Of a stretch of DNA of 57,646 nucleotides, positions 1 to 57,646 are shown in pieces. The notes beneath the pieces are model-generated. The model made no database searches. It was given only the letters and a program-made list of their open reading frames with translations, and was not told the DNA's origin. Source of the stretch: an uncultured Nitrospina sp. (GTDB lineage Bacteria; Nitrospinota; Nitrospinia; Nitrospinales; VA-1); assembly GCA_913045445.1 (NCBI GenBank), contig CAJWQP010000007.1:1-57646 (forward strand), read 5' to 3'. The translations under genes and the position numbers were made by a program. Every line of letters begins with the position of its first letter. Within the stretch, counting starts at the first letter, position 1.

Positions 1-54
1 GTTTGGAATCTGTACTGTTTCTGGTGCTGGCGGTCGATACCCAAGGCTCGACTG

Positions 55-1464
55 TCAGGCTTTCCCTTTCCAGCGTTTAACATCTTTCATGAATTTTCGG
101 CGATCCATATCACCGTCCCAGGGGAAAATATCCATCAAAGGTTCCAGGGCGTAATTCGATCTGTCTTCGGGAGGAATTTCAAATCCGCCGTCAGTGACCC
201 GGTAAATATTATTAAACGTCCGGTAATTTCCGCACAGGGTCACATAGTCCCACGATGTGCTTCCCTCTATCAAGGCGCACAATTCAGACGAAGAAATACC
301 CTCGTAAAGGTTAATTTTTCCAATATCACCTTTATGAAGCTGAGGCTTATCAGGACTGGCAAAATCTATGGACCATGGCTGGGAACCTTCCTGCCCGAAC
401 ACTTCCAGTTGATAAACAATCTGCCAGTGTTGCCAGCCGCCCAGCAATTCACTGTTTAAAATCCGCTCAAGCAAACAGTTTTCAATAAAGTTTTCGACCA
501 CCTTCATTTCTCTTTCATGCTCCGCCAAATCAATGGTTTGAGATTTTATAGCAGGAACCTCCATAACAGGTTTGAATGTCGCCAGATGGCTGTCATCCTC
601 CTGCATGCGTACAAAGTCCGAGGACTGCTTTTCGATACGAACCCCGTCCTTTGTGATATGTGCAACATCTCCGTGTAAAAACGACTTGCATGGCACTTCG
701 GGGCAAAAACCCTCAAGGTCGCGGATAAACTGTTCTATCGTGGTCGGGAACGAATATTTATTCAGGAAACCGATTTCGTCTCGATACCGAAAGAAAGCGG
801 CCCCCGGAACCACCATTTTGGGGGCAAGGGTCTTTACAGCATTTAAAAATGTGCAGTATTCATTTAAAGGCAGCTCCGTCTGTTTATGATATGAAAAGTT
901 CCCTTCAATCAGAGGAACGAAGCGGACATGGGCAAAATCTATCTGGCCATAAAGTTGCCGGATGCTTTCAATGATCTCTGGACTTACGAGAGTGTCCACC
1001 TGGTTCCAAATAGTCACTTCGCCATCATTCACAATCAGCCCGTGCTCGGGATAATGGTCTTCCGAAGTGCTCAACTGATTGCGCGAAGGAGTCGGTATCA
1101 ATGTCACATCCTTAACCTTTATCGACTCGAAATCTTTAACGACCTTTATATTTTTAAACTCCAGTTCATTGAGAACATCGAGAAGAAGGCTGTCCGCAGG
1201 CGCAAGAATGATCGTATCCGGCGTGATGATTCTCTCATTTCTCGCAAGATAAGCCAGAGTACGCACATCGAAATGGTCCTGATGCCGATGGGAAATATTA
1301 AGGACATCGACCGGTGGCACCTTTTCCCTTTCCAGAACGATGCTGGGGCACAGAACCTGAAGTTCCTCCCACTGGTATTTTGACCAGACCGGATCGGTCA
1401 GTATGGTTGTTTCCCCGGATTGTATGAGCAGGCAGGCATGCCCGACCAAAGTCGTCTTGATCAT
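55..1464 (-). CDS. MBL-fold metallo-hydrolase
   Basis: A 469-residue protein of the metallo-beta-lactamase fold. The metal motif HxHxDH is at residues 59-64 (His59, His61, Asp63, His64), preceded by a TDP turn at 23-25 as in UlaG-like and NAPE-PLD-like hydrolases. The first ~280 residues cover the hydrolase fold; the last ~150 form an extra region I do not recognise. No signal peptide is seen, so a cytoplasmic enzyme is likely. It lies 96 bp downstream of the radical SAM gene on the same strand, so the two are probably cotranscribed and may act in one pathway. The substrate is unknown; membership of the fold is secure, the reaction is not. Confidence 0.85.
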   Translation of the reverse strand: MIKTTLVGHACLLIQSGETTILTDPVWSKYQWEELQVLCPSIVLEREKVPPVDVLNISHRHQDHFDVRTLAYLARNERIITPDTIILAPADSLLLDVLNELEFKNIKVVKDFESIKVKDVTLIPTPSRNQLSTSEDHYPEHGLIVNDGEVTIWNQVDTLVSPEIIESIRQLYGQIDFAHVRFVPLIEGNFSYHKQTELPLNEYCTFLNAVKTLAPKMVVPGAAFFRYRDEIGFLNKYSFPTTIEQFIRDLEGFCPEVPCKSFLHGDVAHITKDGVRIEKQSSDFVRMQEDDSHLATFKPVMEVPAIKSQTIDLAEHEREMKVVENFIENCLLERILNSELLGGWQHWQIVYQLEVFGQEGSQPWSIDFASPDKPQLHKGDIGKINLYEGISSSELCALIEGSTSWDYVTLCGNYRTFNNIYRVTDGGFEIPPEDRSNYALEPLMDIFPWDGDMDRRKFMKDVKRWKGKA

Positions 1465-1560
1465 TATTTCAATTCCTGATTCTATTGAGAGGAATGAGAT
1501 TAACCGAATGGAGCAAGCAGTTCAAGTCACAGTTTCCGGGACAGGCTACCAACTTGAAAA

Positions 1561-3369
1561 CTACAACCGCCGTTGCCGTACTGGCTCAACGTTATTCTTG
1601 ACGTAGAGGTCTGGAAGGTCGTTGGTCCCGTTGTGCGTGATATAGAGGAAAATATGTTCGCGGGCATTGATCCGCATCGCCCAGGGCTCGAAATCGTTTT
1701 TATAGAAACTTTCATACCGCCCCATGGCCTCTTCCACAGTCTGGCCAGATTCGGGCGTGTAATAAAAGTCCAGCGCAAAATCGTGTTCTGGAATATCTTT
1801 AATTTCCAACTTCAACTCATCCACCATTTTCATCACCGGCGCGTGCTTGTATAAAACGAAAAAGTACATCTCGGCAGAATGGATGATGTCCTGATTATCG
1901 AGCAGGAACTGCCGGGTGTCCCCAGCTTCTTCCCCCGTCTCGGTGGGAAATCCATAAAAAGCCATGACGTGACTCCAGATGCCCACCCGCTTGGCTTCGC
2001 TGAGGTTGGTTATGGCGGCGGCGATATTGGTATCCTTTTTCACCAGGTTGATCACACGCTGATTGGCAGACTCCAGCCCGAAGTAAAGCGAGCGACACCC
2101 CGATTCCGCCGCGCGATCCCAAACCTCAGGATCCAGCAGACTGGACTCGAAACGAATGAGCGTGGTCCAATAGATATCAAGCTTTTTCTTGATCATAATC
2201 GGCGGAAGTTTTTTAAACAACGCCGGGGGAAATGATTCATCGGTAAACAGAAAATGTTTCGCGTTGCATGTTTTCTTAAGATATTCCAATTCCTCAACGA
2301 TCTGGTCGGCGTGTTTGGCTCGAAACCGGTCAATATAACCGGCTCCGTGGTCGCAAAATGTACACTTGCCCCAATAACATCCGCGAGTACCCAGATACGG
2401 GACCAGGCGCTCCGGCGAAAAATATTTCTCCCACGGAATACCATCGAAATCTGGCGGCGGCAGTTCGCTCACTTTCTCCTGATAGGTTTCATTAACGCGT
2501 ATGCTTCCATTTTCTTCACGATAAATCAGATTGGGAACATCTTCCATCTTGCGTTTACCATCCAACGCCTCCGATAGCCAGACAATCGGGTGCTCCCCTT
2601 CGTAACAAATCATAGAATCGAAGGCCTTACCGAAAAACTTCTCCTTCTTGGGAAATTCATCGCGCAAGCGGGTGATGATGTTACCGCCAACCGTCACATG
2701 AATATCAGGATACTTCTCCTTGATAAGTGTTGAAAAAGTTATGCCAGACATGAGTTGAACAGGCGTGCCTATGGAAATGCCGATGAGGTCCGGTTTCTCA
2801 TCTTCTATTACCGGAAAAACCAATTGTCGGCAGATATCCGCGTATATATTGACCGTGTCATCATGCGGCGCCTTTAACAAATCATCGGAAACCCATGAAC
2901 GATAAACATTCAGGTTGCTTTCTACCGGATAAAACTGGATGTCTGCTGGATGATACGCGGCGGAGACATAGCCCATCACTTCACGAAAAGCATTCAGCGA
3001 CCATTCGGCCTTGGACACAATATAAAAGTCTGGTCCACGCATGATCTCCTTGGCCTTCTCAACGGCCTTGATGTGATGTTCGAGATCGACAAAAGTGTAC
3101 TCCTTGAGCATCCCTTTAATGTCCCTCTCTTCCGGAGTGATCGAGCCCATCCTCTGCTTTTCTCTGAGATCGCGCAGGCGATTTTCGATGCGCCCTTTGA
3201 CGAACAAGAGAAAACCTCGCGTGAAAATATGATCATACATCTCCACATTGATGTCTTTTTGCACAACATCGATCCCATTTTCACGAAGCACGGCTGTGAG
3301 ACTGGGAAGTGCCAGGTAAGGCGCGGTAGGTACCCATTCCGGAGGAAATAACAGTAAAACTTTTTTCAT
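1561..3369 (-). CDS. B12-binding-domain-type radical SAM enzyme
   Basis: A 602-residue protein. The N-terminal ~270 residues look like the Rossmann-type cobalamin-binding region found in B12 radical SAM enzymes, starting with KKVLLLFPPEW and followed by a GISIGTPV strand near 197-204, but the classical DxHxxG cobalamin motif is not visible. The radical SAM core follows from about residue 320. Its iron-sulfur motif is RGCYWGKCTFCD with cysteines 331, 336 and 339, which is CX4CX2C instead of the usual CX3CX2C. RiPP-type methylating radical SAM enzymes have comparable CWWG... variants. A TDESFPP stretch and a YFGLESA stretch are typical of the family. First gene of a likely two-gene unit with the MBL hydrolase. 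Reaction and substrate unknown. Confidence 0.88.
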   Translation of the reverse strand: MKKVLLLFPPEWVPTAPYLALPSLTAVLRENGIDVVQKDINVEMYDHIFTRGFLLFVKGRIENRLRDLREKQRMGSITPEERDIKGMLKEYTFVDLEHHIKAVEKAKEIMRGPDFYIVSKAEWSLNAFREVMGYVSAAYHPADIQFYPVESNLNVYRSWVSDDLLKAPHDDTVNIYADICRQLVFPVIEDEKPDLIGISIGTPVQLMSGITFSTLIKEKYPDIHVTVGGNIITRLRDEFPKKEKFFGKAFDSMICYEGEHPIVWLSEALDGKRKMEDVPNLIYREENGSIRVNETYQEKVSELPPPDFDGIPWEKYFSPERLVPYLGTRGCYWGKCTFCDHGAGYIDRFRAKHADQIVEELEYLKKTCNAKHFLFTDESFPPALFKKLPPIMIKKKLDIYWTTLIRFESSLLDPEVWDRAAESGCRSLYFGLESANQRVINLVKKDTNIAAAITNLSEAKRVGIWSHVMAFYGFPTETGEEAGDTRQFLLDNQDIIHSAEMYFFVLYKHAPVMKMVDELKLEIKDIPEHDFALDFYYTPESGQTVEEAMGRYESFYKNDFEPWAMRINAREHIFLYITHNGTNDLPDLYVKNNVEPVRQRRL

Positions 3370-3661
3370 AACTTATAAATTATATTCGGCGGTGAATAGC
3401 AATCCACCAGCGAATCACTGATTATTGTTGAGCGAATATGAAACATTAAACCCCAAAGACACAATAAACGCAAAAGAAACCGGGAGACTTCCCGAAAAAA
3501 CCTGCTTGTTTTTTTTGTGATTCCGGCGAACTTGGTGGTAAAATAAACCCATTCTAATAAAATTGACTTCCAGCTTTTCTCTGTAGATAGAGATTCCTTG
3601 TCCACACGCGGAAAGCCGAGCCATTATATCGAACCCGGTCCTCAGGAGATTATTAAATACC

Positions 3662-4156
3662 ATGTCTGCTCAGCAACCCAGCAATGAAATCATAGCAAAA
3701 ATAATACTTGATGAAGCAAACCTGACATTTTGTGAAACGGCGGAACGTAAAGACAAACCTGGCGAACGTAATCTGGATGGCTCGGCCTGGGACGAAGGAA
3801 AAATGGATGGTGAATTCGACGAAGAGGACTATCAGCGTATTCTTGAACTGCAATTAAAATCCGTCCGCATTTGCGATGAAAAACCGGAGTTGGAAGAGAA
3901 AACCGCAGGAATGTTTCAAGGTGTTACCGAAGAAAATGCCAGCGAAATAATTGAACAGATCAAACAACATCCAGACATCCTTGAATTGGCACGTATCGCC
4001 GTTACTATTTTTATTCTGCGCTTCCCATCCGTTCAATCTTTTGTCAACAAGGGACACCCGCTGGTTTTGGCAACCGATGAATATATGCTGGAAAATTCCA
4101 ATGCTCAAAACTGGCATGACTATAAATTCATCGCCGATGAATTTGGATGGCAATAA
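3662..4156 (+). CDS. hypothetical acidic protein
   Basis: A 164-residue soluble, acidic protein I do not recognise. The ATG at 3662 follows a CAGGAGA ribosome-binding site around 3643, a normal spacing, and supports this start. The sequence begins with a polar segment, then a helical stretch rich in Glu and Lys, then a more hydrophobic part (LELARIAVTIFILRF) that is probably a buried helix and not a membrane span. There is no signal peptide and no cysteine pattern. It stands 48 bp before the ferredoxin gene on the same strand, so cotranscription is possible. Confidence 0.7.
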   Translation: MSAQQPSNEIIAKIILDEANLTFCETAERKDKPGERNLDGSAWDEGKMDGEFDEEDYQRILELQLKSVRICDEKPELEEKTAGMFQGVTEENASEIIEQIKQHPDILELARIAVTIFILRFPSVQSFVNKGHPLVLATDEYMLENSNAQNWHDYKFIADEFGWQ

Positions 4157-4204
4157 ACACTAACTTCTTCCAGAAAACTGATTACAGGCTTCCTTAATTA
4201 AGTC

Positions 4205-5506
4205 ATGGACTTCCGGTATCGTCTCGCAAAAGAAACGTTCAAGAAAAAAAAGATCCCGCAGAAAAGGGTGACAGGAATGGATAGCATCAGCCCTGACCAG
4301 CGCGGCAACGAATCTTCGCAAGAAATCAGCCCACTGAGTCTGGATAAGCAGACCATCACCCAGCAACCGAAACCTCCTGAGGAAGAAAAAGAATTCTCTC
4401 GGCGCGACCTCTTCTCCTTCGGGCGCTTCATGGACTCCGCCGCGGAACTGGATGTCAAACCCATTGAAGAGAACGACGAAGAAACCGAGGAGCAGGAACT
4501 CGAAGAATCCCTGCAACTCGATGAATCAGCAGAGGAGATCATCGCCGAATCGGATGAAGACTCTCCCCCGGTGGAAAAGAAAGGATTTTTCAAGCGACTC
4601 ATTTCCCGCTTCCGACCCGGCCCCAAACCCGAAGCCGCCGAACCCGCATCCGATGAACCCATAGCCGCCGAAGTCGATCAGGTCGAGCAAACATCTTCAC
4701 TCAAAGAAGTGACTGAAGAAGTAGAAGAAGTTGTCGTAGAAGAGGACGAAGTTGATCCGGAATATGACCGACGCGGACTCATCAAACAGGGGGTCCATTT
4801 TTTCGCCAAACCAGCGATTGAATCCGTACAAGGCAAAATTGAAAAAGTCAATGAAACGGTCGACAAGTTTACCCAGAGGGTCCCGCTCATTCGACCACCC
4901 GGAGCAATCACCGAACGACAGTTCTTGCAGGATTGCACACGCTGTGACAAATGTATCCACGCATGTCCTAAAGACGCAGTCGTCAAAGCGCCTAAAAAAT
5001 TCGGATTCCTAGTCATGGGAACGCCCTACATCGATCCCAAGAAAAATCCCTGTGTCATGTGCGATGACCTGCCTTGCATTTCCGCCTGTCCCGACAGTGC
5101 CTTGTTACCAGTCGACAGTCCGACCGATGTGAATATGGGGTACGCCATCCTCGATAAAAAGAAATGTCAGGCCTACGGCGCCAGTTTCTGCCAGCAATGT
5201 GTCATCGACTGCCCCATTCCCGGTGCCATCACACAAAATCAGGACCAACAACCCAGGTTCCACAAAAAGATTTGCACCGGATGTGGTGTCTGCGTGAGTT
5301 CGTGCAGTACGGTTAATATTCCGGTCGCCGTCAAGATAAAACCCCTTATGGTGATCGAACAGCAAATCCGTAAAAAAGAACTGGAAGAAGAACAGGCTCG
5401 CTATGAAGCTGAGAAAAAACTGCAAGAACAAAAAGACCACGAAGAAGAACTCCGCGACCAGGCTGAAGAGGCCGGTGTAGCTCCAGAGCAGGAAGAAGAT
5501 CATTAG
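4205..5506 (+). CDS. NapG-like ferredoxin with four [4Fe-4S] motifs and acidic N-terminal extension
   Basis: A 433-residue electron-transfer protein. Residues ~230-380 hold four cysteine clusters arranged as in NapG-type ferredoxins: [12 protein letters not shown] at 244-254, [14 protein letters not shown] at 283-296, a spaced set at 321-336 (C321, C329, C332, C336), and [11 protein letters not shown] at 357-367. Unlike NapG there is no N-terminal Tat signal. Instead ~185 Glu/Asp-rich residues precede the domain and contain two twin-arginine-like pieces, SRRDLF at 65-70 and DRRGLI at 188-193. The C-terminal ~50 residues are a charged coiled coil. No strong ribosome-binding site precedes 4205; an ATG at 4277 with GGGTGA nearby is an alternative start. 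The redox partner is unknown, since no napA-, napB- or molybdoenzyme-like gene is nearby. Confidence 0.85.
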
Positions 5507-5522
5507 CCGTGGGGGCAATAGC

Positions 5523-5807
5523 GGACCGTTAACTTGCATTCTCCTCGGCCTGAATGTTACCGAGAGGGCAAAAATCCTTGGGGTAGCCCGGCCCACCCTG
5601 TCCAGAGTTATCAACGGTAAATCATCCATATCACCGGAAATGGCAATCCGACTCGCAAAGGCTTTCGGGAGTACGGCTGAAACATGGATTAAAATGCAAG
5701 CGACTTACGATCTCGCCCAGACGGGAAAATGCGCAAAACAAATCAAAGTCAAACGTTACAAACCCGGAAAATCCAAGCTTCACTCCCAAACGATGGTAAA
5801 TCTCTAA
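5523..5807 (+). pseudogene. HigA-family antitoxin remnant (XRE helix-turn-helix)
   Basis: An open frame with no usable start codon. From 5553 it reads as the helix-turn-helix of a HigA antitoxin: [20 protein letters not shown], then [20 protein letters not shown], then [15 protein letters not shown], ending at TAA 5805-5807. HigA proteins normally have about 15-25 more N-terminal residues starting near an HPGE motif; here the sequence upstream is only loosely similar, has no ATG, GTG or TTG in frame, and runs back towards the ferredoxin stop. No HigB toxin gene lies on either side. I read it as the decayed end of a toxin-antitoxin pair. Expression from an unusual start codon cannot be excluded. 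Confidence 0.75.
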
Positions 5808-5906
5808 TCGGCGTCAGACCGAGCGGAATCCCCTTGCAAATCCCCCCTATTTTCAGTATCTTGGTTGGTCTTTTGATGGCTTCCCAACTTTAAATTTAAT
5901 GGATAT

Positions 5907-7673
5907 ATGATGCAACGTACGCACACCTGTGGTGAATTGACAGAAAAAAACATCGACCAGGTAGTCGCCCTTTGCGGGTGGATACACACCCGAAGGGACC
6001 ATGGAGGGCTGATCTTTATTGATCTATGGGATAAATACGGCCTCACCCAGGTGGTGCTCAACCCGCAAATCGATCAACTGGCCCACCAGGAAGCCCAATC
6101 ATTGCGGGGAAACTTCGTCATCTCCATAGTGGGAAAAGTGAGGGCTCGCCCCGATGACATGGTCAACCCAAAACTCCAGACAGGAACCATCGAGGTTTAT
6201 GTCGATGAACTCGAAATATTGAATCCATCAAACACCCCTCCCTTTTCAGCATGGGAAAATCAGGATGTCGGCGAAGTCACCCGACTCAAACACCGCTATC
6301 TTGATTTGCGAGGGGACGAACTGCAAAAGAATCTCGCGCTACGCTACCAGATCACCCGCACGGTGCGAAACGTTCTGCACGATGAAAAGTTCATGGAGGT
6401 AGAAACACCTGTCCTGACCAAGAGCACTCCTGAAGGAGCGCGGGACTACCTGGTCCCCAGCCGTCTCAATCCGAAAAAATTCTATGCCCTGCCCCAGTCG
6501 CCGCAACTGTTCAAACAGTTGTTAATGGTATCGGGCATGGATCGGTATTTTCAAATTGTAAAATGTTTTCGTGATGAAGACCTGCGCCTGGACCGACAAC
6601 CGGAATTCACACAAATCGACATGGAAATGTCGTTCGCTGATGAAAAACAAATCTTCCCGCTCATAGAAAATATGATCGCTTCCATATATAAAGAAGCGCT
6701 GGGAGTAGAAATTGAAACTCCGTTCACAATTTTGAAATATGTCGACGCGATCAACCGCTTTGGATCGGATAAACCCGATCTTCGGTTCGGACTCGAAATC
6801 GTGAACGTGAGTGAAGAAGTGCAGGGCGTCGGATTCAAAGTTTTCGCGCAAGCGCTGGAGTCGGGCGGACAAGTCAAAGCCATCAATATCAAACAAAGCA
6901 CCGACACTCTGTCGCGCAAGGCGCTGGATAACCTCACAGAAGTCGCTCAAACCTACGGTGCAAAAGGGATGGCCTGGATAAAGATTCAGGAAAACGAACT
7001 GCAATCGCCCATCGTCAAATTTTTTGAAAAAGAAATGCTCGACCGTCTCATCGCAAAAGTAGACGGCAAGCCCGGCGACACCATCGTCTTCTCCGCCGAT
7101 ACCCCGAAAATTGTAGCCGACTCACTGGCCAACGTGAGATTGAGCGCGGCAAAACTGCTCAACCTGATAGACGATAAACTGATCAAACTGGCATGGGTCA
7201 CCGAGTTTCCGTTGGTAGAATACGATGAAGAAACTAAACGACACACAGCAATGCATCACCCCTTCACCGCCCCATTGGATGAAGACCTCGATAAATTTGA
7301 ATCCGCGCCCGGAGAAATAAGAGCGCGAGCTTACGATTTAGTATTGAACGGAAATGAAATTGGCGGCGGAAGCATACGTATTCACCGCAAAGCAGTTCAG
7401 GAGAAAATGTTCAAACTGCTCGGCATCGACAACGAAGAAGCCGGATCAAAATTCGGATTCCTGTTAGACGCCCTGCAATACGGCGCGCCGCCACACGCCG
7501 GGATAGCGTTCGGACTCGACCGCATCGCCATGTTGCTGGCAGGAGCACCATCAATCCGGGAAGTCATAGCCTTCCCCAAAACCCAGAAAGCCACCTGCCA
7601 GATGACACAAGCCCCCTCCGAAATAGACCAGAAGCAACTCAAAGAACTAAAACTAAAATACGACCTCAGCTAG
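5907..7673 (+). CDS. aspS: aspartyl-tRNA synthetase
   Basis: A 588-residue bacterial-type class IIb synthetase that charges tRNA(Asp), and possibly tRNA(Asn). The N-terminal OB-fold anticodon domain covers ~1-105, with GWIHTRRDHGGLIFIDLWD. Motif 2 is FRDEDLRLDRQPEFTQIDME, the GAD insertion domain sits around 290-410, and motif 3 is GIAFGLDRIAMLLAG near the end. Full length for the family. The start has two adjacent ATGs at 5907 and 5910. Position 32 is His (RRDHGG), the residue associated with the non-discriminating Pseudomonas-type enzyme, whereas E. coli has Leu there. A separate asnS lies at 38563-39963, so the specificity of this enzyme is open. Confidence 0.97.
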   Translation: MMQRTHTCGELTEKNIDQVVALCGWIHTRRDHGGLIFIDLWDKYGLTQVVLNPQIDQLAHQEAQSLRGNFVISIVGKVRARPDDMVNPKLQTGTIEVYVDELEILNPSNTPPFSAWENQDVGEVTRLKHRYLDLRGDELQKNLALRYQITRTVRNVLHDEKFMEVETPVLTKSTPEGARDYLVPSRLNPKKFYALPQSPQLFKQLLMVSGMDRYFQIVKCFRDEDLRLDRQPEFTQIDMEMSFADEKQIFPLIENMIASIYKEALGVEIETPFTILKYVDAINRFGSDKPDLRFGLEIVNVSEEVQGVGFKVFAQALESGGQVKAINIKQSTDTLSRKALDNLTEVAQTYGAKGMAWIKIQENELQSPIVKFFEKEMLDRLIAKVDGKPGDTIVFSADTPKIVADSLANVRLSAAKLLNLIDDKLIKLAWVTEFPLVEYDEETKRHTAMHHPFTAPLDEDLDKFESAPGEIRARAYDLVLNGNEIGGGSIRIHRKAVQEKMFKLLGIDNEEAGSKFGFLLDALQYGAPPHAGIAFGLDRIAMLLAGAPSIREVIAFPKTQKATCQMTQAPSEIDQKQLKELKLKYDLS

Positions 7674-7705
7674 GAACATAGTTCATAGTTTTTAGTTCTT
7701 CAGGT

Positions 7706-7794
7706 TTTGTAGCTACCCGATTCCCAGTACCCGGTGCCTCGTCAAAGACCCCTTTTCATGGGGCAACGGGTACTGGGAATCGGGTAGCTACAAA
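7706..7794. repeat. 28-bp perfect inverted repeat, putative MITE-like or structured element
   Basis: The left arm (7706-7733, beginning TTTGTAGCTACCCGATTCCC) and the right arm (7767-7794) are perfect reverse complements over 28 bp. Just inside, CCCGGTGCC (7730-7738) also matches the complement of GGCAACGGG (7762-7770) with one mismatch, so a long hairpin is possible. It sits between the convergent ends of aspS and slyD and could end transcription from both. The outer TGTAGCT..CC.ATTC pattern recurs at 41183-41246, pointing to a dispersed family. Confidence 0.9.
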
Positions 7795-7807
7795 TTAATC
7801 CCCTTTA

Positions 7808-8284
7808 TCAATGATGGTGCGTACCGTCATGGACATGGCCGTGGGATAACTCTTCCTCCGTTGCGCCGCGTACTCCGAGAATTTCCACGCTGAAGTGGAG
7901 GGTTTGACCAGCCAGCGGATGGTTGCCATCCACATTGATCTCGTCATTTTCAACACTGATGACGGTGAAAATCTGCCTGTGACCGTCCATTTCCGAAGCA
8001 AATTGCATGTCGGGTTTGATATCCGCATCTGCCGGGAAGTTGGCACGGGGAATTTTTAACCGGAGTCCGGGGTCATCTTCACCGTATCCTTTTTCTGGCG
8101 GAACGGTCACATCAACCTTACCCCCTATAGCCAGTCCTTCAATCGCCTCTTCCAAACCCGGGACAATATTTTTCGCCCCGTGAAGATAGTTCAAAGGCTC
8201 TTTGGCATCGGCACTATCCAGCACCTCACCTCCGGAATTTTTCAGGGTATAGCCCATGGTCACAACATCATTTTTTTTAATCAC
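7808..8284 (-). CDS. slyD: FKBP-type peptidyl-prolyl isomerase, SlyD-like
   Basis: A 158-residue cytoplasmic prolyl isomerase and chaperone. The FKBP half-domain starts VVTMGYTLKNSGGEVLDSA, followed by PLNYLHGAKNIVPGLEEAIEGL, the IF insert (residues ~75-120, PPEKGYGEDDPGLR onward) and the closing strand HFSVEILGVR. The tail is histidine-rich (HGHVHDGTHHH), as in SlyD proteins that bind nickel or zinc, but much shorter than the E. coli tail. It converges on aspS across the inverted repeat and has the dehydrogenase gene upstream on the same strand with 48 bp between. Confidence 0.92.
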   Translation of the reverse strand: MIKKNDVVTMGYTLKNSGGEVLDSADAKEPLNYLHGAKNIVPGLEEAIEGLAIGGKVDVTVPPEKGYGEDDPGLRLKIPRANFPADADIKPDMQFASEMDGHRQIFTVISVENDEINVDGNHPLAGQTLHFSVEILGVRGATEEELSHGHVHDGTHHH

Positions 8285-8332
8285 AATTCACTCCCTGTAA
8301 AAAGACTTCAGATTCTATTTTATACTAAATCA

Positions 8333-9295
8333 TCAATAAAGAATGTTTTTCTCATTGCTAATTTTTTCCGCGAGTTCTTCGACAAACAATTCCAGGTACT
8401 GTGGGGAAGCGGCTGAAAGATGTGGTTGAATGAGAACATTTTCCATCTCCCACAAGCGCGACTCTTCCGGGAGCGGTTCGACTGCAAAAACATCGAGGTA
8501 GGCCCCTGCCAGTTTTCTGTTTTCCAGCGATGTCACCAAGTCCTGTTCATTATACACATTGCCCCGCCCCACATTATACAGATAACAGCTGGCAGGAAGT
8601 TTTTCCAAAAGCTCCTGTGTTATCAGGCCTTTAGTTTCAGCTCCGCCGGGAAGCGCGAGTATAAGATGATCGGTCACTGCAAAAACTTCGGAAATTTTAT
8701 CCGCCGTCACAATACGATCACCCTCTGCAAAGTAATCAGGTACTTCAGAAGAAGTCCTTTTGATTCCAGTGATCGTACAGCCAAACGGTTTGAGAAATTT
8801 ACCTATACTTTGCCCTATCTTGCCGAAGCCGAGAACCGTTACCCGGCTCCCCTTGAGAGATCCGAGTTTATCGGCCACCATCATCCGCGCCCATTTCTTC
8901 CGCGACTGCATTTTCTTGGAAAAGTTAAATGCCTTCAAAAAATAAAAAATTGCGCCGACAACACTTTCCGCTATCATCGGCCCGTGAAAAGACCCGTGTG
9001 AAACCACAACCTTGCTCGCTGAACTCGCTGGTAGATTGATCCAGTCGTTTCCCGCCGCCGGGGTGGCGATATATTCAAGATTGGGCGTTTGCTCCAGCCA
9101 TTCCTCTTTGAAGAACCACACGATAGCCATTTGTGCATCCGACAGGCGATCCAAAAACTCTTTCGAGTTTGAACAAATAGTCACGCGCGATCCGGGAACC
9201 CTTTCCTCAAGAATCTGCTTGTGAATCGGCAGAAAATTCCATACCTGAACATGCGGATGGGTCATATAGACCAGTATGTTTTTAGTCACATTCAT
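8333..9295 (-). CDS. D-isomer-specific 2-hydroxyacid dehydrogenase
   Basis: An NAD(P)-dependent dehydrogenase of about 320 residues. The Rossmann motif is VLGFGKIGQSIGKFL. The conserved VGRGNVYNE loop, the LAGAYLDVFAVEPLP segment and the catalytic-His region IQPHLSAASPQY are present; the family's catalytic Arg would be in the NLEYIATPAAGND to LALPGGAETKG area, where the usual PLT.ET pattern is altered to PGGAET. The frame can extend to a TTG at 9310, but the ATG at 9295 (MNVTKNILVYM) is the likelier start. The substrate cannot be told from sequence; glyoxylate/hydroxypyruvate-type enzymes are the nearest general match. Confidence 0.88.
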   Translation of the reverse strand: MNVTKNILVYMTHPHVQVWNFLPIHKQILEERVPGSRVTICSNSKEFLDRLSDAQMAIVWFFKEEWLEQTPNLEYIATPAAGNDWINLPASSASKVVVSHGSFHGPMIAESVVGAIFYFLKAFNFSKKMQSRKKWARMMVADKLGSLKGSRVTVLGFGKIGQSIGKFLKPFGCTITGIKRTSSEVPDYFAEGDRIVTADKISEVFAVTDHLILALPGGAETKGLITQELLEKLPASCYLYNVGRGNVYNEQDLVTSLENRKLAGAYLDVFAVEPLPEESRLWEMENVLIQPHLSAASPQYLELFVEELAEKISNEKNILY

Positions 9296-9310
9296 CAAAA
9301 GTTTTCCCAA

Positions 9311-9660
9311 ACAACATTAGAAAAATCACCCACACCACAAATAATCAGCAAAAATTCAAAAGCTTCAAACTGTATACATTCGTATACACCCTTTATCGAA
9401 ACCTGCAACCTTTTTAAAAGCTGTGATTTCATCAATTTTTTTAAAATATTGAAAAAAAATAGACTTACAAAACAAGCATCTAATTGGTATGCATCTTGCT
9501 TTTTAGTTCAGTAAGAATTAGTTATAAATCACATCCTCCCATGACAGGTGAAGGGTCAAAAATCGAATTTTATAGGCAAGTCCTCACAGTTTTGCTAAAA
9601 TTAGCGGACTACTTTGACTCTACTAAATAAAAATTATCAGTCATAAGGATTTACACAATA
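9311..9660. other. 350-bp AT-rich intergenic region between divergent genes
   Basis: This stretch separates the divergent 2-hydroxyacid dehydrogenase and ispH genes and should hold both promoters. It has no convincing small gene. The visible items are a TGTATAC/GTATACA inverted repeat at 9371-9388, a short GCTAA-AA-TTAGC repeat near 9594-9605, and an AAGGA ribosome-binding site at about 9646 that serves ispH. I see no confident -35/-10 pair. Confidence 0.6.
9371..9388. promoter_or_regulatory. candidate operator, inverted repeat TGTATAC-4-GTATACA
   Basis: A perfect 7-bp inverted repeat with a 4-bp spacer, 76 bp upstream of the dehydrogenase start and ~270 bp upstream of ispH. The size and the TGTATAC half-site suit a dimeric helix-turn-helix repressor such as a GntR-family member, but no regulator gene is next to it. 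Function inferred from symmetry and position only. Confidence 0.35.
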
Positions 9661-10539
9661 ATGAAAGTATCACTTGCCAACGCTCTGGGCACCTGTTTTG
9701 GTGTTCAGGATGCAATCAACCTGGCGATGACTCCTGATTTCGGAGCCGACCTCACTATTGTCGGGCAATTGGTCCACAATCCACAAGTTAATGAGTCGCT
9801 GAAAAAAAATGGTGTCTCTCTGGTCAACGATATTGACGCAATGGACCAGATTAAAACAAAAAAAGTCATGATAACGGCTCACGGTGCGGCAGAAACAACC
9901 AAGAAAAAACTCTCAGACGCGGGACACACCGTTTTTGATGCCAGTTGTCCGCTGGTGATGCGAGTGCATAAAACCATTAAGTCGATGGTGCAAAAAGATT
10001 ATTTTCCAGTCGTCATTGGTCAACAGGACCACGTGGAAGTAAGGGGTATTGTAGGCGACCTTGAAGATTTTCTTGTTATCAATGATGTGAGCGACCTGGA
10101 AAAAATTGAACAGGCGGGAAAACGAAGACTGGGAATTGTCAGCCAGACCACTTTGCAAGTGGAAAAAGCGGAGCATCTGGTGAGCAAAATCAGGAACCTT
10201 GAATGTGTAGACGAGGTATATTTTGTCAACACCATCTGTCAGCCAACACGAGACAGGCAGATAGCCGTGAGAGATTTGGCCGATCAAGTGGATATCATGA
10301 TTGTCATCGGCGGGTACAACTCCTCAAACACTAAGAAGCTCGTTCAGGTATGTGAAGAAAAAAATATCCAGGCGCATCATATTGAGTCCTTTTCACAATT
10401 GGACGGAGTCTGGTTCCACAACAAAAATCATGTAGGCATAACTGCGGGTACGAGCACACCCGAGTATGTGATCAACGAAGTGCATGAGGCAATTCTTAAA
10501 ATAGCTAGGGAAATTGAGGCGAAACCGGTCACTCATTGA
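9661..10539 (+). CDS. ispH: 4-hydroxy-3-methylbut-2-enyl diphosphate reductase
   Basis: The last enzyme of the MEP isoprenoid pathway, making IPP and DMAPP with a [4Fe-4S] cluster. The 292-residue length is normal. Cluster cysteines are Cys12 (GTCFGV), Cys96 (ASCPLV) and Cys193 (TICQPT). Substrate-binding residues are His40 (LVHNPQV), His74 (TAHGAA), His124 and the catalytic Glu126 (DHVEVRG), and the C-terminal GITAGTSTPEYV loop. The first motif is GTCFGV instead of the usual GFCFGV. The ATG follows AAGGA by a normal distance. A strong terminator follows at 10629, so it is likely transcribed alone despite the isoprenoid-using squalene synthase gene next to it. Confidence 0.96.
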   Translation: MKVSLANALGTCFGVQDAINLAMTPDFGADLTIVGQLVHNPQVNESLKKNGVSLVNDIDAMDQIKTKKVMITAHGAAETTKKKLSDAGHTVFDASCPLVMRVHKTIKSMVQKDYFPVVIGQQDHVEVRGIVGDLEDFLVINDVSDLEKIEQAGKRRLGIVSQTTLQVEKAEHLVSKIRNLECVDEVYFVNTICQPTRDRQIAVRDLADQVDIMIVIGGYNSSNTKKLVQVCEEKNIQAHHIESFSQLDGVWFHNKNHVGITAGTSTPEYVINEVHEAILKIAREIEAKPVTH

Positions 10540-10628
10540 CCCGCCCTCGTTGTGAAGCTTTTCCGGTCACTTTCTAAACCTGATATTTTCGCCGGATTCC
10601 TTTCAAATTTTTCCAAAACGGAATTTTC

Positions 10629-10688
10629 AGGACATCTCTGATGGCTCTAGATATTGTTTTTCAGAGATGTCCTTAATTTTATTTTTAT
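10629..10688 (+). terminator. Rho-independent-type terminator after ispH
   Basis: AGGACATCTCTGA (10629-10641) pairs perfectly over 13 bp with TCAGAGATGTCCT (10661-10673). A 19-base loop lies between, and a T-rich tail (TAATTTTATTTTTAT) follows. It lies ~90 bp after the ispH stop and ~40 bp before the squalene synthase start. The long loop is unusual; an alternative is a regulatory hairpin in the squalene synthase leader. Confidence 0.65.
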
Positions 10689-10729
10689 AGGACACTCCCG
10701 GACAAAATGGGGTTTTCCTGCTTTCTTCT

Positions 10730-11842
10730 ATGGACGATTGGAACTACTGCATCAAAACTTTACCCAGGGTCAGCAGAACCTTTGCGTTGAACATTTCTGT
10801 TCTTAAAGGAGACCTGCATAAAAGCATTCTGGTTGCCTACCTGTTTTGCCGTACCATTGATACAGTTGAAGACGCAGGAAAACTGGACGCGCCTAATAAA
10901 ATCAGGCTCCTTCTAGATTTTGCATCGCTATTGAAAGGCACCGAAAACAGAAGCCCCGCCCTGAATAAATGGATAGAAGATATATCCATCGTTGACGGCA
11001 GTCCTGCAGACCTCGACCTTTTGCAGAACACACAAAAAGTATTCAACGCATTCGATTCTCTTCAAGAAAACTACCAACAGCAGATTATTCCCTCTGTTTG
11101 CACGATGGCCCAGGGAATGGCATATTTTCAAAAGAAATTTGGTTCGGAACAAATGACCCTATTGGAAAACGCAGAGGAGCTGGAGGAGTACTGCTATTTT
11201 GTCGCCGGGGCTGTGGGGGAAATGTTATGCAATCTTTTCTTGCAGGAAATGCCAGACCTTTCCGCCGCCAACAAAGAAACCATGCGGCGAACAGCAATAT
11301 CCTTTGGTCTCGGTCTCCAGATCACGAACATTTCAAAAGATATTGTCGCCGATCGGGGCCGTGGCTGGTCTTATGTGCCAAGAAGCATCATAGAAGCCAA
11401 CGGGCTAACCCCTGATGAGTTCCATGCCGGCGCTTCAACTGAAAAGGATTTAAAAGTATTGGAAAATCTTCTCAGTAAAACAGTCGGCCACCTCAATGAT
11501 GCATTGGACTTCACCCTGGCAATACCAGCCAGTCAAATGCGGATTAGATTATTTTGCATCTGGCCGTTGTGGATGGCGATGGAAACGGTAGCGGTGCTCC
11601 ATAATAATCACGATTTGTTGAAGTCTGACGCAAATGTTAAAATTACCCGACAAACCGTTAAACGTATCTTGCGCCGGACACCATTCATCTGCTGGTCAAA
11701 TAGTTTGCTTAAACGTTCATTTAAAAATATCCTGAGACGAGAAACATTTAACAGTCCAGGACGTTTCAATCTCAACGAATTAAAACAACGCCTTGGGAAG
11801 CTCGCCCTGGATGATATTCCCCAAAAACCTCAGACAACCTGA
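10730..11842 (+). CDS. squalene/phytoene synthase family protein, probably squalene synthase
   Basis: A 370-residue trans-isoprenyl head-to-head synthase. The first Mg-diphosphate site is DTVED at 44-48 and the second is DIVAD at 204-208 within NISKDIVADRGRGWSYVP. The YCYFVAGAVGEML segment at 154-166 is typical of squalene synthases rather than phytoene synthases. No C-terminal membrane helix is obvious. The expected reaction is FPP + FPP to squalene with NADPH, or to presqualene diphosphate if the organism uses the HpnCDE route; I see no partner genes here. The next gene starts 9 bp downstream, so this gene likely leads an operon with the small proteins that follow. Confidence 0.88.
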   Translation: MDDWNYCIKTLPRVSRTFALNISVLKGDLHKSILVAYLFCRTIDTVEDAGKLDAPNKIRLLLDFASLLKGTENRSPALNKWIEDISIVDGSPADLDLLQNTQKVFNAFDSLQENYQQQIIPSVCTMAQGMAYFQKKFGSEQMTLLENAEELEEYCYFVAGAVGEMLCNLFLQEMPDLSAANKETMRRTAISFGLGLQITNISKDIVADRGRGWSYVPRSIIEANGLTPDEFHAGASTEKDLKVLENLLSKTVGHLNDALDFTLAIPASQMRIRLFCIWPLWMAMETVAVLHNNHDLLKSDANVKITRQTVKRILRRTPFICWSNSLLKRSFKNILRRETFNSPGRFNLNELKQRLGKLALDDIPQKPQTT

Positions 11843-11851
11843 CTTTAAATT

Positions 11852-12289
11852 ATGATACGAAAACCTGTTTTTATCGATAACGGAGACGGAACAATAACCG
11901 ATACGGCTAATGAACTCACCTGGGCCAAAGAAGATTCCTGGCAAGTAGAAACTAAGTGGTTCACCTGGGACGAAGCTGACAGGTACGCCAAGGACATGGC
12001 CCATAGCCAATTTGGCGGCTTCGTCGAATGGAGGCTTCCTACTGTAGCGGAAGCTAAAACGCTTTATGACCCAGACATGGAAAACCATGACAAATACGGA
12101 ACGAAACTTTTTTTCAATCCTATCTTCCCGGACGGTTGCCTCCCTACCATCTGGCTTCATGAGGCCTCTATGTCAGGCGATGATTACATTCTGGACCTGA
12201 GAAATGGCGAGATACGAACTCTATATAAAAGCAAAAGCGGACGTATGGCCGCCCGCCCGGTTCGCAAAGCTTATGAATCAATCGAGTAA
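11852..12289 (+). CDS. DUF1566 (Lcl C-terminal-like) domain protein
   Basis: A 145-residue protein that is essentially one DUF1566 domain. It has the family hallmarks: FIDNGDGTITDTANELTWAK at the start, W.EA..YA in the middle, GFVEWRLPTVAEAKTLYD, and a C-terminal GRMAARPVRK. These domains resemble the SUMF1/C-type-lectin group and are usually extracytoplasmic; here no signal peptide is visible, which is unusual. It begins 9 bp after squalene synthase and probably shares its transcript. Role unknown. Confidence 0.82.
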   Translation: MIRKPVFIDNGDGTITDTANELTWAKEDSWQVETKWFTWDEADRYAKDMAHSQFGGFVEWRLPTVAEAKTLYDPDMENHDKYGTKLFFNPIFPDGCLPTIWLHEASMSGDDYILDLRNGEIRTLYKSKSGRMAARPVRKAYESIE

Positions 12290-12365
12290 AAGATATATTA
12301 ATTTAAAAAACTTTCCTGCGGAACTTTCATCTAAAGGAGAATTAATAATATTCAGAGGATGCGCA

Positions 12366-12812
12366 GTGAATAAACAACAATTATCGCAAACAGCCGGATG
12401 CGTCTGGGGGATAGTCGGTATTTTCCTGGTTTATAGAGGCATGGGCCTTTATCAACTGGCGGCACAAGAGCAAAACTCAAGTCAGGAAGCCATCATCATT
12501 TCCGTTGTTCTTGGAATCGCGTTGGGCATCATTAAAGGGAAATTTGTCCTCAGCAAAACGGCCAGGTGGAACCGGGATCGAATCGACCAACTGGCCCCTC
12601 CCCTTAAAATTCATCAAGTTTTCGCAGGTCCGTTTTACGGGTTCATAGCAGGAATGATGATCCTTGGTTTTATTCTTAGAACCTACAATTCCTTTTTCGG
12701 CGGATATATTGTCGTAGCCACTATTTATTGCGGGATTGGAATGGCTTTACTGGCGGCCAGCACCATTTACTGGAAAAACAACCGTTCCGCACCCGCTGAA
12801 GAAATCTCTTAA
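12366..12812 (+). CDS. hypothetical membrane protein, four predicted spans
   Basis: About 148 residues with four hydrophobic segments: TAGCVWGIVGIFLVYRG, IIISVVLGIALGIIKG, FYGFIAGMMILGFILR, and YIVVATIYCGIGMALLAAST. The start is a GTG at 12366 preceded by AGAGGA at 12354-12359. The frame is open further upstream to 12204, but that part overlaps the DUF1566 gene and is unlike a leader. An ATG at 12273, inside the end of the previous gene, is the other option. No family recognised. Confidence 0.65.
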   Translation: MNKQQLSQTAGCVWGIVGIFLVYRGMGLYQLAAQEQNSSQEAIIISVVLGIALGIIKGKFVLSKTARWNRDRIDQLAPPLKIHQVFAGPFYGFIAGMMILGFILRTYNSFFGGYIVVATIYCGIGMALLAASTIYWKNNRSAPAEEIS

Positions 12813-12840
12813 CTGAACAAAACCATACCGGCTCGCTGAA

Positions 12841-13248
12841 ATGAAAAACTTTTTCCTCACTCTACATATGATATCAATGTGCCTCGTTGTAGGAACCCTT
12901 TTCCTGCAATCGTTGACCGTTGTCTTTCGCTTGCGACTCAAAAAACAGGAAGAAGTGGAGGGCGCAAAAAATATTCAAAAACGAATCCACAAGTTTATTT
13001 ATTACCCGATTCTGGGGGTCACCATTATTTCAGGAATGGTGCTGGCGATGAAAACCCATGTCTTCTCAGAGTCAAACTGGATATTCCCCAAATTAGGATT
13101 GTTACTTATCCTGATCATTCTGGGTGTTCTCAATGGCAAGCAAATTCAAACCGATGTGTTGCCCAAAAAATATGCGATGATGGTTCACATTGCTATTTTT
13201 CTAATCGCCGCCGGAATGGTCTACCTTGCAACGATCAAACCATTTTAA
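12841..13248 (+). CDS. four-helix membrane protein resembling the CopD/HemJ/DUF2269 group
   Basis: A 135-residue integral membrane protein with four hydrophobic helices. The pattern is like CopD, HemJ and DUF2269 proteins: a His near the start of helix 1 (His9 in LTLHMISMCLVVGT), a His before helix 2 (His50 in RIHKFIYYPILG), a W-x-x-x-KL motif opening helix 3 (WIFPKLGLLLIL), and a His in helix 4 (His116 in MVHIAIFL). Such His pairs often bind heme b. Which member of the group it is cannot be decided by eye. It lies in a dense series of same-strand small genes. Confidence 0.65.
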   Translation: MKNFFLTLHMISMCLVVGTLFLQSLTVVFRLRLKKQEEVEGAKNIQKRIHKFIYYPILGVTIISGMVLAMKTHVFSESNWIFPKLGLLLILIILGVLNGKQIQTDVLPKKYAMMVHIAIFLIAAGMVYLATIKPF

Positions 13249-13259
13249 GGACCTCGACT

Positions 13260-13379
13260 ATGGACATGATACTAACGGGTATTGCCAGCATCCTTTTGCT
13301 CGTTGGATTCTTTGTCATATGCCAGACAAGTGATGATGAGGAAGAGGAGGAGGAAGAGGATGAAAGTGAGCACACTTAA
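13260..13379 (+). CDS. 39-residue single-span membrane microprotein with polyacidic tail
   Basis: ATG 13260 to TAA 13377-13379. The protein has one N-terminal hydrophobic helix (MILTGIASILLLVGFFVICQ) followed by a cytoplasmic tail made almost entirely of Asp and Glu. A good AAGGA ribosome-binding site overlaps the stop of the previous gene (TAAGGACCTCGACTATG), and the next gene starts 3 bp after its stop. The tight packing and clear start signal argue that it is translated. Function unknown; it may attach to a neighbouring membrane protein. Confidence 0.6.
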   Translation: MDMILTGIASILLLVGFFVICQTSDDEEEEEEEDESEHT

Positions 13380-13382
13380 CTC

Positions 13383-13982
13383 ATGCCCGACAGAAGAAAG
13401 CTGTTTAGCAAACTAACAAAAAATGCCGCCAGTTGTAGCCTTTGCCCTGCCATGGCCGACCTTTCCGCCATACTGAGCAAGCAAAACGGTTCAATTCATA
13501 CCGACCTCATATTCATCGCGGAAGCACCCGGCCGATTTGGCGCGGGCCGTACCGGCATCCCCTTTCACGGTGACCGCTCAGGAGATAATTTTGAACTGCT
13601 CCTTGACCATGCAGGACTTTCCAGAAAAGATATATTCATTACCAACGCCGTGTTGTGTAATCCACTGAAAGATGGAAACAATCGCCGCCCAACCAGTAAA
13701 GAAATCGCCAACTGTTCTCCCTTTTTACAGAATTTACTCGACCTCGTAGCTCCCAGGGTGGTTTCAACGGTTGGTGGGGTCGGACTGGATGCTGTCAACC
13801 GCCTGTTGGGAACGCGCTATAAACTGGCAGATGTGATCGCTAAACCATTACCTGTTGGCGAGTTTATCCTTTTCCCGCTGTATCATCCCAGCCCACGTGT
13901 CATTCATACACGGCGGTCGCTTCTCCAGCAGAAAAAAGATTTCAAAAAGCTTATGAGAACTCTCTCCTCGGCTAAATCTTGA
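13383..13982 (+). CDS. uracil-DNA glycosylase superfamily protein (family 4/5-like)
   Basis: A 199-residue DNA repair glycosylase. Motif A reads EAPGRFGAGRTGIPFHGDRSG, closest to the family 5 (UDGb) pattern in its RTG..F.GD.SG part, followed by TNAVLCNP. The C-terminal DNA-intercalation motif is YHPSPRVI. Cysteines in SCSLCPAM (a CX2C pair), LCNP and NCSPF fit the [4Fe-4S] cluster of families 4 and 5. It starts 3 bp after the microprotein gene. It removes uracil or other deaminated bases; the exact family and range of lesions need a phylogeny. Confidence 0.85.
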   Translation: MPDRRKLFSKLTKNAASCSLCPAMADLSAILSKQNGSIHTDLIFIAEAPGRFGAGRTGIPFHGDRSGDNFELLLDHAGLSRKDIFITNAVLCNPLKDGNNRRPTSKEIANCSPFLQNLLDLVAPRVVSTVGGVGLDAVNRLLGTRYKLADVIAKPLPVGEFILFPLYHPSPRVIHTRRSLLQQKKDFKKLMRTLSSAKS

Positions 13983-14007
13983 CAGACCCGCTCCTGGATT
14001 TTATTTA
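13979..14007 (+). promoter_or_regulatory. possible sigma70-type promoter
   Basis: A perfect TTGACA (13979-13984) and TATTTA (14002-14007) are separated by 17 bp, 36 bp before the next start codon. The -35 box overlaps the end of the glycosylase gene. The -10 match is weak, so this is tentative. Confidence 0.35.
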
Positions 14008-14043
14008 TGTAACAGGAGATATTAATATTTTTGGAGTATCGCC

Positions 14044-14367
14044 ATGCAAAGGAAAGACTTCATATCATTAAATCAGATATTCTCAGAGGGACACAAAGTC
14101 CTGGTTCGAGGCATCCTGTTGTTCGGAGCATTTTCACTTATGCTGGCAGGGTTGGTTTCCATATTTCCCGCTTTTATAGGCGTTTTGGTCGCAATCTTCT
14201 TATTACTGACTGGCCTGATTACTTTGATTGCAGGTTTTCATTTTTGGCAATTGGAAAAAGAGAAAAATCGCGATGAAAAACCCTTTGATCCTAAGTTTGA
14301 ATCAGACACCATCCGTCATCGCAATCCTCATTACCATTTCCAAACTATTCGCATCATGAGGTGGTGA
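14044..14367 (+). CDS. small membrane protein, two spans
   Basis: A 107-residue protein with two closely spaced hydrophobic helices (VRGILLFGAFSLMLAGLVSIFPAF and IGVLVAIFLLLTGLITLIAGF) and a polar, His-rich C-terminal tail (RHRNPHYHF). The ATG is preceded by TTGGAG at a usable distance. No known family recognised. It abuts the aldo/keto reductase gene with one base between. Confidence 0.65.
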   Translation: MQRKDFISLNQIFSEGHKVLVRGILLFGAFSLMLAGLVSIFPAFIGVLVAIFLLLTGLITLIAGFHFWQLEKEKNRDEKPFDPKFESDTIRHRNPHYHFQTIRIMRW

Positions 14368-14368
14368 T

Positions 14369-15304
14369 TTGCGTTACGCGAAATGTAAAGGCATCGAAAA
14401 AGACTGGAGTGTCATAACCCTCGGTTGCTGGCAGATAGCGCCCAGTGAAGGCTGGGGAGATATTTGTTCACCTCAGTCCGCCGATGCTGTTGTTAAATCT
14501 GCTCTCGATTGCGGCATCACCGCATTCGACACCGCAGAAGGTTACGGCGATGGAGAATCGGAACGCAGACTGGGGAAAGCTTTGGGAAACAAAAAACACG
14601 ATGTGATTGTTATCTCAAAAATCTGGCCGGATGCAACCATGACACAAACGGCTTATCATGAAAGATTGGATAACACTCTGCGAGCATTGGACCGTGATTA
14701 TGTCGATGTCTATCTGGTTCACTTCCCCAGCGCATATTTTGACAGTCTTGAAAAGAGTGAACAGCTTTGCCAATTGATGCAAGACCTCAAACAAAGTGGC
14801 AAGGCGGTCACTGTTGGACTATCTAATTTCAAGTCGCATGACCTGACGCTGTTGGGCCAGGGAACCAAACATTTCTGCATCAATCAGGTGCCCTATAATA
14901 TCCTACGAAGGGACTATGAAGGAAAGACTCGCAACTTATGTAATAAAACGGGGATCGGTTACATGGCCTATTCGCCAACCGCTCAAGGCTTGCTGGCAGG
15001 TCGTCTTTCCAGTGAAGCGCGTAGTTTTCCAACCCGAAAATGGAACAACCTTTATCAGGAACCGCTATTCACAAAATCTAAACCTGTACGCGATGCGATA
15101 AATAATATCGCGAAAGAAACTCAGACAAAACCCATCGCGGTTGCTCTCGCCTGGGTGCTGGAACAGGAAAATATACTCACTGCAATCGTGGGTTCACGCA
15201 AAGCCGTCCAGGTTCCGGAGTTTGCCGCCGCAAGTAGCCTCCAACTCAGTGCCAATCATTTGCGACAACTGAATACAGCGAGCGACTCTTTTCATAATGA
15301 GTGA
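14369..15304 (+). CDS. aldo/keto reductase
   Basis: A 311-residue NADPH-dependent TIM-barrel oxidoreductase. The catalytic tetrad is seen as Asp and Tyr in FDTAEGYGDGESE, Lys in VISKIW, and His in YLVHFPS. The cofactor loop near the C-terminus contains AIVGSRKAVQV. The start is a TTG at 14369 with GAGGTGG immediately upstream, so a weak start codon coupled to the stop of the preceding gene is likely. Its stop overlaps the next start. The substrate is unknown. Confidence 0.88.
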   Translation: MRYAKCKGIEKDWSVITLGCWQIAPSEGWGDICSPQSADAVVKSALDCGITAFDTAEGYGDGESERRLGKALGNKKHDVIVISKIWPDATMTQTAYHERLDNTLRALDRDYVDVYLVHFPSAYFDSLEKSEQLCQLMQDLKQSGKAVTVGLSNFKSHDLTLLGQGTKHFCINQVPYNILRRDYEGKTRNLCNKTGIGYMAYSPTAQGLLAGRLSSEARSFPTRKWNNLYQEPLFTKSKPVRDAINNIAKETQTKPIAVALAWVLEQENILTAIVGSRKAVQVPEFAAASSLQLSANHLRQLNTASDSFHNE

Positions 15305-15656
15305 TCAATCCATGGACGAAAACTGGAAAAAACCTTACGAAGAAGATGGCGTCACCCTGGGACCCGAAGACGCCTTGCGCAGAGAAATAGAAAAATCAAA
15401 AGTCCTCAAGGTAGAAAAACTTCAACTCAAAGATTCTCTGGAAAAACTCCAGGCGGAAAATAAAGTCCTTGCCAGAACCAATCAATCTCTGGAGAAAAAA
15501 CTCAATTCTCTGACCGATCCGTCTGAGGCCGACCCGCCTCAAGACAACTTCGCTTCACAGGCCGACAAAACCCTTCCCGGGAAATGGGCGTTATTTCTTC
15601 TCATCTTTAACATAACCGCTGTTGGAATCCTCCTAGTTTATCTTCTCAAACAATAG
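15297..15656 (+). CDS. coiled-coil protein with C-terminal membrane anchor
   Basis: A 119-residue protein. Residues ~25-75 form a heptad-like coiled coil rich in Lys, Glu and Leu, then a Pro/Asp linker, then a C-terminal hydrophobic span (WALFLLIFNITAVGILLVYLL) with no signal sequence, as in tail-anchored proteins. It overlaps the end of the aldo/keto reductase gene by 8 bp (ATGAGTGA), so translation is probably coupled. No family recognised. Confidence 0.65.
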   Translation: MSDQSMDENWKKPYEEDGVTLGPEDALRREIEKSKVLKVEKLQLKDSLEKLQAENKVLARTNQSLEKKLNSLTDPSEADPPQDNFASQADKTLPGKWALFLLIFNITAVGILLVYLLKQ

Positions 15657-15837
15657 AAAATAAGGCTGATTACGCCCTGTTTTTCATAGTTTTCGAGAAA
15701 ATATAAAGTGGCATTCCGGGCTATTTACAGATAAAATAGGACTTTACTGAGAAATGTTGAATCCCCCAGCCTCCTTTTACCATCAAAGCAAGAGTAGATT
15801 TAAAGTTTTTCGGGAATACTATTGACTCACCCACCAC

Positions 15838-15866
15838 TTGAGAAGGCCTTATTTCACTTATATTTT
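15838..15866 (+). promoter_or_regulatory. candidate sigma70-type promoter
   Basis: TTGAGA (15838-15843), 17 bp, TATTTT (15861-15866), lying 48 bp before the next start codon in a 257-bp gap. The match is five of six and four of six to consensus. It fits the start of an independent single-gene unit that ends at the terminator at 16429. Confidence 0.45.
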
Positions 15867-15913
15867 AGCGAAGTTTATTATTATTTCTTAAAAAGAGGAG
15901 CTGGAAAAAGAAT

Positions 15914-16384
15914 ATGTGGATCTTTGAATTTCTTCACGTCTTAATCGGAATTTTATGGATCGGGCTACTCTACTTTTTCAATTTGGTGCAGGTGCAATCC
16001 ATGCCTAAAATGACCGAAGAAGGAGCGGCCAAACCATACACTCAAATCATTCTACCGCGAGCGCTGTTTTTCTTCAGACATGCCGCTCTTTGGACCGTTA
16101 TCAGCGGAATAGCATACTATGTTGCGGGTCGCGGCACGATTGAAGGAATCCCCAGTCCGGAAATAATGATTGGTATGCTTTTGGGAATTATTATGGCGGG
16201 TAACGTTTGGTTTATTATCTGGCCTAATCAGAAAAAAATTATTGCTGGCGAACTTGAAGGTGATGCATTGGCAAAAGCAAAAAGAAATGCTTTTCTTGCC
16301 AGTCGAACTAATGCCTGGTTGTCTTTGCCCATGTTGGCAGGAATGATCGCCGCCAACCATGGCGGTTTTATGGCGGGATTCTAA
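15914..16384 (+). CDS. four-span membrane protein resembling the membrane domain of urate hydroxylase PuuD
   Basis: A 156-residue integral membrane protein. It resembles the N-terminal membrane domain of PuuD-type proteins, with conserved positions LHVLIGILWIGLLYFFN, FRHAALWTVISG and IIMAGNVWFIIWPNQKKII. Candidate heme ligands are His8, His56 and His149. PuuD itself continues into a cytochrome c domain, which is absent here, so urate oxidation should not be assumed. It is flanked by its own promoter candidate and a strong terminator, so it is likely a single-gene unit. An AGAGGAG at ~15893 and a closer GGA precede the ATG. Confidence 0.75.
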   Translation: MWIFEFLHVLIGILWIGLLYFFNLVQVQSMPKMTEEGAAKPYTQIILPRALFFFRHAALWTVISGIAYYVAGRGTIEGIPSPEIMIGMLLGIIMAGNVWFIIWPNQKKIIAGELEGDALAKAKRNAFLASRTNAWLSLPMLAGMIAANHGGFMAGF

Positions 16385-16428
16385 CTCCCTTTAATGTTGT
16401 TCCTTGTAACACCCCTTGACGCTACATG

Positions 16429-16458
16429 GCCGGTATCCTTTTGGATACCGGCTTTTTT
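16429..16458 (+). terminator. Rho-independent terminator
   Basis: GCCGGTATCC (16429-16438), loop TTTT, GGATACCGGC (16443-16452), then a run of six T. A perfect 10-bp stem 45 bp after the upstream stop. The T-run is only on the plus side, so it serves the 15914-16384 gene and not the converging permease gene. Confidence 0.93.
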
Positions 16459-16503
16459 ATGGTTTTGTTTGGTCAGAAGCTAGAGAAATATCCTTAGGTG
16501 TGC

Positions 16504-17715
16504 TCACTCAACGGTCAGGGCGACCATCGGGTCCAGACGCGAGGCCTTGAGAGCTGGGAACAAACCAAATATAATTCCGATCAGCATGCATACCCCGGTT
16601 GCTATATAGATCGAATTGAGGTCGAGCAGAAGGTTTTCTTCGCCCCATGCCACAGCGCCAAGAGTGATCCCGACTCCCATCGCAACCCCAACACAACCTC
16701 CAAATAATCCGATAAGAACCGACTCAATGAGAAATTGTTTAATTATGTCTCCCTGGGTCGCACCAACGGCCCTGCGAACACCTATTTCGCGCGTTCGCTC
16801 TTTGACTGAAATGAGCATCACCGCGAGAATGCCAATCCCACCTACCACCAATGATATGGCGGCCACGCCAACAATCAGGCGAGTGAACAACTCTGAAGTT
16901 TCCGCCTTCATGCTTTCCAGTTCCAACTGGCTTATTATTGTGAAATCGTCCTCGGCTTCGTCTGAAATTTTGTGACGATCCCTCAGTATCAACTTAATCT
17001 GGTCGGCAACTCGATCAATATTCTGCCGCGAATCGGCTTTAGCATAAATTGTAGAGATATGCGTTTGATTCAGTATTCGCCTCAGCATCGAGGTAATAGG
17101 AATCAGCAGAATATCATCCTGGTCCACACCATCAGAATCCAATCCCTTGCCAGCAAATACTCCAACGATCTTGAACGGAACCGCGTTGATCCGCACTGTT
17201 TTCCCCAAAGGGTCATCTTCCCCAAACATATTTTTAATGGCTGTTTGACCAACCACAGCAACGCGCATGCCCATTTTCTGATCGCGCTCGGTAAACATTT
17301 CACCGAATTCTATTTCATAATTGCGTGCCATTAAAAATTCGGGCGTTGAGCCGGCTACGTTAGTTTCCGTCAAGGACTGAAGATACTTTACCTTCATTTG
17401 TTTGATCTCAAAGGGAGCCGCAAGAGCGAGTCCGCTCACTTCCTGTGACAGGTATTCCACATCGCGAAGATTAAGAGTGCTCACATTACCCGTGAGTCGA
17501 AGTCTTCCCCCTCTGCGTTTCATTTCGCCAGCGTTGATGGTCACCAGGTTCTCGCCCATTTTCGCAATAACATCCATGATCTGCTGATGCGATCCCTTGC
17601 CGATGGCTACCATTACGATCACCGCCGCAATACCGATCATGATCCCAAGCGAGGCCAGAAAAGTTCGGGTCTTATGAGATTTAAGAGCGATCAGCGCTAT
17701 CGTCAGTGGTTGCAT
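16504..17715 (-). CDS. MacB-type ABC transporter permease (second of two)
   Basis: A 403-residue FtsX/MacB-family permease. An N-terminal span (TFLASLGIMIGIAAVIVMVAIG) is followed by a ~220-residue periplasmic MacB_PCD domain and three C-terminal spans starting near IVGVAAISLVVGGIGILAVML, with the family signature VKERTREIGVRRAVGATQGDIIKQFLIES. There is no fused ATPase domain. It is the last gene of the four-gene exporter operon, 18 bp after the other permease, and the two are clear paralogues. It probably forms a heterodimer with its neighbour, driven by the separate ATPase. Confidence 0.92.
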   Translation of the reverse strand: MQPLTIALIALKSHKTRTFLASLGIMIGIAAVIVMVAIGKGSHQQIMDVIAKMGENLVTINAGEMKRRGGRLRLTGNVSTLNLRDVEYLSQEVSGLALAAPFEIKQMKVKYLQSLTETNVAGSTPEFLMARNYEIEFGEMFTERDQKMGMRVAVVGQTAIKNMFGEDDPLGKTVRINAVPFKIVGVFAGKGLDSDGVDQDDILLIPITSMLRRILNQTHISTIYAKADSRQNIDRVADQIKLILRDRHKISDEAEDDFTIISQLELESMKAETSELFTRLIVGVAAISLVVGGIGILAVMLISVKERTREIGVRRAVGATQGDIIKQFLIESVLIGLFGGCVGVAMGVGITLGAVAWGEENLLLDLNSIYIATGVCMLIGIIFGLFPALKASRLDPMVALTVE

Positions 17716-17733
17716 AGTATCTTATCTGCAAGA

Positions 17734-18942
17734 CTATCGTAGTGTTTCGTCCGGATTCAGACATGCCGCTTTTCTTGCCGGATGAATTCCGAAAACGAGA
17801 CCGACTATCACCGAAAATAAAAAGGCGAGTATGAATGGGTCCCATGTTATTTTTGTTGGCAACAAGTCGAAACGTTTTAAGCCTGTAGACAGCGTCCACC
17901 CGAGCATCGCGCCCATCGCCCCTCCTAACAATGACACAAATATCGATTCGAACAGAAACTGTTGCGTGATGTCTGATCGACGGGCACCAAAACACCGCCT
18001 CACGCCAATTTCATGAATACGTTCCCGAATCGATACCAGGAGAATATTCATAATGACAATTCCACCAACCAGGAGCGAAACGGTGGAAATGAGGAATAGC
18101 ATCCGGTTGAGGGCCTGCTCCGATTCAGTCACCCATTGCATGATTCCTTCGGGAGTGACAAAACGAAAATCGTCATCAGCCAGTGGCGACAACCCGTGAT
18201 TACGCCTCAGAATTTGTGTGACTCCCGCCATAGTATCTTTAACTCTCCCCGGGTGCGTGGTCACAACCTTTATGCTGTGAAGGTGAGTCTGACGAAAAAG
18301 GCGTGACATTGATGTGCTCAGCGGAATGAGCGCTCTGTCATCAGGATCGTACCCACTTTCAGTGAGTCCTTTTTTTTCAAGCAGGCCAACGACCTCAAAG
18401 AACACCTGACCCACTCTGATTTTTTTCCCAAGAGGGTCCTTTTCCCCGAATAGTTTATAGGCAGGCGTAGCGCCCAGAACGATAACCTTTCGCTTGCGGT
18501 CCATGTCCATATCACTGAGGAAGGCTCCGTCTACGACCGTCCACCCTCGAGCGACTTGCCATTCCGGGGATACTCCATATACGCGAGTTGTGGTGAATTC
18601 TTTTTTATTGATGATGCGCATTCGCTTGCGTTGCCGGGGAACTACTATTGTGACATGGGGCATTGCGCGAATGTCATCCGCGTCTTGCAGGGTCATGCTC
18701 GTGGTGTTGCGCGAGCGTCCAAAGAAAAGTCGCCCAGCGCCGGACATAACGGAAAATGATTCCGGCCCGAATCCTAAATTAGTAATACGGTTGAGAACTT
18801 TCGACTTTGTCCCTTCACCGATAGAAACAATCACGGTAAGAGAAGCGATACCGATCATGACGCCCAATGTCATGAGGAAGGTATTTGCTTTATTCAGCCG
18901 TAGCCCGCGCAGGGCTTGTGCGAGATTCCTGAAAAGTCTCAT
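17734..18942 (-). CDS. MacB-type ABC transporter permease (first of two)
   Basis: About 402 residues from the ATG at 18942 (MRLFRNLAQALRGLRLNK). The frame is open further to 19011, but that part lies inside the ATPase gene. Layout as in the next permease: TM1 TFLMTLGVMIGIASLTVIVSIG, a periplasmic domain, then three C-terminal spans with the signature IRERIHEIGVRRCFGARRSDI. The start overlaps the 3' end of the ATPase gene by 53 bp, so translation is likely coupled. It has no nucleotide-binding domain of its own. Confidence 0.9.
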   Translation of the reverse strand: MRLFRNLAQALRGLRLNKANTFLMTLGVMIGIASLTVIVSIGEGTKSKVLNRITNLGFGPESFSVMSGAGRLFFGRSRNTTSMTLQDADDIRAMPHVTIVVPRQRKRMRIINKKEFTTTRVYGVSPEWQVARGWTVVDGAFLSDMDMDRKRKVIVLGATPAYKLFGEKDPLGKKIRVGQVFFEVVGLLEKKGLTESGYDPDDRALIPLSTSMSRLFRQTHLHSIKVVTTHPGRVKDTMAGVTQILRRNHGLSPLADDDFRFVTPEGIMQWVTESEQALNRMLFLISTVSLLVGGIVIMNILLVSIRERIHEIGVRRCFGARRSDITQQFLFESIFVSLLGGAMGAMLGWTLSTGLKRFDLLPTKITWDPFILAFLFSVIVGLVFGIHPARKAACLNPDETLR

Positions 18943-19630
18943 TGATTTTATCCGATACGATCTGTCCGTCTCGTAAAGTGAGGATACGTCGCGCGTGTTC
19001 TGCAACGGCAAGATCGTGGGTAATGATGATTATGGTTCTTCCTTCCCTATTCAATCCATCAAAAGTAGCCATGATTTCCGCTCCATTTTTGGAATCCAGG
19101 TTACCCGTTGGTTCATCGGCAAGAATAATTTTAGGATCGTTGATGAGGGAGCGAGCTATGGTCACGCGCTGTTGTTCACCCCCTGAAAGTTGACCGGGAG
19201 TATGGCCCATCCGGTGCCCCAGTCCAACTCGATTCAGCGAGCGTTCAACTCTTTCTTCAGCATCCCCGGGGGTTTTGTTGCAGTAAACAAGCGGCATCAT
19301 CACGTTATCAAAAGCGGATACCCCCGGAAGCAAATGAAACGCCTGAAAAACAAATCCGATTTTTTCATTACGAATCCGCGACAACTGGCGGTCATTGAGT
19401 TCCCCCACCTCTTCGCCATCAAGAAGATAAGTTCCGCTCGTGGCCTGACCCAGACATCCCAGGATCGTCATCAACGTGCTCTTGCCAGCGCCCGAAGGAC
19501 CGACGATGCTTATGTAATCGCCTTCACCAACAGAGATAGATATCCCCTTCAAAACCTCAGTTTCCAATCCTTCATTCTTGTAGGTCTTGTAGATGGATTC
19601 AATATCAATTACTTTCGGAACGGTCATCAC
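18890..19630 (-). CDS. ABC transporter ATP-binding protein, LolD/MacB type
   Basis: A 246-residue ATPase. Walker A is GPSGAGKST, the Q-loop region is GFVFQAFHLLPG, the signature is LSGGEQQR, Walker B is IILADEP with TGNLDS after it, and the switch His is in ITHDLA. These features place it with LolD, MacB and FtsE. The start overlaps the stop of the membrane-fusion gene (ATGA, 4 bp) and its end overlaps the permease start, so the operon is tightly coupled. It powers one or both permeases. The C-terminal ~20 residues (NETFQESRTSPARATAE) are an extra tail. Confidence 0.95.
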   Translation of the reverse strand: MMTVPKVIDIESIYKTYKNEGLETEVLKGISISVGEGDYISIVGPSGAGKSTLMTILGCLGQATSGTYLLDGEEVGELNDRQLSRIRNEKIGFVFQAFHLLPGVSAFDNVMMPLVYCNKTPGDAEERVERSLNRVGLGHRMGHTPGQLSGGEQQRVTIARSLINDPKIILADEPTGNLDSKNGAEIMATFDGLNREGRTIIIITHDLAVAEHARRILTLRDGQIVSDKINETFQESRTSPARATAE

Positions 19631-20916
19631 CTGCGTCTGCCTCGTTTTTTCTTCTTGGGCTTGAGGAGGATACCCACTTCTGCGTCTTCTGCGAGTCCGG
19701 ATTTCACTTCCTGCGCGTCTCCATCACGCCAACCCAGTTCGATTGCCTGGTCAGTGATATCGGCACCGGACTTCACCACCGCAAAAGTTTTTTTACCCGA
19801 TCTTTTGATAGCCCCGCGTGAAATTGAAATGACATTCTTATGAACGCCTGTAGTCGCTATTATGTTAGCTGTCATCTCTGGCTTCAAATAGGAAACATTT
19901 TTTTTATCAATCTCCAACATGACCTCATAGTTGACTACGTTATCTTTAATAACCGCCTTGGGGCGAATCTCGCGAACCTTTGCCCGAAAAAACTTTTCAG
20001 GATAAGCGTCTACGGTGAATTTCGCATTTTGTTTTACTTTTATTTTACCAATATCTGTTTCATCTACAAAAGCCGTTACTTCCAGTTTGTGCAAATCAAT
20101 CAGAGTTACAAAAGTAGGAGCGTTCAGGCTAGCCACCACCGTCTCACCTTCCTGAGTGGAAACAAAAGCGACAACTCCATCAATGGTCGCTGTGATGGTC
20201 GCATAGGACAGTCGGGTTTCTTCCTCAAGCAAATTAGCCCTGGCTTTTTCTACCTTGGCCTCCTGAAGGAGGACGTCATTCTGTAAACGAGCTTCATCCA
20301 GTTTTATTTCCTCTGCCGCCAGTTTGATCCTGGCGTTTAATATCTTTAACCGCTCTTCCGTCTCTTCAACCACCGTTTGCGAAACCACTCCTTTTTTCTT
20401 TAGAGCCTGATTGCGATTCAGCATTTTTTCTGCCAGACCGATTTGGACGTTGAGTTCTTCAAACTCAGCTTTGGATTTACTGATCTCGAGTGGGCCTTCC
20501 TGCTGAATTTTTTTCAGACGCGCTTCTTCGCCTTTCAGATCGGCAGCGAATTGAGCTACTCGCGCCAGCAGATCTTCGTGCTCGATAGTCGCTATGGTGT
20601 CACCGGCTTTTACAAAGTCGCCGATCTTGACCATCAGTTTTTCCAACTGACCCGAAATACGCGCGCCGATTTTAACTTCAGCTCCCGTCTTGAGCGTCAC
20701 CGTACCGGTCGCCAGAACTTTCTGAAAAATATCCTTGCGCGTGACCGCCCGGAATTCGTAATCTTTAAGAGTGAGCTTATGCTCTTTCTTTCCGGCAAAC
20801 AAACCATTGACCTTGCTCCATATCGGAGAAAGTTTTCCACTCTGGGCCAGCAAAGCAATAAAGCCCACGCAAATTATGGTAATGATAAATCTGCGAAATT
20901 TTCCGGATGATCTCAT
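19627..20916 (-). CDS. MacA-like periplasmic membrane-fusion protein
   Basis: A 429-residue HlyD/MacA-family adaptor that links an inner-membrane exporter to an outer-membrane channel. The N-terminus has one membrane anchor (FIITIICVGFIALLAQ). The lipoyl-like domain begins KVLATGTVTLKTGAEVKIGARISGQ, followed by a long helical hairpin (~130-235) and the second lipoyl half (LSYATITATIDGVVAFVSTQEGE), then a beta-barrel and a C-terminal basic tail (KPKKKKRGRRR). First gene of the operon MFP-ATPase-permease-permease. No TolC-like gene is in the window. The promoter is expected just upstream, near the palindrome at 20968. Confidence 0.93.
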   Translation of the reverse strand: MRSSGKFRRFIITIICVGFIALLAQSGKLSPIWSKVNGLFAGKKEHKLTLKDYEFRAVTRKDIFQKVLATGTVTLKTGAEVKIGARISGQLEKLMVKIGDFVKAGDTIATIEHEDLLARVAQFAADLKGEEARLKKIQQEGPLEISKSKAEFEELNVQIGLAEKMLNRNQALKKKGVVSQTVVEETEERLKILNARIKLAAEEIKLDEARLQNDVLLQEAKVEKARANLLEEETRLSYATITATIDGVVAFVSTQEGETVVASLNAPTFVTLIDLHKLEVTAFVDETDIGKIKVKQNAKFTVDAYPEKFFRAKVREIRPKAVIKDNVVNYEVMLEIDKKNVSYLKPEMTANIIATTGVHKNVISISRGAIKRSGKKTFAVVKSGADITDQAIELGWRDGDAQEVKSGLAEDAEVGILLKPKKKKRGRRR

Positions 20917-20967
20917 AGCACTTTCTTTCTTTTTTGTAATCGTTGCCAGGATATGATATTAACACAC

Positions 20968-20981
20968 CGGACACATGTCCG
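20968..20981. promoter_or_regulatory. candidate operator, palindrome CGGACA-2-TGTCCG
   Basis: A 14-bp palindrome located 52 bp before the membrane-fusion gene and ~90 bp before the divergent AsmA-like gene, in a 150-bp shared intergenic region. The symmetry suits a TetR-type repressor of an exporter operon, but no such regulator gene is near and the site is short enough to arise by chance. Confidence 0.35.
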
Positions 20982-21073
20982 ATTGAGCGAAAGTTCCTTA
21001 GTTTTCATATCGTTAGCGTTATTCACCCCTTCATATAAAATCGGCAGATTATACCGATAACTTGAGCCAACCC

Positions 21074-23314
21074 ATGCCTGAACAGGAAAACAAAGCTCAA
21101 ACTGCTAAATCGAGCAGATTTATCAAATTTGCCCTGATTATCAGCTTTATTCTGGGGGTGGGCCTCATCGCGATTTTTTCCATGAGTCTGGACTCTTTTC
21201 GCAAACCGATCATGGACGAATTGAGCCAGATGACCGGGCTTTCCATCGAAATCGACTCATTGGAACTCAGCCTTTCGCGTGGCTTGAGTCTTCGCGGGAC
21301 AGGACTGAAGGTGAACTCCAAAGACAACTCCCGTCAAATCTTCTCGGCCGAAGACCTTTTTCTCGATGCTGAACTGGAACCTCTGCTGAATCGACAACTT
21401 AAAATCAGCAAAATCACCCTGGTCAAACCAGCTATGGATGTTGCATTTGATCCCACGCCAGATTTAACTGCTCTTCCCAAGTCTCCTCAAACTAAGGAAA
21501 CCCATAGTTCCAAAACATCCATACCATTTGAACAGACGAAAAAAACCGTGACCGAACCAGAGGGCGATTTGATGGAACCGATACGTAAGGTTTTAGAGCG
21601 GGAGGACCTGTCGCTTCGTGCGGTCGAGATCAAAGACGCCGTGTTGACTCTCGTCCGACCAAAAGCTGATTCACTCCCTGCTAGGAAAATTCCAGTCCTT
21701 GCAAACGCCCGGTTCGACCTTTCGCGTCCGAATTCGGATCAAATAAATATCGAAGGCAAACTTTCTCAAGTTCAGATTGAGGGATTAAATTTTACTGGAA
21801 CTCTGAAAGCCAGGGATTTTCTGGCAAAACACATTCCTGTGAATGTGGATATGGAATCCACCTCCCTTCCCATCACCAGAATTAATACTCTGGTAAAGAC
21901 CTTCGCTGGTCCTGGAGCAATGCCAGTAAAGTTGGAATCGGGGCAGGTTGAAAAAATATTTATTCGCCTGGAAGGCCTGGTCGATCCAAACCACGACCCG
22001 CTCAGAGAAGTTGTGATGAAAAGTGGAATTAAAATCAGCAATTTGAAATTTCCAATTCCCGATAACGAAATCCAAAAAAGTGTCGTCCTGCCACACCTTG
22101 AGGGTGAAGGGGTGTGGCAGAAAGGTACCTTGAATTATAAATTTAACGGCACGTTGCTTGATGGAACCATTAAGTCCAACCTCATCGTCAACCTGCCCGG
22201 TGCACTGGAAGGATCTTTTGCTGGAACATTCAATTCAGAAACGCGGTTGAAAGAAATCAATCTGGCTTCAGCAAAATTTGACCTGCCGGGTAAGTGGGCA
22301 CCGATAACAGGAACCGCCAACGGCTCCATCAGGGCCCAGGGTCCGATAGGCCAGGTGTCCTCAAATATACGCACCGATGTCAATCTGGAAATCAGTGATC
22401 TTTCATCAGGGTCTGCTGAAAACCTTACGACCGCCAAACAGGCCACACTCAGCCTGCGGCAAAAATCTCCTCAACGAACCCTGGCGCGTGTCCAGATAAA
22501 AGATGCTCTGTACAGCAACATCGCTGTTAAAACCGTTACCGCAAACCTGAAGTTTTCACCAGAAAAGATTTCGTTGACCAACGGACGTATGGCACCTGCC
22601 AACGGTGTCATTCTTTTTTCAGGAGATTTTCGCCCGCAACCCAACACTTATATAATTCGTCTCAAAGGAGACAAACTGCACGTTGAAGATTTCATGAAAG
22701 GAAAAATGGAAGGTTCCGGATTCTTCAAGGGAATGTTTCAGGGCAACCTCAACACCGCACAAAAAATTCAGCAAAAGGGGAAGCCCGTATTATTTTCCCA
22801 TGTCGCCAGCGGTCTTTCAGGAAAACTCAGTGTGCAACTGAAGGAGGGTGGAATAACTACCATCCCGGCAATTGACGGATTACTCGCTTTGCTCAACCCA
22901 GCCTCCATCGTCACCGCGCAAAAAAAGGGCATCAACTACGACACGTTGGGAGGCGATTTTAAAATCTGGAACGGAAAAACCGTCACTGACAACTTCGCCC
23001 TGAAAGGTCCGCAAATGAACCTGGTCGCACTGGCGGCGGCCAATCTGGTCACAGGAAAACTGGATGGAGAAATTAAGGTCATACCCATGCAATTGGTGGA
23101 CAGCGTCGTAAAAGCTATTCCATTACTGGGGAAAATCCTCACAGGAGGCGGGAAAGGCGGAGTGGTCGAATCTTATTTCCGACTGGGCGGTACACTGGAA
23201 AAACCCGAATTGACCCTGCAAGAAGGAAAAACCCTGTTCGGCAAACCTCTGAGCATACTGGAAGAGCTGGTCAAAACACCGGGGAATATTGCAGAATCGC
23301 TGAAACCTGAGTAA
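21074..23314 (+). CDS. AsmA-family (DUF748-like) envelope protein
   Basis: A ~746-residue protein with an N-terminal membrane anchor (FIKFALIISFILGVGLIAIF) and a large periplasmic beta-rich body. It opens with the AsmA pattern: a helix, then TGLSIEIDSLELSLSRGLSLRGTGLKV, then repeated short strands with turns, and a C-terminal AsmA-like portion (LSGKLSVQLKEGGI to KIWNGKTVTDNFALKGP and GGTLEKPELTL). AsmA-like proteins shuttle phospholipid or support outer-membrane assembly. The ATG at 21074 is used here; a TTG at 21062 extends it by four residues. It is divergent from the exporter operon. Confidence 0.82.
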   Translation: MPEQENKAQTAKSSRFIKFALIISFILGVGLIAIFSMSLDSFRKPIMDELSQMTGLSIEIDSLELSLSRGLSLRGTGLKVNSKDNSRQIFSAEDLFLDAELEPLLNRQLKISKITLVKPAMDVAFDPTPDLTALPKSPQTKETHSSKTSIPFEQTKKTVTEPEGDLMEPIRKVLEREDLSLRAVEIKDAVLTLVRPKADSLPARKIPVLANARFDLSRPNSDQINIEGKLSQVQIEGLNFTGTLKARDFLAKHIPVNVDMESTSLPITRINTLVKTFAGPGAMPVKLESGQVEKIFIRLEGLVDPNHDPLREVVMKSGIKISNLKFPIPDNEIQKSVVLPHLEGEGVWQKGTLNYKFNGTLLDGTIKSNLIVNLPGALEGSFAGTFNSETRLKEINLASAKFDLPGKWAPITGTANGSIRAQGPIGQVSSNIRTDVNLEISDLSSGSAENLTTAKQATLSLRQKSPQRTLARVQIKDALYSNIAVKTVTANLKFSPEKISLTNGRMAPANGVILFSGDFRPQPNTYIIRLKGDKLHVEDFMKGKMEGSGFFKGMFQGNLNTAQKIQQKGKPVLFSHVASGLSGKLSVQLKEGGITTIPAIDGLLALLNPASIVTAQKKGINYDTLGGDFKIWNGKTVTDNFALKGPQMNLVALAAANLVTGKLDGEIKVIPMQLVDSVVKAIPLLGKILTGGGKGGVVESYFRLGGTLEKPELTLQEGKTLFGKPLSILEELVKTPGNIAESLKPE

Positions 23315-23400
23315 AGCAAGCAAAATATTTCACCACAGAGAACTCAGAGAGCTAAGTGCTGGGAACCAGTGCACAGAGAAAGTCAGGAAACCACCGATGG

Positions 23401-23429
23401 TGTCGGCCTGAGCTTGACGAAGGGCGACA
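23401..23429. repeat. short imperfect palindrome of a dispersed intergenic type
   Basis: TGTCGGCCT (23401-23409) and AGGGCGACA (23421-23429) are reverse complements except one base, around GAGCTTGACGA. It lies between the convergent AsmA-like and Nfu genes. The TGTCG.CCTGAGC core also occurs at 31042-31054, which suggests a repeat family. Confidence 0.6.
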
Positions 23430-23458
23430 TACATAGCTTTCTAAAACTTTACGGATAT

Positions 23459-24124
23459 TCAAATAGATTTTACTTCGAGGTCCTGATGCAATTGCTGGCG
23501 GAGTTGGGTCTGGATGTATTGAAGCGTTCCGGTCGAAGAGGTCGGGCAACTGCCGCACGCGCCCTGATATAAAATTTTTATAACGTTCCCGTCTATTCCT
23601 TTGACTTCTACACCCCCGCCATCTTTGGCGAGGTTGCTTCTAATGGATCGGTTGAGCACCATTTCAACTGCGTCCAACTTCTCACTATCCGGTAATGTCA
23701 AAAACCTTTCGACATCTATATTGAGCTTGACCGCCGCGTTGGTTTTATACAAGGTCACATTCGCGTCGATAGCTTTCCATACTTGATCCTTGAGTGGATT
23801 CCAATCGGCATCGCCCTCCTTCGTCACGGTTATAAAATTGTCCATGATATAAACCGTTTTCACCCCGCGCTTTGCAAACAGGGTCCTGCCGAGCTTATCA
23901 TCGCCGCAATCTTTTGCTGATTCGTATGAAAGGTTGCCGTATTCAACGATTTGAGAATTGAGCACAAATTGCAGTGCGCTTGGGTTAGGTGTTTCCCGGG
24001 TGCGGACGACTTTGATCGCCGAATTGCTCCCTGCAACAGGCTGTGCCTTGGGACGAGACGAGGATGCAGAACCATTGCCTGCCTTCTTTTTCTTTTGAAG
24101 CGCTAAAACTTCGCTTAGTTTCAC
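23459..24124 (-). CDS. Nfu-type iron-sulfur scaffold protein
   Basis: A 221-residue protein with a ~35-residue basic, low-complexity lead, an Nfu N-terminal domain (RETPNPSALQFVLN onward, residues ~43-130) and a NifU C-terminal domain whose cluster motif is GACGSCPTSSTGT (CX2C) near residue 190. The family assembles and hands over [4Fe-4S] clusters as a dimer bridging the CX2C cysteines. The start is a GTG at 24122-24124. The many Fe-S proteins in the window (IspH, ferredoxin, glycosylase, RlmD, radical SAM) are the sort of clients it could serve. The middle region also carries a TPR-free linker; no suf or isc genes are adjacent. Confidence 0.9.
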   Translation of the reverse strand: MKLSEVLALQKKKKAGNGSASSSRPKAQPVAGSNSAIKVVRTRETPNPSALQFVLNSQIVEYGNLSYESAKDCGDDKLGRTLFAKRGVKTVYIMDNFITVTKEGDADWNPLKDQVWKAIDANVTLYKTNAAVKLNIDVERFLTLPDSEKLDAVEMVLNRSIRSNLAKDGGGVEVKGIDGNVIKILYQGACGSCPTSSTGTLQYIQTQLRQQLHQDLEVKSI

Positions 24125-24242
24125 GGATGAATATCTCTTATTCTAATTGTTGCGCCGGGCCACCATGTGACCTTGCAAAAAAGCGTAAGCCGGATTTGCT
24201 CATCATAATATAAATCCCGACAAAATCCAACCTGGACTGAAA

Positions 24243-25377
24243 CTAACTGTCAGCGCTTTTCTTATGATAATAGTTGCTGGTCTGCTCTACCAGTTCGGGG
24301 TCCAGCAGAGTAGACGCAAAAAGTGCATGCCCCGAAGCACTGAAGTGACGATCATTCTGATTGAACAATCCTGCCCTCTTTTCCTCCGCTTGTAAAAAAA
24401 TATAAAACGGCTCCAGATATTTGATTTCCTTTTCCCGCAACTTGTCGGCAAACAAGGGAACCATCGGGTGATTGCGTAAAATATCCCGGGTAACATGGAT
24501 TTTATATGGAATGAACGCTACCGTGAACTTTCTACCCTGCGACTCCATCAGGCTTTTAAGTTTTTCTACAATCCGCAGAGTCAACGCCATCGCCAACTCG
24601 TCAGATTCTGTCACTGATTCCTTATCAAGAACAGCCTGCTTGGGAGCAGAAGCGCTCTTATCGCGGGACTCAAAAGACTGTTTAAAGCTCCGCAACAGAC
24701 TACCCATGTAATTGAAGGCTCGCAAGCTATCACTCAACTCGTCACTAAGACGGCTCCATAAATCTGGTTTCAAATGCTCCGTGTGTAAAACAAGCTGTTC
24801 ATCTTTTAATTTAAAATAAGGTTTGTCATAACCGTATTGACTCGGTTCCACAATTGTTCATGAAATCATTGTATGGAGTGATAACTAATATCACTTCTTC
24901 CGCAGAGAAATCCTTGCCCATTTTTTCATAGAGCAGGTATTCCTGATCGGTGCCATATCCTGAAACTCCAAAATTGATCAGTTCCACACCATAGCGGGAC
25001 ATGTCCAGTTCAGTGAACACATCGGCGTCTCCCACTCCATAACCCCAAACGTACGAGTCCCCCATAACGATGATCCTGCGTTTTCCTGTGGGATTCTCTC
25101 GAAGCAGATTATCGGAGGCACGCAGACCAAACTGGTTTTGGTGGACAGGAATTGAGAATCCGTCTTTCTCATGGACTCCTGTAAAATTTGTTTTTGGTGT
25201 CCAGCCCAGGACAGAGTCGAACACACAAAAAAACCTTCGTTCATTCCCACCACGCAAATCGTAATCCGGGTTCAACATCCTGAACACGCCCTCTACCAGT
25301 CCGAGAAGGACCAATAACGTTAAAACCTGCGCTATCAGGGTAAACGCGAATGCTTTTGCACGACTAAACGATTTCAA
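24243..25377 (-). pseudogene. SGNH/GDSL hydrolase-like protein, frameshifted
   Basis: Two overlapping frames together make one protein. The 5' part (24826-25377) has an N-terminal membrane anchor, the nucleophile block MGDSYVWGYGVGD, block GVSGYGTDQEY and the PYNDF block, then stops soon after. The 3' part (24243-24851) continues with YGYDKPYFKLKDEQL, which typically follows the PYND segment, and ends with the catalytic DRHFSASGH block. Removing one base in AACAATTGTGGAACC near 24845-24850 restores a continuous frame. Ser and Asp/His of one active site are thus split. Either a true recent frameshift or a sequencing error; a two-piece protein is less likely. Such anchored SGNH proteins are often linked to polysaccharide modification. 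Confidence 0.82.
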
Positions 25378-25436
25378 TCCGGTTATCCTTTAAATGTATA
25401 TGAGATATTATGCCAGAGAAAAGACAGGAGGTCGTT

Positions 25437-27143
25437 TCAGGCTCCACTGGGAGCGGTCGCGAGTTCTGAATTCCGCCCCCTGAGTGCAGTCACCCCTTCA
25501 TAGCCTACGAACAAGGCGAGGCAAATCAGGAAAACCGCCGCCGTCCCCAGAAAGAAGTTAGGCTCGGGCTGGGTATAAAATTTGTATGACTGCCATGCCA
25601 GCGCACCAATGGTCGTCACCACCATGAAAATTGCCGGATAAAGAGCATACTTTGTCGGTTTATTTCTGGCCATGAGCCATGTCGCGACAACAAACAAGGC
25701 CACTGCGGCAATGAGCTGGTTGGTCGCGCCAAAGATAGGCCAGATTTTCTGCCAACCATCGGTCGCGCCTATCAGATACGAAAGAAATACCACCGCAACG
25801 GTGCAGACATATTTATTTTGAAACAGGTCTATCTTTTGCCCCGCCGACTCCTGAACGATAAACCGTGTGATGCGTACTGCCGAGTCGAGAGTTGTCAAGA
25901 CGAAGGTGTTGAGAGCCAGAACCGCTATCATCGAAGCAAAGGTAAAGCTTAGAAATGGCAACATCTGATGAACCACGTTGCCGAACCCGCGCCCATAAGC
26001 CAGAATCCACCCGCCCGACTCCAAAGATTCGCGAAATCCAAGTGTAACCATATCCACTCCGCCGCCAGCGGGAGCAACCCAGTACAATCCACCACTGACC
26101 AGCAACACCGTCACCACAGCCACAACCCCTTCGGTGAGCATACCGCCATAACTTATGGGACGACCCTGTGACTCAACCGCCAGTTGCTTGGAAGTCGTCC
26201 CCCCCGCAACCAAGGAATGGAAACCGGAAACAGCTCCACAGGCAACCAACACGAATAACATGGGCCACATGGGACCCTGCACGGGAGAAAATCCTCCGCG
26301 AAACGCCGGAGTATGGAGTTCCGGGTGAACCCAGATCAAGGCAATTATAGCCAATGCCATCGAACCAAATAAAATATAAGTCGATAAATAATCCCTGGGC
26401 TGGAGCAGAATATTCACTGGGAGAACAGAAGCCACTGCCGCGTATATCAGAAGAATCACAAACCAGAACATCAATGGAGAAAGCCCCATCAACCCGCTTT
26501 CAGGAAGTATCACAGGAAATTGGAATCCGATATAAATTCCCAGGACTACGCCTGCGACAGCGACAAGTGAAGATATCAGCAGATTGGCCCCTCTGGAGTA
26601 GATAAACCACCCCAGGGCAATGGATATCGGGATGATGGCAAAGGTGGGAAACACCATCTGAGGTTGGGCGATGAGCGTTTTAGCGGCGACCACACCAAAA
26701 ACGGCTATCACCAACAACATTGCCAGCACAAGAAAAATTGCGAATACCGCCTTTGCCCGACCTCCCATAGTGCGTTCGGCAATGTCGGCAATCGAACTGC
26801 CTCTGTTACGAACCGAAGCCATCAGCGTCAGGTAGTCATGAACCGCACCAATAAAAACATTTCCAATAAGAATCCAGACCAGAGTGACTGCCCATCCGAA
26901 ATAATGCATCGCCACGATGGGGCCGATCACCGGACCGGCACCCGCAATGGAAGCGAAGTTATGTCCAAACAATACCAGAGGCTTGCTGGGGACGAAGTCG
27001 ACACCGTCACTTTGGCCCACAGCAGGAGTGGTGAGAGTATCGTCAGGCTGGATCACCTCACGATCAAGTCGTTCTGCATAATAACGGTAACCAACAAAAT
27101 AAAAAAACAGGCAGGAAAATATAAGTATGAATATGGTCAGCAT
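25437..27143 (-). CDS. cstA: carbon starvation protein CstA family transporter
   Basis: A 568-residue integral membrane protein with many hydrophobic spans. It has the CstA N-terminal pattern: a first helix ending FYFVGYRYYAERLDRE, then FVPSKPLVLFGHNFASIAGAGPVIGPI, VWILIGNVFIGAVHDYL and the later SGFHSLVAGGTTSKQL. Shorter than E. coli CstA (~700 residues), as is common outside enterics. Family members import pyruvate or peptides. It seems to be transcribed alone; the upstream 206 bp carry no confident promoter by eye. Confidence 0.95.
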   Translation of the reverse strand: MLTIFILIFSCLFFYFVGYRYYAERLDREVIQPDDTLTTPAVGQSDGVDFVPSKPLVLFGHNFASIAGAGPVIGPIVAMHYFGWAVTLVWILIGNVFIGAVHDYLTLMASVRNRGSSIADIAERTMGGRAKAVFAIFLVLAMLLVIAVFGVVAAKTLIAQPQMVFPTFAIIPISIALGWFIYSRGANLLISSLVAVAGVVLGIYIGFQFPVILPESGLMGLSPLMFWFVILLIYAAVASVLPVNILLQPRDYLSTYILFGSMALAIIALIWVHPELHTPAFRGGFSPVQGPMWPMLFVLVACGAVSGFHSLVAGGTTSKQLAVESQGRPISYGGMLTEGVVAVVTVLLVSGGLYWVAPAGGGVDMVTLGFRESLESGGWILAYGRGFGNVVHQMLPFLSFTFASMIAVLALNTFVLTTLDSAVRITRFIVQESAGQKIDLFQNKYVCTVAVVFLSYLIGATDGWQKIWPIFGATNQLIAAVALFVVATWLMARNKPTKYALYPAIFMVVTTIGALAWQSYKFYTQPEPNFFLGTAAVFLICLALFVGYEGVTALRGRNSELATAPSGA

Positions 27144-27350
27144 TTCTTAAAGAAATCAATAATCAGGGAACAATCTCGCACAAGACATCCGATCACTATA
27201 GTATCAGATTGATTCCAGCTACCTCCAGTTTATTTGAAGGTGCCAGTACAGTGGGGATCAGAGGTGGAGGAATTCACGGCTGGGGACCTGTGAGTAGGGT
27301 ACCGATACGCAAAGTGGGGTTGAGAAATACTAAAACTATGCTATCAAATT

Positions 27351-28637
27351 TTAAAACAGGGTGCCCTGGTGAATGGTTTCTGTACGGCCCGGACCCGTTG
27401 AGATCATGAGGAATCCGGCTCCCAGCATTTTTTCCAACGCATCGATATAGCGTTTCGCGTTGTCTGGCAGTTGATCGAAACTTTCGACTCCCACAGTACT
27501 CTGGTTCCACCCTGCGAATTCGGTATACACCGGTTCGCCATTTTCCAGTACATCCAGATCGGCAGGCATCTCTTCGTAAATCTTTCCCTTATATTTATAA
27601 CCGGTGCATACCTGCAAAGTATCGAATCGGTCCAGCACATCCACCTTGGTCAGAGCTATGGCATCAATGCCGTTGAGACGAACACCGTAACGGGCAACAA
27701 CCGCATCGAACCAGCCGCAACGCCTCGGGCGCCCCGTAGTAGAGCCAAACTCGTGCCCTTCCTTACGCAGTTTTTCACCGTTGGCATCATGAAGCTCAGT
27801 GGGAAACGGCCCTTCACCCACCCTCGTGGTGTAGGCTTTGATAACCCCCACGACCCGGTCGATTTGCGTGGGCGGAATTCCCAATCCGGTACACGCACCC
27901 CCGGAAATCGAATTCGATGAGGTGACGAAGGGATAGGTTCCATGATCCACATCCAGCATGGTTCCCTGTGCCCCTTCGCACAACAGTTTTTTGTTTTGCC
28001 CGATCTGGTCACGCAAAAGAACATGCGTATCGCCGATGTATTTAAGGATCGTTTCCTGAAAGCCCATCAACTCGTCGAACATACGCTCGTAATCAGGAAG
28101 CTCGTTCCCGTACAGGTCCTTGAGGATGGCGTTTTTTTCCTCATAATTGGCTCTCAATTTCTTCCGCAAACGGTCTTCATCGCGGTAATCGCAAGTACGA
28201 ATACCCGCGCGGGCAATTTTATCTGCATATGAAGGACCAATGCCTCGTCCTGTCGTCCCAATTTTCTCGAAACCACTTGAGTTTTCGCGACCTTTATCAA
28301 AGGTACCGTGATAAGGCATGATGATGTTCGCCCGATCACTGATGACCAGTCTCCCATCCATATCGACCCCTGCGTTTTTCAACAGGTCCATCTCATGAAG
28401 CAGAGCGGCAGGGTCGATCACCACCCCATTACCGATAACACATAATTTTCCAGAATGAAAAATTCCTGAAGGAATAAGGTGCAAAATGTGCTGATTGCCA
28501 TCAAACACTATCGTATGACCCGCGTTGTGACCACCCGCGTAGCGGGCTATGACATCAGCGCTTTCCGCCAAAAGGTCGATGACCTTTCCTTTTCCCTCAT
28601 CTCCCCACTGCATTCCTACAACAACAGCTACTGACAT
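27351..28637 (-). CDS. purA: adenylosuccinate synthetase
   Basis: A 428-residue GTP-dependent enzyme that joins IMP and aspartate on the way to AMP. The GTP loop GDEGKGK is at residues 12-18 with Asp13 and the catalytic His in NAGHTIVF; GTTGRGIGPSYADK and the IMP-contact region CEGAQGTMLDVDHGTYPFVTSSN are intact, as is the C-terminal STGPGRTETI. Full length. It stands upstream of cstA with 207 bp between and is probably a separate unit. Confidence 0.97.
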   Translation of the reverse strand: MSVAVVVGMQWGDEGKGKVIDLLAESADVIARYAGGHNAGHTIVFDGNQHILHLIPSGIFHSGKLCVIGNGVVIDPAALLHEMDLLKNAGVDMDGRLVISDRANIIMPYHGTFDKGRENSSGFEKIGTTGRGIGPSYADKIARAGIRTCDYRDEDRLRKKLRANYEEKNAILKDLYGNELPDYERMFDELMGFQETILKYIGDTHVLLRDQIGQNKKLLCEGAQGTMLDVDHGTYPFVTSSNSISGGACTGLGIPPTQIDRVVGVIKAYTTRVGEGPFPTELHDANGEKLRKEGHEFGSTTGRPRRCGWFDAVVARYGVRLNGIDAIALTKVDVLDRFDTLQVCTGYKYKGKIYEEMPADLDVLENGEPVYTEFAGWNQSTVGVESFDQLPDNAKRYIDALEKMLGAGFLMISTGPGRTETIHQGTLF

Positions 28638-28863
28638 AGTTTTTCCCGAAATAAAAGTTTCACGTACAATTCAACGGGGCATTATCTCCATGCACTTGGC
28701 GTATGTCAACAGCCATCCCCGCAAGCGAATATATAAAAAATTACTTCGCAAAATCGGGATTAGAGGAAATATTGGTATTTAGCTCAAAAGCTCCAAATAA
28801 GATGCTATAACTAACGCTTTTATTTTATTACACTTACATTCGCCCCCTTTATACTCGTATATT

Positions 28864-29350
28864 ATGGAAGGATTGACTAAAGATGAACCGATGAGCCTCA
28901 TCTTCAGGATTGGTTTTTTTTAAAGTTTTACCCCGGAAGAAAAGTATCTGCTCGGGGACCGCAAAAGCTTTACCGAAACCTACCTTCAGGGAGACTACAT
29001 TATTCAGGAAAGGGAAAAAGACGACTCATTTTTCATCATGCTCAGGGGAAAAGGCTACATCACCAAAAACTCGTTGCTCCGCATGAAGCTTTCTGAATTA
29101 AAACCGGGAGCTGTTTTCGGCGAAATTTCTGTTTTGGCAAAACGACCACGCACAACAAACATCGTTGCGGGAGAAGGAAACTCTTGTGCTTCGATTCAAC
29201 TCAGAACTGTACCAGATTCTCGGCCTGGAATTGGGATGCAAGATCAGGGATCAGTTTGTAAAAATCCTGATCCTTAAACTCGACCGAATGAATGATTGTC
29301 TGATGAAAATCAGGAAACGGATTCCTGAAGATGAGTGGCCTTTTCAATAA
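28864..29350 (+). pseudogene. cyclic-nucleotide-binding (Crp/Fnr-type) protein, disrupted
   Basis: The frame starts at ATG 28864, reads 19 codons and hits an in-frame TAA at 28921-28923 where AAA (Lys) would be expected in FFKSFTPEEK. It then continues in the same frame through a clear cyclic-nucleotide-binding domain: QGDYIIQEREKDDSFFIML, then KLSELKPGAVFGEISVL and KRPRTTNIVA. Near 29165-29180 the reading must shift by one frame to resume with TLVLRFNSELYQILGL and run to TAA 29348-29350. One nonsense and one frameshift mutation make it a pseudogene. There is no DNA-binding domain, so the ancestor was probably a single-domain cNMP-binding protein. Confidence 0.85.
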
Positions 29351-29420
29351 GGGCTATGCACTGGTGTCAAACAACCAGCACAGGCACGGGTACCAGGCCA
29401 GCACCCCGCTAAAAATTATT

Positions 29421-29837
29421 CTACAACTTGAATCTGGCCAAAAATTGACGGATGGCTGTCAACGCAGTCTCTGGTCCAACTCCTACCCCCGGACAAAACC
29501 CACCCACAAGCTTCCACATACTCTTGGAGGTCAGGTTTTCCTTCCAGAAAGGATAGGATCTGCATTGAAGAGGTTTTCCACTATTAATAGCGCAACCCTC
29601 CTCTATTAAAAACGCACAGGGCTTTCCATTTTCCACCTCATGCACCCAGTGCCCTTCATCTTTCCTCAAAAATTCTTTTTTAAAAACTTCGACACTGACT
29701 TTGATTATCCCGGCGCCATTTTTAATAGCGGCCTGGTCAAAATAAACGATTCCCGGTTTGGTACAACACTTGAAGCAATCTGCCTGGCATTCGAAACGCA
29801 AGGGTTCCTTTTCCCACCATTTTTTTCGGACCGTCAC
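29421..29837 (-). CDS. YkgJ-family cysteine cluster protein
   Basis: A 138-residue protein with the Cys-rich pattern of the YkgJ/UPF0153 family: FECQADCFKCC near the start (four cysteines), CAFL and GCAINSGKPLQCRSYPFW in the middle, and a final FCPGVGVGP. These cysteines are thought to bind zinc or an iron-sulfur centre. It overlaps the proB stop by 4 bp and is the downstream gene of that pair. Role unknown; the link to proB is positional only. Confidence 0.88.
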   Translation of the reverse strand: MTVRKKWWEKEPLRFECQADCFKCCTKPGIVYFDQAAIKNGAGIIKVSVEVFKKEFLRKDEGHWVHEVENGKPCAFLIEEGCAINSGKPLQCRSYPFWKENLTSKSMWKLVGGFCPGVGVGPETALTAIRQFLARFKL

Positions 29838-31003
29838 AACACAACCAGATCATCACGGTGAATAACTTCCTCATAAAAGTTTTCACCAAAAATTTTTCTC
29901 ACAGCGCCGGTTTTCATTCCCTTGATTCTGTCTAAATCGCGCAAACTGTAATTAACGAGTCCACGTGCTATCTCAGTTCCATCCTCGCCAAGAATACAAA
30001 CTGCGTTACCAAACTCAAACTTCCCTTCAACCCGGGTCACTCCAGCTGGCAGGAGACTCTTTCCCCGGTTGACAATGGCTTTTGCCGCCCCAGAATCCAC
30101 TGTAATTTCACCAGAAGGTTTCAGGGTGTGTGCGATCCAATGCTTCCGCGTTTTAATTTTTTCGCGTCCCGCCCAAAACAGAGTACCTACACTTTTGCCT
30201 TTAAAAATTTTATCGGGCACACTTTTATCCAATCCATTCACTACAAGAGTGGGGACACCAAAACTCATAGTCTGTTTCGCGGCAAGAACCTTGGTATACA
30301 TACCGCCAACGGTAACGGCGCTATTGCTTCTTCCTGCCAGTTTTTCAATTTTGTCGGTTATGCAATCAACATGCTCAATGATCTCTGGAAACGACTCTCC
30401 TTTTTTCCTTTTGATTGACGGGTCAGATGTATAAAGTCCATCCACATCAGAAAGAATGATCAATAATTGCGCGTTGACCAGACAAGCAACCGTCGCGGCC
30501 AGTGTGTCATTATCACCAATCTTGATTTCATCCACCGTTACCGAGTCGTTTTCGTTAATGATCGGTATCACCTTATGCTCTAAAAGAGCTTCCAGAGTAT
30601 GCTTGGCGTTGAGAAACCGCTTGCGGTTTTCCAGATCATCGTGACCAAGAAGTATCTGCGCTACCTTTAGTCCTTGCTTTTCAAATTTTTTCTCATAAGT
30701 GTGCATGAGGTAACTCTGACCGATGGCGGCACACGCCTGCTTTTCAGGAATCGAAAGGTTGGCTCGATGCAATCCCAACCGCTCTCGCCCTGCCATAATC
30801 GCTCCGGAAGAGACCAGAACCACTTCGCAGTCACGGTCAACAATCCGGCGAATGGTCCCTGCCAGAGAACGCACATTATCCGCGTTCAGCCCATTCACCG
30901 AACTGGCCTGTCCTTTCTCGCACTGGGTAATGATACTGCTTCCAATCTTGATCACCACGCGCTTGAGACTTTTTAAAATTTCACCGCGAATATCGTCTTG
31001 CAT
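29834..31003 (-). CDS. proB: glutamate 5-kinase
   Basis: A 389-residue kinase that phosphorylates glutamate in the first step of proline synthesis. The amino-acid-kinase domain has VVIKIGSS at the start, LVSSGAIMAG, NENDSVTVDEI, GDNDTLAATVA and LSDVDGLYT. A PUA domain follows from about residue 290 (SGEITVDSGAAKAIVNRGKSLLPAGVT). Length and domains match the ProB-PUA form. It is cotranscribed with the YkgJ gene (4-bp overlap). proA is not in the window. A structured repeat lies just upstream at 31028-31116. Confidence 0.96.
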   Translation of the reverse strand: MQDDIRGEILKSLKRVVIKIGSSIITQCEKGQASSVNGLNADNVRSLAGTIRRIVDRDCEVVLVSSGAIMAGRERLGLHRANLSIPEKQACAAIGQSYLMHTYEKKFEKQGLKVAQILLGHDDLENRKRFLNAKHTLEALLEHKVIPIINENDSVTVDEIKIGDNDTLAATVACLVNAQLLIILSDVDGLYTSDPSIKRKKGESFPEIIEHVDCITDKIEKLAGRSNSAVTVGGMYTKVLAAKQTMSFGVPTLVVNGLDKSVPDKIFKGKSVGTLFWAGREKIKTRKHWIAHTLKPSGEITVDSGAAKAIVNRGKSLLPAGVTRVEGKFEFGNAVCILGEDGTEIARGLVNYSLRDLDRIKGMKTGAVRKIFGENFYEEVIHRDDLVVL

Positions 31004-31027
31004 ATTTCAATATTTCCAGAATTAGAT

Positions 31028-31116
31028 AAGACCTTCGACCATGTCGCCCTGAGCCCCGTCAAAGGGTGCATGCTTCGACAAGCTCCCCAACTAAGGTCTT
31101 TGACGAAGCACGACAT
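31028..31116. repeat. intergenic repeat with interleaved inverted arms
   Basis: AAGACCTT (31028-31035) matches AAGGTCTT (31093-31100) and ATGTCG (31041-31046) matches CGACAT (31111-31116). The core TGTCGCCCTGAGC (31042-31054) matches the 23401 element, and TTCGACAAGCTC (31074-31085) is a reverse-orientation copy of the GAGCTTG-type part. It lies in the 5' region of proB, downstream of which (minus strand) is the alpha/beta hydrolase upstream sequence. Probably a decayed dispersed repeat. Confidence 0.55.
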
Positions 31117-31169
31117 CAAAACTTCACTCTAAAATCATCACAATGTAACTTAAATTGGGCAGAGGTTCA

Positions 31170-32012
31170 TCATGAATTCTTATTTGCCTCGAAGGAAACA
31201 ACATTTTTGATAAACTGACCGAGTGCGTTGAGGTAATCAGCCCCTCCGATCAGGAAGGTGTCATTATGGCCCGCGCCCTGGATATCATAAAATATCTTTG
31301 GGTCGGCGGCGGCTGAAAACAGCTCGCGCCCCAGTTTATAAGGCACTATTTCATCTTGCGTTCCATGGATAAACAATTTGGGAAGTTCAAGGCTCCGCAC
31401 TTTGCTGATCGCATCGAAGCGGGACTTTATAGCCCAACCCAGAGGCAGGATCGGAAAAATTTTTTCAGCCATTCTCCGCGCAGAAGGAAAAACCGATTCC
31501 AGAATAATTCCTGCAGCCGGGTTTGTGGAAGCCATTTCAATCGCGCAAATACCGCCAAGTGAACGACCAAACAGAATTATTTCTCCGGGTAAAATATTTT
31601 TGTCTTTCACCAGCCAGTCATACGCCGCCTGCGAATCTGAATAAATTCCTTTTTCATCCGGCACACCTTCACTTTTACCATAACCCCGGTAGTCAAAAAT
31701 AAATATATTGAGGTTCAGCGGCTTGAGCATTTCAATATTGACCAGCCGATGGGTGATGTTCCCCGCGTTCCCATGAAACCACAGCAGTGTCGCTTTTGCC
31801 TTCGCCGATGGAATATACCAACCGTGAAGCCGCGTACCGTCCCCGGCTGTGAAGTGAACATCCTCTTTGAAAACCGCACTTGAGGAAGAGTTCCAGTTTC
31901 CCTCTGGGTATTTATAAGGGTGATAAATAATCTGGCGCTCACAACTGACGAGAAAAATACCATAGAGCACGAGGAAAAGGACGACCACCCCCGTTGCCTG
32001 AAAAATAGACAT
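31170..32012 (-). CDS. membrane-anchored alpha/beta hydrolase (ABHD13/Bem46-like)
   Basis: About 280 residues from the ATG at 32012. An N-terminal hydrophobic helix ends in YGIFLVSCERQ, which can be read as a lipobox (LVSC), so a lipoprotein or an anchored protein. The hydrolase fold has LLWFHGNAGNI (oxyanion side), FDYRGYGKSEG, nucleophile elbow FGRSLGG, acid Asp in HGTQDEIVP and the catalytic His in GAGHND. These are the features of the ABHD13/Bem46 group. It lies 35 bp downstream of the NfeD gene on the same strand and may be cotranscribed. Substrate unknown. Confidence 0.88.
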   Translation of the reverse strand: MSIFQATGVVVLFLVLYGIFLVSCERQIIYHPYKYPEGNWNSSSSAVFKEDVHFTAGDGTRLHGWYIPSAKAKATLLWFHGNAGNITHRLVNIEMLKPLNLNIFIFDYRGYGKSEGVPDEKGIYSDSQAAYDWLVKDKNILPGEIILFGRSLGGICAIEMASTNPAAGIILESVFPSARRMAEKIFPILPLGWAIKSRFDAISKVRSLELPKLFIHGTQDEIVPYKLGRELFSAAADPKIFYDIQGAGHNDTFLIGGADYLNALGQFIKNVVSFEANKNS

Positions 32013-32047
32013 GATGAGTTTCGCTCTCAAGAATAATCTGCCTGAAT

Positions 32048-33346
32048 TTATTCGCTCGCTTTCCTGACTTTTGTGGTGAGCCCCGCCACCGATTCAACAA
32101 CCACCTTCTCGCCTTCTGAAATGGTGACATCGCTTTCTGCGTTCCAGATTTCTCCATGCACAAGGACGCGGCCCTGAGGATTCAATGTCTCTTTAACGAC
32201 ACCCGCCTCACCCACCAGCCCTTCCAGTCCTGTAGATGTACGCAACTGGCTGGACCTAGCGGCCAGATAAATGGTTCCCGCCGTAACCAAAAGAGTCATG
32301 CCAAGGGTTGGATACAATACTGCTCTGGAAATCTGCATGGCGGGATCGTCACTGTCAATCAGCATGATCGATCCAAGAAAAATCGAGATCGCCCCGCTCA
32401 CTGACAACAGGCCATAGCTCATCACATTGATCTCAGCAATGAATAACACAGCGCCAAGAATGATCAGCATAAGCCCCGCGTAGTTTATCGGCAGAGTCTG
32501 CATGGCATACAGAGCCAGTATCATACTGATAGCCCCGATCACTCCTGGCAGGATGAGACCCGGATTGGACAGTTCCAGATAAAGTCCGACCAGTCCCAAC
32601 ATCATCAGAATATAGGTGATGTTGGGGTTGGAAATAATATCGAGAATCCTCTGCCGCCGATTCATCTCTTTAAAAAGAATATTTTTCCCAACCGTGCTAA
32701 GCACAACGGTACCCTTCTTTATTTTCACCTCTCTTTTATCAAGGGCAAGGACAAGGGAATTCAGGTTTACCGCAACGAGGTCAATGACGGCCAGCCGTTG
32801 CGCTTCTTCCGCTGAAATTGACACACTGTTTCTGACGGACAACTCAGCCCATTGTGCGTTACGTCCTCTTAGTTCGGCAAGTGAGCGGATGTAAGCCGCC
32901 GCATCGTTAACAACCTTTTCCTCCATCGTCTTCGCCTGTCCGCTCTCACCTCCGCCTCCCATCAGGTTAACAGGGTGCGCCGCACCGATATTCGTTCCCG
33001 GCTCCATCACGGCAATATGAGACGCGATTGTTATGAAGGTTCCCGCCGATGCCGCACGTGACCCACCGGGAGAAACAAATGAGGCTACAGGAATATTCGA
33101 GCTCTCTATCCCCTTGATGATCTGACGCATGGAAGTATCGAGTCCGCCTGGCGTGTCCATCTGAATGACAATCAACTCTGCGGAAGAAACATTGGCCTGA
33201 TCAATTTCATCTGTCACGAATTCGGCGACTACAGGGTTGATAGCTCCGTTGATCTTAATCACAATAATGTCATCCAGCGCGAATACGCTCGAAGGCCAGG
33301 CCATCAATATAAGGCAAAAGGTTGGCAACCATCGGAGAATTTTCAT
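32048..33346 (-). CDS. NfeD-family membrane serine protease (long form)
   Basis: About 432 residues. A signal peptide (WLPTFCLILMAWPSSVFA) is followed by a ClpP-class protease domain with a Ser-Lys dyad: Ser in GGSRAASAGTFI and Lys in EEKVVNDAAAYI. Next come four to five spans (ITYILMMLGLVGLYLEL onward) and the C-terminal NfeD OB-fold (EGLVGEAGVVKETLNPQGRVLVHGEIWNA). Such proteases cleave membrane or stomatin-type partners and take part in membrane quality control. The usual SPFH/stomatin gene is not adjacent. The frame reaches a TTG at 33358, but the ATG at 33346 is preferred. Confidence 0.93.
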   Translation of the reverse strand: MKILRWLPTFCLILMAWPSSVFALDDIIVIKINGAINPVVAEFVTDEIDQANVSSAELIVIQMDTPGGLDTSMRQIIKGIESSNIPVASFVSPGGSRAASAGTFITIASHIAVMEPGTNIGAAHPVNLMGGGGESGQAKTMEEKVVNDAAAYIRSLAELRGRNAQWAELSVRNSVSISAEEAQRLAVIDLVAVNLNSLVLALDKREVKIKKGTVVLSTVGKNILFKEMNRRQRILDIISNPNITYILMMLGLVGLYLELSNPGLILPGVIGAISMILALYAMQTLPINYAGLMLIILGAVLFIAEINVMSYGLLSVSGAISIFLGSIMLIDSDDPAMQISRAVLYPTLGMTLLVTAGTIYLAARSSQLRTSTGLEGLVGEAGVVKETLNPQGRVLVHGEIWNAESDVTISEGEKVVVESVAGLTTKVRKASE

Positions 33347-33493
33347 GAAATCTCTCAAATATCAAGGAGTACGCTATTCATTTTTTCACAGATTCGGACA
33401 AAGTCAAAGCAAAACCCTTCGGAATAACCTGTTCTCCGGAGAATCCCATTTTCTTTTCGTGGATACGTTGATTGATGATAGACTGAGCCAGAT

Positions 33494-33967
33494 ATGAATC
33501 GACGCCCAAGACGAAACCAAAGACGGAAATTCAAACCTGCGCCAAAGCCTGACTTTAAATCGATTTTCATCGTCGATCCGGTCAAGGGAGATAGGCTCCA
33601 GCTGGCAAAACTCCTCAAGCAGGAAAAGCTTTTCATGATGACGTTCGTGAGCCTTGTGGACTGCTTCAAACAGAATAATCCGATAAAGCCCGATCTCGTT
33701 ATATATGTACTTCGCAAAGGTAAAACCGAGTTAACCCATTTGAAAAACATTAAAAATCATTTGAGAGGTCTGCATTTTATCATTGTGCTCACAAGTGATA
33801 TTTTTGAAGCCAATCTTGACGAACTCAAAGATAACGGGTTCACCTCGGTCCACAAGGCAGGGAGTCAGGACATGGTCAAGGAACATATTTACACACTGTT
33901 GCCGGAAGCCCAGGTGACCCAGGAGGAAGAAACTCCCGAACAGGAAGCTCCTGCTCAGATAAAATAA
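33494..33967 (+). CDS. pseudo-receiver domain protein
   Basis: A 157-residue protein with a basic N-terminus (RRPRRNQRRKFK), a CheY-like fold (residues ~22-135) and an acidic tail (EEETPEQEAPAQ). The fold is suggested by SIFIVDPVKGDRLQLAKLL, then PDLVIYVLRKG, then HFIIVLTSDIF and GFTSVHKAGSQDMVKEHI. The phospho-acceptor Asp that should end strand 3 is missing (IYVLRKG), so it probably does not accept phosphate. The Lys near the end of strand 5 is present. It is divergent from nfeD and 67 bp before kdsA on the same strand. Function unknown. Confidence 0.7.
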   Translation: MNRRPRRNQRRKFKPAPKPDFKSIFIVDPVKGDRLQLAKLLKQEKLFMMTFVSLVDCFKQNNPIKPDLVIYVLRKGKTELTHLKNIKNHLRGLHFIIVLTSDIFEANLDELKDNGFTSVHKAGSQDMVKEHIYTLLPEAQVTQEEETPEQEAPAQIK

Positions 33968-34034
33968 AGTAGTAACATCCTCTTTGTCAGTTAAATGATT
34001 GACTTCCTCTTCAGATGAAAATGGTGACTGTCCC

Positions 34035-34883
34035 ATGGGCATGAAAATAAAAAAAACAAAAGCGGTACGTGTCGGGAAGGTAACTATCGGCGGCGGCAAA
34101 CCCATCGCCTTGACCGCCGGGCCTTGCGTGATCGAGTCTGCTGGCCATGCGCTGAAAACGGCGGAAAAGTTGAAACGTATCACCAGCGATGCGGGTGTCC
34201 CTTTCATATTCAAAGCGTCTTACGATAAAGCCAACCGCTCTTCAATCGATTCTTTCCGGGGTCCGGGATTAACTAAAGGACTCGCCGTTCTCGAAAAAAT
34301 AAAAAACGAACTGAACGTACCTGTTCTCTCGGACGTACATACGGAGGAACAAATAGAACCTGCCGCTCAAGTTCTCGATATCTTGCAAATACCGGCTTTT
34401 TTGTGTCGACAGACAGATATGCTGGTGAAGGTGGCAAAAACGGGGCGAGTGGTCAACGTTAAAAAGGGACAATTCATGGCTCCATGGGATATGAAAAATG
34501 TCATCGACAAGTTATCCCAAAGCGGTTGTAAAAAAATTCTGCTTACTGAGCGTGGATTCATGTTTGGCTATAACAATCTGGTTGTGGACATGCGCTCCCT
34601 CGCGCTCATGCGTGATCTGGGTCATCCTGTGGTCTTCGATGCCACACACAGCCTGCAACTCCCGGGCGGACAGGGCACCAAGAGCGGCGGACAAAGAGAG
34701 CTTGTCCCGGACCTGGTGCGCGGCGCTGTCGCTGTGGGATGCGATATGCTCTTCATGGAGGTTCACCCTGATCCGGACAAAGCAAAGTCTGACGGACCCA
34801 ATATGCTCAAGCTATCGCACCTGCCTAAACTCCTCGAGCAGATCAAAACCCTTGATTCGGCTGTCCGCAATTTGTCTAAATAA
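34035..34883 (+). CDS. kdsA: 3-deoxy-8-phosphooctulonate synthase
   Basis: About 282 residues, condensing arabinose 5-phosphate and PEP to Kdo 8-phosphate for lipopolysaccharide. Conserved stretches include [58 protein letters not shown] and MEVHPDP. The AGPCVIES segment carries the Cys that acts as a metal ligand in metal-dependent (Aquifex-like) enzymes; E. coli has Asn there. His in DATHS, Glu in MEVH and Asp in KSDGP complete the metal site. The frame goes to a TTG at 33999; ATG 34035 or 34041 is more likely. It implies a lipopolysaccharide-bearing outer membrane. Confidence 0.95.
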
Positions 34884-34946
34884 GTTTGCCCTTCCCTCAC
34901 TTTGGCATTAAATTACTCCTAACCGTTTTTTTCAGGAACCTGCACC

Positions 34947-35912
34947 ATGTTTACTAACACTCGTATTCTTCCGTTTCTCCTGTTCACATTCTTTTTATCT
35001 ACCGCGACACTTCACGCACAAACTACAGGAAAATGGAAAGAACTGCCTGCCACTCCTGATAAACGCACCGAAGTTGCCGTAACCCTGGTTGACGACAAAA
35101 TTTATGTTGTTGGTGGGTTCACCCAAAAAGGAATCGCCGATCAGGTAGCGGTTTGGGACCCTGAATCTGACGACTGGTCCAGGATAATTCCCCTGCCTCG
35201 ACCGCTTCACCATACCACCGCCTCGGCTGTTAATGGCAAGCTGTATGTGATCGGCGGATTCACCTCTGGCATGTGGAATCCGGTCAACACAACTTATCAG
35301 TACGACCCGGGAAAACACGAGTGGATCGAAAAATCCCCCATGCCAACCATGCGGGGCGCATTGGCAGCCGCAGTCATCGATGACAAAATTTATGTTGTTG
35401 GCGGGGCCAACCGAAAAATATTTTCTCTCGTCAACACTCCCGCGCTGGAAGTTTATGATCCGCTGGAAGACACTTGGGAAAAACTCGCGCCCCTGCCCAC
35501 GCCAAGGGATCATCTCACGGCATCCTCACTCAATGGAAAACTATACGCCATCGGCGGACGCATCGATGTTGATTATCACAACAACCTGTCTGCCAACGAA
35601 GTCTACGATCCCAAAACCAATCGCTGGACTCAACGAGCGCCCATGCCAACAAAACGTAGCGGTATCACATCGCAGGTATTAAGCGAAAGAATCCTCGTGT
35701 TCGGTGGCGAATCCGGCGAAGGAACCTTCACCGAAAATGAAGCCTACGATCCGCGAACAGATTCATGGGAAACACTGGCACCTCTGCCAGAAGGCCGGCA
35801 TGGTCTGGGTTCGGCAAGTTACAAAAACGCGATCCATTTATTTGCTGGCGGACCCAATCCAGGTGGCGGCGGAAGTGACACACACACGATATTTTTCATT
35901 GAAAAAAAATAG
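34947..35912 (+). CDS. secreted Kelch-repeat beta-propeller protein
   Basis: A 321-residue protein with a clear signal peptide (FLLFTFFLSTATLHA) cut before QTTGKW. The mature part is six Kelch repeats of about 48-50 residues, each with the DDKIYVVGG or NGKLYVIGG strand, a Y.DP turn and a W..L.PLP closing segment, forming a six-bladed propeller. It is probably periplasmic or exported. No enzyme residues are evident; such propellers bind partners or sugars, and the family also includes N-acetylneuraminate epimerase, which I have no specific evidence for. It stands 63 bp after kdsA. Confidence 0.9.
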   Translation: MFTNTRILPFLLFTFFLSTATLHAQTTGKWKELPATPDKRTEVAVTLVDDKIYVVGGFTQKGIADQVAVWDPESDDWSRIIPLPRPLHHTTASAVNGKLYVIGGFTSGMWNPVNTTYQYDPGKHEWIEKSPMPTMRGALAAAVIDDKIYVVGGANRKIFSLVNTPALEVYDPLEDTWEKLAPLPTPRDHLTASSLNGKLYAIGGRIDVDYHNNLSANEVYDPKTNRWTQRAPMPTKRSGITSQVLSERILVFGGESGEGTFTENEAYDPRTDSWETLAPLPEGRHGLGSASYKNAIHLFAGGPNPGGGGSDTHTIFFIEKK

Positions 35913-36240
35913 GAAAAAATAATTTAAAGGGAAAGGAAGGTGGCTCCCCCAAAAGGGGAGCCGGAGAGAAAATGCTTTTTGGCTTTCGCTTTGGCACGCC
36001 ACAGTTTGGATCGAGGTGATCCAAACTGTTGGAGGAGGCAGTGCCAATTCGAATCTTCATCCATATACTGAGCAAGCCCCGTGCCATTTTCTAAAAAGCC
36101 GCACAAAATACACGATAAATCATTACTGTTAAACAACTTACGGAAAAGGCCTCATTGAGGCCTGCGTCAAATTATCCGGCAAAGCCAGGAAAATTTGACC
36201 CTCCCCCCGTCAAAACTTACCTGTATTTTATGGAAACCTG
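35913..36240. other. structured convergent intergenic region with three hairpins
   Basis: No gene is seen in 328 bp between the converging Kelch and nucleosidase genes. Three strong hairpins are present. First, GGCTCCCC/GGGGAGCC at 35942-35962. Second, a nested structure with TTGGCAC (35991-35997) pairing with GTGCCAA (36041-36047) around a perfect 12-bp stem ACAGTTTGGATC/GATCCAAACTGT (36001-36029). Third, GGCCTCA/TGAGGCC at 36148-36162, directly followed by GTCAAATT/AATTTGAC at 36166-36199 with an inner GGC/GCC stem. They may serve as bidirectional terminators, REP-like repeats or a small RNA. Confidence 0.7.
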
Positions 36241-37002
36241 TTACCGCAAATGCTGGAAATCCGCAAAAAACACCCGCAAAAACTCCGTCATTTTTTTTGT
36301 GGCTTTTTGACTTTGCACGCCCAGGGATATGAATGTTTTTATGGTTTGCGGGTGGGTGGCGACATACCACCCGGCTTTCAGTTTGGAGACTTCGCCGTCT
36401 TCGCCGATGAAGGAACTGACATCGACCAGGGATTGATCGGCGGTGTCGCTGATCGCTCTCACTGAAAGGAGAGGAATGTTTTCTTCGGTGGCATGGGCGA
36501 TGAGCACGGAGGTTTCCATATCGACGGCAATCGCTCCATGACGCTTTCCCAACTCACGTTTTGAGTCTGGATTGACGGCGGGTTCTTCAACGGTGACTAA
36601 CGGGCCCCGGTGAAGCGTGACTCCATCGGGCGGTGTCAATGCCTCCACACGGGACAACCAGTCTGGACCTATCGTATAGCCTGTGCCCTGGCTGGAATGT
36701 GTGTCTTCCAACACACGGTCGGCGATGACGATATCGCCCACTTTTAATTTTGAGTCCAACCCGCCAGCGTAACCGATCGACAGGATTAATGACGGATTCA
36801 CCAACTTCAACACTTCTTTAAGTCCGTTCAAGGCGCAATCTTTACCCACACCGGTTCGCACGAGCGCAATATCGGTCCCCTCCCAGTTTCCCTTCCAGAC
36901 GTCGGCCTGCCCGGCTTTCAACTGTTCGTCAACAGACATCGCCCGCCGGATACCGTTGATCTCTTCACGCAGGGCACCCAGTATGCAAATTGGTTGATCC
37001 AT
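36241..37002 (-). CDS. nucleoside phosphorylase-superfamily protein (MTA/SAH nucleosidase-like)
   Basis: A 253-residue PNP/MTAN-fold enzyme. The family starts with CILGALREEINGI and continues with VRTGVGKDCALNGL, LSIGYAGGLDSKLKVGDIVIADRV, and the purine-site AVDMETSVLIAHATEENIPLLSVRAISDTAD, in which Glu of DMETS and Asp of SDTAD are the usual ribose and base contacts. Candidates are MTA/SAH nucleosidase, futalosine hydrolase and the hopanoid-associated HpnG phosphorylase; motifs alone do not separate them. mtnA (41265) and the squalene synthase (10730) make the first and third worth testing, but neither is adjacent. Confidence 0.85.
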   Translation of the reverse strand: MDQPICILGALREEINGIRRAMSVDEQLKAGQADVWKGNWEGTDIALVRTGVGKDCALNGLKEVLKLVNPSLILSIGYAGGLDSKLKVGDIVIADRVLEDTHSSQGTGYTIGPDWLSRVEALTPPDGVTLHRGPLVTVEEPAVNPDSKRELGKRHGAIAVDMETSVLIAHATEENIPLLSVRAISDTADQSLVDVSSFIGEDGEVSKLKAGWYVATHPQTIKTFISLGVQSQKATKKMTEFLRVFFADFQHLR

Positions 37003-37151
37003 TTTATTTTCTGACCCGGTTAGTAGTCAATTCATAAGAATTAAACAGCAAAGACGATTAAGACGCAAAGGAATAGTTTTTAGCTCCTGATTCAGCTTGC
37101 TCCTCCCGTCAGCGTTGTGTTAGCTTGTGGGATTCAACCTTGAGAGAAAAT

Positions 37152-38525
37152 ATGGCTAAACAAAAACACATCATTCCTGTACGCAACGGTGAAAAGCTGG
37201 AACTCACGGTCGATAGTCAGGGTTCGAGCGGCGATGGCATTTGCCGATACGAAGGATACACAATATTTGTTCCCGGAGGCCTCCCCGGCGACCAGGTCTT
37301 TGCTGAGGTGATTAAAACAACTCCACGATTTGGAGTGACCCGTGTTATCGAACGACGTGTTGCCTCACCCGACCGTGTGGAACCGCCCTGCCCTGTTTTT
37401 GCCCAATGCGGAGGATGCAAATTACAGGACTTGAAATACGAAAAACAAATGGAGTTCAAGGTCGGGGTCGTTAAGGATGCATTGAAACATATCGCTGGAC
37501 TCGATTCGCCATCTATCCGTTCCATCCCGGCTGAGCAAACTTATCATTACAGAAACAAGGGTAGCTTTGCCGTGCAGAAGCATGGTGGATTCCTTCGCAT
37601 GGGATTTTTCAAGCAGGGTTCTCACGATGTGGTCAGTACGGAACAATGTGCGATCCTCCCTGACCCAACCAACGAGGCCAAGGAATGGATTCGCAAACTT
37701 CTCATCAAACACCAGGTCTCTGTGTATAACGAACGAAGACATCATGGATTATTTCGCGAACTGGTGATTCGCCACTCGGCGCAAACAAATCAATTGCTGA
37801 TTGGGTTGGTAACAACACCGGGAGAGTTTCCTGATGAGTTTTTAAAAGATCTGGTAGCCAAGGAACCGCGTGGCCGATTGAATGTCTGCGGTATTGTGCA
37901 AAACATTAATTCGCAAAAAACAAATGTCATTCTGGGAAATGAAACGCGTGTTCTATGGGGTGTCGGCGAACTGAGCGAAAAACTGAGTGATTTGAGTTTC
38001 CGGCTTTCGTTGACATCATTTTTTCAGGTTCACCCTGAACAAACCATCCGCTTATTTGAAACTGTAGCGGAGTGGGCGAAAAATACTTCCGGTCGCATTC
38101 TGGACGCTTATTGCGGAGTGGGAGCCATCAGTTTATGGCTGGGTCAATCGGGGCTGCGTGTCATCGGTATCGAAGAATTACCTCAGGCAGTGGATGATGC
38201 TCGCGCCAGCGCTACGGCAAACGGCATTGACTCCTGCTCCTTTCAACAGGGAAAGGTAGAAGAACATATCAGAAAGTTTAAAGGGCAGGATATTGAAACA
38301 ATAATTCTCGACCCACCACGCAAAGGGTGTGCGGAAAAAGTACTCCAGGCGGTGGCAGAAATTTCACCGCAACGGGTCATTTATGTTTCCTGCAATCCAT
38401 CCACGCTCGCCAGAGACCTCGTCCGCCTGGAAGGATACCGCGTTGACGACATTGCCGTGATCGATTTATTTCCACAAACGCAACACGTGGAGACCGCGGT
38501 TTTATTGAACTTACGCGATGCCTGA
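37152..38525 (+). CDS. rlmD: 23S rRNA (uracil-5-)-methyltransferase, RlmD/RumA-type
   Basis: About 457 residues from ATG 37152 (MAKQKHIIPVRNGEKLELT). An N-terminal TRAM/OB domain (residues ~5-65) is followed by an iron-sulfur motif CPVFAQCGGCKLQ with a further Cys later, and the SAM-dependent methyltransferase domain: ILDAYCGVGAISLWL, then ILDPPRKGC and the catalytic YVSCNPSTLARDL. The family methylates U1939 of 23S rRNA (or U54/U747 in relatives). It is divergent from the nucleosidase gene and converges on asnS. Confidence 0.92.
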   Translation: MAKQKHIIPVRNGEKLELTVDSQGSSGDGICRYEGYTIFVPGGLPGDQVFAEVIKTTPRFGVTRVIERRVASPDRVEPPCPVFAQCGGCKLQDLKYEKQMEFKVGVVKDALKHIAGLDSPSIRSIPAEQTYHYRNKGSFAVQKHGGFLRMGFFKQGSHDVVSTEQCAILPDPTNEAKEWIRKLLIKHQVSVYNERRHHGLFRELVIRHSAQTNQLLIGLVTTPGEFPDEFLKDLVAKEPRGRLNVCGIVQNINSQKTNVILGNETRVLWGVGELSEKLSDLSFRLSLTSFFQVHPEQTIRLFETVAEWAKNTSGRILDAYCGVGAISLWLGQSGLRVIGIEELPQAVDDARASATANGIDSCSFQQGKVEEHIRKFKGQDIETIILDPPRKGCAEKVLQAVAEISPQRVIYVSCNPSTLARDLVRLEGYRVDDIAVIDLFPQTQHVETAVLLNLRDA

Positions 38526-38562
38526 TGACTGGAACCCATTGAAAAACAGCGCCAGAAATTTT

Positions 38563-39963
38563 TCAAAACCGGGCATGTTTTGGTGTACGGGGAAATGGAA
38601 TGACATCGCGAATATTTTCCATGCCCGTTACAAACTGGACCAACCTTTCAAATCCCAAACCAAATCCTGCATGAGGAGCTGTTCCGAATCGCCGTAAATC
38701 GAGATACCACTGATAGTGCTCTGTATCCAGTTCCTTGGCTTTCATTCTTTTCTTCAACACCTCGTAGTCGTCTTCCCGCTGACTGCCGCCAATGATCTCC
38801 CCAAGTTTTGGCAACAACACATCCATCGCGCATACCGTCTCGCCGCCTTCATTGGCTTTCATATAAAAAGGTTTGATCTCATCTGGATAATTAAAAATGA
38901 TAACGGGTTTCTTGAACACATCTTCACTGAGATAGCGCTCGTGTTCCGATTGCAGGTTGCACCCCCACTCAACGGAATAAACAAAATTCTTATTTGATTT
39001 TTCGAGAACATGAATCGCTTCTGAATAGGGAATGCGCTCGAATTTATTCTCTACAATTCCCCGATGCCTTTCGAGAATGGTTTTATCGATCCGTTTATTA
39101 AAGAACTCCAGATCTTCCTGACAATGTTCAAGGACATCTTTGAACAGATAACGCAGGAAATCTTCTGCCAGGTTCATATCGTCTTCCAGGTCATAAAATG
39201 CCATTTCCGGTTCGACCATCCAAAACTCGGAAAGATGGCGGCTGGTGTTCGAGTTTTCAGCGCGAAAGGTTGGACCAAAGGTATAAATTTCGGAAAGAGC
39301 CATCGCATAAACTTCTCCTTCCAGTTGTCCGCTCACCGTGAGGCTGGTTTTTTCGCCAAAAAAATCCTGACCGTAGTCAATCTTGCCATCCGCCATTGGA
39401 GGTGATTCCGGGTCCAGCGTGGTGACCTGGAACATTTCTCCCGCGCCTTCGCAGTCACTTGTGGTTATTATGGGGGTGTGGAGATAAACAAATCCACGGT
39501 CTTGGAAAAAGTTATGGATTGAATAGGCCAGCCGATTGCGAACGCGCATGACAGCGCCGAAAGTATTTGTGCGCGGCCGTAGATGAGCGATCTCTCGCAA
39601 AAACTCGAATGAGTGTTGTTTCTTCTGCAGTGGATACTGTTCCGGATTTGCCTCTCCATAAACCTTAATGGATACGGCCTGAAGCTCAACGCTCTGACCT
39701 TTACCCTGAGATGGTACCAGTTTTCCGGTTACTCCGACACAACTCCCGGTATGCAGTTTTTCAGAAACTGACTGGAAACCGTCTATATTGTGATCCGAAA
39801 TAACCTGGAGGTTACTCAAACAGGAACCATCGTTAATTTCAAGAAAGGAAAAACCGCCCTTGGAGTCGCGGCGTGTTCGCACCCACCCCATCACACTGAC
39901 TTCGGACTGCACCTCTCCTCGCTGTAGAATTTCCTTTATTTTGCTACGCTTCGATTTATTCAT
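38563..39963 (-). CDS. asnS: asparaginyl-tRNA synthetase
   Basis: A 466-residue class IIb synthetase. The OB-fold anticodon domain ([24 protein letters not shown]) is followed by the catalytic core with motif 2 [24 protein letters not shown] and motif 3 [29 protein letters not shown]. The [10 protein letters not shown] segment, in place of the AspRS pattern, marks it as AsnRS. Full length. It provides direct Asn-tRNA charging, which makes the His32 AspRS at 5907 noteworthy. Transcribed alone, as far as can be seen. Confidence 0.96.
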
Positions 39964-40005
39964 CTTTCATACCCTTTGCTGTGGCTTGCGTTCACCCGTT
40001 ACGCA

Positions 40006-40034
40006 TTGACATCCCCTGAATTATTGGATACTTT
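40006..40034 (+). promoter_or_regulatory. sigma70-type promoter of the yggT-divIVA-yggU unit
   Basis: A perfect TTGACA (40006-40011) and TACTTT (40029-40034) are separated by 17 bp, ~95 bp before the yggT start and in the 166-bp gap between divergent asnS and yggT. Confidence 0.6.
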
Positions 40035-40129
40035 ATGATAAAAGCGTTAATTTCTGGAGAGATCAAAACTCGCCGGAACTGGTTTTCAATTGATTCTATT
40101 ACACCCATCCATCTGACAGAAGCGACCCC

Positions 40130-40429
40130 ATGTTCATCATAGGAAATTTTCTATCTGCGACCGCGCAAATTCTTAAAATCGTTCTGGAACTTTATATGTG
40201 GATCATCATTATCCGCGCTTTATTGTCGTGGGTCAATCCTGATCCCTATAACCCGATCGTCCAATTCCTTAACAGTATAACAGAACCTGTTCTGTATCGA
40301 GTGCGTCAATTGATTCCCATGAGCGGTGTAGGAATCGATTTTTCTCCGATTATCGTAATATTGGCTATAATCTTTCTACAATCGTTCCTGGTCAACTCAA
40401 TTGGCATGCTAGCGACGAGGTTGCAATAA
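40130..40429 (+). CDS. YggT family membrane protein
   Basis: A 99-residue integral membrane protein with two main hydrophobic parts. The family signature is here: RALLSWVNPDPYNPIVQFLNSITEPVLYRVRQLIP, followed by GVGIDFSPIIVILAIIFLQSFL. YggT proteins are tied to cell division or osmotic-stress fitness. The yggT-divIVA-yggU order is a well-known conserved arrangement and supports all three calls. divIVA begins 7 bp after its stop. Confidence 0.92.
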   Translation: MFIIGNFLSATAQILKIVLELYMWIIIIRALLSWVNPDPYNPIVQFLNSITEPVLYRVRQLIPMSGVGIDFSPIIVILAIIFLQSFLVNSIGMLATRLQ

Positions 40430-40436
40430 AAGTTAC

Positions 40437-40841
40437 ATGAGACTTAATCATCTTGATATTCTTGAGCAATGTTTTCGCAACAAGTTTCGCGGCTACAATA
40501 AAGAAGATGTGGACACCTTCCTCCACCTGATTGCTGATGACTACAAGGAAATGGCGGAGGAAATAGAGCTTCTTAATAAAAAACTCGCGCAGAGAGACCG
40601 ATCCATTGCAAAGCTGAGAGAAGAAACTTCTAAAAAACCCTCTGCCACGAAGACCGAGAATCTGACTATCACTCCAGATATGATAAAAGAAAAGGCCAAG
40701 CGTATCATCAATGTCGCCCGCGAACACGCCGACCGGCACAAAAAGAAAGCTGAGCAAGAATTGTCCACTTTGAAAGATGAGATCAACCAAATTAAACTGA
40801 AAAAGAAAAACCTTATCAAAAATATAAAATCATCCGCCTAG
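40437..40841 (+). CDS. DivIVA-domain coiled-coil protein
   Basis: A 134-residue protein. The N-terminus matches the DivIVA membrane-binding domain: DILEQCFRNKFRGYNKEDVDTFLHLIADDYKEM, then a Lys/Glu-rich coiled coil to the end (KEKAKRIINVAREHADRHKKKAEQ). In Gram-positive bacteria DivIVA senses curved membranes at poles and division sites; diderm bacteria often carry this short form next to yggT. The acidic and basic heptads suggest it forms filaments or oligomers. Function here inferred from family. Confidence 0.88.
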   Translation: MRLNHLDILEQCFRNKFRGYNKEDVDTFLHLIADDYKEMAEEIELLNKKLAQRDRSIAKLREETSKKPSATKTENLTITPDMIKEKAKRIINVAREHADRHKKKAEQELSTLKDEINQIKLKKKNLIKNIKSSA

Positions 40842-40887
40842 GAGCACCTCGCTCAACAAAAAAGCGGAAAATAATGTTTCGCGCCTC

Positions 40888-41187
40888 ATGGCCCTGAATA
40901 TCAAACCTTGCAAGAACGGGATTCAGTTTTCCGCCGCCATACAACCCAGGTCATCGAAGAATCAAGTTTGCGGTCTGCATGGCGAATCTTTAAAAATCCG
41001 CCTCACATCTCCCCCGGTAGATGGCGAGGCAAACAAAATGTGCATCAAGTTCATGGCCAAAACCTTGAACGTAAGTCCTTCACAGGTAACCATTGTCAGC
41101 GGCCAAACAGGACGAAATAAAATTATCCGCATCGAAGACATGGACATACCTGAGTTTCTTGAGAAAATTCATTTGTCGAATTTGTAG
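40888..41187 (+). CDS. YggU family (DUF167) protein
   Basis: A 99-residue soluble protein of the DUF167/YggU fold. Family features are IQPRSSKNQVCGLHGESLKIRLTSPPVDGEANKMCIKFMAKTL and IVSGQTGRNKIIRI. The biochemical role is unknown. Third gene of the yggT cluster, 46 bp after divIVA. Its TAG stop at 41185-41187 is inside the left arm of the inverted repeat 41183-41246, so the repeat probably ends the unit. Confidence 0.9.
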   Translation: MALNIKPCKNGIQFSAAIQPRSSKNQVCGLHGESLKIRLTSPPVDGEANKMCIKFMAKTLNVSPSQVTIVSGQTGRNKIIRIEDMDIPEFLEKIHLSNL

Positions 41188-41246
41188 TTGCCTAATTCAT
41201 TGGGCGACGTTGACTTCAAAACCGTCCAATGAATTGGACAGCTACA
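41183..41246. repeat. 24-bp imperfect inverted repeat, same family as 7706-7794
   Basis: The left arm starts TGTAGTTGCCTAATTCATTGG (41183-41206) and the reverse complement of the right arm starts TGTAGCTGTCCAATTCATTGG. Twenty of 24 positions match; three of the four differences are still G-U pairs in RNA. The outer TGTAGCT..CC.ATTC pattern is shared with 7706-7794. It lies between yggU and mtnA, overlaps the yggU stop and ends 19 bp before mtnA. Confidence 0.85.
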
Positions 41247-41264
41247 CTTAATTGAAAGGCCAGA

Positions 41265-42302
41265 ATGATTAAAACTGTTGAATACATAGATGGGGTCGTC
41301 AGGATGATTGACCAGACTCGCCTTCCCCTGGAAAAAGAATTTGTGGACTGCAAAACAATTGAAGATGTTGACAATGCCATCCGCACAATGGTTGTACGTG
41401 GTGCCCCGGCAATCGGAGTCTCTGCCGCCATGGGTGTGAGCCTGGGAGCCATGTCTATCCATGCTGATAACTTCGATGAATTCTACGCGGAGCTGGACAA
41501 AAAATGCTCTGCCCTGGCAAAATCCCGCCCGACTGCCGTTAATCTGGCATGGGGTATCGAACGAATGAAACAAGTCACCCGTGACTCGAAACATCTGAAC
41601 ATTCCCGAACTGAAACAACGATTAAAAAAAGAAGCAATCGATATTTGCGAAGAGGACATTGCCGCCAACAAAGCCATGGGTGATTTTGGTCAAACCCTCA
41701 TCAAAGACGGAAGCACCATCCTCACGCATTGTAACGCTGGCGCGCTGGCAACAGCGGGATACGGAACGGCTCTCGGCGTAATACGATCCGCCTTCAACGC
41801 AGGGAAAAAAGTTGACGTCCTCGCCGATGAAACGCGTCCTTTTTTACAAGGCGCGCGTTTAACGGTCTGGGAGTTGATGGAAGACAATATCCCGGTCAAA
41901 CTCATCACCGATAATATGAGCGGATTTTTTATGAGGAACAATCAAGTCGATGTGGTTGTGGTGGGAGCCGACCGCATCGCGGGCAATGGCGATGTTGCCA
42001 ATAAAATTGGCACCTACATGGTTGCGGTGATGGCGCAAAAACATGGAATTCCATTTTACGTCGCCGCTCCCATATCAACACTGGACCTGTCACTGGGCTC
42101 CGGTGAGGAAATCCCCATTGAACAACGATCAGAAAATGAAGTCGCCAGTTTCAATGACAAGCGAATAACACCCGAAGGAGCCAGTGTTGCCCACCCGGCA
42201 TTTGATATCACACCCAACGATCTGGTCGCCGCGATAATCACGGACAAGGGTATTGCCAAACCACCCTATACCACCTCGCTTAAACAGCTCGCGGGACAAT
42301 AA
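41265..42302 (+). CDS. mtnA: S-methyl-5-thioribose-1-phosphate isomerase
   Basis: A 345-residue enzyme of the eIF2B-related family that turns methylthioribose 1-phosphate into methylthioribulose 1-phosphate in methionine salvage. It has [14 protein letters not shown], the catalytic Cys in [33 protein letters not shown], and the catalytic Asp in [21 protein letters not shown], with the C-terminal [17 protein letters not shown]. No other salvage gene is next to it; the nucleosidase at 36241 could belong to the pathway. Confidence 0.96.
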
Positions 42303-42307
42303 ATAAG

Positions 42308-42367
42308 ATGCGCACATTTCTGTTTTCTACAGCTTTAATTTTATTGCATCCGGGAGCATCCCGGTGA
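42308..42367 (+). CDS. possible 19-residue leader peptide
   Basis: ATG 42308 to TGA 42365-42367, encoding a hydrophobic signal-like peptide (MRTFLFSTALILLHPGASR). Its TGA overlaps the GTG start of the nucleotidyltransferase (GTGA), the usual form of translational coupling. No clear ribosome-binding site is seen, and the frame may be chance. Recorded because the downstream gene has a weak start codon. Confidence 0.25.
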   Translation: MRTFLFSTALILLHPGASR

Positions 42368-43356
42368 AGGCGATGGTACTGGCGGCGGGATTTGGCACGC
42401 GGCTTCAGCCGCTAACTCGTATTTTACCCAAACCCATGTTTCCCGTTTTGGGGCGACCATTACTATCACACACTTTCGATCTTCTGCGTTCGGCGAATAT
42501 AAGTGAAGCTGTTGTCAACACTCATCACCTTCCCGACTGCATTACCGATTACTTTGCAAATGAAAAACCGTCCAATCTCAATCTTCACTTTTCTCATGAA
42601 GAAAAGATTCTCGGTACCGCCGGAGGCATTAAAAAGGTGCAGGGTCTTCTGGGAGATGGACCTTTCATTCTCATCAACAGCGACATCCTCACAGACATTG
42701 ACCTCAACCGGGTTATTGAATTTCATAAAAAAAATAATTCAAAGCTGACCCTTGTGGTCAGACAGGACGCTTCACCCGAACAGTACGATCCAATTGAAAT
42801 CGGCGAGAACGGACGCATCGCGCATTTCGTTGGCGCGTCCTCCATGAACCTTCCCGATAATACAACACGGGTCATGTTCACTGGCATCCAAATCATGGAG
42901 CCGGAAATTTTTGAGCGTATCCCGTCAGGTCAGTTTTGCGGAACCACAGAAGACGTATTCCCCAAGATGGTCGAAGACAGCGTTCCCATTTATGGATATC
43001 TCTACGATGGCTACTGGAAGGACATGGGGAACCGTGAAAGTTACCTGCAAGTTAATGCCGACGCACTTGATTGCAAAGTTAAGCTGAAGGGAATACCTTC
43101 GCATAAACCTGACGGACCTCTCATCGTACCGCCAGTCCTTATCGGACGCAACTGCCGTATCGCAGGTGACTCGCAAATAGGGCCACACACTGTGATAGGG
43201 CCAAACTGCACTGTTAAAAATGGCGCGGTCATCGAAAACAGCGTTTTATGGGATGGAGTCACTATCAGAAATAGTACGACAGTGAAGCAGTCTGTCATCG
43301 CGGCAAACATCACGGTCGGTGAAGGGAAAAGCATAAACGGGGAAGCAGTGGTTTGA
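42364..43356 (+). CDS. NDP-sugar pyrophosphorylase / sugar-1-phosphate nucleotidyltransferase
   Basis: A 330-residue enzyme. The nucleotide-binding signature is MVLAAGFGTRLQPLTRILPKPMFPV, followed by ILGTAGGIKKV, the metal Asp in INSDILTDIDL and DGYWKDMGNRESY. From ~residue 235 it has hexapeptide left-handed beta-helix repeats (VLIGRNCRIAG, IGPHTVIGPNC, AVIENSVLWDGV). It makes an NDP-sugar (mannose-1-P guanylyl- or glucose/MurNAc-type uridylyltransferase); which one cannot be told by eye. The start is GTG at 42364. It follows mtnA by 61 bp. Confidence 0.9.
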   Translation: MKAMVLAAGFGTRLQPLTRILPKPMFPVLGRPLLSHTFDLLRSANISEAVVNTHHLPDCITDYFANEKPSNLNLHFSHEEKILGTAGGIKKVQGLLGDGPFILINSDILTDIDLNRVIEFHKKNNSKLTLVVRQDASPEQYDPIEIGENGRIAHFVGASSMNLPDNTTRVMFTGIQIMEPEIFERIPSGQFCGTTEDVFPKMVEDSVPIYGYLYDGYWKDMGNRESYLQVNADALDCKVKLKGIPSHKPDGPLIVPPVLIGRNCRIAGDSQIGPHTVIGPNCTVKNGAVIENSVLWDGVTIRNSTTVKQSVIAANITVGEGKSINGEAVV

Positions 43357-43398
43357 CGCGAAACGATCATCTCAAAACAAAACATTTCGACCCCACCT

Positions 43399-43423
43399 AA
43401 CCTCCCCTTGGCAAGGGGAGGTT
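43399..43423. terminator. bidirectional terminator-like palindrome
   Basis: AACCTCCCCTTG-G-CAAGGGGAGGTT, a perfect 12-bp stem with a 1-base spacer, between the convergent nucleotidyltransferase and DUF3386-type genes. ATTTAG follows on the plus side. The CC.CCTAACCTCC start is also seen in the 48241-48360 gap, so it may equally be a dispersed repeat. Confidence 0.6.
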
Positions 43424-43453
43424 ATTTAGAAAAATACTCCAAAAATCAACTAC

Positions 43454-44131
43454 TCACAACAATTTATGATTGCTGAGTTGCATGAACCCGGCCTCTACCG
43501 TACCGTTCTCGGCATTTATGATGCGCCGATATTGCGGCAAGTCAAAACTTCCCACTCGCGTGTAGTTGTCGGTATAACTTTCCACGTCCTTGATTGATCC
43601 GTTTTCAGGATTGAAGTAATACACCGTGTATTTGTGGGTGAGGAATTTGTCTTCAGCGTTCTTCACACTCTCTTCAACGTTGATGGTGAAGGACATGTGC
43701 GGGGTCTTGCGGTTGATCTGCTGGATACGCCCATCTTTGATGCGGTAAAATGAACTCATTCCGTCACCCCCCATGGAAATGGCACGACCCTGAGGATGCG
43801 ATCCATCATCCATGAACGCCAGCTTGTATTTCCCATCGGACTCCTCAAATGAACGCGGGCCCCTGTGCATGGCGATGGAAGCCATATTCTCGTCCAAAAA
43901 TTCTTTATGCTTTTCACCCTGGAAGGTGTGTTCTATTTCTTTGGGACCCTCCACTGTGATCGTCCCCGACTCTTCGCTTCCGCTGATGTTCACGGTAACA
44001 TCTGCCGTGAACCCTTTAAAGTCTGCCGACCAGCGAGCTGTATTGCCGAACACTTCTCTGAGAGCTTCTCTCGCCTGAGAGTCGTCTTCCTGTGTGGTTT
44101 CGACATCTTTTTCCTTGGTATACGTTGCCAT
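43454..44131 (-). CDS. DUF3386-family protein
   Basis: A 225-residue protein matching the DUF3386 pattern: AREALREVFGNTARWSADFKGFTADVTVNI at the start and ESYTDNYTRVGSFDLPQYRRIINAENG near the end. The body is strand-rich with no signal peptide, suggesting a soluble beta fold. DUF3386 is found in cyanobacteria and some others; its function is unknown. It is 203 bp downstream of the parvulin gene on the same strand, with a hairpin in the gap. Confidence 0.65.
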   Translation of the reverse strand: MATYTKEKDVETTQEDDSQAREALREVFGNTARWSADFKGFTADVTVNISGSEESGTITVEGPKEIEHTFQGEKHKEFLDENMASIAMHRGPRSFEESDGKYKLAFMDDGSHPQGRAISMGGDGMSSFYRIKDGRIQQINRKTPHMSFTINVEESVKNAEDKFLTHKYTVYYFNPENGSIKDVESYTDNYTRVGSFDLPQYRRIINAENGTVEAGFMQLSNHKLL

Positions 44132-44228
44132 GCATTATCTCCTCAATAGGAAAGTCACCCATTACCACATAAAAAGCAATAATATTGAACTCGCCAGAGT
44201 TAAGTTTTAACGATTAAACTGCGGATTC

Positions 44229-44261
44229 ACAGACGGCTGAAAGAACCTTCCAGCAGTCTGT
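44229..44261. other. hairpin between the parvulin and DUF3386-type genes
   Basis: ACAGAC-G-GCTG (44229-44239) and CAGC-A-GTCTGT (44251-44261) pair over 10 bp with one mismatch around an 11-base loop. It is ~98 bp upstream of the DUF3386 start and ~74 bp after the parvulin stop, reading on the minus strand. No T-run follows on that strand, so a leader element is as likely as a terminator. Confidence 0.5.
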
Positions 44262-44334
44262 ACGATGAGTTTAGTGGTGTAAAAGATTCAAAGGATTTCC
44301 CCTTAAATTCTCAAGGGAAGTTTTCCTGTGTGGG

Positions 44335-45369
44335 TCAGTATAAAATTTCAATCTTGGCCTTTTTCCTGAGACTGGCCATATAGTCCGCGACCCTGTCCTG
44401 AGCCTTTACCATGAACAGGTGCTCTTGGATCGCTTGTTCCATTTCCTTAAACGGGGCGTATTCGCTGGCTTTGGTTTCTGTCAACTTGATCAGATGAAAT
44501 CCGAATTTGGTTTCAACCACATCGGTGACTTCGCCAATCTTAAGTTTTGCCACTGCCTCTGAAAATGATTTTTCTACACCCTCAGCATAGAAGAAGCCAA
44601 GGTCTCCCCCTTTATCGGAAGAAACTTCATCATGGGAATATTTCTTTGCCAGCTCGGCGATATCTGTTCCACCTTTCAACTCTTTTTGTACTTCCAGAAT
44701 TTTTTCACGGGCTTTTTTCGTAAGTTCATCTTTCCTTGCCCGTAAATCCTCAATTTTACTGTTACGAATCAGGTCCGGAGGAAAGGGTGAGATAAGCACG
44801 TGACTTACTCGGTAAGCCTCGGGCCTGTGAAACTTCTCCCTGTTATCATCGTAGTACTTTTTCACCTCAGCATCATCTATTTCCACCTTGCCTTTAACGT
44901 GGTTTTCGAGAATGATCCCTGCAAGGGCATCCACTTCGATTGATCTTTTAAGGTCATTTTCGGTGATATTTCGTTGATCCAGCGCCTTGTTAAATTCATC
45001 ATCATTCTTATATGCAGACCGCAATGCCTTCAGTCCTTCTTCTACAACTTTTGGATCGGCTTTCAGGTTGAGTTTCTGGCCCTCCTGATACATCAACTCC
45101 CGAACAATCTCTTTGTCGATAATTTGACGAACCATCTTGTCTTTCTGAGGCGATGTCAGCCGTGTCTTCAATTTTTTCAAAACACGCATGAACTCAAATT
45201 TGATAAAATTTGCTGGAATCTCACTTCCATTCACGCGTGCGACCACATTTGGAATCGCTGGAATCTGGTTGAGGCTGCTGAGCGGTCCTTCGGCATGAAC
45301 TGTTCCCAATCCGCCCACCAGCAGGACTCCTATAATAAGTAATGAAAACCATTTTTTTGTCACACGCAT
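44335..45369 (-). CDS. periplasmic parvulin-type peptidyl-prolyl isomerase (SurA/PpiC/PrsA-like)
   Basis: About 344 residues from ATG 45369 (MRVTKKWFSLLIIGVLLVGG), with a signal peptide cut near VHAEG. A SurA-like N-terminal chaperone domain (SEIPANFIKFEFMRVL to residue ~190) is followed by one parvulin domain: SHVLISPFPPD, then FAELAKKYSHDEVSSDKGGDLGFF and FGFHLIKLTE. It probably folds outer-membrane or exported proteins. Only one parvulin domain is present, unlike E. coli SurA with two. The frame extends to 45444, but the start at 45369 with a GGAGTGA upstream is better. Confidence 0.9.
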   Translation of the reverse strand: MRVTKKWFSLLIIGVLLVGGLGTVHAEGPLSSLNQIPAIPNVVARVNGSEIPANFIKFEFMRVLKKLKTRLTSPQKDKMVRQIIDKEIVRELMYQEGQKLNLKADPKVVEEGLKALRSAYKNDDEFNKALDQRNITENDLKRSIEVDALAGIILENHVKGKVEIDDAEVKKYYDDNREKFHRPEAYRVSHVLISPFPPDLIRNSKIEDLRARKDELTKKAREKILEVQKELKGGTDIAELAKKYSHDEVSSDKGGDLGFFYAEGVEKSFSEAVAKLKIGEVTDVVETKFGFHLIKLTETKASEYAPFKEMEQAIQEHLFMVKAQDRVADYMASLRKKAKIEILY

Positions 45370-45559
45370 GAAATCACTCCAGAAATCTGTTAAAAAGTTA
45401 ATGTACGGTAATAAATTTTGGGATAATAGGTGGCAGACTACCACTCCTTCGTGTAAGTTGCAACTCTACGCAGGAAGCCAATTTTGGCGACAATACAGTT
45501 TTCAAATGAGCCGCTACACGCGACAACACAGTCTTTGAACCTCTACATACAACCTTAGG

Positions 45560-48187
45560 ATGAATCGTTCTTCAGTCACTGACTCCAGATTCGTGCCATT
45601 TTTCTGTCTGTTCATTTCAGGCACAGCCAGCCTGGTCTATGAACTGATCTGGATCAGGCAATTGGCATTGGTTTTCGGCGGTACCTTGTACGCCATCAGC
45701 GCGGTCTTATGCGCGTTCATGACCGGACTTGCTCTGGGCGCGTGGGCTATTGGTCAATATATAAACTCTCAAAATAAAAAAGGGATGGTTCTTGATTCGG
45801 TCCGGCTTTACGGACTCCTTGAAGGAGCGATCGGACTTTACGCTCTCTTTTTCCCTATTGGGCTGGATTTACTTACCGAATGGTATGCTCCAATCGTTAC
45901 AGGAACTCTTGATCCGGGTTCTCAGCTTCACTGGATTGAATTTGGCCTCAGCACAATGCTCATGCTCCCCGCCACGGTCTGCATGGGCGCGACTCTTCCC
46001 CTCATCGGCAGTTGGTCCATTGGTCAGCGGAGCGACCGGGTCATCGCTGACATTTCTATCCTGTACAGCCTGAACACTTTCGGCGCCGTTGCGGGGTGTT
46101 TGTATACTCAAATGTTCGCGGTGAAATTCTTCGGCATCAGCACAACCAATTTAACCGCGGTTGCAATGAACGGCATGGTCTTTCTCCTCTGCGTCACCTT
46201 CCGACAACGCATGGTCGATGAACCATCGGCTCGAACGATAAAACTCAAAAAGGACAGTGGCGGCGAACCTGCTCCGGAACGAGGGCTATCATTACTCCTT
46301 CTCCTGATATTCATTTATTCAGGTATGGCCTCGCTGGCGAGCGAAATATTGTGGACACGTGTGCTGGTCTTTCCCATGGGGACGACGCTCTATTCTTTCG
46401 CGCTCATCCTGGCGACGTTTCTATTCGGAATTGCATTGGGAAGTCTGGTTGCCGACAAACTTCTGGGAAATTCCCACCGCATTCTCAAGTTTCTACTGAT
46501 TGAGTTGACCATCGCCATAGCATGTATCGCTATTCTCCCCATGTTTGAGCGTTTGCATGAATGGACTTTGCAGGCGGACCACTTATTTTACGATCTCGAT
46601 AACATCGCGCTGAAAACTCTTGGCATTCGATCCCTGTTTGCTTTCGGGCTCATGTTTCTGCCTACGCTTGGTTTTGGACTTCTGTTTCCACTCGCGAACC
46701 GCATTAATCTGAACTTGTTTGGAACGGTCAGCGGAACGCTGGGTAACAGTTACGCTCTGAATACGATAGGAGCTGTGCTGGGGACTATTCTCACCCCCTT
46801 CTTCTTCATCCCGCTCATGGGAATCCGACTGTCCTTGTTCGCGATCTATTCTATCTTGATCGTGCTTTGTTTCGCCGCGATGGCAACTCATTTCAAGTGG
46901 AGCGGCAAACGCCTTGCGACTTCTGCCATCGTCACGACCCTTATCATTTATGGAGGTTATTCCTGGTCCAGCCCCAATGTCGACACCGGACAACCAGGCG
47001 ACCACAATCTGGCAAGAACAGAAATCAACGTTCCTAAATCGCAACTGAAACTTCTGGAATATAAGGAAGGCGACTTTTCTACCCTCAGCGTAACAGAAGA
47101 CAGAAAATCTGGCGCACGCACTTTGTATATGAATGGATTCAGCACGGCGACCGTTTCAGACTCTATCGGTGGAAGCGCTTATATGCAGGCGATGGGATTT
47201 GTGCCGATGGCTTTGCACCCTGATCCCAAAAAGGCTCTGGTCATTTGCTTTGGAACCGGAAACACAACGGGCACGGTCTCTTTGTTTCCCGGTGTGGAAG
47301 TGGATGGTGTGGAAATCGACAAGCATGTTCTGTCATTTGCCCACCGGTTTTCTAAATGGAACCGAAACGTGCTGGAAAAACCCAACGTCCACATGCGCAT
47401 CCAGGATGGACGCACCTACACACGATGGACCAATAACAGCTATGACGTTATCACACTGGAGCCCATGTCTCCGGTTCAGGCAGGCACGGTCAATCTTTAT
47501 TCCCGTGAGTTTTATCAACTGGCCGCAAATCGATTGAACAAAGGCGGGCTCATGATGCAGTGGCTACCGCTCCACCTTGTGGGTCCGGAGGATGCACGAT
47601 CCATCCTGAAAACGTTTCAGGAAGTTTTTCCACACACATCCATCTGGAACAGTTTTTTAACGCGCATCGTTTTACTGGTCGGGTCAAACGATCCGATCAT
47701 TCCCGACAAGATACGGTTTGATGAATTGATGCAGACACCGAGACTCAAGGAAGCAGCGCAGCAAATGGGAGTGAACTCTTTTCTCGACTTCACAGATTTT
47801 TTCCTGGCTGATGGCGAGCGGGTTAAATCTTTCGTAGAAAGCGCGGAGGTCGTGACCGATGACCAACCTCTGCTTGAATTCTCTCCGGTCACACTTCTTC
47901 CGCCACTGCAATGGCAGGTGGATGAAACATTTCTGAATCTGCTGAGACATCGAGTGAGACATTACCCGGAGGTGAGGGGATTGATCACGTCTGAAAAAAC
48001 GAGATGGCGGAGAAATTTCCGCACCCGCACCGCGCAGAGGCTTTCTGTATTTTCAAGGCGCTATCATGGTCCGGGCGAACACGCCTTCAACCGGGAAATT
48101 TATCCCGACGGACTCAAAGCGGTCAAAACTTATCTGGACAAACAAGGGGATGAACCTATCAGGCTTGAAGGCACTGAGTGGAGATAA
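45560..48187 (+). CDS. multi-span membrane protein with a spermidine-synthase-like domain
   Basis: An 875-residue protein. The first ~470 residues have two MFS-like bundles beginning with FISGTASLVYELIWIRQLALVFGG and SGMASLASEILWTRVLVFPMGTTLYS, an internal repeat. From ~480 a cytoplasmic spermidine-synthase-like domain follows: MNGFSTAT, LVICFGTGNTTGTVSL, VDGVEIDKHVL, IQDGRTYTRW and YDVITLEPMSP, with YSREFYQLAANRL. The methyltransferase-like GxG motif is kept in altered form (GTGNTTG). In the family the aminopropyltransferase activity is not always kept, so no reaction is assigned. No MTA-producing partner is nearby other than mtnA. Confidence 0.85.
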   Translation: MNRSSVTDSRFVPFFCLFISGTASLVYELIWIRQLALVFGGTLYAISAVLCAFMTGLALGAWAIGQYINSQNKKGMVLDSVRLYGLLEGAIGLYALFFPIGLDLLTEWYAPIVTGTLDPGSQLHWIEFGLSTMLMLPATVCMGATLPLIGSWSIGQRSDRVIADISILYSLNTFGAVAGCLYTQMFAVKFFGISTTNLTAVAMNGMVFLLCVTFRQRMVDEPSARTIKLKKDSGGEPAPERGLSLLLLLIFIYSGMASLASEILWTRVLVFPMGTTLYSFALILATFLFGIALGSLVADKLLGNSHRILKFLLIELTIAIACIAILPMFERLHEWTLQADHLFYDLDNIALKTLGIRSLFAFGLMFLPTLGFGLLFPLANRINLNLFGTVSGTLGNSYALNTIGAVLGTILTPFFFIPLMGIRLSLFAIYSILIVLCFAAMATHFKWSGKRLATSAIVTTLIIYGGYSWSSPNVDTGQPGDHNLARTEINVPKSQLKLLEYKEGDFSTLSVTEDRKSGARTLYMNGFSTATVSDSIGGSAYMQAMGFVPMALHPDPKKALVICFGTGNTTGTVSLFPGVEVDGVEIDKHVLSFAHRFSKWNRNVLEKPNVHMRIQDGRTYTRWTNNSYDVITLEPMSPVQAGTVNLYSREFYQLAANRLNKGGLMMQWLPLHLVGPEDARSILKTFQEVFPHTSIWNSFLTRIVLLVGSNDPIIPDKIRFDELMQTPRLKEAAQQMGVNSFLDFTDFFLADGERVKSFVESAEVVTDDQPLLEFSPVTLLPPLQWQVDETFLNLLRHRVRHYPEVRGLITSEKTRWRRNFRTRTAQRLSVFSRRYHGPGEHAFNREIYPDGLKAVKTYLDKQGDEPIRLEGTEWR

Positions 48188-48240
48188 ATAGGCTATAAGT
48201 TCTTCATGGCTTTCCAGACTTCAACGCCAAGGTATGGAAT

Positions 48241-48360
48241 GAGGGGCGAAAGGCAAGGCCCCCTAACCTCCACCCTGAAGGGCACCTTCGGCCTCACAGA
48301 AGGGGAAGCTTCAATAGACCCCTCTTTTTAAAGAGGGGCTGGGGTGATTAAAAAATTTCA
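48241..48360. repeat. intergenic repeat with terminator-like hairpin
   Basis: The gap between the convergent 45560 and 48397 genes holds CCCCTCTTT-TT-AAAGAGGGG (48319-48338), a perfect 9-bp stem, and an upstream CACCCTGAAGGGCACCTTC block. The CCTAACCTCCACC start resembles the 43399 palindrome. This kind of sequence is common as a dispersed intergenic repeat and may end both converging transcripts. Confidence 0.55.
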
Positions 48361-48396
48361 TTTAAGATGTGGCCAGATTTTCCAGCAACCTGGAAT

Positions 48397-48969
48397 TTAC
48401 TCCATCACAAGATGTTCGAGAGCTTTGAAGGCGGTGGATTCTTTCATGACCGCTTGTGCTTCTTCACTGATTCCATTACCGAATATATCGACGTATTTAA
48501 GGGCCGTCAGTGTCTGGCTTTCTGCAATGGCCTTCCCGCCTTCATCGCCGATTTTATTCTGCGCCAGATCAATCCGCTCCAGATTAACGAGCATGAGGGA
48601 ATCGGCAATCGCCTTGGCTCCATCAGGTCCAATGGCGTTCTTCCAGAGATTGAGTGAGATAAGGCGGGAAAAGATCGGCGATTGGGCAATCGTCCGTGCG
48701 CCTTCATCGCCTATCGAGTTTCTTTCCAGATTGAGGGACGTGAGCCCGAGCAACAGGGTGGACCCCGCCAGAGCTTGAATCCCTTTATCGGTGATATCGT
48801 TTCGCTCCAGCTTCAACTCGCGCAGGTTGGAAAGTTCCGGGCACTGCACCAGATATTCCATTCCCTCGTCACCTATATACTTCAGGCGCAGGTCAAGAAC
48901 CGTTCCTTCCTGAAGAAGATTTTTTTCGATTAAAGTTTCTACGGGTTGGTCATTGAAAGGTCGATTCAT
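48397..48969 (-). CDS. leucine-rich-repeat (RNI-like) protein
   Basis: A 190-residue protein made of six to seven leucine-rich repeats of about 25-28 residues of the ribonuclease-inhibitor type, each with L..L.L..N.IGDEGA.AIA (for example SLNLERNSIGDEGARTIAQ and RIDLAQNKIGDEGGKAIAE). No signal peptide or anchor. Probably a protein-binding scaffold in the cytoplasm. It starts 4 bp after the M1 aminopeptidase stop on the same strand, so the two are likely cotranscribed. Confidence 0.88.
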   Translation of the reverse strand: MNRPFNDQPVETLIEKNLLQEGTVLDLRLKYIGDEGMEYLVQCPELSNLRELKLERNDITDKGIQALAGSTLLLGLTSLNLERNSIGDEGARTIAQSPIFSRLISLNLWKNAIGPDGAKAIADSLMLVNLERIDLAQNKIGDEGGKAIAESQTLTALKYVDIFGNGISEEAQAVMKESTAFKALEHLVME

Positions 48970-48973
48970 TCGT

Positions 48974-51583
48974 TCATCCTTTTTTCTTTCGGGTTTTAGC
49001 GGTATCTTTTTTTTCCATCATATCCATACGCTCGCGCAGTGATTTGTTCTCTGTTATGACATCATCCAGTTCCGAGCGAATATCCTTCATCTCTTTCGGT
49101 TTGATTGCCGATTCACGCAGATAGGTTATGGTATCTTCGGCACGCCTTTGCAATCTGCCATCGGTTTCGTTGTTGACTATTTGCCTGAGCACCGGAATCG
49201 CCGACAGGTCGTCCAATTGCTTCATCGCCGAAATGGCGCCTAATTTACCACGAAACACCGCCGCTGGAGTACCCCGTTTTTCGCGCGCATATCTTTTCAA
49301 ATGCTCGATGACCTCTCCTTTGCGGTGGGGGTGCCGGTGGGCCAGTTTCGCCAGCGCCCGCATTGCGGCCTGACGGCTGTTGCGGTGCGCTCCATACTCT
49401 GCTCCCCTTACCAGATAATCCCATGACTCCTCATTTTCCAGATCGGCAAGCGCGTTGTAAATAGCCGTCTGTGCCATCGCATTATGAGAAGGACGACTGA
49501 TTGATCCTTCGAGAAATTCAAGTGAATCCTTGTCTTTTATTTTCCCAAGTGTCTGCAAGGCAACGGCCTCGACCCTGTAAGAAGAATCGCCTCTGGCAAT
49601 TTTACGAATAGCCTGCGTCGCTTTATCATCATTAACAAAATTTCCCAGTGCGCTCACAACCGCACGACGTGTTTTAGGATCTTTGATTTTCAGTCCGCCA
49701 ATGAGCATATCCCTTGCCTTGTCCCCACCAATTTTGCCCAATGCCCTTGCGATGCGCGTCGCAACGCCCCACTCTTTTTCTTTACGCAGTCTTTCTCCCA
49801 GAACTTTTACATCCTCTGTTGATGATTTTTTCGTCAGTGCGGCGGCGGCCTCCAAACGTCCAATCGGATCTGGGTCACGCTTCAGTTGCTCATGAAGCAT
49901 GGGACGGGAAATATCAATCACCACTACTTTGCAGGGGCATTCGTAGTCAGGATCAATCCTGAAAAAAAGCGGCTTGCTCTTGAGCCGGAAACAGAATTTT
50001 TCTTTTTCCGACTTTATTTCTATGGGAAACCTCTCATCACCCTTCTTGTAATAAAACGCCAGAGTGAAGGGTATCTTGAACAACAGCTCTTCGTTTTTCT
50101 TTTCGGCTTTCTGAGTTTGCTTGACTCCAACCGTCGCCACCTTGCTACCGGAGTCCCATGAAAATGTCAGCTCCAGCTTTGGATAACCGCCACGGAATAT
50201 CCATTGATGCAACCATTCGTCATAGTTACAGCCAGTCACTTCCTCAAGACATCGAATGAAATCCATTGTCTCAACCAGATCGTAGCGGTGGCGGTTTAAA
50301 TAAATTTCCAGCGCTTTCCGGAAATGTTTTTCTCCAACAATGGATTTAAGATGATGCAAACGCACCGCGCCGCCCGGATAAAGATGGGCATCGAACAAAT
50401 CGATGGGTTCCTTATATACATTGGTAACAATAGGTCGCCGATAGGTGAGGTCCTCGCTGAAATAAGTTTCCGCATCCTCCAGCAGTTGATATCTGAAATC
50501 GTTTTCCCCCTTGGACTCATGGGTATAAAGAGCATCGAAATAAGTCGCGAACGATTCGTGCAACCAGGCATGCGACCAGTTTTTGGCCGTCACAATATTA
50601 CCAAACCATGTGTGCGCCGCTTCGTGCGCCACCAGTCCGTTAGAGTCACCGTCCAGCGCGGCACGGTCGTCATGCAAAGTGAGGTCGGTCTGAGTGGTTA
50701 CTGTGAAGTTTTCCATTCCTCCAAAAATGAATTCCGGGACCGCGATTTGCGTGTAATGTTTGTAAGGATAATCGAAGCCGGTATATTCGGAAAAAAATCG
50801 AATGATCTTTCCTGTTTCCTTGAAAGCATTACGCCCCTCTCTTTCACGCCCCTTCTGGACATACCACTTGATATCAACTCCCTTCACTGTTTCCTTATGT
50901 TCGGCAAACTCGCCCGCGACAAAGGATAACAGATAAGTCGAATACGGTAATTCCATCTTGTAGTGAAAAAAAGAACCGGTCGGTGACAACTTCTTTTTAA
51001 CCAGACGTCCGTTTGACAACCCAAACATCCCCGGTGGAAGGTGCATGAGGACTTCTGTCGTTTGCTTGAAATTGGGTTTATCAAAGCAAGGGAAATAGTA
51101 GCAGGAGTCCTCATCCTGTCCCTGTGTCCACAGCGTTTTGAAGCGACCGGCGTGATGATTGTCTGGTTTCGTGAAATAAACCCCTGCTACGGGATGGCTA
51201 ACTGAATGATCCATTTTTACGCGCAACCGCTCACCCGTTTTGTATTTTTTCTTAAGAGTGACAATTATTTTTGTTCCGGTGTTCTCAAAATCGACTGATT
51301 TTCTGCCAATCAAAACACGAGAGACTTCAAGATTGACTGCATCAAAAACAACCTCTTCCACGCCATGCCCTTTGATCTCCAAGTCATATTGAGTGCTCCC
51401 CCAAACGCGTTCCTCCTTCCAGTCGAAATTCAAGTCCAACGTAAGATGCTCTGGCAAAACCTGAGCATCGGGAGTGTAATGTGCTTTGGCCCCTTTATGG
51501 GCAAACGATTTACGATCCAAAAGTCCCCAATGCTCGGACTCACCTTCATGAAAATGGCACTTGCAATAACGTGTAGAGCTCAT
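48974..51583 (-). CDS. M1-family zinc aminopeptidase with C-terminal HEAT-like repeats
   Basis: An 869-residue metallopeptidase. The catalytic domain has GGMENF at 288-293, the zinc motif HEAAH at 320-324 with the third ligand Glu343 in WLHESFATYF, which is the normal HEXXH-X18-E spacing. The N-terminal beta-domain (residues 30-250) is typical. From ~600 to ~830 the family's usual C-terminal domain is replaced by HEAT-like repeats (for example RMLAKLAHRHP-like and TAIYNALADLENEE helices) and a charged coiled-coil tail (KKKG end). The first 12 residues carry a CKCHFH cluster that could bind metal. No signal peptide; peptide turnover in the cytoplasm is expected. Confidence 0.88.
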   Translation of the reverse strand: MSSTRYCKCHFHEGESEHWGLLDRKSFAHKGAKAHYTPDAQVLPEHLTLDLNFDWKEERVWGSTQYDLEIKGHGVEEVVFDAVNLEVSRVLIGRKSVDFENTGTKIIVTLKKKYKTGERLRVKMDHSVSHPVAGVYFTKPDNHHAGRFKTLWTQGQDEDSCYYFPCFDKPNFKQTTEVLMHLPPGMFGLSNGRLVKKKLSPTGSFFHYKMELPYSTYLLSFVAGEFAEHKETVKGVDIKWYVQKGREREGRNAFKETGKIIRFFSEYTGFDYPYKHYTQIAVPEFIFGGMENFTVTTQTDLTLHDDRAALDGDSNGLVAHEAAHTWFGNIVTAKNWSHAWLHESFATYFDALYTHESKGENDFRYQLLEDAETYFSEDLTYRRPIVTNVYKEPIDLFDAHLYPGGAVRLHHLKSIVGEKHFRKALEIYLNRHRYDLVETMDFIRCLEEVTGCNYDEWLHQWIFRGGYPKLELTFSWDSGSKVATVGVKQTQKAEKKNEELLFKIPFTLAFYYKKGDERFPIEIKSEKEKFCFRLKSKPLFFRIDPDYECPCKVVVIDISRPMLHEQLKRDPDPIGRLEAAAALTKKSSTEDVKVLGERLRKEKEWGVATRIARALGKIGGDKARDMLIGGLKIKDPKTRRAVVSALGNFVNDDKATQAIRKIARGDSSYRVEAVALQTLGKIKDKDSLEFLEGSISRPSHNAMAQTAIYNALADLENEESWDYLVRGAEYGAHRNSRQAAMRALAKLAHRHPHRKGEVIEHLKRYAREKRGTPAAVFRGKLGAISAMKQLDDLSAIPVLRQIVNNETDGRLQRRAEDTITYLRESAIKPKEMKDIRSELDDVITENKSLRERMDMMEKKDTAKTRKKKG

Positions 51584-51766
51584 AATAATTATCTGACCGG
51601 TTTATTTGAATTATGCTCTATTGTATAAGCCCTTACCAGGATGTCAACTGGAACTGAAATTCCTGCTAATATGAATTGTTTTTGAATTGCCAAAGGAAGC
51701 GGAGACACCTAATATTAGAGGACTACCGCGTAAGAAAGCACCCGGCCTCATTTCACGGATTTTGCC

Positions 51767-52684
51767 ATGAGCGACAAAACAACATTCGATTCCGACCCGG
51801 AAGTTCTTTCACGAATCGCTTCTTTGAACATTTGTGCCACTAATCTGGTCGAAGGTCTGTTATCAGGCCATCATCGAAGCAGGCACAAAGGATCCAGCGT
51901 TGAGTTCGCCGAATACAAGGACTATTCCCCCGGCGATGAAATCAAACATATCGACTGGAAAGTGGTGGGAAAAACAGATAAATACCACGTCAAACAATTT
52001 GAACAATCCACTAACCTGAAAGCCACCATCCTGCTCGACACCAGTGGGTCCATGGGCTACGAATCGCCTGACCCCAGAGGGATGAAAAAAATGGACTACG
52101 CGCGCACCCTTGTCGCCGCGCTTTCCTATCTTTTTCTCAAGCAATACGATGCAGTGGGCCTGTCTTTATTTAATGAGAATGTAATAAATCATATCCCGCC
52201 ACGTTCCAAGCCAGCTCATTTTCAACATATCCTTCACGGGCTGGCAACTATGACACCAACGGGGGTCACCCGACTTGAAGATGTCATTGGCAACCTGGTG
52301 GAACGACTACCCAGCCGAGGAATCCTTATTTTAGTTTCTGACTTTCTCACCAAGGAAACAGAGGTAGAACAAAAACTCAAACTTCTCGTTTCACGAGGGT
52401 TGGAAGTGATTCTATTTCATATACTGGACCCCGACGAAGTATCCTTTCCGTTTGAAGGCGATATTGTATTTGAGTCACTGGAAGACGACCCTCAAGTTGG
52501 CCTGGACCCTGAGGACATCAGAGAAACCTACAAACGTGAGATTCAAAATCAGATTCAGTACTATCGGTCATGCTGTGCCGGACTGGGAATAGATTATGTA
52601 TTTCTTGAAACATCAACTCCGTTGGAACAAGGGCTGAGTTATTATTTGTTGCGACGGAAAAGTCTGGGCAAATCGAGAACATAA
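51767..52684 (+). CDS. DUF58 protein (MoxR/Bat-type VWA-like)
   Basis: A 305-residue protein of the DUF58 family. The N-terminal motif is SVEFAEYKDYSPGDEIKHIDWKV (residues ~44-66), followed by the VWA-like metal site DTSGSMG at 91-97. Thr in TPTGVT and Asp in LVSDFL would complete the MIDAS. In known systems a MoxR AAA+ ATPase, a DUF58 protein and BatA/BatB form one operon involved in assembly of a secreted complex or stress tolerance. Here the BatA-type gene follows by 1 bp, but no MoxR gene is upstream: the neighbour is the divergent aminopeptidase. Confidence 0.92.
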   Translation: MSDKTTFDSDPEVLSRIASLNICATNLVEGLLSGHHRSRHKGSSVEFAEYKDYSPGDEIKHIDWKVVGKTDKYHVKQFEQSTNLKATILLDTSGSMGYESPDPRGMKKMDYARTLVAALSYLFLKQYDAVGLSLFNENVINHIPPRSKPAHFQHILHGLATMTPTGVTRLEDVIGNLVERLPSRGILILVSDFLTKETEVEQKLKLLVSRGLEVILFHILDPDEVSFPFEGDIVFESLEDDPQVGLDPEDIRETYKREIQNQIQYYRSCCAGLGIDYVFLETSTPLEQGLSYYLLRRKSLGKSRT

Positions 52685-52685
52685 A

Positions 52686-54818
52686 ATGAGCCTTAATTTT
52701 CTCTCTCCCTTATATTTGTTTGGATTGCTGGGAATGACCATTCCCATCATGGTTCACCTGTTGACCCGGCGCCAACAAAAACACCTTCGGTTTTCAGCAG
52801 TGCATTTATTATTACAGTCGCAAAAACGCTCCATCAAACGCTCTACCCCGAACCGGAGGTTTTTACTGTTCATCCGGTGCCTGGGAATAGCCTTACTCAG
52901 CCTGGCCCTGGCGAATCCAATTTTTTCATTTAGCGGGCCCTCTGATTTTCTTCCCAACAGTCCTTCGGCAAACGTATTCATCCTTGACGATTCCTACAGC
53001 ATGGGTACTCTTGCCGATCAAAAATCCTATTACACCCACGCCGTTGATGCGTTACTTGACATGAGTCAATCCTTATCCAGCGAAAGCGTTTACAGCGTGG
53101 TATCAGCATCTGGCCCTGCCAGGGTGTTACTCGATTGGAGTACGGACTCCTCCAAAGCAGAAAAACTGTTAAAGCTGAGTCAGCCTTCTTCACGCACCAC
53201 CGATATTGGTCAGGCGATCGCCGAGACTTTTCGGCTATTGGATTCCGCTTCACAAAAGAAAAAACGAGTTTACATCTTAACCGACAGGGATAAAAACGGG
53301 TGGAATGAAGAAAGCTTCTCGCTGACAGGAGAAACGCGCTATCCAATCAACATAATCGACTTTTCCGGAATGCGACAAGGAGGAAACCGGGCGGCCGTGG
53401 AACACACCGAAGTAAGACAGGAGTTCCTGAGCAATAGCCGCGTGATTAGAGTCAAAACAAAAATACTCAATCTGTCGCAAACAAAACCCATCAGAAAACT
53501 AAAGGTATCTCTCTGGATCAACGGCAAAAAACAAAATGAAGGAACATTGGATATCCCAACCAAATCCTCAGCAGAAAAAGAATTTTCCTTTCCCTTAAAG
53601 GAAAATGTCGCGTTAAACGGTGAAGTCCGGATTGAGGACGATTCCCTGCTCAAAGACAATGTTCGATTCTTCAATTACCAGCCGAACCGGACTATTAAAA
53701 CTCTTGTGGTAGACGGCGACCCGAAAACAATAGAACATCAAAGCGAAACATTTTATCTTGAGCGAGCTTTGAATCCATTCTCAGTTTCCCTTTCTAACAT
53801 TGAGCCCACCGTTTCCACGCTGGCGGAACTTTCAACGCGCGACCTGTTCGACTATTCAGTGATTATGCTTTGCAACGTTCGTGACCTCCCTTTCGGCTAC
53901 GAACAGGAACTGGAAAAATTCGTCATGCGTGGTGGAGCGTTATTCATAACCCTAGGAGATCAGGTAGATGCCAAGTTCTATAATGAAAGGATGGGCAATA
54001 TTCTTTCTGTCCGTTTGCAGGCAATACACCAGATCGCAAAAGACGGTGAGCCGTTTCGACTTCTCATTAAACCCAGCAAACATCCGGTCTTAAAAGTTCT
54101 TAAGGGTCGAACCCTTGAAGAAATGAAAAGTATCCGATTTCACTCATTATATAGCGTTGAACCCAGAGAGAACTTAAAACTCACCGTCCCAATGTCGTTT
54201 GAAAACAAATTTCCCGCGCTGATCGAATCAACAGCCGGTAAAGGCAAAGTTATTCTCTTCGTCTCCAGCATTGATCGCGACTGGAATAATTTCTCTATTC
54301 AACCCACTTTTCTGCCATGGATACAACGATGGGTGAAATACTCAGCACGCGGACTCGACAGCCTCATGCTAAAAGAATTGCTGGTGGGCGAACCTTTCAG
54401 CCGGGAAGAACCATCGGAAAGCTCTCAAACCTACATTGTTTTACCAGGGGGCAAAACCACTCGTCCTTCTTTCGAAAACGGACAGGTAACATTTGAAAGC
54501 ACCAATCGTCCGGGGATATACCAACTTTATCGAGGAAGTTCCAAAGCTGACACAAATGCCACACTTCTTCAATTACCTCCCGGCACGGAACCGGCCGGAT
54601 CTTTTAGCGTGAACATCGACACAACAGAATCTTCTTCTATCAAGATAACCAACGAGGAAATTGAAAACTTTTTACCCGGCATGGATATCACATATTTTGA
54701 TGGTTACCAGAAACGTGACCTAAATGGGTCTGAAGGAGGTTCGCCCATGTCCACCGCCTTCATGTTGTTGATGGGGTCAATGCTCCTTTTTGAAGGGTGG
54801 TTAGTACGAAAAGAATAA
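52686..54818 (+). CDS. BatA-domain VWA-like membrane protein
   Basis: A 710-residue protein. The N-terminal BatA region starts with a membrane helix (LNFLSPLYLFGLLGMTIPIMVHLL), then RRQQKHLRFSAVHLL, a second helix near residue 65, and a VWA-like domain whose site is ILDDSYSMG at residues ~98-106. A long periplasmic part follows (FPLKENVALNGEVRIEDDSLLKDN; FVMRGGALFITLGDQVD, like a glutamine-amidotransferase-type fold), and a final C-terminal helix (FMLLMGSMLLFEGWL). It is 1 bp after the DUF58 gene, so translation is coupled. Probable partner of DUF58 in a Bat-type complex. Confidence 0.9.
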   Translation: MSLNFLSPLYLFGLLGMTIPIMVHLLTRRQQKHLRFSAVHLLLQSQKRSIKRSTPNRRFLLFIRCLGIALLSLALANPIFSFSGPSDFLPNSPSANVFILDDSYSMGTLADQKSYYTHAVDALLDMSQSLSSESVYSVVSASGPARVLLDWSTDSSKAEKLLKLSQPSSRTTDIGQAIAETFRLLDSASQKKKRVYILTDRDKNGWNEESFSLTGETRYPINIIDFSGMRQGGNRAAVEHTEVRQEFLSNSRVIRVKTKILNLSQTKPIRKLKVSLWINGKKQNEGTLDIPTKSSAEKEFSFPLKENVALNGEVRIEDDSLLKDNVRFFNYQPNRTIKTLVVDGDPKTIEHQSETFYLERALNPFSVSLSNIEPTVSTLAELSTRDLFDYSVIMLCNVRDLPFGYEQELEKFVMRGGALFITLGDQVDAKFYNERMGNILSVRLQAIHQIAKDGEPFRLLIKPSKHPVLKVLKGRTLEEMKSIRFHSLYSVEPRENLKLTVPMSFENKFPALIESTAGKGKVILFVSSIDRDWNNFSIQPTFLPWIQRWVKYSARGLDSLMLKELLVGEPFSREEPSESSQTYIVLPGGKTTRPSFENGQVTFESTNRPGIYQLYRGSSKADTNATLLQLPPGTEPAGSFSVNIDTTESSSIKITNEEIENFLPGMDITYFDGYQKRDLNGSEGGSPMSTAFMLLMGSMLLFEGWLVRKE

Positions 54819-55000
54819 CTCCTCCACTATCTCTCGACTGGCTCAGGACAGGCGTGGGAGGCAACTTGTTTTACTTTTCCTGCGCGACTAAAATTTCCTG
54901 AGTGCATCCTAAACAGGAAAGGTTCGATGTTTCTCCCCTTGGGCCCACTTCTGCACACCTGAAATGCCTCCTAATATTTAAGGAATCCGCGAAGATCATT

Positions 55001-55009
55001 TGTTATACT
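55001..55009 (+). promoter_or_regulatory. possible extended -10 promoter
   Basis: TGTTATACT fits the extended -10 form (TGnTATAAT), 63 bp before the start of the next gene in the 253-bp gap after the BatA gene. No matching -35 box is clear. The rest of the gap shows no gene. Confidence 0.3.
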
Positions 55010-55071
55010 GGCCTCATCGGATGCAATTAATATTTCCGCAACCCTGTTGATCAGGGGACACAATATATTTC

Positions 55072-57646
55072 ATGAAATTACTCAGATCATCCTTTTATGC
55101 GCTCCTCTACTGCATGCTCCTGTGTGGAATTATGCAATCCCGCACCGTTTCTGCTGAAGCCCTCTCTCCCGATTCAATTGAGAAACGCCTTACATCGATT
55201 TTCTCCAAAAACTCAGAATCGATTGACCTGACAGAAACATTACTCTTGATATCCAGAGACTGGAATTCTGCTTTGAATGAAAAGCCTTTGCGAGATGAAA
55301 TCGACCAAATAGTGAAAGCGGTGCAAACCCAGTTGCGACCCGAAGGCACCGCACAGGAAACAGTCGATATACTGCGACAAGTGATCCACAACGAGAAAGG
55401 GTATCGCTACACAGACCAGGTCGACAACCAGGGGGTACCAGTCAATCCGGACGAACTTTTCCTCCACGGGATGCTGAAATCCAAACGCGGGTACTGCATG
55501 AATCTTTCTCTCCTGTACCTTATTGTGGGAGATCGCTTGAACCTTCCTCTTTACGGAGTCGGTTTGCCCAATCATTTTTTTGTCCGTTACGAATCGGGAA
55601 TTGACCGCATCAATATAGAAGCCACAGAATCGGGCGCCAGCTATCCAGACTCATTTTACGAAAACAAATTTGGATTAAAGTTTGATGCCGGAACCCCCTT
55701 TTTCACCCATAACCTGAACAAAAAGCAAACTCTGGGTGCCTATCTTTCTAATGTAGGGATGGTCTATTACAAAAATTCGCGTTCGCAAAAAGCTATTTTT
55801 TATTTAAAACCCGCAACCGAAATAAATCCTTTATCGATTGAAGTGCATAACAATCTGGCAAACATCTATGGCGAAATGAAACTGGGCGGGCTGGCAATTG
55901 AACAATATCAGAAGGCATTGATCGCCGATCCGAATAGCGTCCCCACTTTATATAACCTTGGCCTGACCTATGTCGACCTTGCTGATTCAGACAAAGCCAT
56001 CGATACATTTTTACAGGTAACGCAGATCAAACCTTCGTTTGCTAAAGCGCATCGGCAATTGATTCAACTTTATCTCGCTAAAGAAAAGTTCATTAGCGCT
56101 CTTTTACATTTAAAACAAATGATCAAGATAAACCCCAATGATATAAGTAGCCATGTCACTATGGGGAAAGTTTATACCAAGCTGAAAAACTTCAGACTAG
56201 CCGTGGAAACCCTCCATCGTATAAAATCGCGTCATCCAGACAATATCGAAGCCCTTGAAGCGCTGGCTGAGACCTATTACAGGATGGAGTTTCTTGATCG
56301 TTCAATATTCGAATACCGACACCTTTTGGAAAAGAATCCCAAATATCTTCCCGCTTATATCCAGTTGGGGTGGGTTCACTATCGCAAGGGCGAGTTTCGC
56401 ATGGCCATCGCCTGGACCCGCCGCGGCCTGAAACTGGGAATCAAATCGCCTCAACTGATCACCCTCGCCAATATGAATCTGGGGTTGTATGCCTGGATGA
56501 ACGGAAACCACTCATCGTCAAAAAACTGGTACCAAGAGGCATTAAAAGATACGTCAGGTACCGTACAACAGGGAATATTGAATGACCTGAAAGAATCCAC
56601 CGTCCTCTTTCCCAAGCGCAAAGAAGCAGATTTTTATTCCGGCTGGATCTACATGAAATCCGGAAAAAGAGAAAAGGCTCTCCCCTTTTTACGACGCTTT
56701 CTGGCTCTCGCTCCCGATGGCGAATTGGCAGATGAGGCAAGAAACCTACTCAGCGAAAAATCACCCCCTGGGACAACCGAAAAACCTGCCGATCCTGATA
56801 GTGGTTCAGCCTCGACAGGAAAGACTCCAGAAGATATGGCCCTGGTTCCCGGCGGATTTTTCATCATGGGCTCCAACGATCATGGCGAAGACGAATCCCC
56901 AGAACATAAAACCTATATGGCCCCCTACTACATCGACCTTTATGAAGTTTCAGCAAGCGATTTCGCTGAATTCCTGAACGAGGTCAACAATGTGAATGGA
57001 TATTACCTCGATAATAAATTCGGGACACTGTTTTTCAATGGCAGGTACCATCCCAGAAAAGGATTCGAAAATCATCCCATCAACAACGTCAAATGGAGGG
57101 GAGCCGCTGAATATTGCAAATGGAAAGAAAAACGTCTTCCCACCGAAGCAGAATGGGAGAAAGCCGCTCGCGGCACGGATGGACGCATTTATCCCTGGGG
57201 AAACAATCCGCCCAAACCTGACCTGGCCCGGTATCGGCAGGAGTGGACAAAGGAAATTGCACACCATGTGATGGTCCCGGTGAATATTTTCCAGAAAGGC
57301 ACAAGCCCCTATGGGGTGTATAACATGGCAGGAAACGTCAAAGAATGGGTAGACGACTGGTTCGATCGAGAGTATTATGATGATCCAGCCAATCACATAA
57401 ATCCCAAAGGCCAAATCGGAGGGGAATTTAAGGTATTGAAAGGAGGGTCGTGGCGGGACCTCAAGGGATTTATTTATTCCTCATTCCGCAACAACAACCG
57501 TCCCGGAGCACGATTGGATGACTATGGTTTCCGTTGCGCGAAAAGTCTCAAAGACAAGAGCGGAACGAAACAATTAACCAAATGGCCACAGACCAAACGG
57601 TCACAGACTAAACGACCACAATGGGAAATACTAATGTTTGAACGAG
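55072..57646 (+). CDS. secreted SirB1-like transglutaminase / TPR / SUMF1-like fusion protein (partial)
   Basis: The frame is open from ATG 55072 to the window end (858 complete codons), so the 3' end is missing. A signal peptide (residues 1-~28) precedes a SirB1-like transglutaminase-type domain with Cys142 in RGYCMNLSLLYL and His168 in GVGLPNHFFVRY. About ten TPR-like repeats cover ~220-560. A Pro/Ser linker leads to a SUMF1/FGE-like domain from ~588 (MALVPGGFFIMGS, KRLPTEAEWEKAARG, NMAGNVKEWVDDW, KVLKGGSW, GFRCA). The two cysteines of the true formylglycine enzyme are absent, so it is probably a binding or non-FGE member. The three-part fusion lies behind the Bat-type pair. Confidence 0.85.
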   Translation, partial: MKLLRSSFYALLYCMLLCGIMQSRTVSAEALSPDSIEKRLTSIFSKNSESIDLTETLLLISRDWNSALNEKPLRDEIDQIVKAVQTQLRPEGTAQETVDILRQVIHNEKGYRYTDQVDNQGVPVNPDELFLHGMLKSKRGYCMNLSLLYLIVGDRLNLPLYGVGLPNHFFVRYESGIDRINIEATESGASYPDSFYENKFGLKFDAGTPFFTHNLNKKQTLGAYLSNVGMVYYKNSRSQKAIFYLKPATEINPLSIEVHNNLANIYGEMKLGGLAIEQYQKALIADPNSVPTLYNLGLTYVDLADSDKAIDTFLQVTQIKPSFAKAHRQLIQLYLAKEKFISALLHLKQMIKINPNDISSHVTMGKVYTKLKNFRLAVETLHRIKSRHPDNIEALEALAETYYRMEFLDRSIFEYRHLLEKNPKYLPAYIQLGWVHYRKGEFRMAIAWTRRGLKLGIKSPQLITLANMNLGLYAWMNGNHSSSKNWYQEALKDTSGTVQQGILNDLKESTVLFPKRKEADFYSGWIYMKSGKREKALPFLRRFLALAPDGELADEARNLLSEKSPPGTTEKPADPDSGSASTGKTPEDMALVPGGFFIMGSNDHGEDESPEHKTYMAPYYIDLYEVSASDFAEFLNEVNNVNGYYLDNKFGTLFFNGRYHPRKGFENHPINNVKWRGAAEYCKWKEKRLPTEAEWEKAARGTDGRIYPWGNNPPKPDLARYRQEWTKEIAHHVMVPVNIFQKGTSPYGVYNMAGNVKEWVDDWFDREYYDDPANHINPKGQIGGEFKVLKGGSWRDLKGFIYSSFRNNNRPGARLDDYGFRCAKSLKDKSGTKQLTKWPQTKRSQTKRPQWEILMFER

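Follow-up and report, generated by a model that had tools for sequence, protein, structure and literature searches.

An order-wide rearrangement of the MoxR/DUF58/BatA gene set in the Nitrospinales, with a lineage-specific SirB1-TPR-SUMF1 neighbour

Introduction

The partners of MoxR ATPases are usually assigned by gene adjacency. The Bat operons of Riemerella have MoxR at their head, followed by DUF58, VWA and TPR proteins (PMC11834572), and Leptospira retains moxR in its bat cluster (PMC3557215). In bifidobacteria, the PFNA cluster links MoxR (aaa-atp) and duf58 with the transglutaminase-like gene tgm (PMC8430577). In NorQ/NorD, a MoxR AAA+ ring and its VWA partner act together on a client associated with the membrane (PMC9976466). 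NorQ/NorD and RavA/ViaA are MoxR–VWA couples but belong to protein subfamilies different from those considered here, and we compare with them only as regards the way in which such couples might work.

Here we analyse a DUF58–BatA locus on a contig of 57,646 bp (contig C7), referred to as the window, from a 2.3-Mb, 151-contig Nitrospinaceae metagenome-assembled genome. An earlier note on this DNA had proposed an alternative envelope module, either ATPase-free or served by an ATPase in trans. Our results describe a conserved, order-wide rearrangement of the known MoxR/DUF58/BatA system, and not a new system; in most of these genomes the gene of a lineage-specific, secreted three-domain protein stands beside the pair.

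Three co-directional genes lie together without MoxR

The genes for DUF58, a BatA/VWA protein and a SirB1-TPR-SUMF1 fusion all lie in line on the plus strand of the window (Table 1), and the Pfam and TIGR matches bear out the side-by-side arrangement that had been read from the sequence. The earlier observation that no ATPase stands upstream also held: we found no MoxR adjoining these genes in the window. The upstream neighbours, on the minus strand and divergent from DUF58 (48397–51583), encode an LRR protein and an M1 aminopeptidase/HEAT protein. Promoter and terminator scans gave results near chance.

Table 1 Features of the DUF58–BatA–fusion locus in window coordinates.
Feature	Position	Strand	Basis or remark
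DUF58 protein, 305 aa	51767..52684	+	PF01882 E 1e-44; VWA_2 1.6e-9
Long BatA protein, 710 aa	52686..54818	+	PF07584 E 5.5e-15; VWA_2 2.2e-14; TIGR02226 7e-18
BatA/TIGR02226 double-transmembrane anchor	52686..52919	+	positively charged loop between helices
BatA VWA domain, MIDAS DDSYS	52974..53285	+	PF13519, residues 97-200
SirB1-TPR-SUMF1 fusion	55072..57645	+	N-terminal signal-like segment; ORF runs to contig end (57646)
Transglut_core2 (SirB1-like) domain	55291..55641	+	profile match and 27-sequence alignment
TPR superhelix	55720..56751	+	profile match and AlphaFold model
FGE-sulfatase/SUMF1-like domain	56830..57543	+	profile match; without the two FGE active-site cysteines

The DUF58 product is a VWA-like protein with the MIDAS motif DTSGS at residue 91; hydropathy predicted no transmembrane segment, and it is therefore probably cytosolic. 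BatA starts 1 bp past the DUF58 stop codon and comprises an N-terminal two-transmembrane anchor, a VWA domain, β-sandwich and α/β regions and a C-terminal helix, a layout taken partly from an AlphaFold model of modest confidence. (Our AlphaFold models, built from 5–6 sequences, all had modest confidence, and the model of the third protein did not resolve its SUMF1 region.) BatA residues D101, S103 and S105 were invariant in an alignment of 27 orthologues. Because the loop between the anchor helices is positively charged, the positive-inside rule puts the predicted location of the VWA domain in the periplasm. Within BatA, a fold search of the PDB was informative for two parts only, the VWA and the CARDB-like ones; the VWA fold resembles that of the solved BatB structures 3ibs and 4jdu.

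The third gene, separated from BatA by 253 bp, holds in one ORF a Transglut_core2 domain (E = 2.4e-19), many TPRs and an FGE-sulfatase/SUMF1 domain (E = 5.7e-55), and its product is secreted-looking, judging from the N-terminal segment. Truncation of the gene by the contig end was rejected, as it is essentially complete against 26 orthologues, with the extreme C-terminus alone uncertain. Across 27 orthologues, Cys142 and His168 of the SirB1 domain are invariant and residue 183 is Glu or Asp, a set consistent with an active SirB1/transglutaminase-like site; no solved structure matched this domain. The SUMF1-like domain matches FGE at up to 116 bits and PorK at 64 bits, with the GldK NCBIfam below cut-off; PorK and GldK share the SUMF1 fold with the fusion, a likeness taken from the domain match. 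Whereas FGE has two active-site cysteines in its GGS(W/Y) motif, the C-terminal motif here is GGSWRD...IYSS (window sequence GGSWRDLKGFIYSS), in which cysteine is absent from the 27 orthologues and Asp796 is invariant. We rejected FGE activity as unlikely because these cysteines are missing.

Two MoxR genes are encoded elsewhere in the genome

The search of the rest of the genome that the earlier note had proposed yielded two strong, full-length MoxR genes, on contigs C55 and C68, which are 45% identical, together with three weaker AAA_3 matches. These genome-wide checks were made by family and protein searches. Contig C55 carries a canonical Bat operon of MoxR, DUF58, a 151-aa protein, BatD-like, BatA-VWA and BatB-VWA, the last three named from sequence inspection. 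The cluster on contig C68 runs DUF4175, TPR/Peptidase_MA and MoxR, with MoxR last and no DUF58 behind it. The MIDAS motifs of the VWA proteins, the Walker A and B motifs and the peptidase HExxH motif are all intact. As the genome was found to hold two DUF58 and two BatA genes, it contains one complete Bat operon, an extra DUF58/BatA set (in the window) and an extra MoxR set. We found no link between DUF4175 and MoxR in the literature searched. Two papers that name Nitrospina as well as MoxR seemed, by title and abstract, to have no bearing on the system.

On contig C76 (L009, 1448–1615), an AAA_3 match of 56 residues, which contains a TGA, lies within and just beyond the end of a uracil-DNA-glycosylase-like ORF; it may be a fragment of MoxR, the remnant of a pseudogene or an artefact of assembly.

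The divided arrangement is conserved across the Nitrospinales

We surveyed 64 Nitrospinales genomes, with counts limited to scorable cases. The window genes recur in these genomes, mostly at 44–67% identity, which argues that the three-gene set is not due to chance. Window-type DUF58 and long BatA were adjacent and co-directional in all 51 cases in which they shared a contig. In 40 of the 44 genomes that could be scored for it, a co-directional SirB1 domain gene lay within 2 kb downstream of BatA, and the order DUF58–BatA–SirB1/TPR/SUMF1, which the earlier note had named as a mark of a module, is held in most genera of the order. Among named genome records, five encode a BatA relative, all of them Nitrospinaceae or Nitrospina metagenome-assembled genomes; long BatA, the SirB1 fusion and DUF4175 were not found in 13 genomes of the class's other orders.

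The BatA–SirB1 link is looser than the DUF58–BatA link: it does not hold in two genera or in several further genomes. In genomes G019 and G023 the fusion is co-directional with BatA but 17–19 kb distant from it, and in G050 and G052 it is about 8.4 kb away on the opposite strand; overall it has moved 8–19 kb off, or onto another contig, in several genomes. At one locus (L043, 7993–9018), an opposite-strand response-regulator/CheB-methylesterase gene, identified by Pfam at this locus only, sits between BatA and the fusion, and opposite-strand ORFs of similar length occur at L045, L050 and L054. Because the link to the third gene is looser, and in places broken or interrupted by the CheB-like gene, its share in the joint function suggested earlier for the three genes is one that we still infer.

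C68-type MoxR was present in 57 of the Nitrospinales genomes searched, but near BatA in none of 48 scorable genomes. In five of these 48 both genes were on one contig, 64 kb to 2.9 Mb apart, and in three single-contig genomes the distance from MoxR to DUF58–BatA was 0.4–2.9 Mb. DUF4175 lay less than 2.6 kb upstream of C68-type MoxR in 55 of 56 genomes, with the TPR/peptidase gene between the two in the loci read.

The Nitrospinales set thus resembles the MRP-type MoxR/Bat operon of Bacteroides, Riemerella and Leptospira in the succession of DUF58 and a BatA-type VWA membrane protein (51/51), in the intact MIDAS motifs of its VWA proteins and in having TPR proteins nearby, here multi-domain ones (SirB1-TPR-SUMF1, and TPR/Peptidase_MA beside MoxR). 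It differs in that MoxR is not directly upstream of DUF58 (0/48 Nitrospinales) and sits at the C68 locus, in the long TIGR02226 type of the window BatA, and in the SirB1 and SUMF1 domains added to the TPR protein. The bifidobacterial PFNA cluster, by comparison, has its ATPase in cis and a TGM with a transmembrane region, in contrast to the apparently secreted SirB1-type fusion described here.

Outgroups carry the genes in a single run

A search of a plasmid collection with window-type DUF58 led to Gemmatirosa kalamazoonensis plasmid 1 (L105), on which TPR/Peptidase_MA, MoxR, DUF58, BatA and DUF4175 form one run. Its MoxR is 56% identical to that of C68, and identities were 34% for DUF58, 23% for long BatA and 30% for DUF4175; Pfam agrees on the run, with DUF4175 just below cut-off and Peptidase_MA below cut-off. 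In the circular record of the Planctomyces plasmid pPL62-3, a C68-type MoxR stands last, and the record starts with DUF58, BatA and a VWA gene. Both runs share homologous DUF58, long BatA and C68-type MoxR with the Nitrospinales, and the Gemmatirosa run alone also has the DUF4175 and TPR/Peptidase_MA homologues. Unlike these united examples, the Nitrospinales set is split: all components of the Gemmatirosa-type unit are in the genome, but in every scorable Nitrospinales genome they occupied two loci and never one run. We recognised no SirB1-TPR-SUMF1 gene in the Gemmatirosa and Planctomyces stretches read.

Among 17 genomes of a further outgroup phylum, families f13 and f15 carry MoxR–DUF58–BatA, with DUF763 inserted in f13, and two f12 genomes carry MoxR–DUF58; in the f14 loci read, no MoxR was beside DUF58. 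MoxR directly upstream of window-type DUF58, an arrangement that the earlier note would have held against its module had close relatives shown it, was seen only in distant phyla. The f13 DUF763 gene is upstream of DUF58 (L102, 2391–3461; L104, 141–1211), and at L102 and L127 it lies between MoxR and DUF58. In outgroup genomes G079 and G077, we rejected the gene after DUF58 as a BatA, since its Pfam matches were FTCD and SppA.

MoxR and DUF58 show the same division in their trees. Every MoxR adjoining a window-type DUF58 groups with C68-type MoxR (97% SH-aLRT), and every MoxR adjoining a C55-type DUF58 groups with C55-type MoxR (99% SH-aLRT). These trees, which cover MoxR and DUF58, were inferred by quick searching with SH-aLRT as the sole measure of support, and some of their branches are long, among them those of the Gemmatirosa and Planctomyces plasmid sequences. 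The Nitrospinales MoxR and DUF58 share clades, and hence ancestry, with the united examples.

Discussion

We consider it likely that a MoxR/DUF58/BatA envelope operon has come apart and that the window pair is one of its halves, served in trans by the C68 MoxR. The unit of TPR-peptidase, MoxR, DUF58, long BatA and DUF4175 that Gemmatirosa keeps in one run, and Planctomyces and another phylum keep in part, would have split in the Nitrospinales into DUF4175-TPR/peptidase-MoxR (C68) and DUF58-BatA (window). By analogy with NorQ and NorD, the AAA+ ring of the C68 MoxR would engage the VWA-like, cytosolic DUF58 protein, and MoxR–DUF58 might remodel a complex in the membrane of which BatA is a part. 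In the periplasm, its partners or clients would be the TPR-metallopeptidase, which is exported, together with the DUF4175 protein and SirB1-TPR-SUMF1. The last of these would have been added in this lineage; its TPR and SUMF1 folds could bind partners while its Cys-His-Glu/Asp site cut or cross-linked a target. Several points tell against such a split operon: the co-occurrence rests on few evolutionary events, one order having all the parts and the others none; the adjacency of SirB1 may be block synteny, as the LRR and M1 neighbours are often conserved too; and a cytosolic MoxR–DUF58 acting on a mostly periplasmic BatA would need a coupling step.

The ATPase could come from another source. 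The C55 MoxR, encoded in the same genome and 45% identical to the C68 protein, might serve both DUF58/BatA sets, leaving the C68 MoxR to work only with DUF4175 and the TPR-peptidase; yet a DUF58 of its own stands beside it in the C55 operon, window-type DUF58 adjoins C68-type MoxR in outgroups, and the two trees split alike, so that we regard this arrangement as improbable. Still harder to sustain is the proposal that DUF58–BatA–SirB1/TPR/SUMF1 acts without any MoxR. MoxR is in cis in no Nitrospinales genome scored, but the intact MIDAS motifs and the C68-type MoxR in 57 of the Nitrospinales genomes searched make it very unlikely, and we reject it because matching MoxR genes lie in trans in most genomes. 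Of the two forms that the earlier note had given its module, the ATPase-free one is therefore not supported, and the one with an ATPase in trans is: no scorable close relative has MoxR in cis, and these genomes carry, at another locus, a MoxR of the very subfamily that adjoins this DUF58 in other phyla.

The third gene is a more evenly balanced matter. SirB1-TPR-SUMF1 could well be, though we put this somewhat short of an even chance, an unrelated neighbour held in place by order-level synteny and working in another envelope process. On the far side of DUF58, the LRR gene is kept in 25 of 30 loci read and the M1 gene in 16, and since the LRR gene is conserved about as well as the fusion, the BatA–SirB1 adjacency is only moderate evidence of a shared role; the 253-bp gap in the window, the interrupting CheB-like gene and the displaced fusions point the same way. 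Against this, the fusion is co-directional and within 2 kb of BatA in 40 of 44 genomes across the order, 53 of the 55 genomes that have DUF58/BatA also encode it, even where it is displaced, and MoxR/DUF58 clusters are known to be accompanied by TPR and transglutaminase-like genes (PMC11834572, PMC8430577).

Within the split-operon reading, we tentatively suggest, with rather less than even confidence, that DUF4175-peptidase-MoxR and DUF58-BatA-SirB1/TPR/SUMF1 are the motor and effector modules of one MoxR-driven envelope machine, encoded and regulated separately, in which the secreted fusion is a lineage-specific periplasmic processing or scaffolding partner. In this system the gene of the motor stands apart from those of its partners throughout an order, and the cognate ATPase can be identified from outgroup operons and trees. 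The case thereby offers a testable pairing, of the window DUF58 with the C68 and not the C55 MoxR, and names SirB1-TPR-SUMF1 as a candidate periplasmic partner.

Variant loci

In the single-contig genome G008 (L079 and C1:1436046–1437752), the C68-type MoxR ORF is short, at 259 aa, and DUF4175 gave only a fragmentary match, 394 kb from it, suggesting decay, or assembly or sequencing errors. In G047 (L048, 12389–16124), a lipid-transport-like cluster of MlaE, ABC ATPase, MlaD and TPR genes stands upstream of DUF58–BatA.
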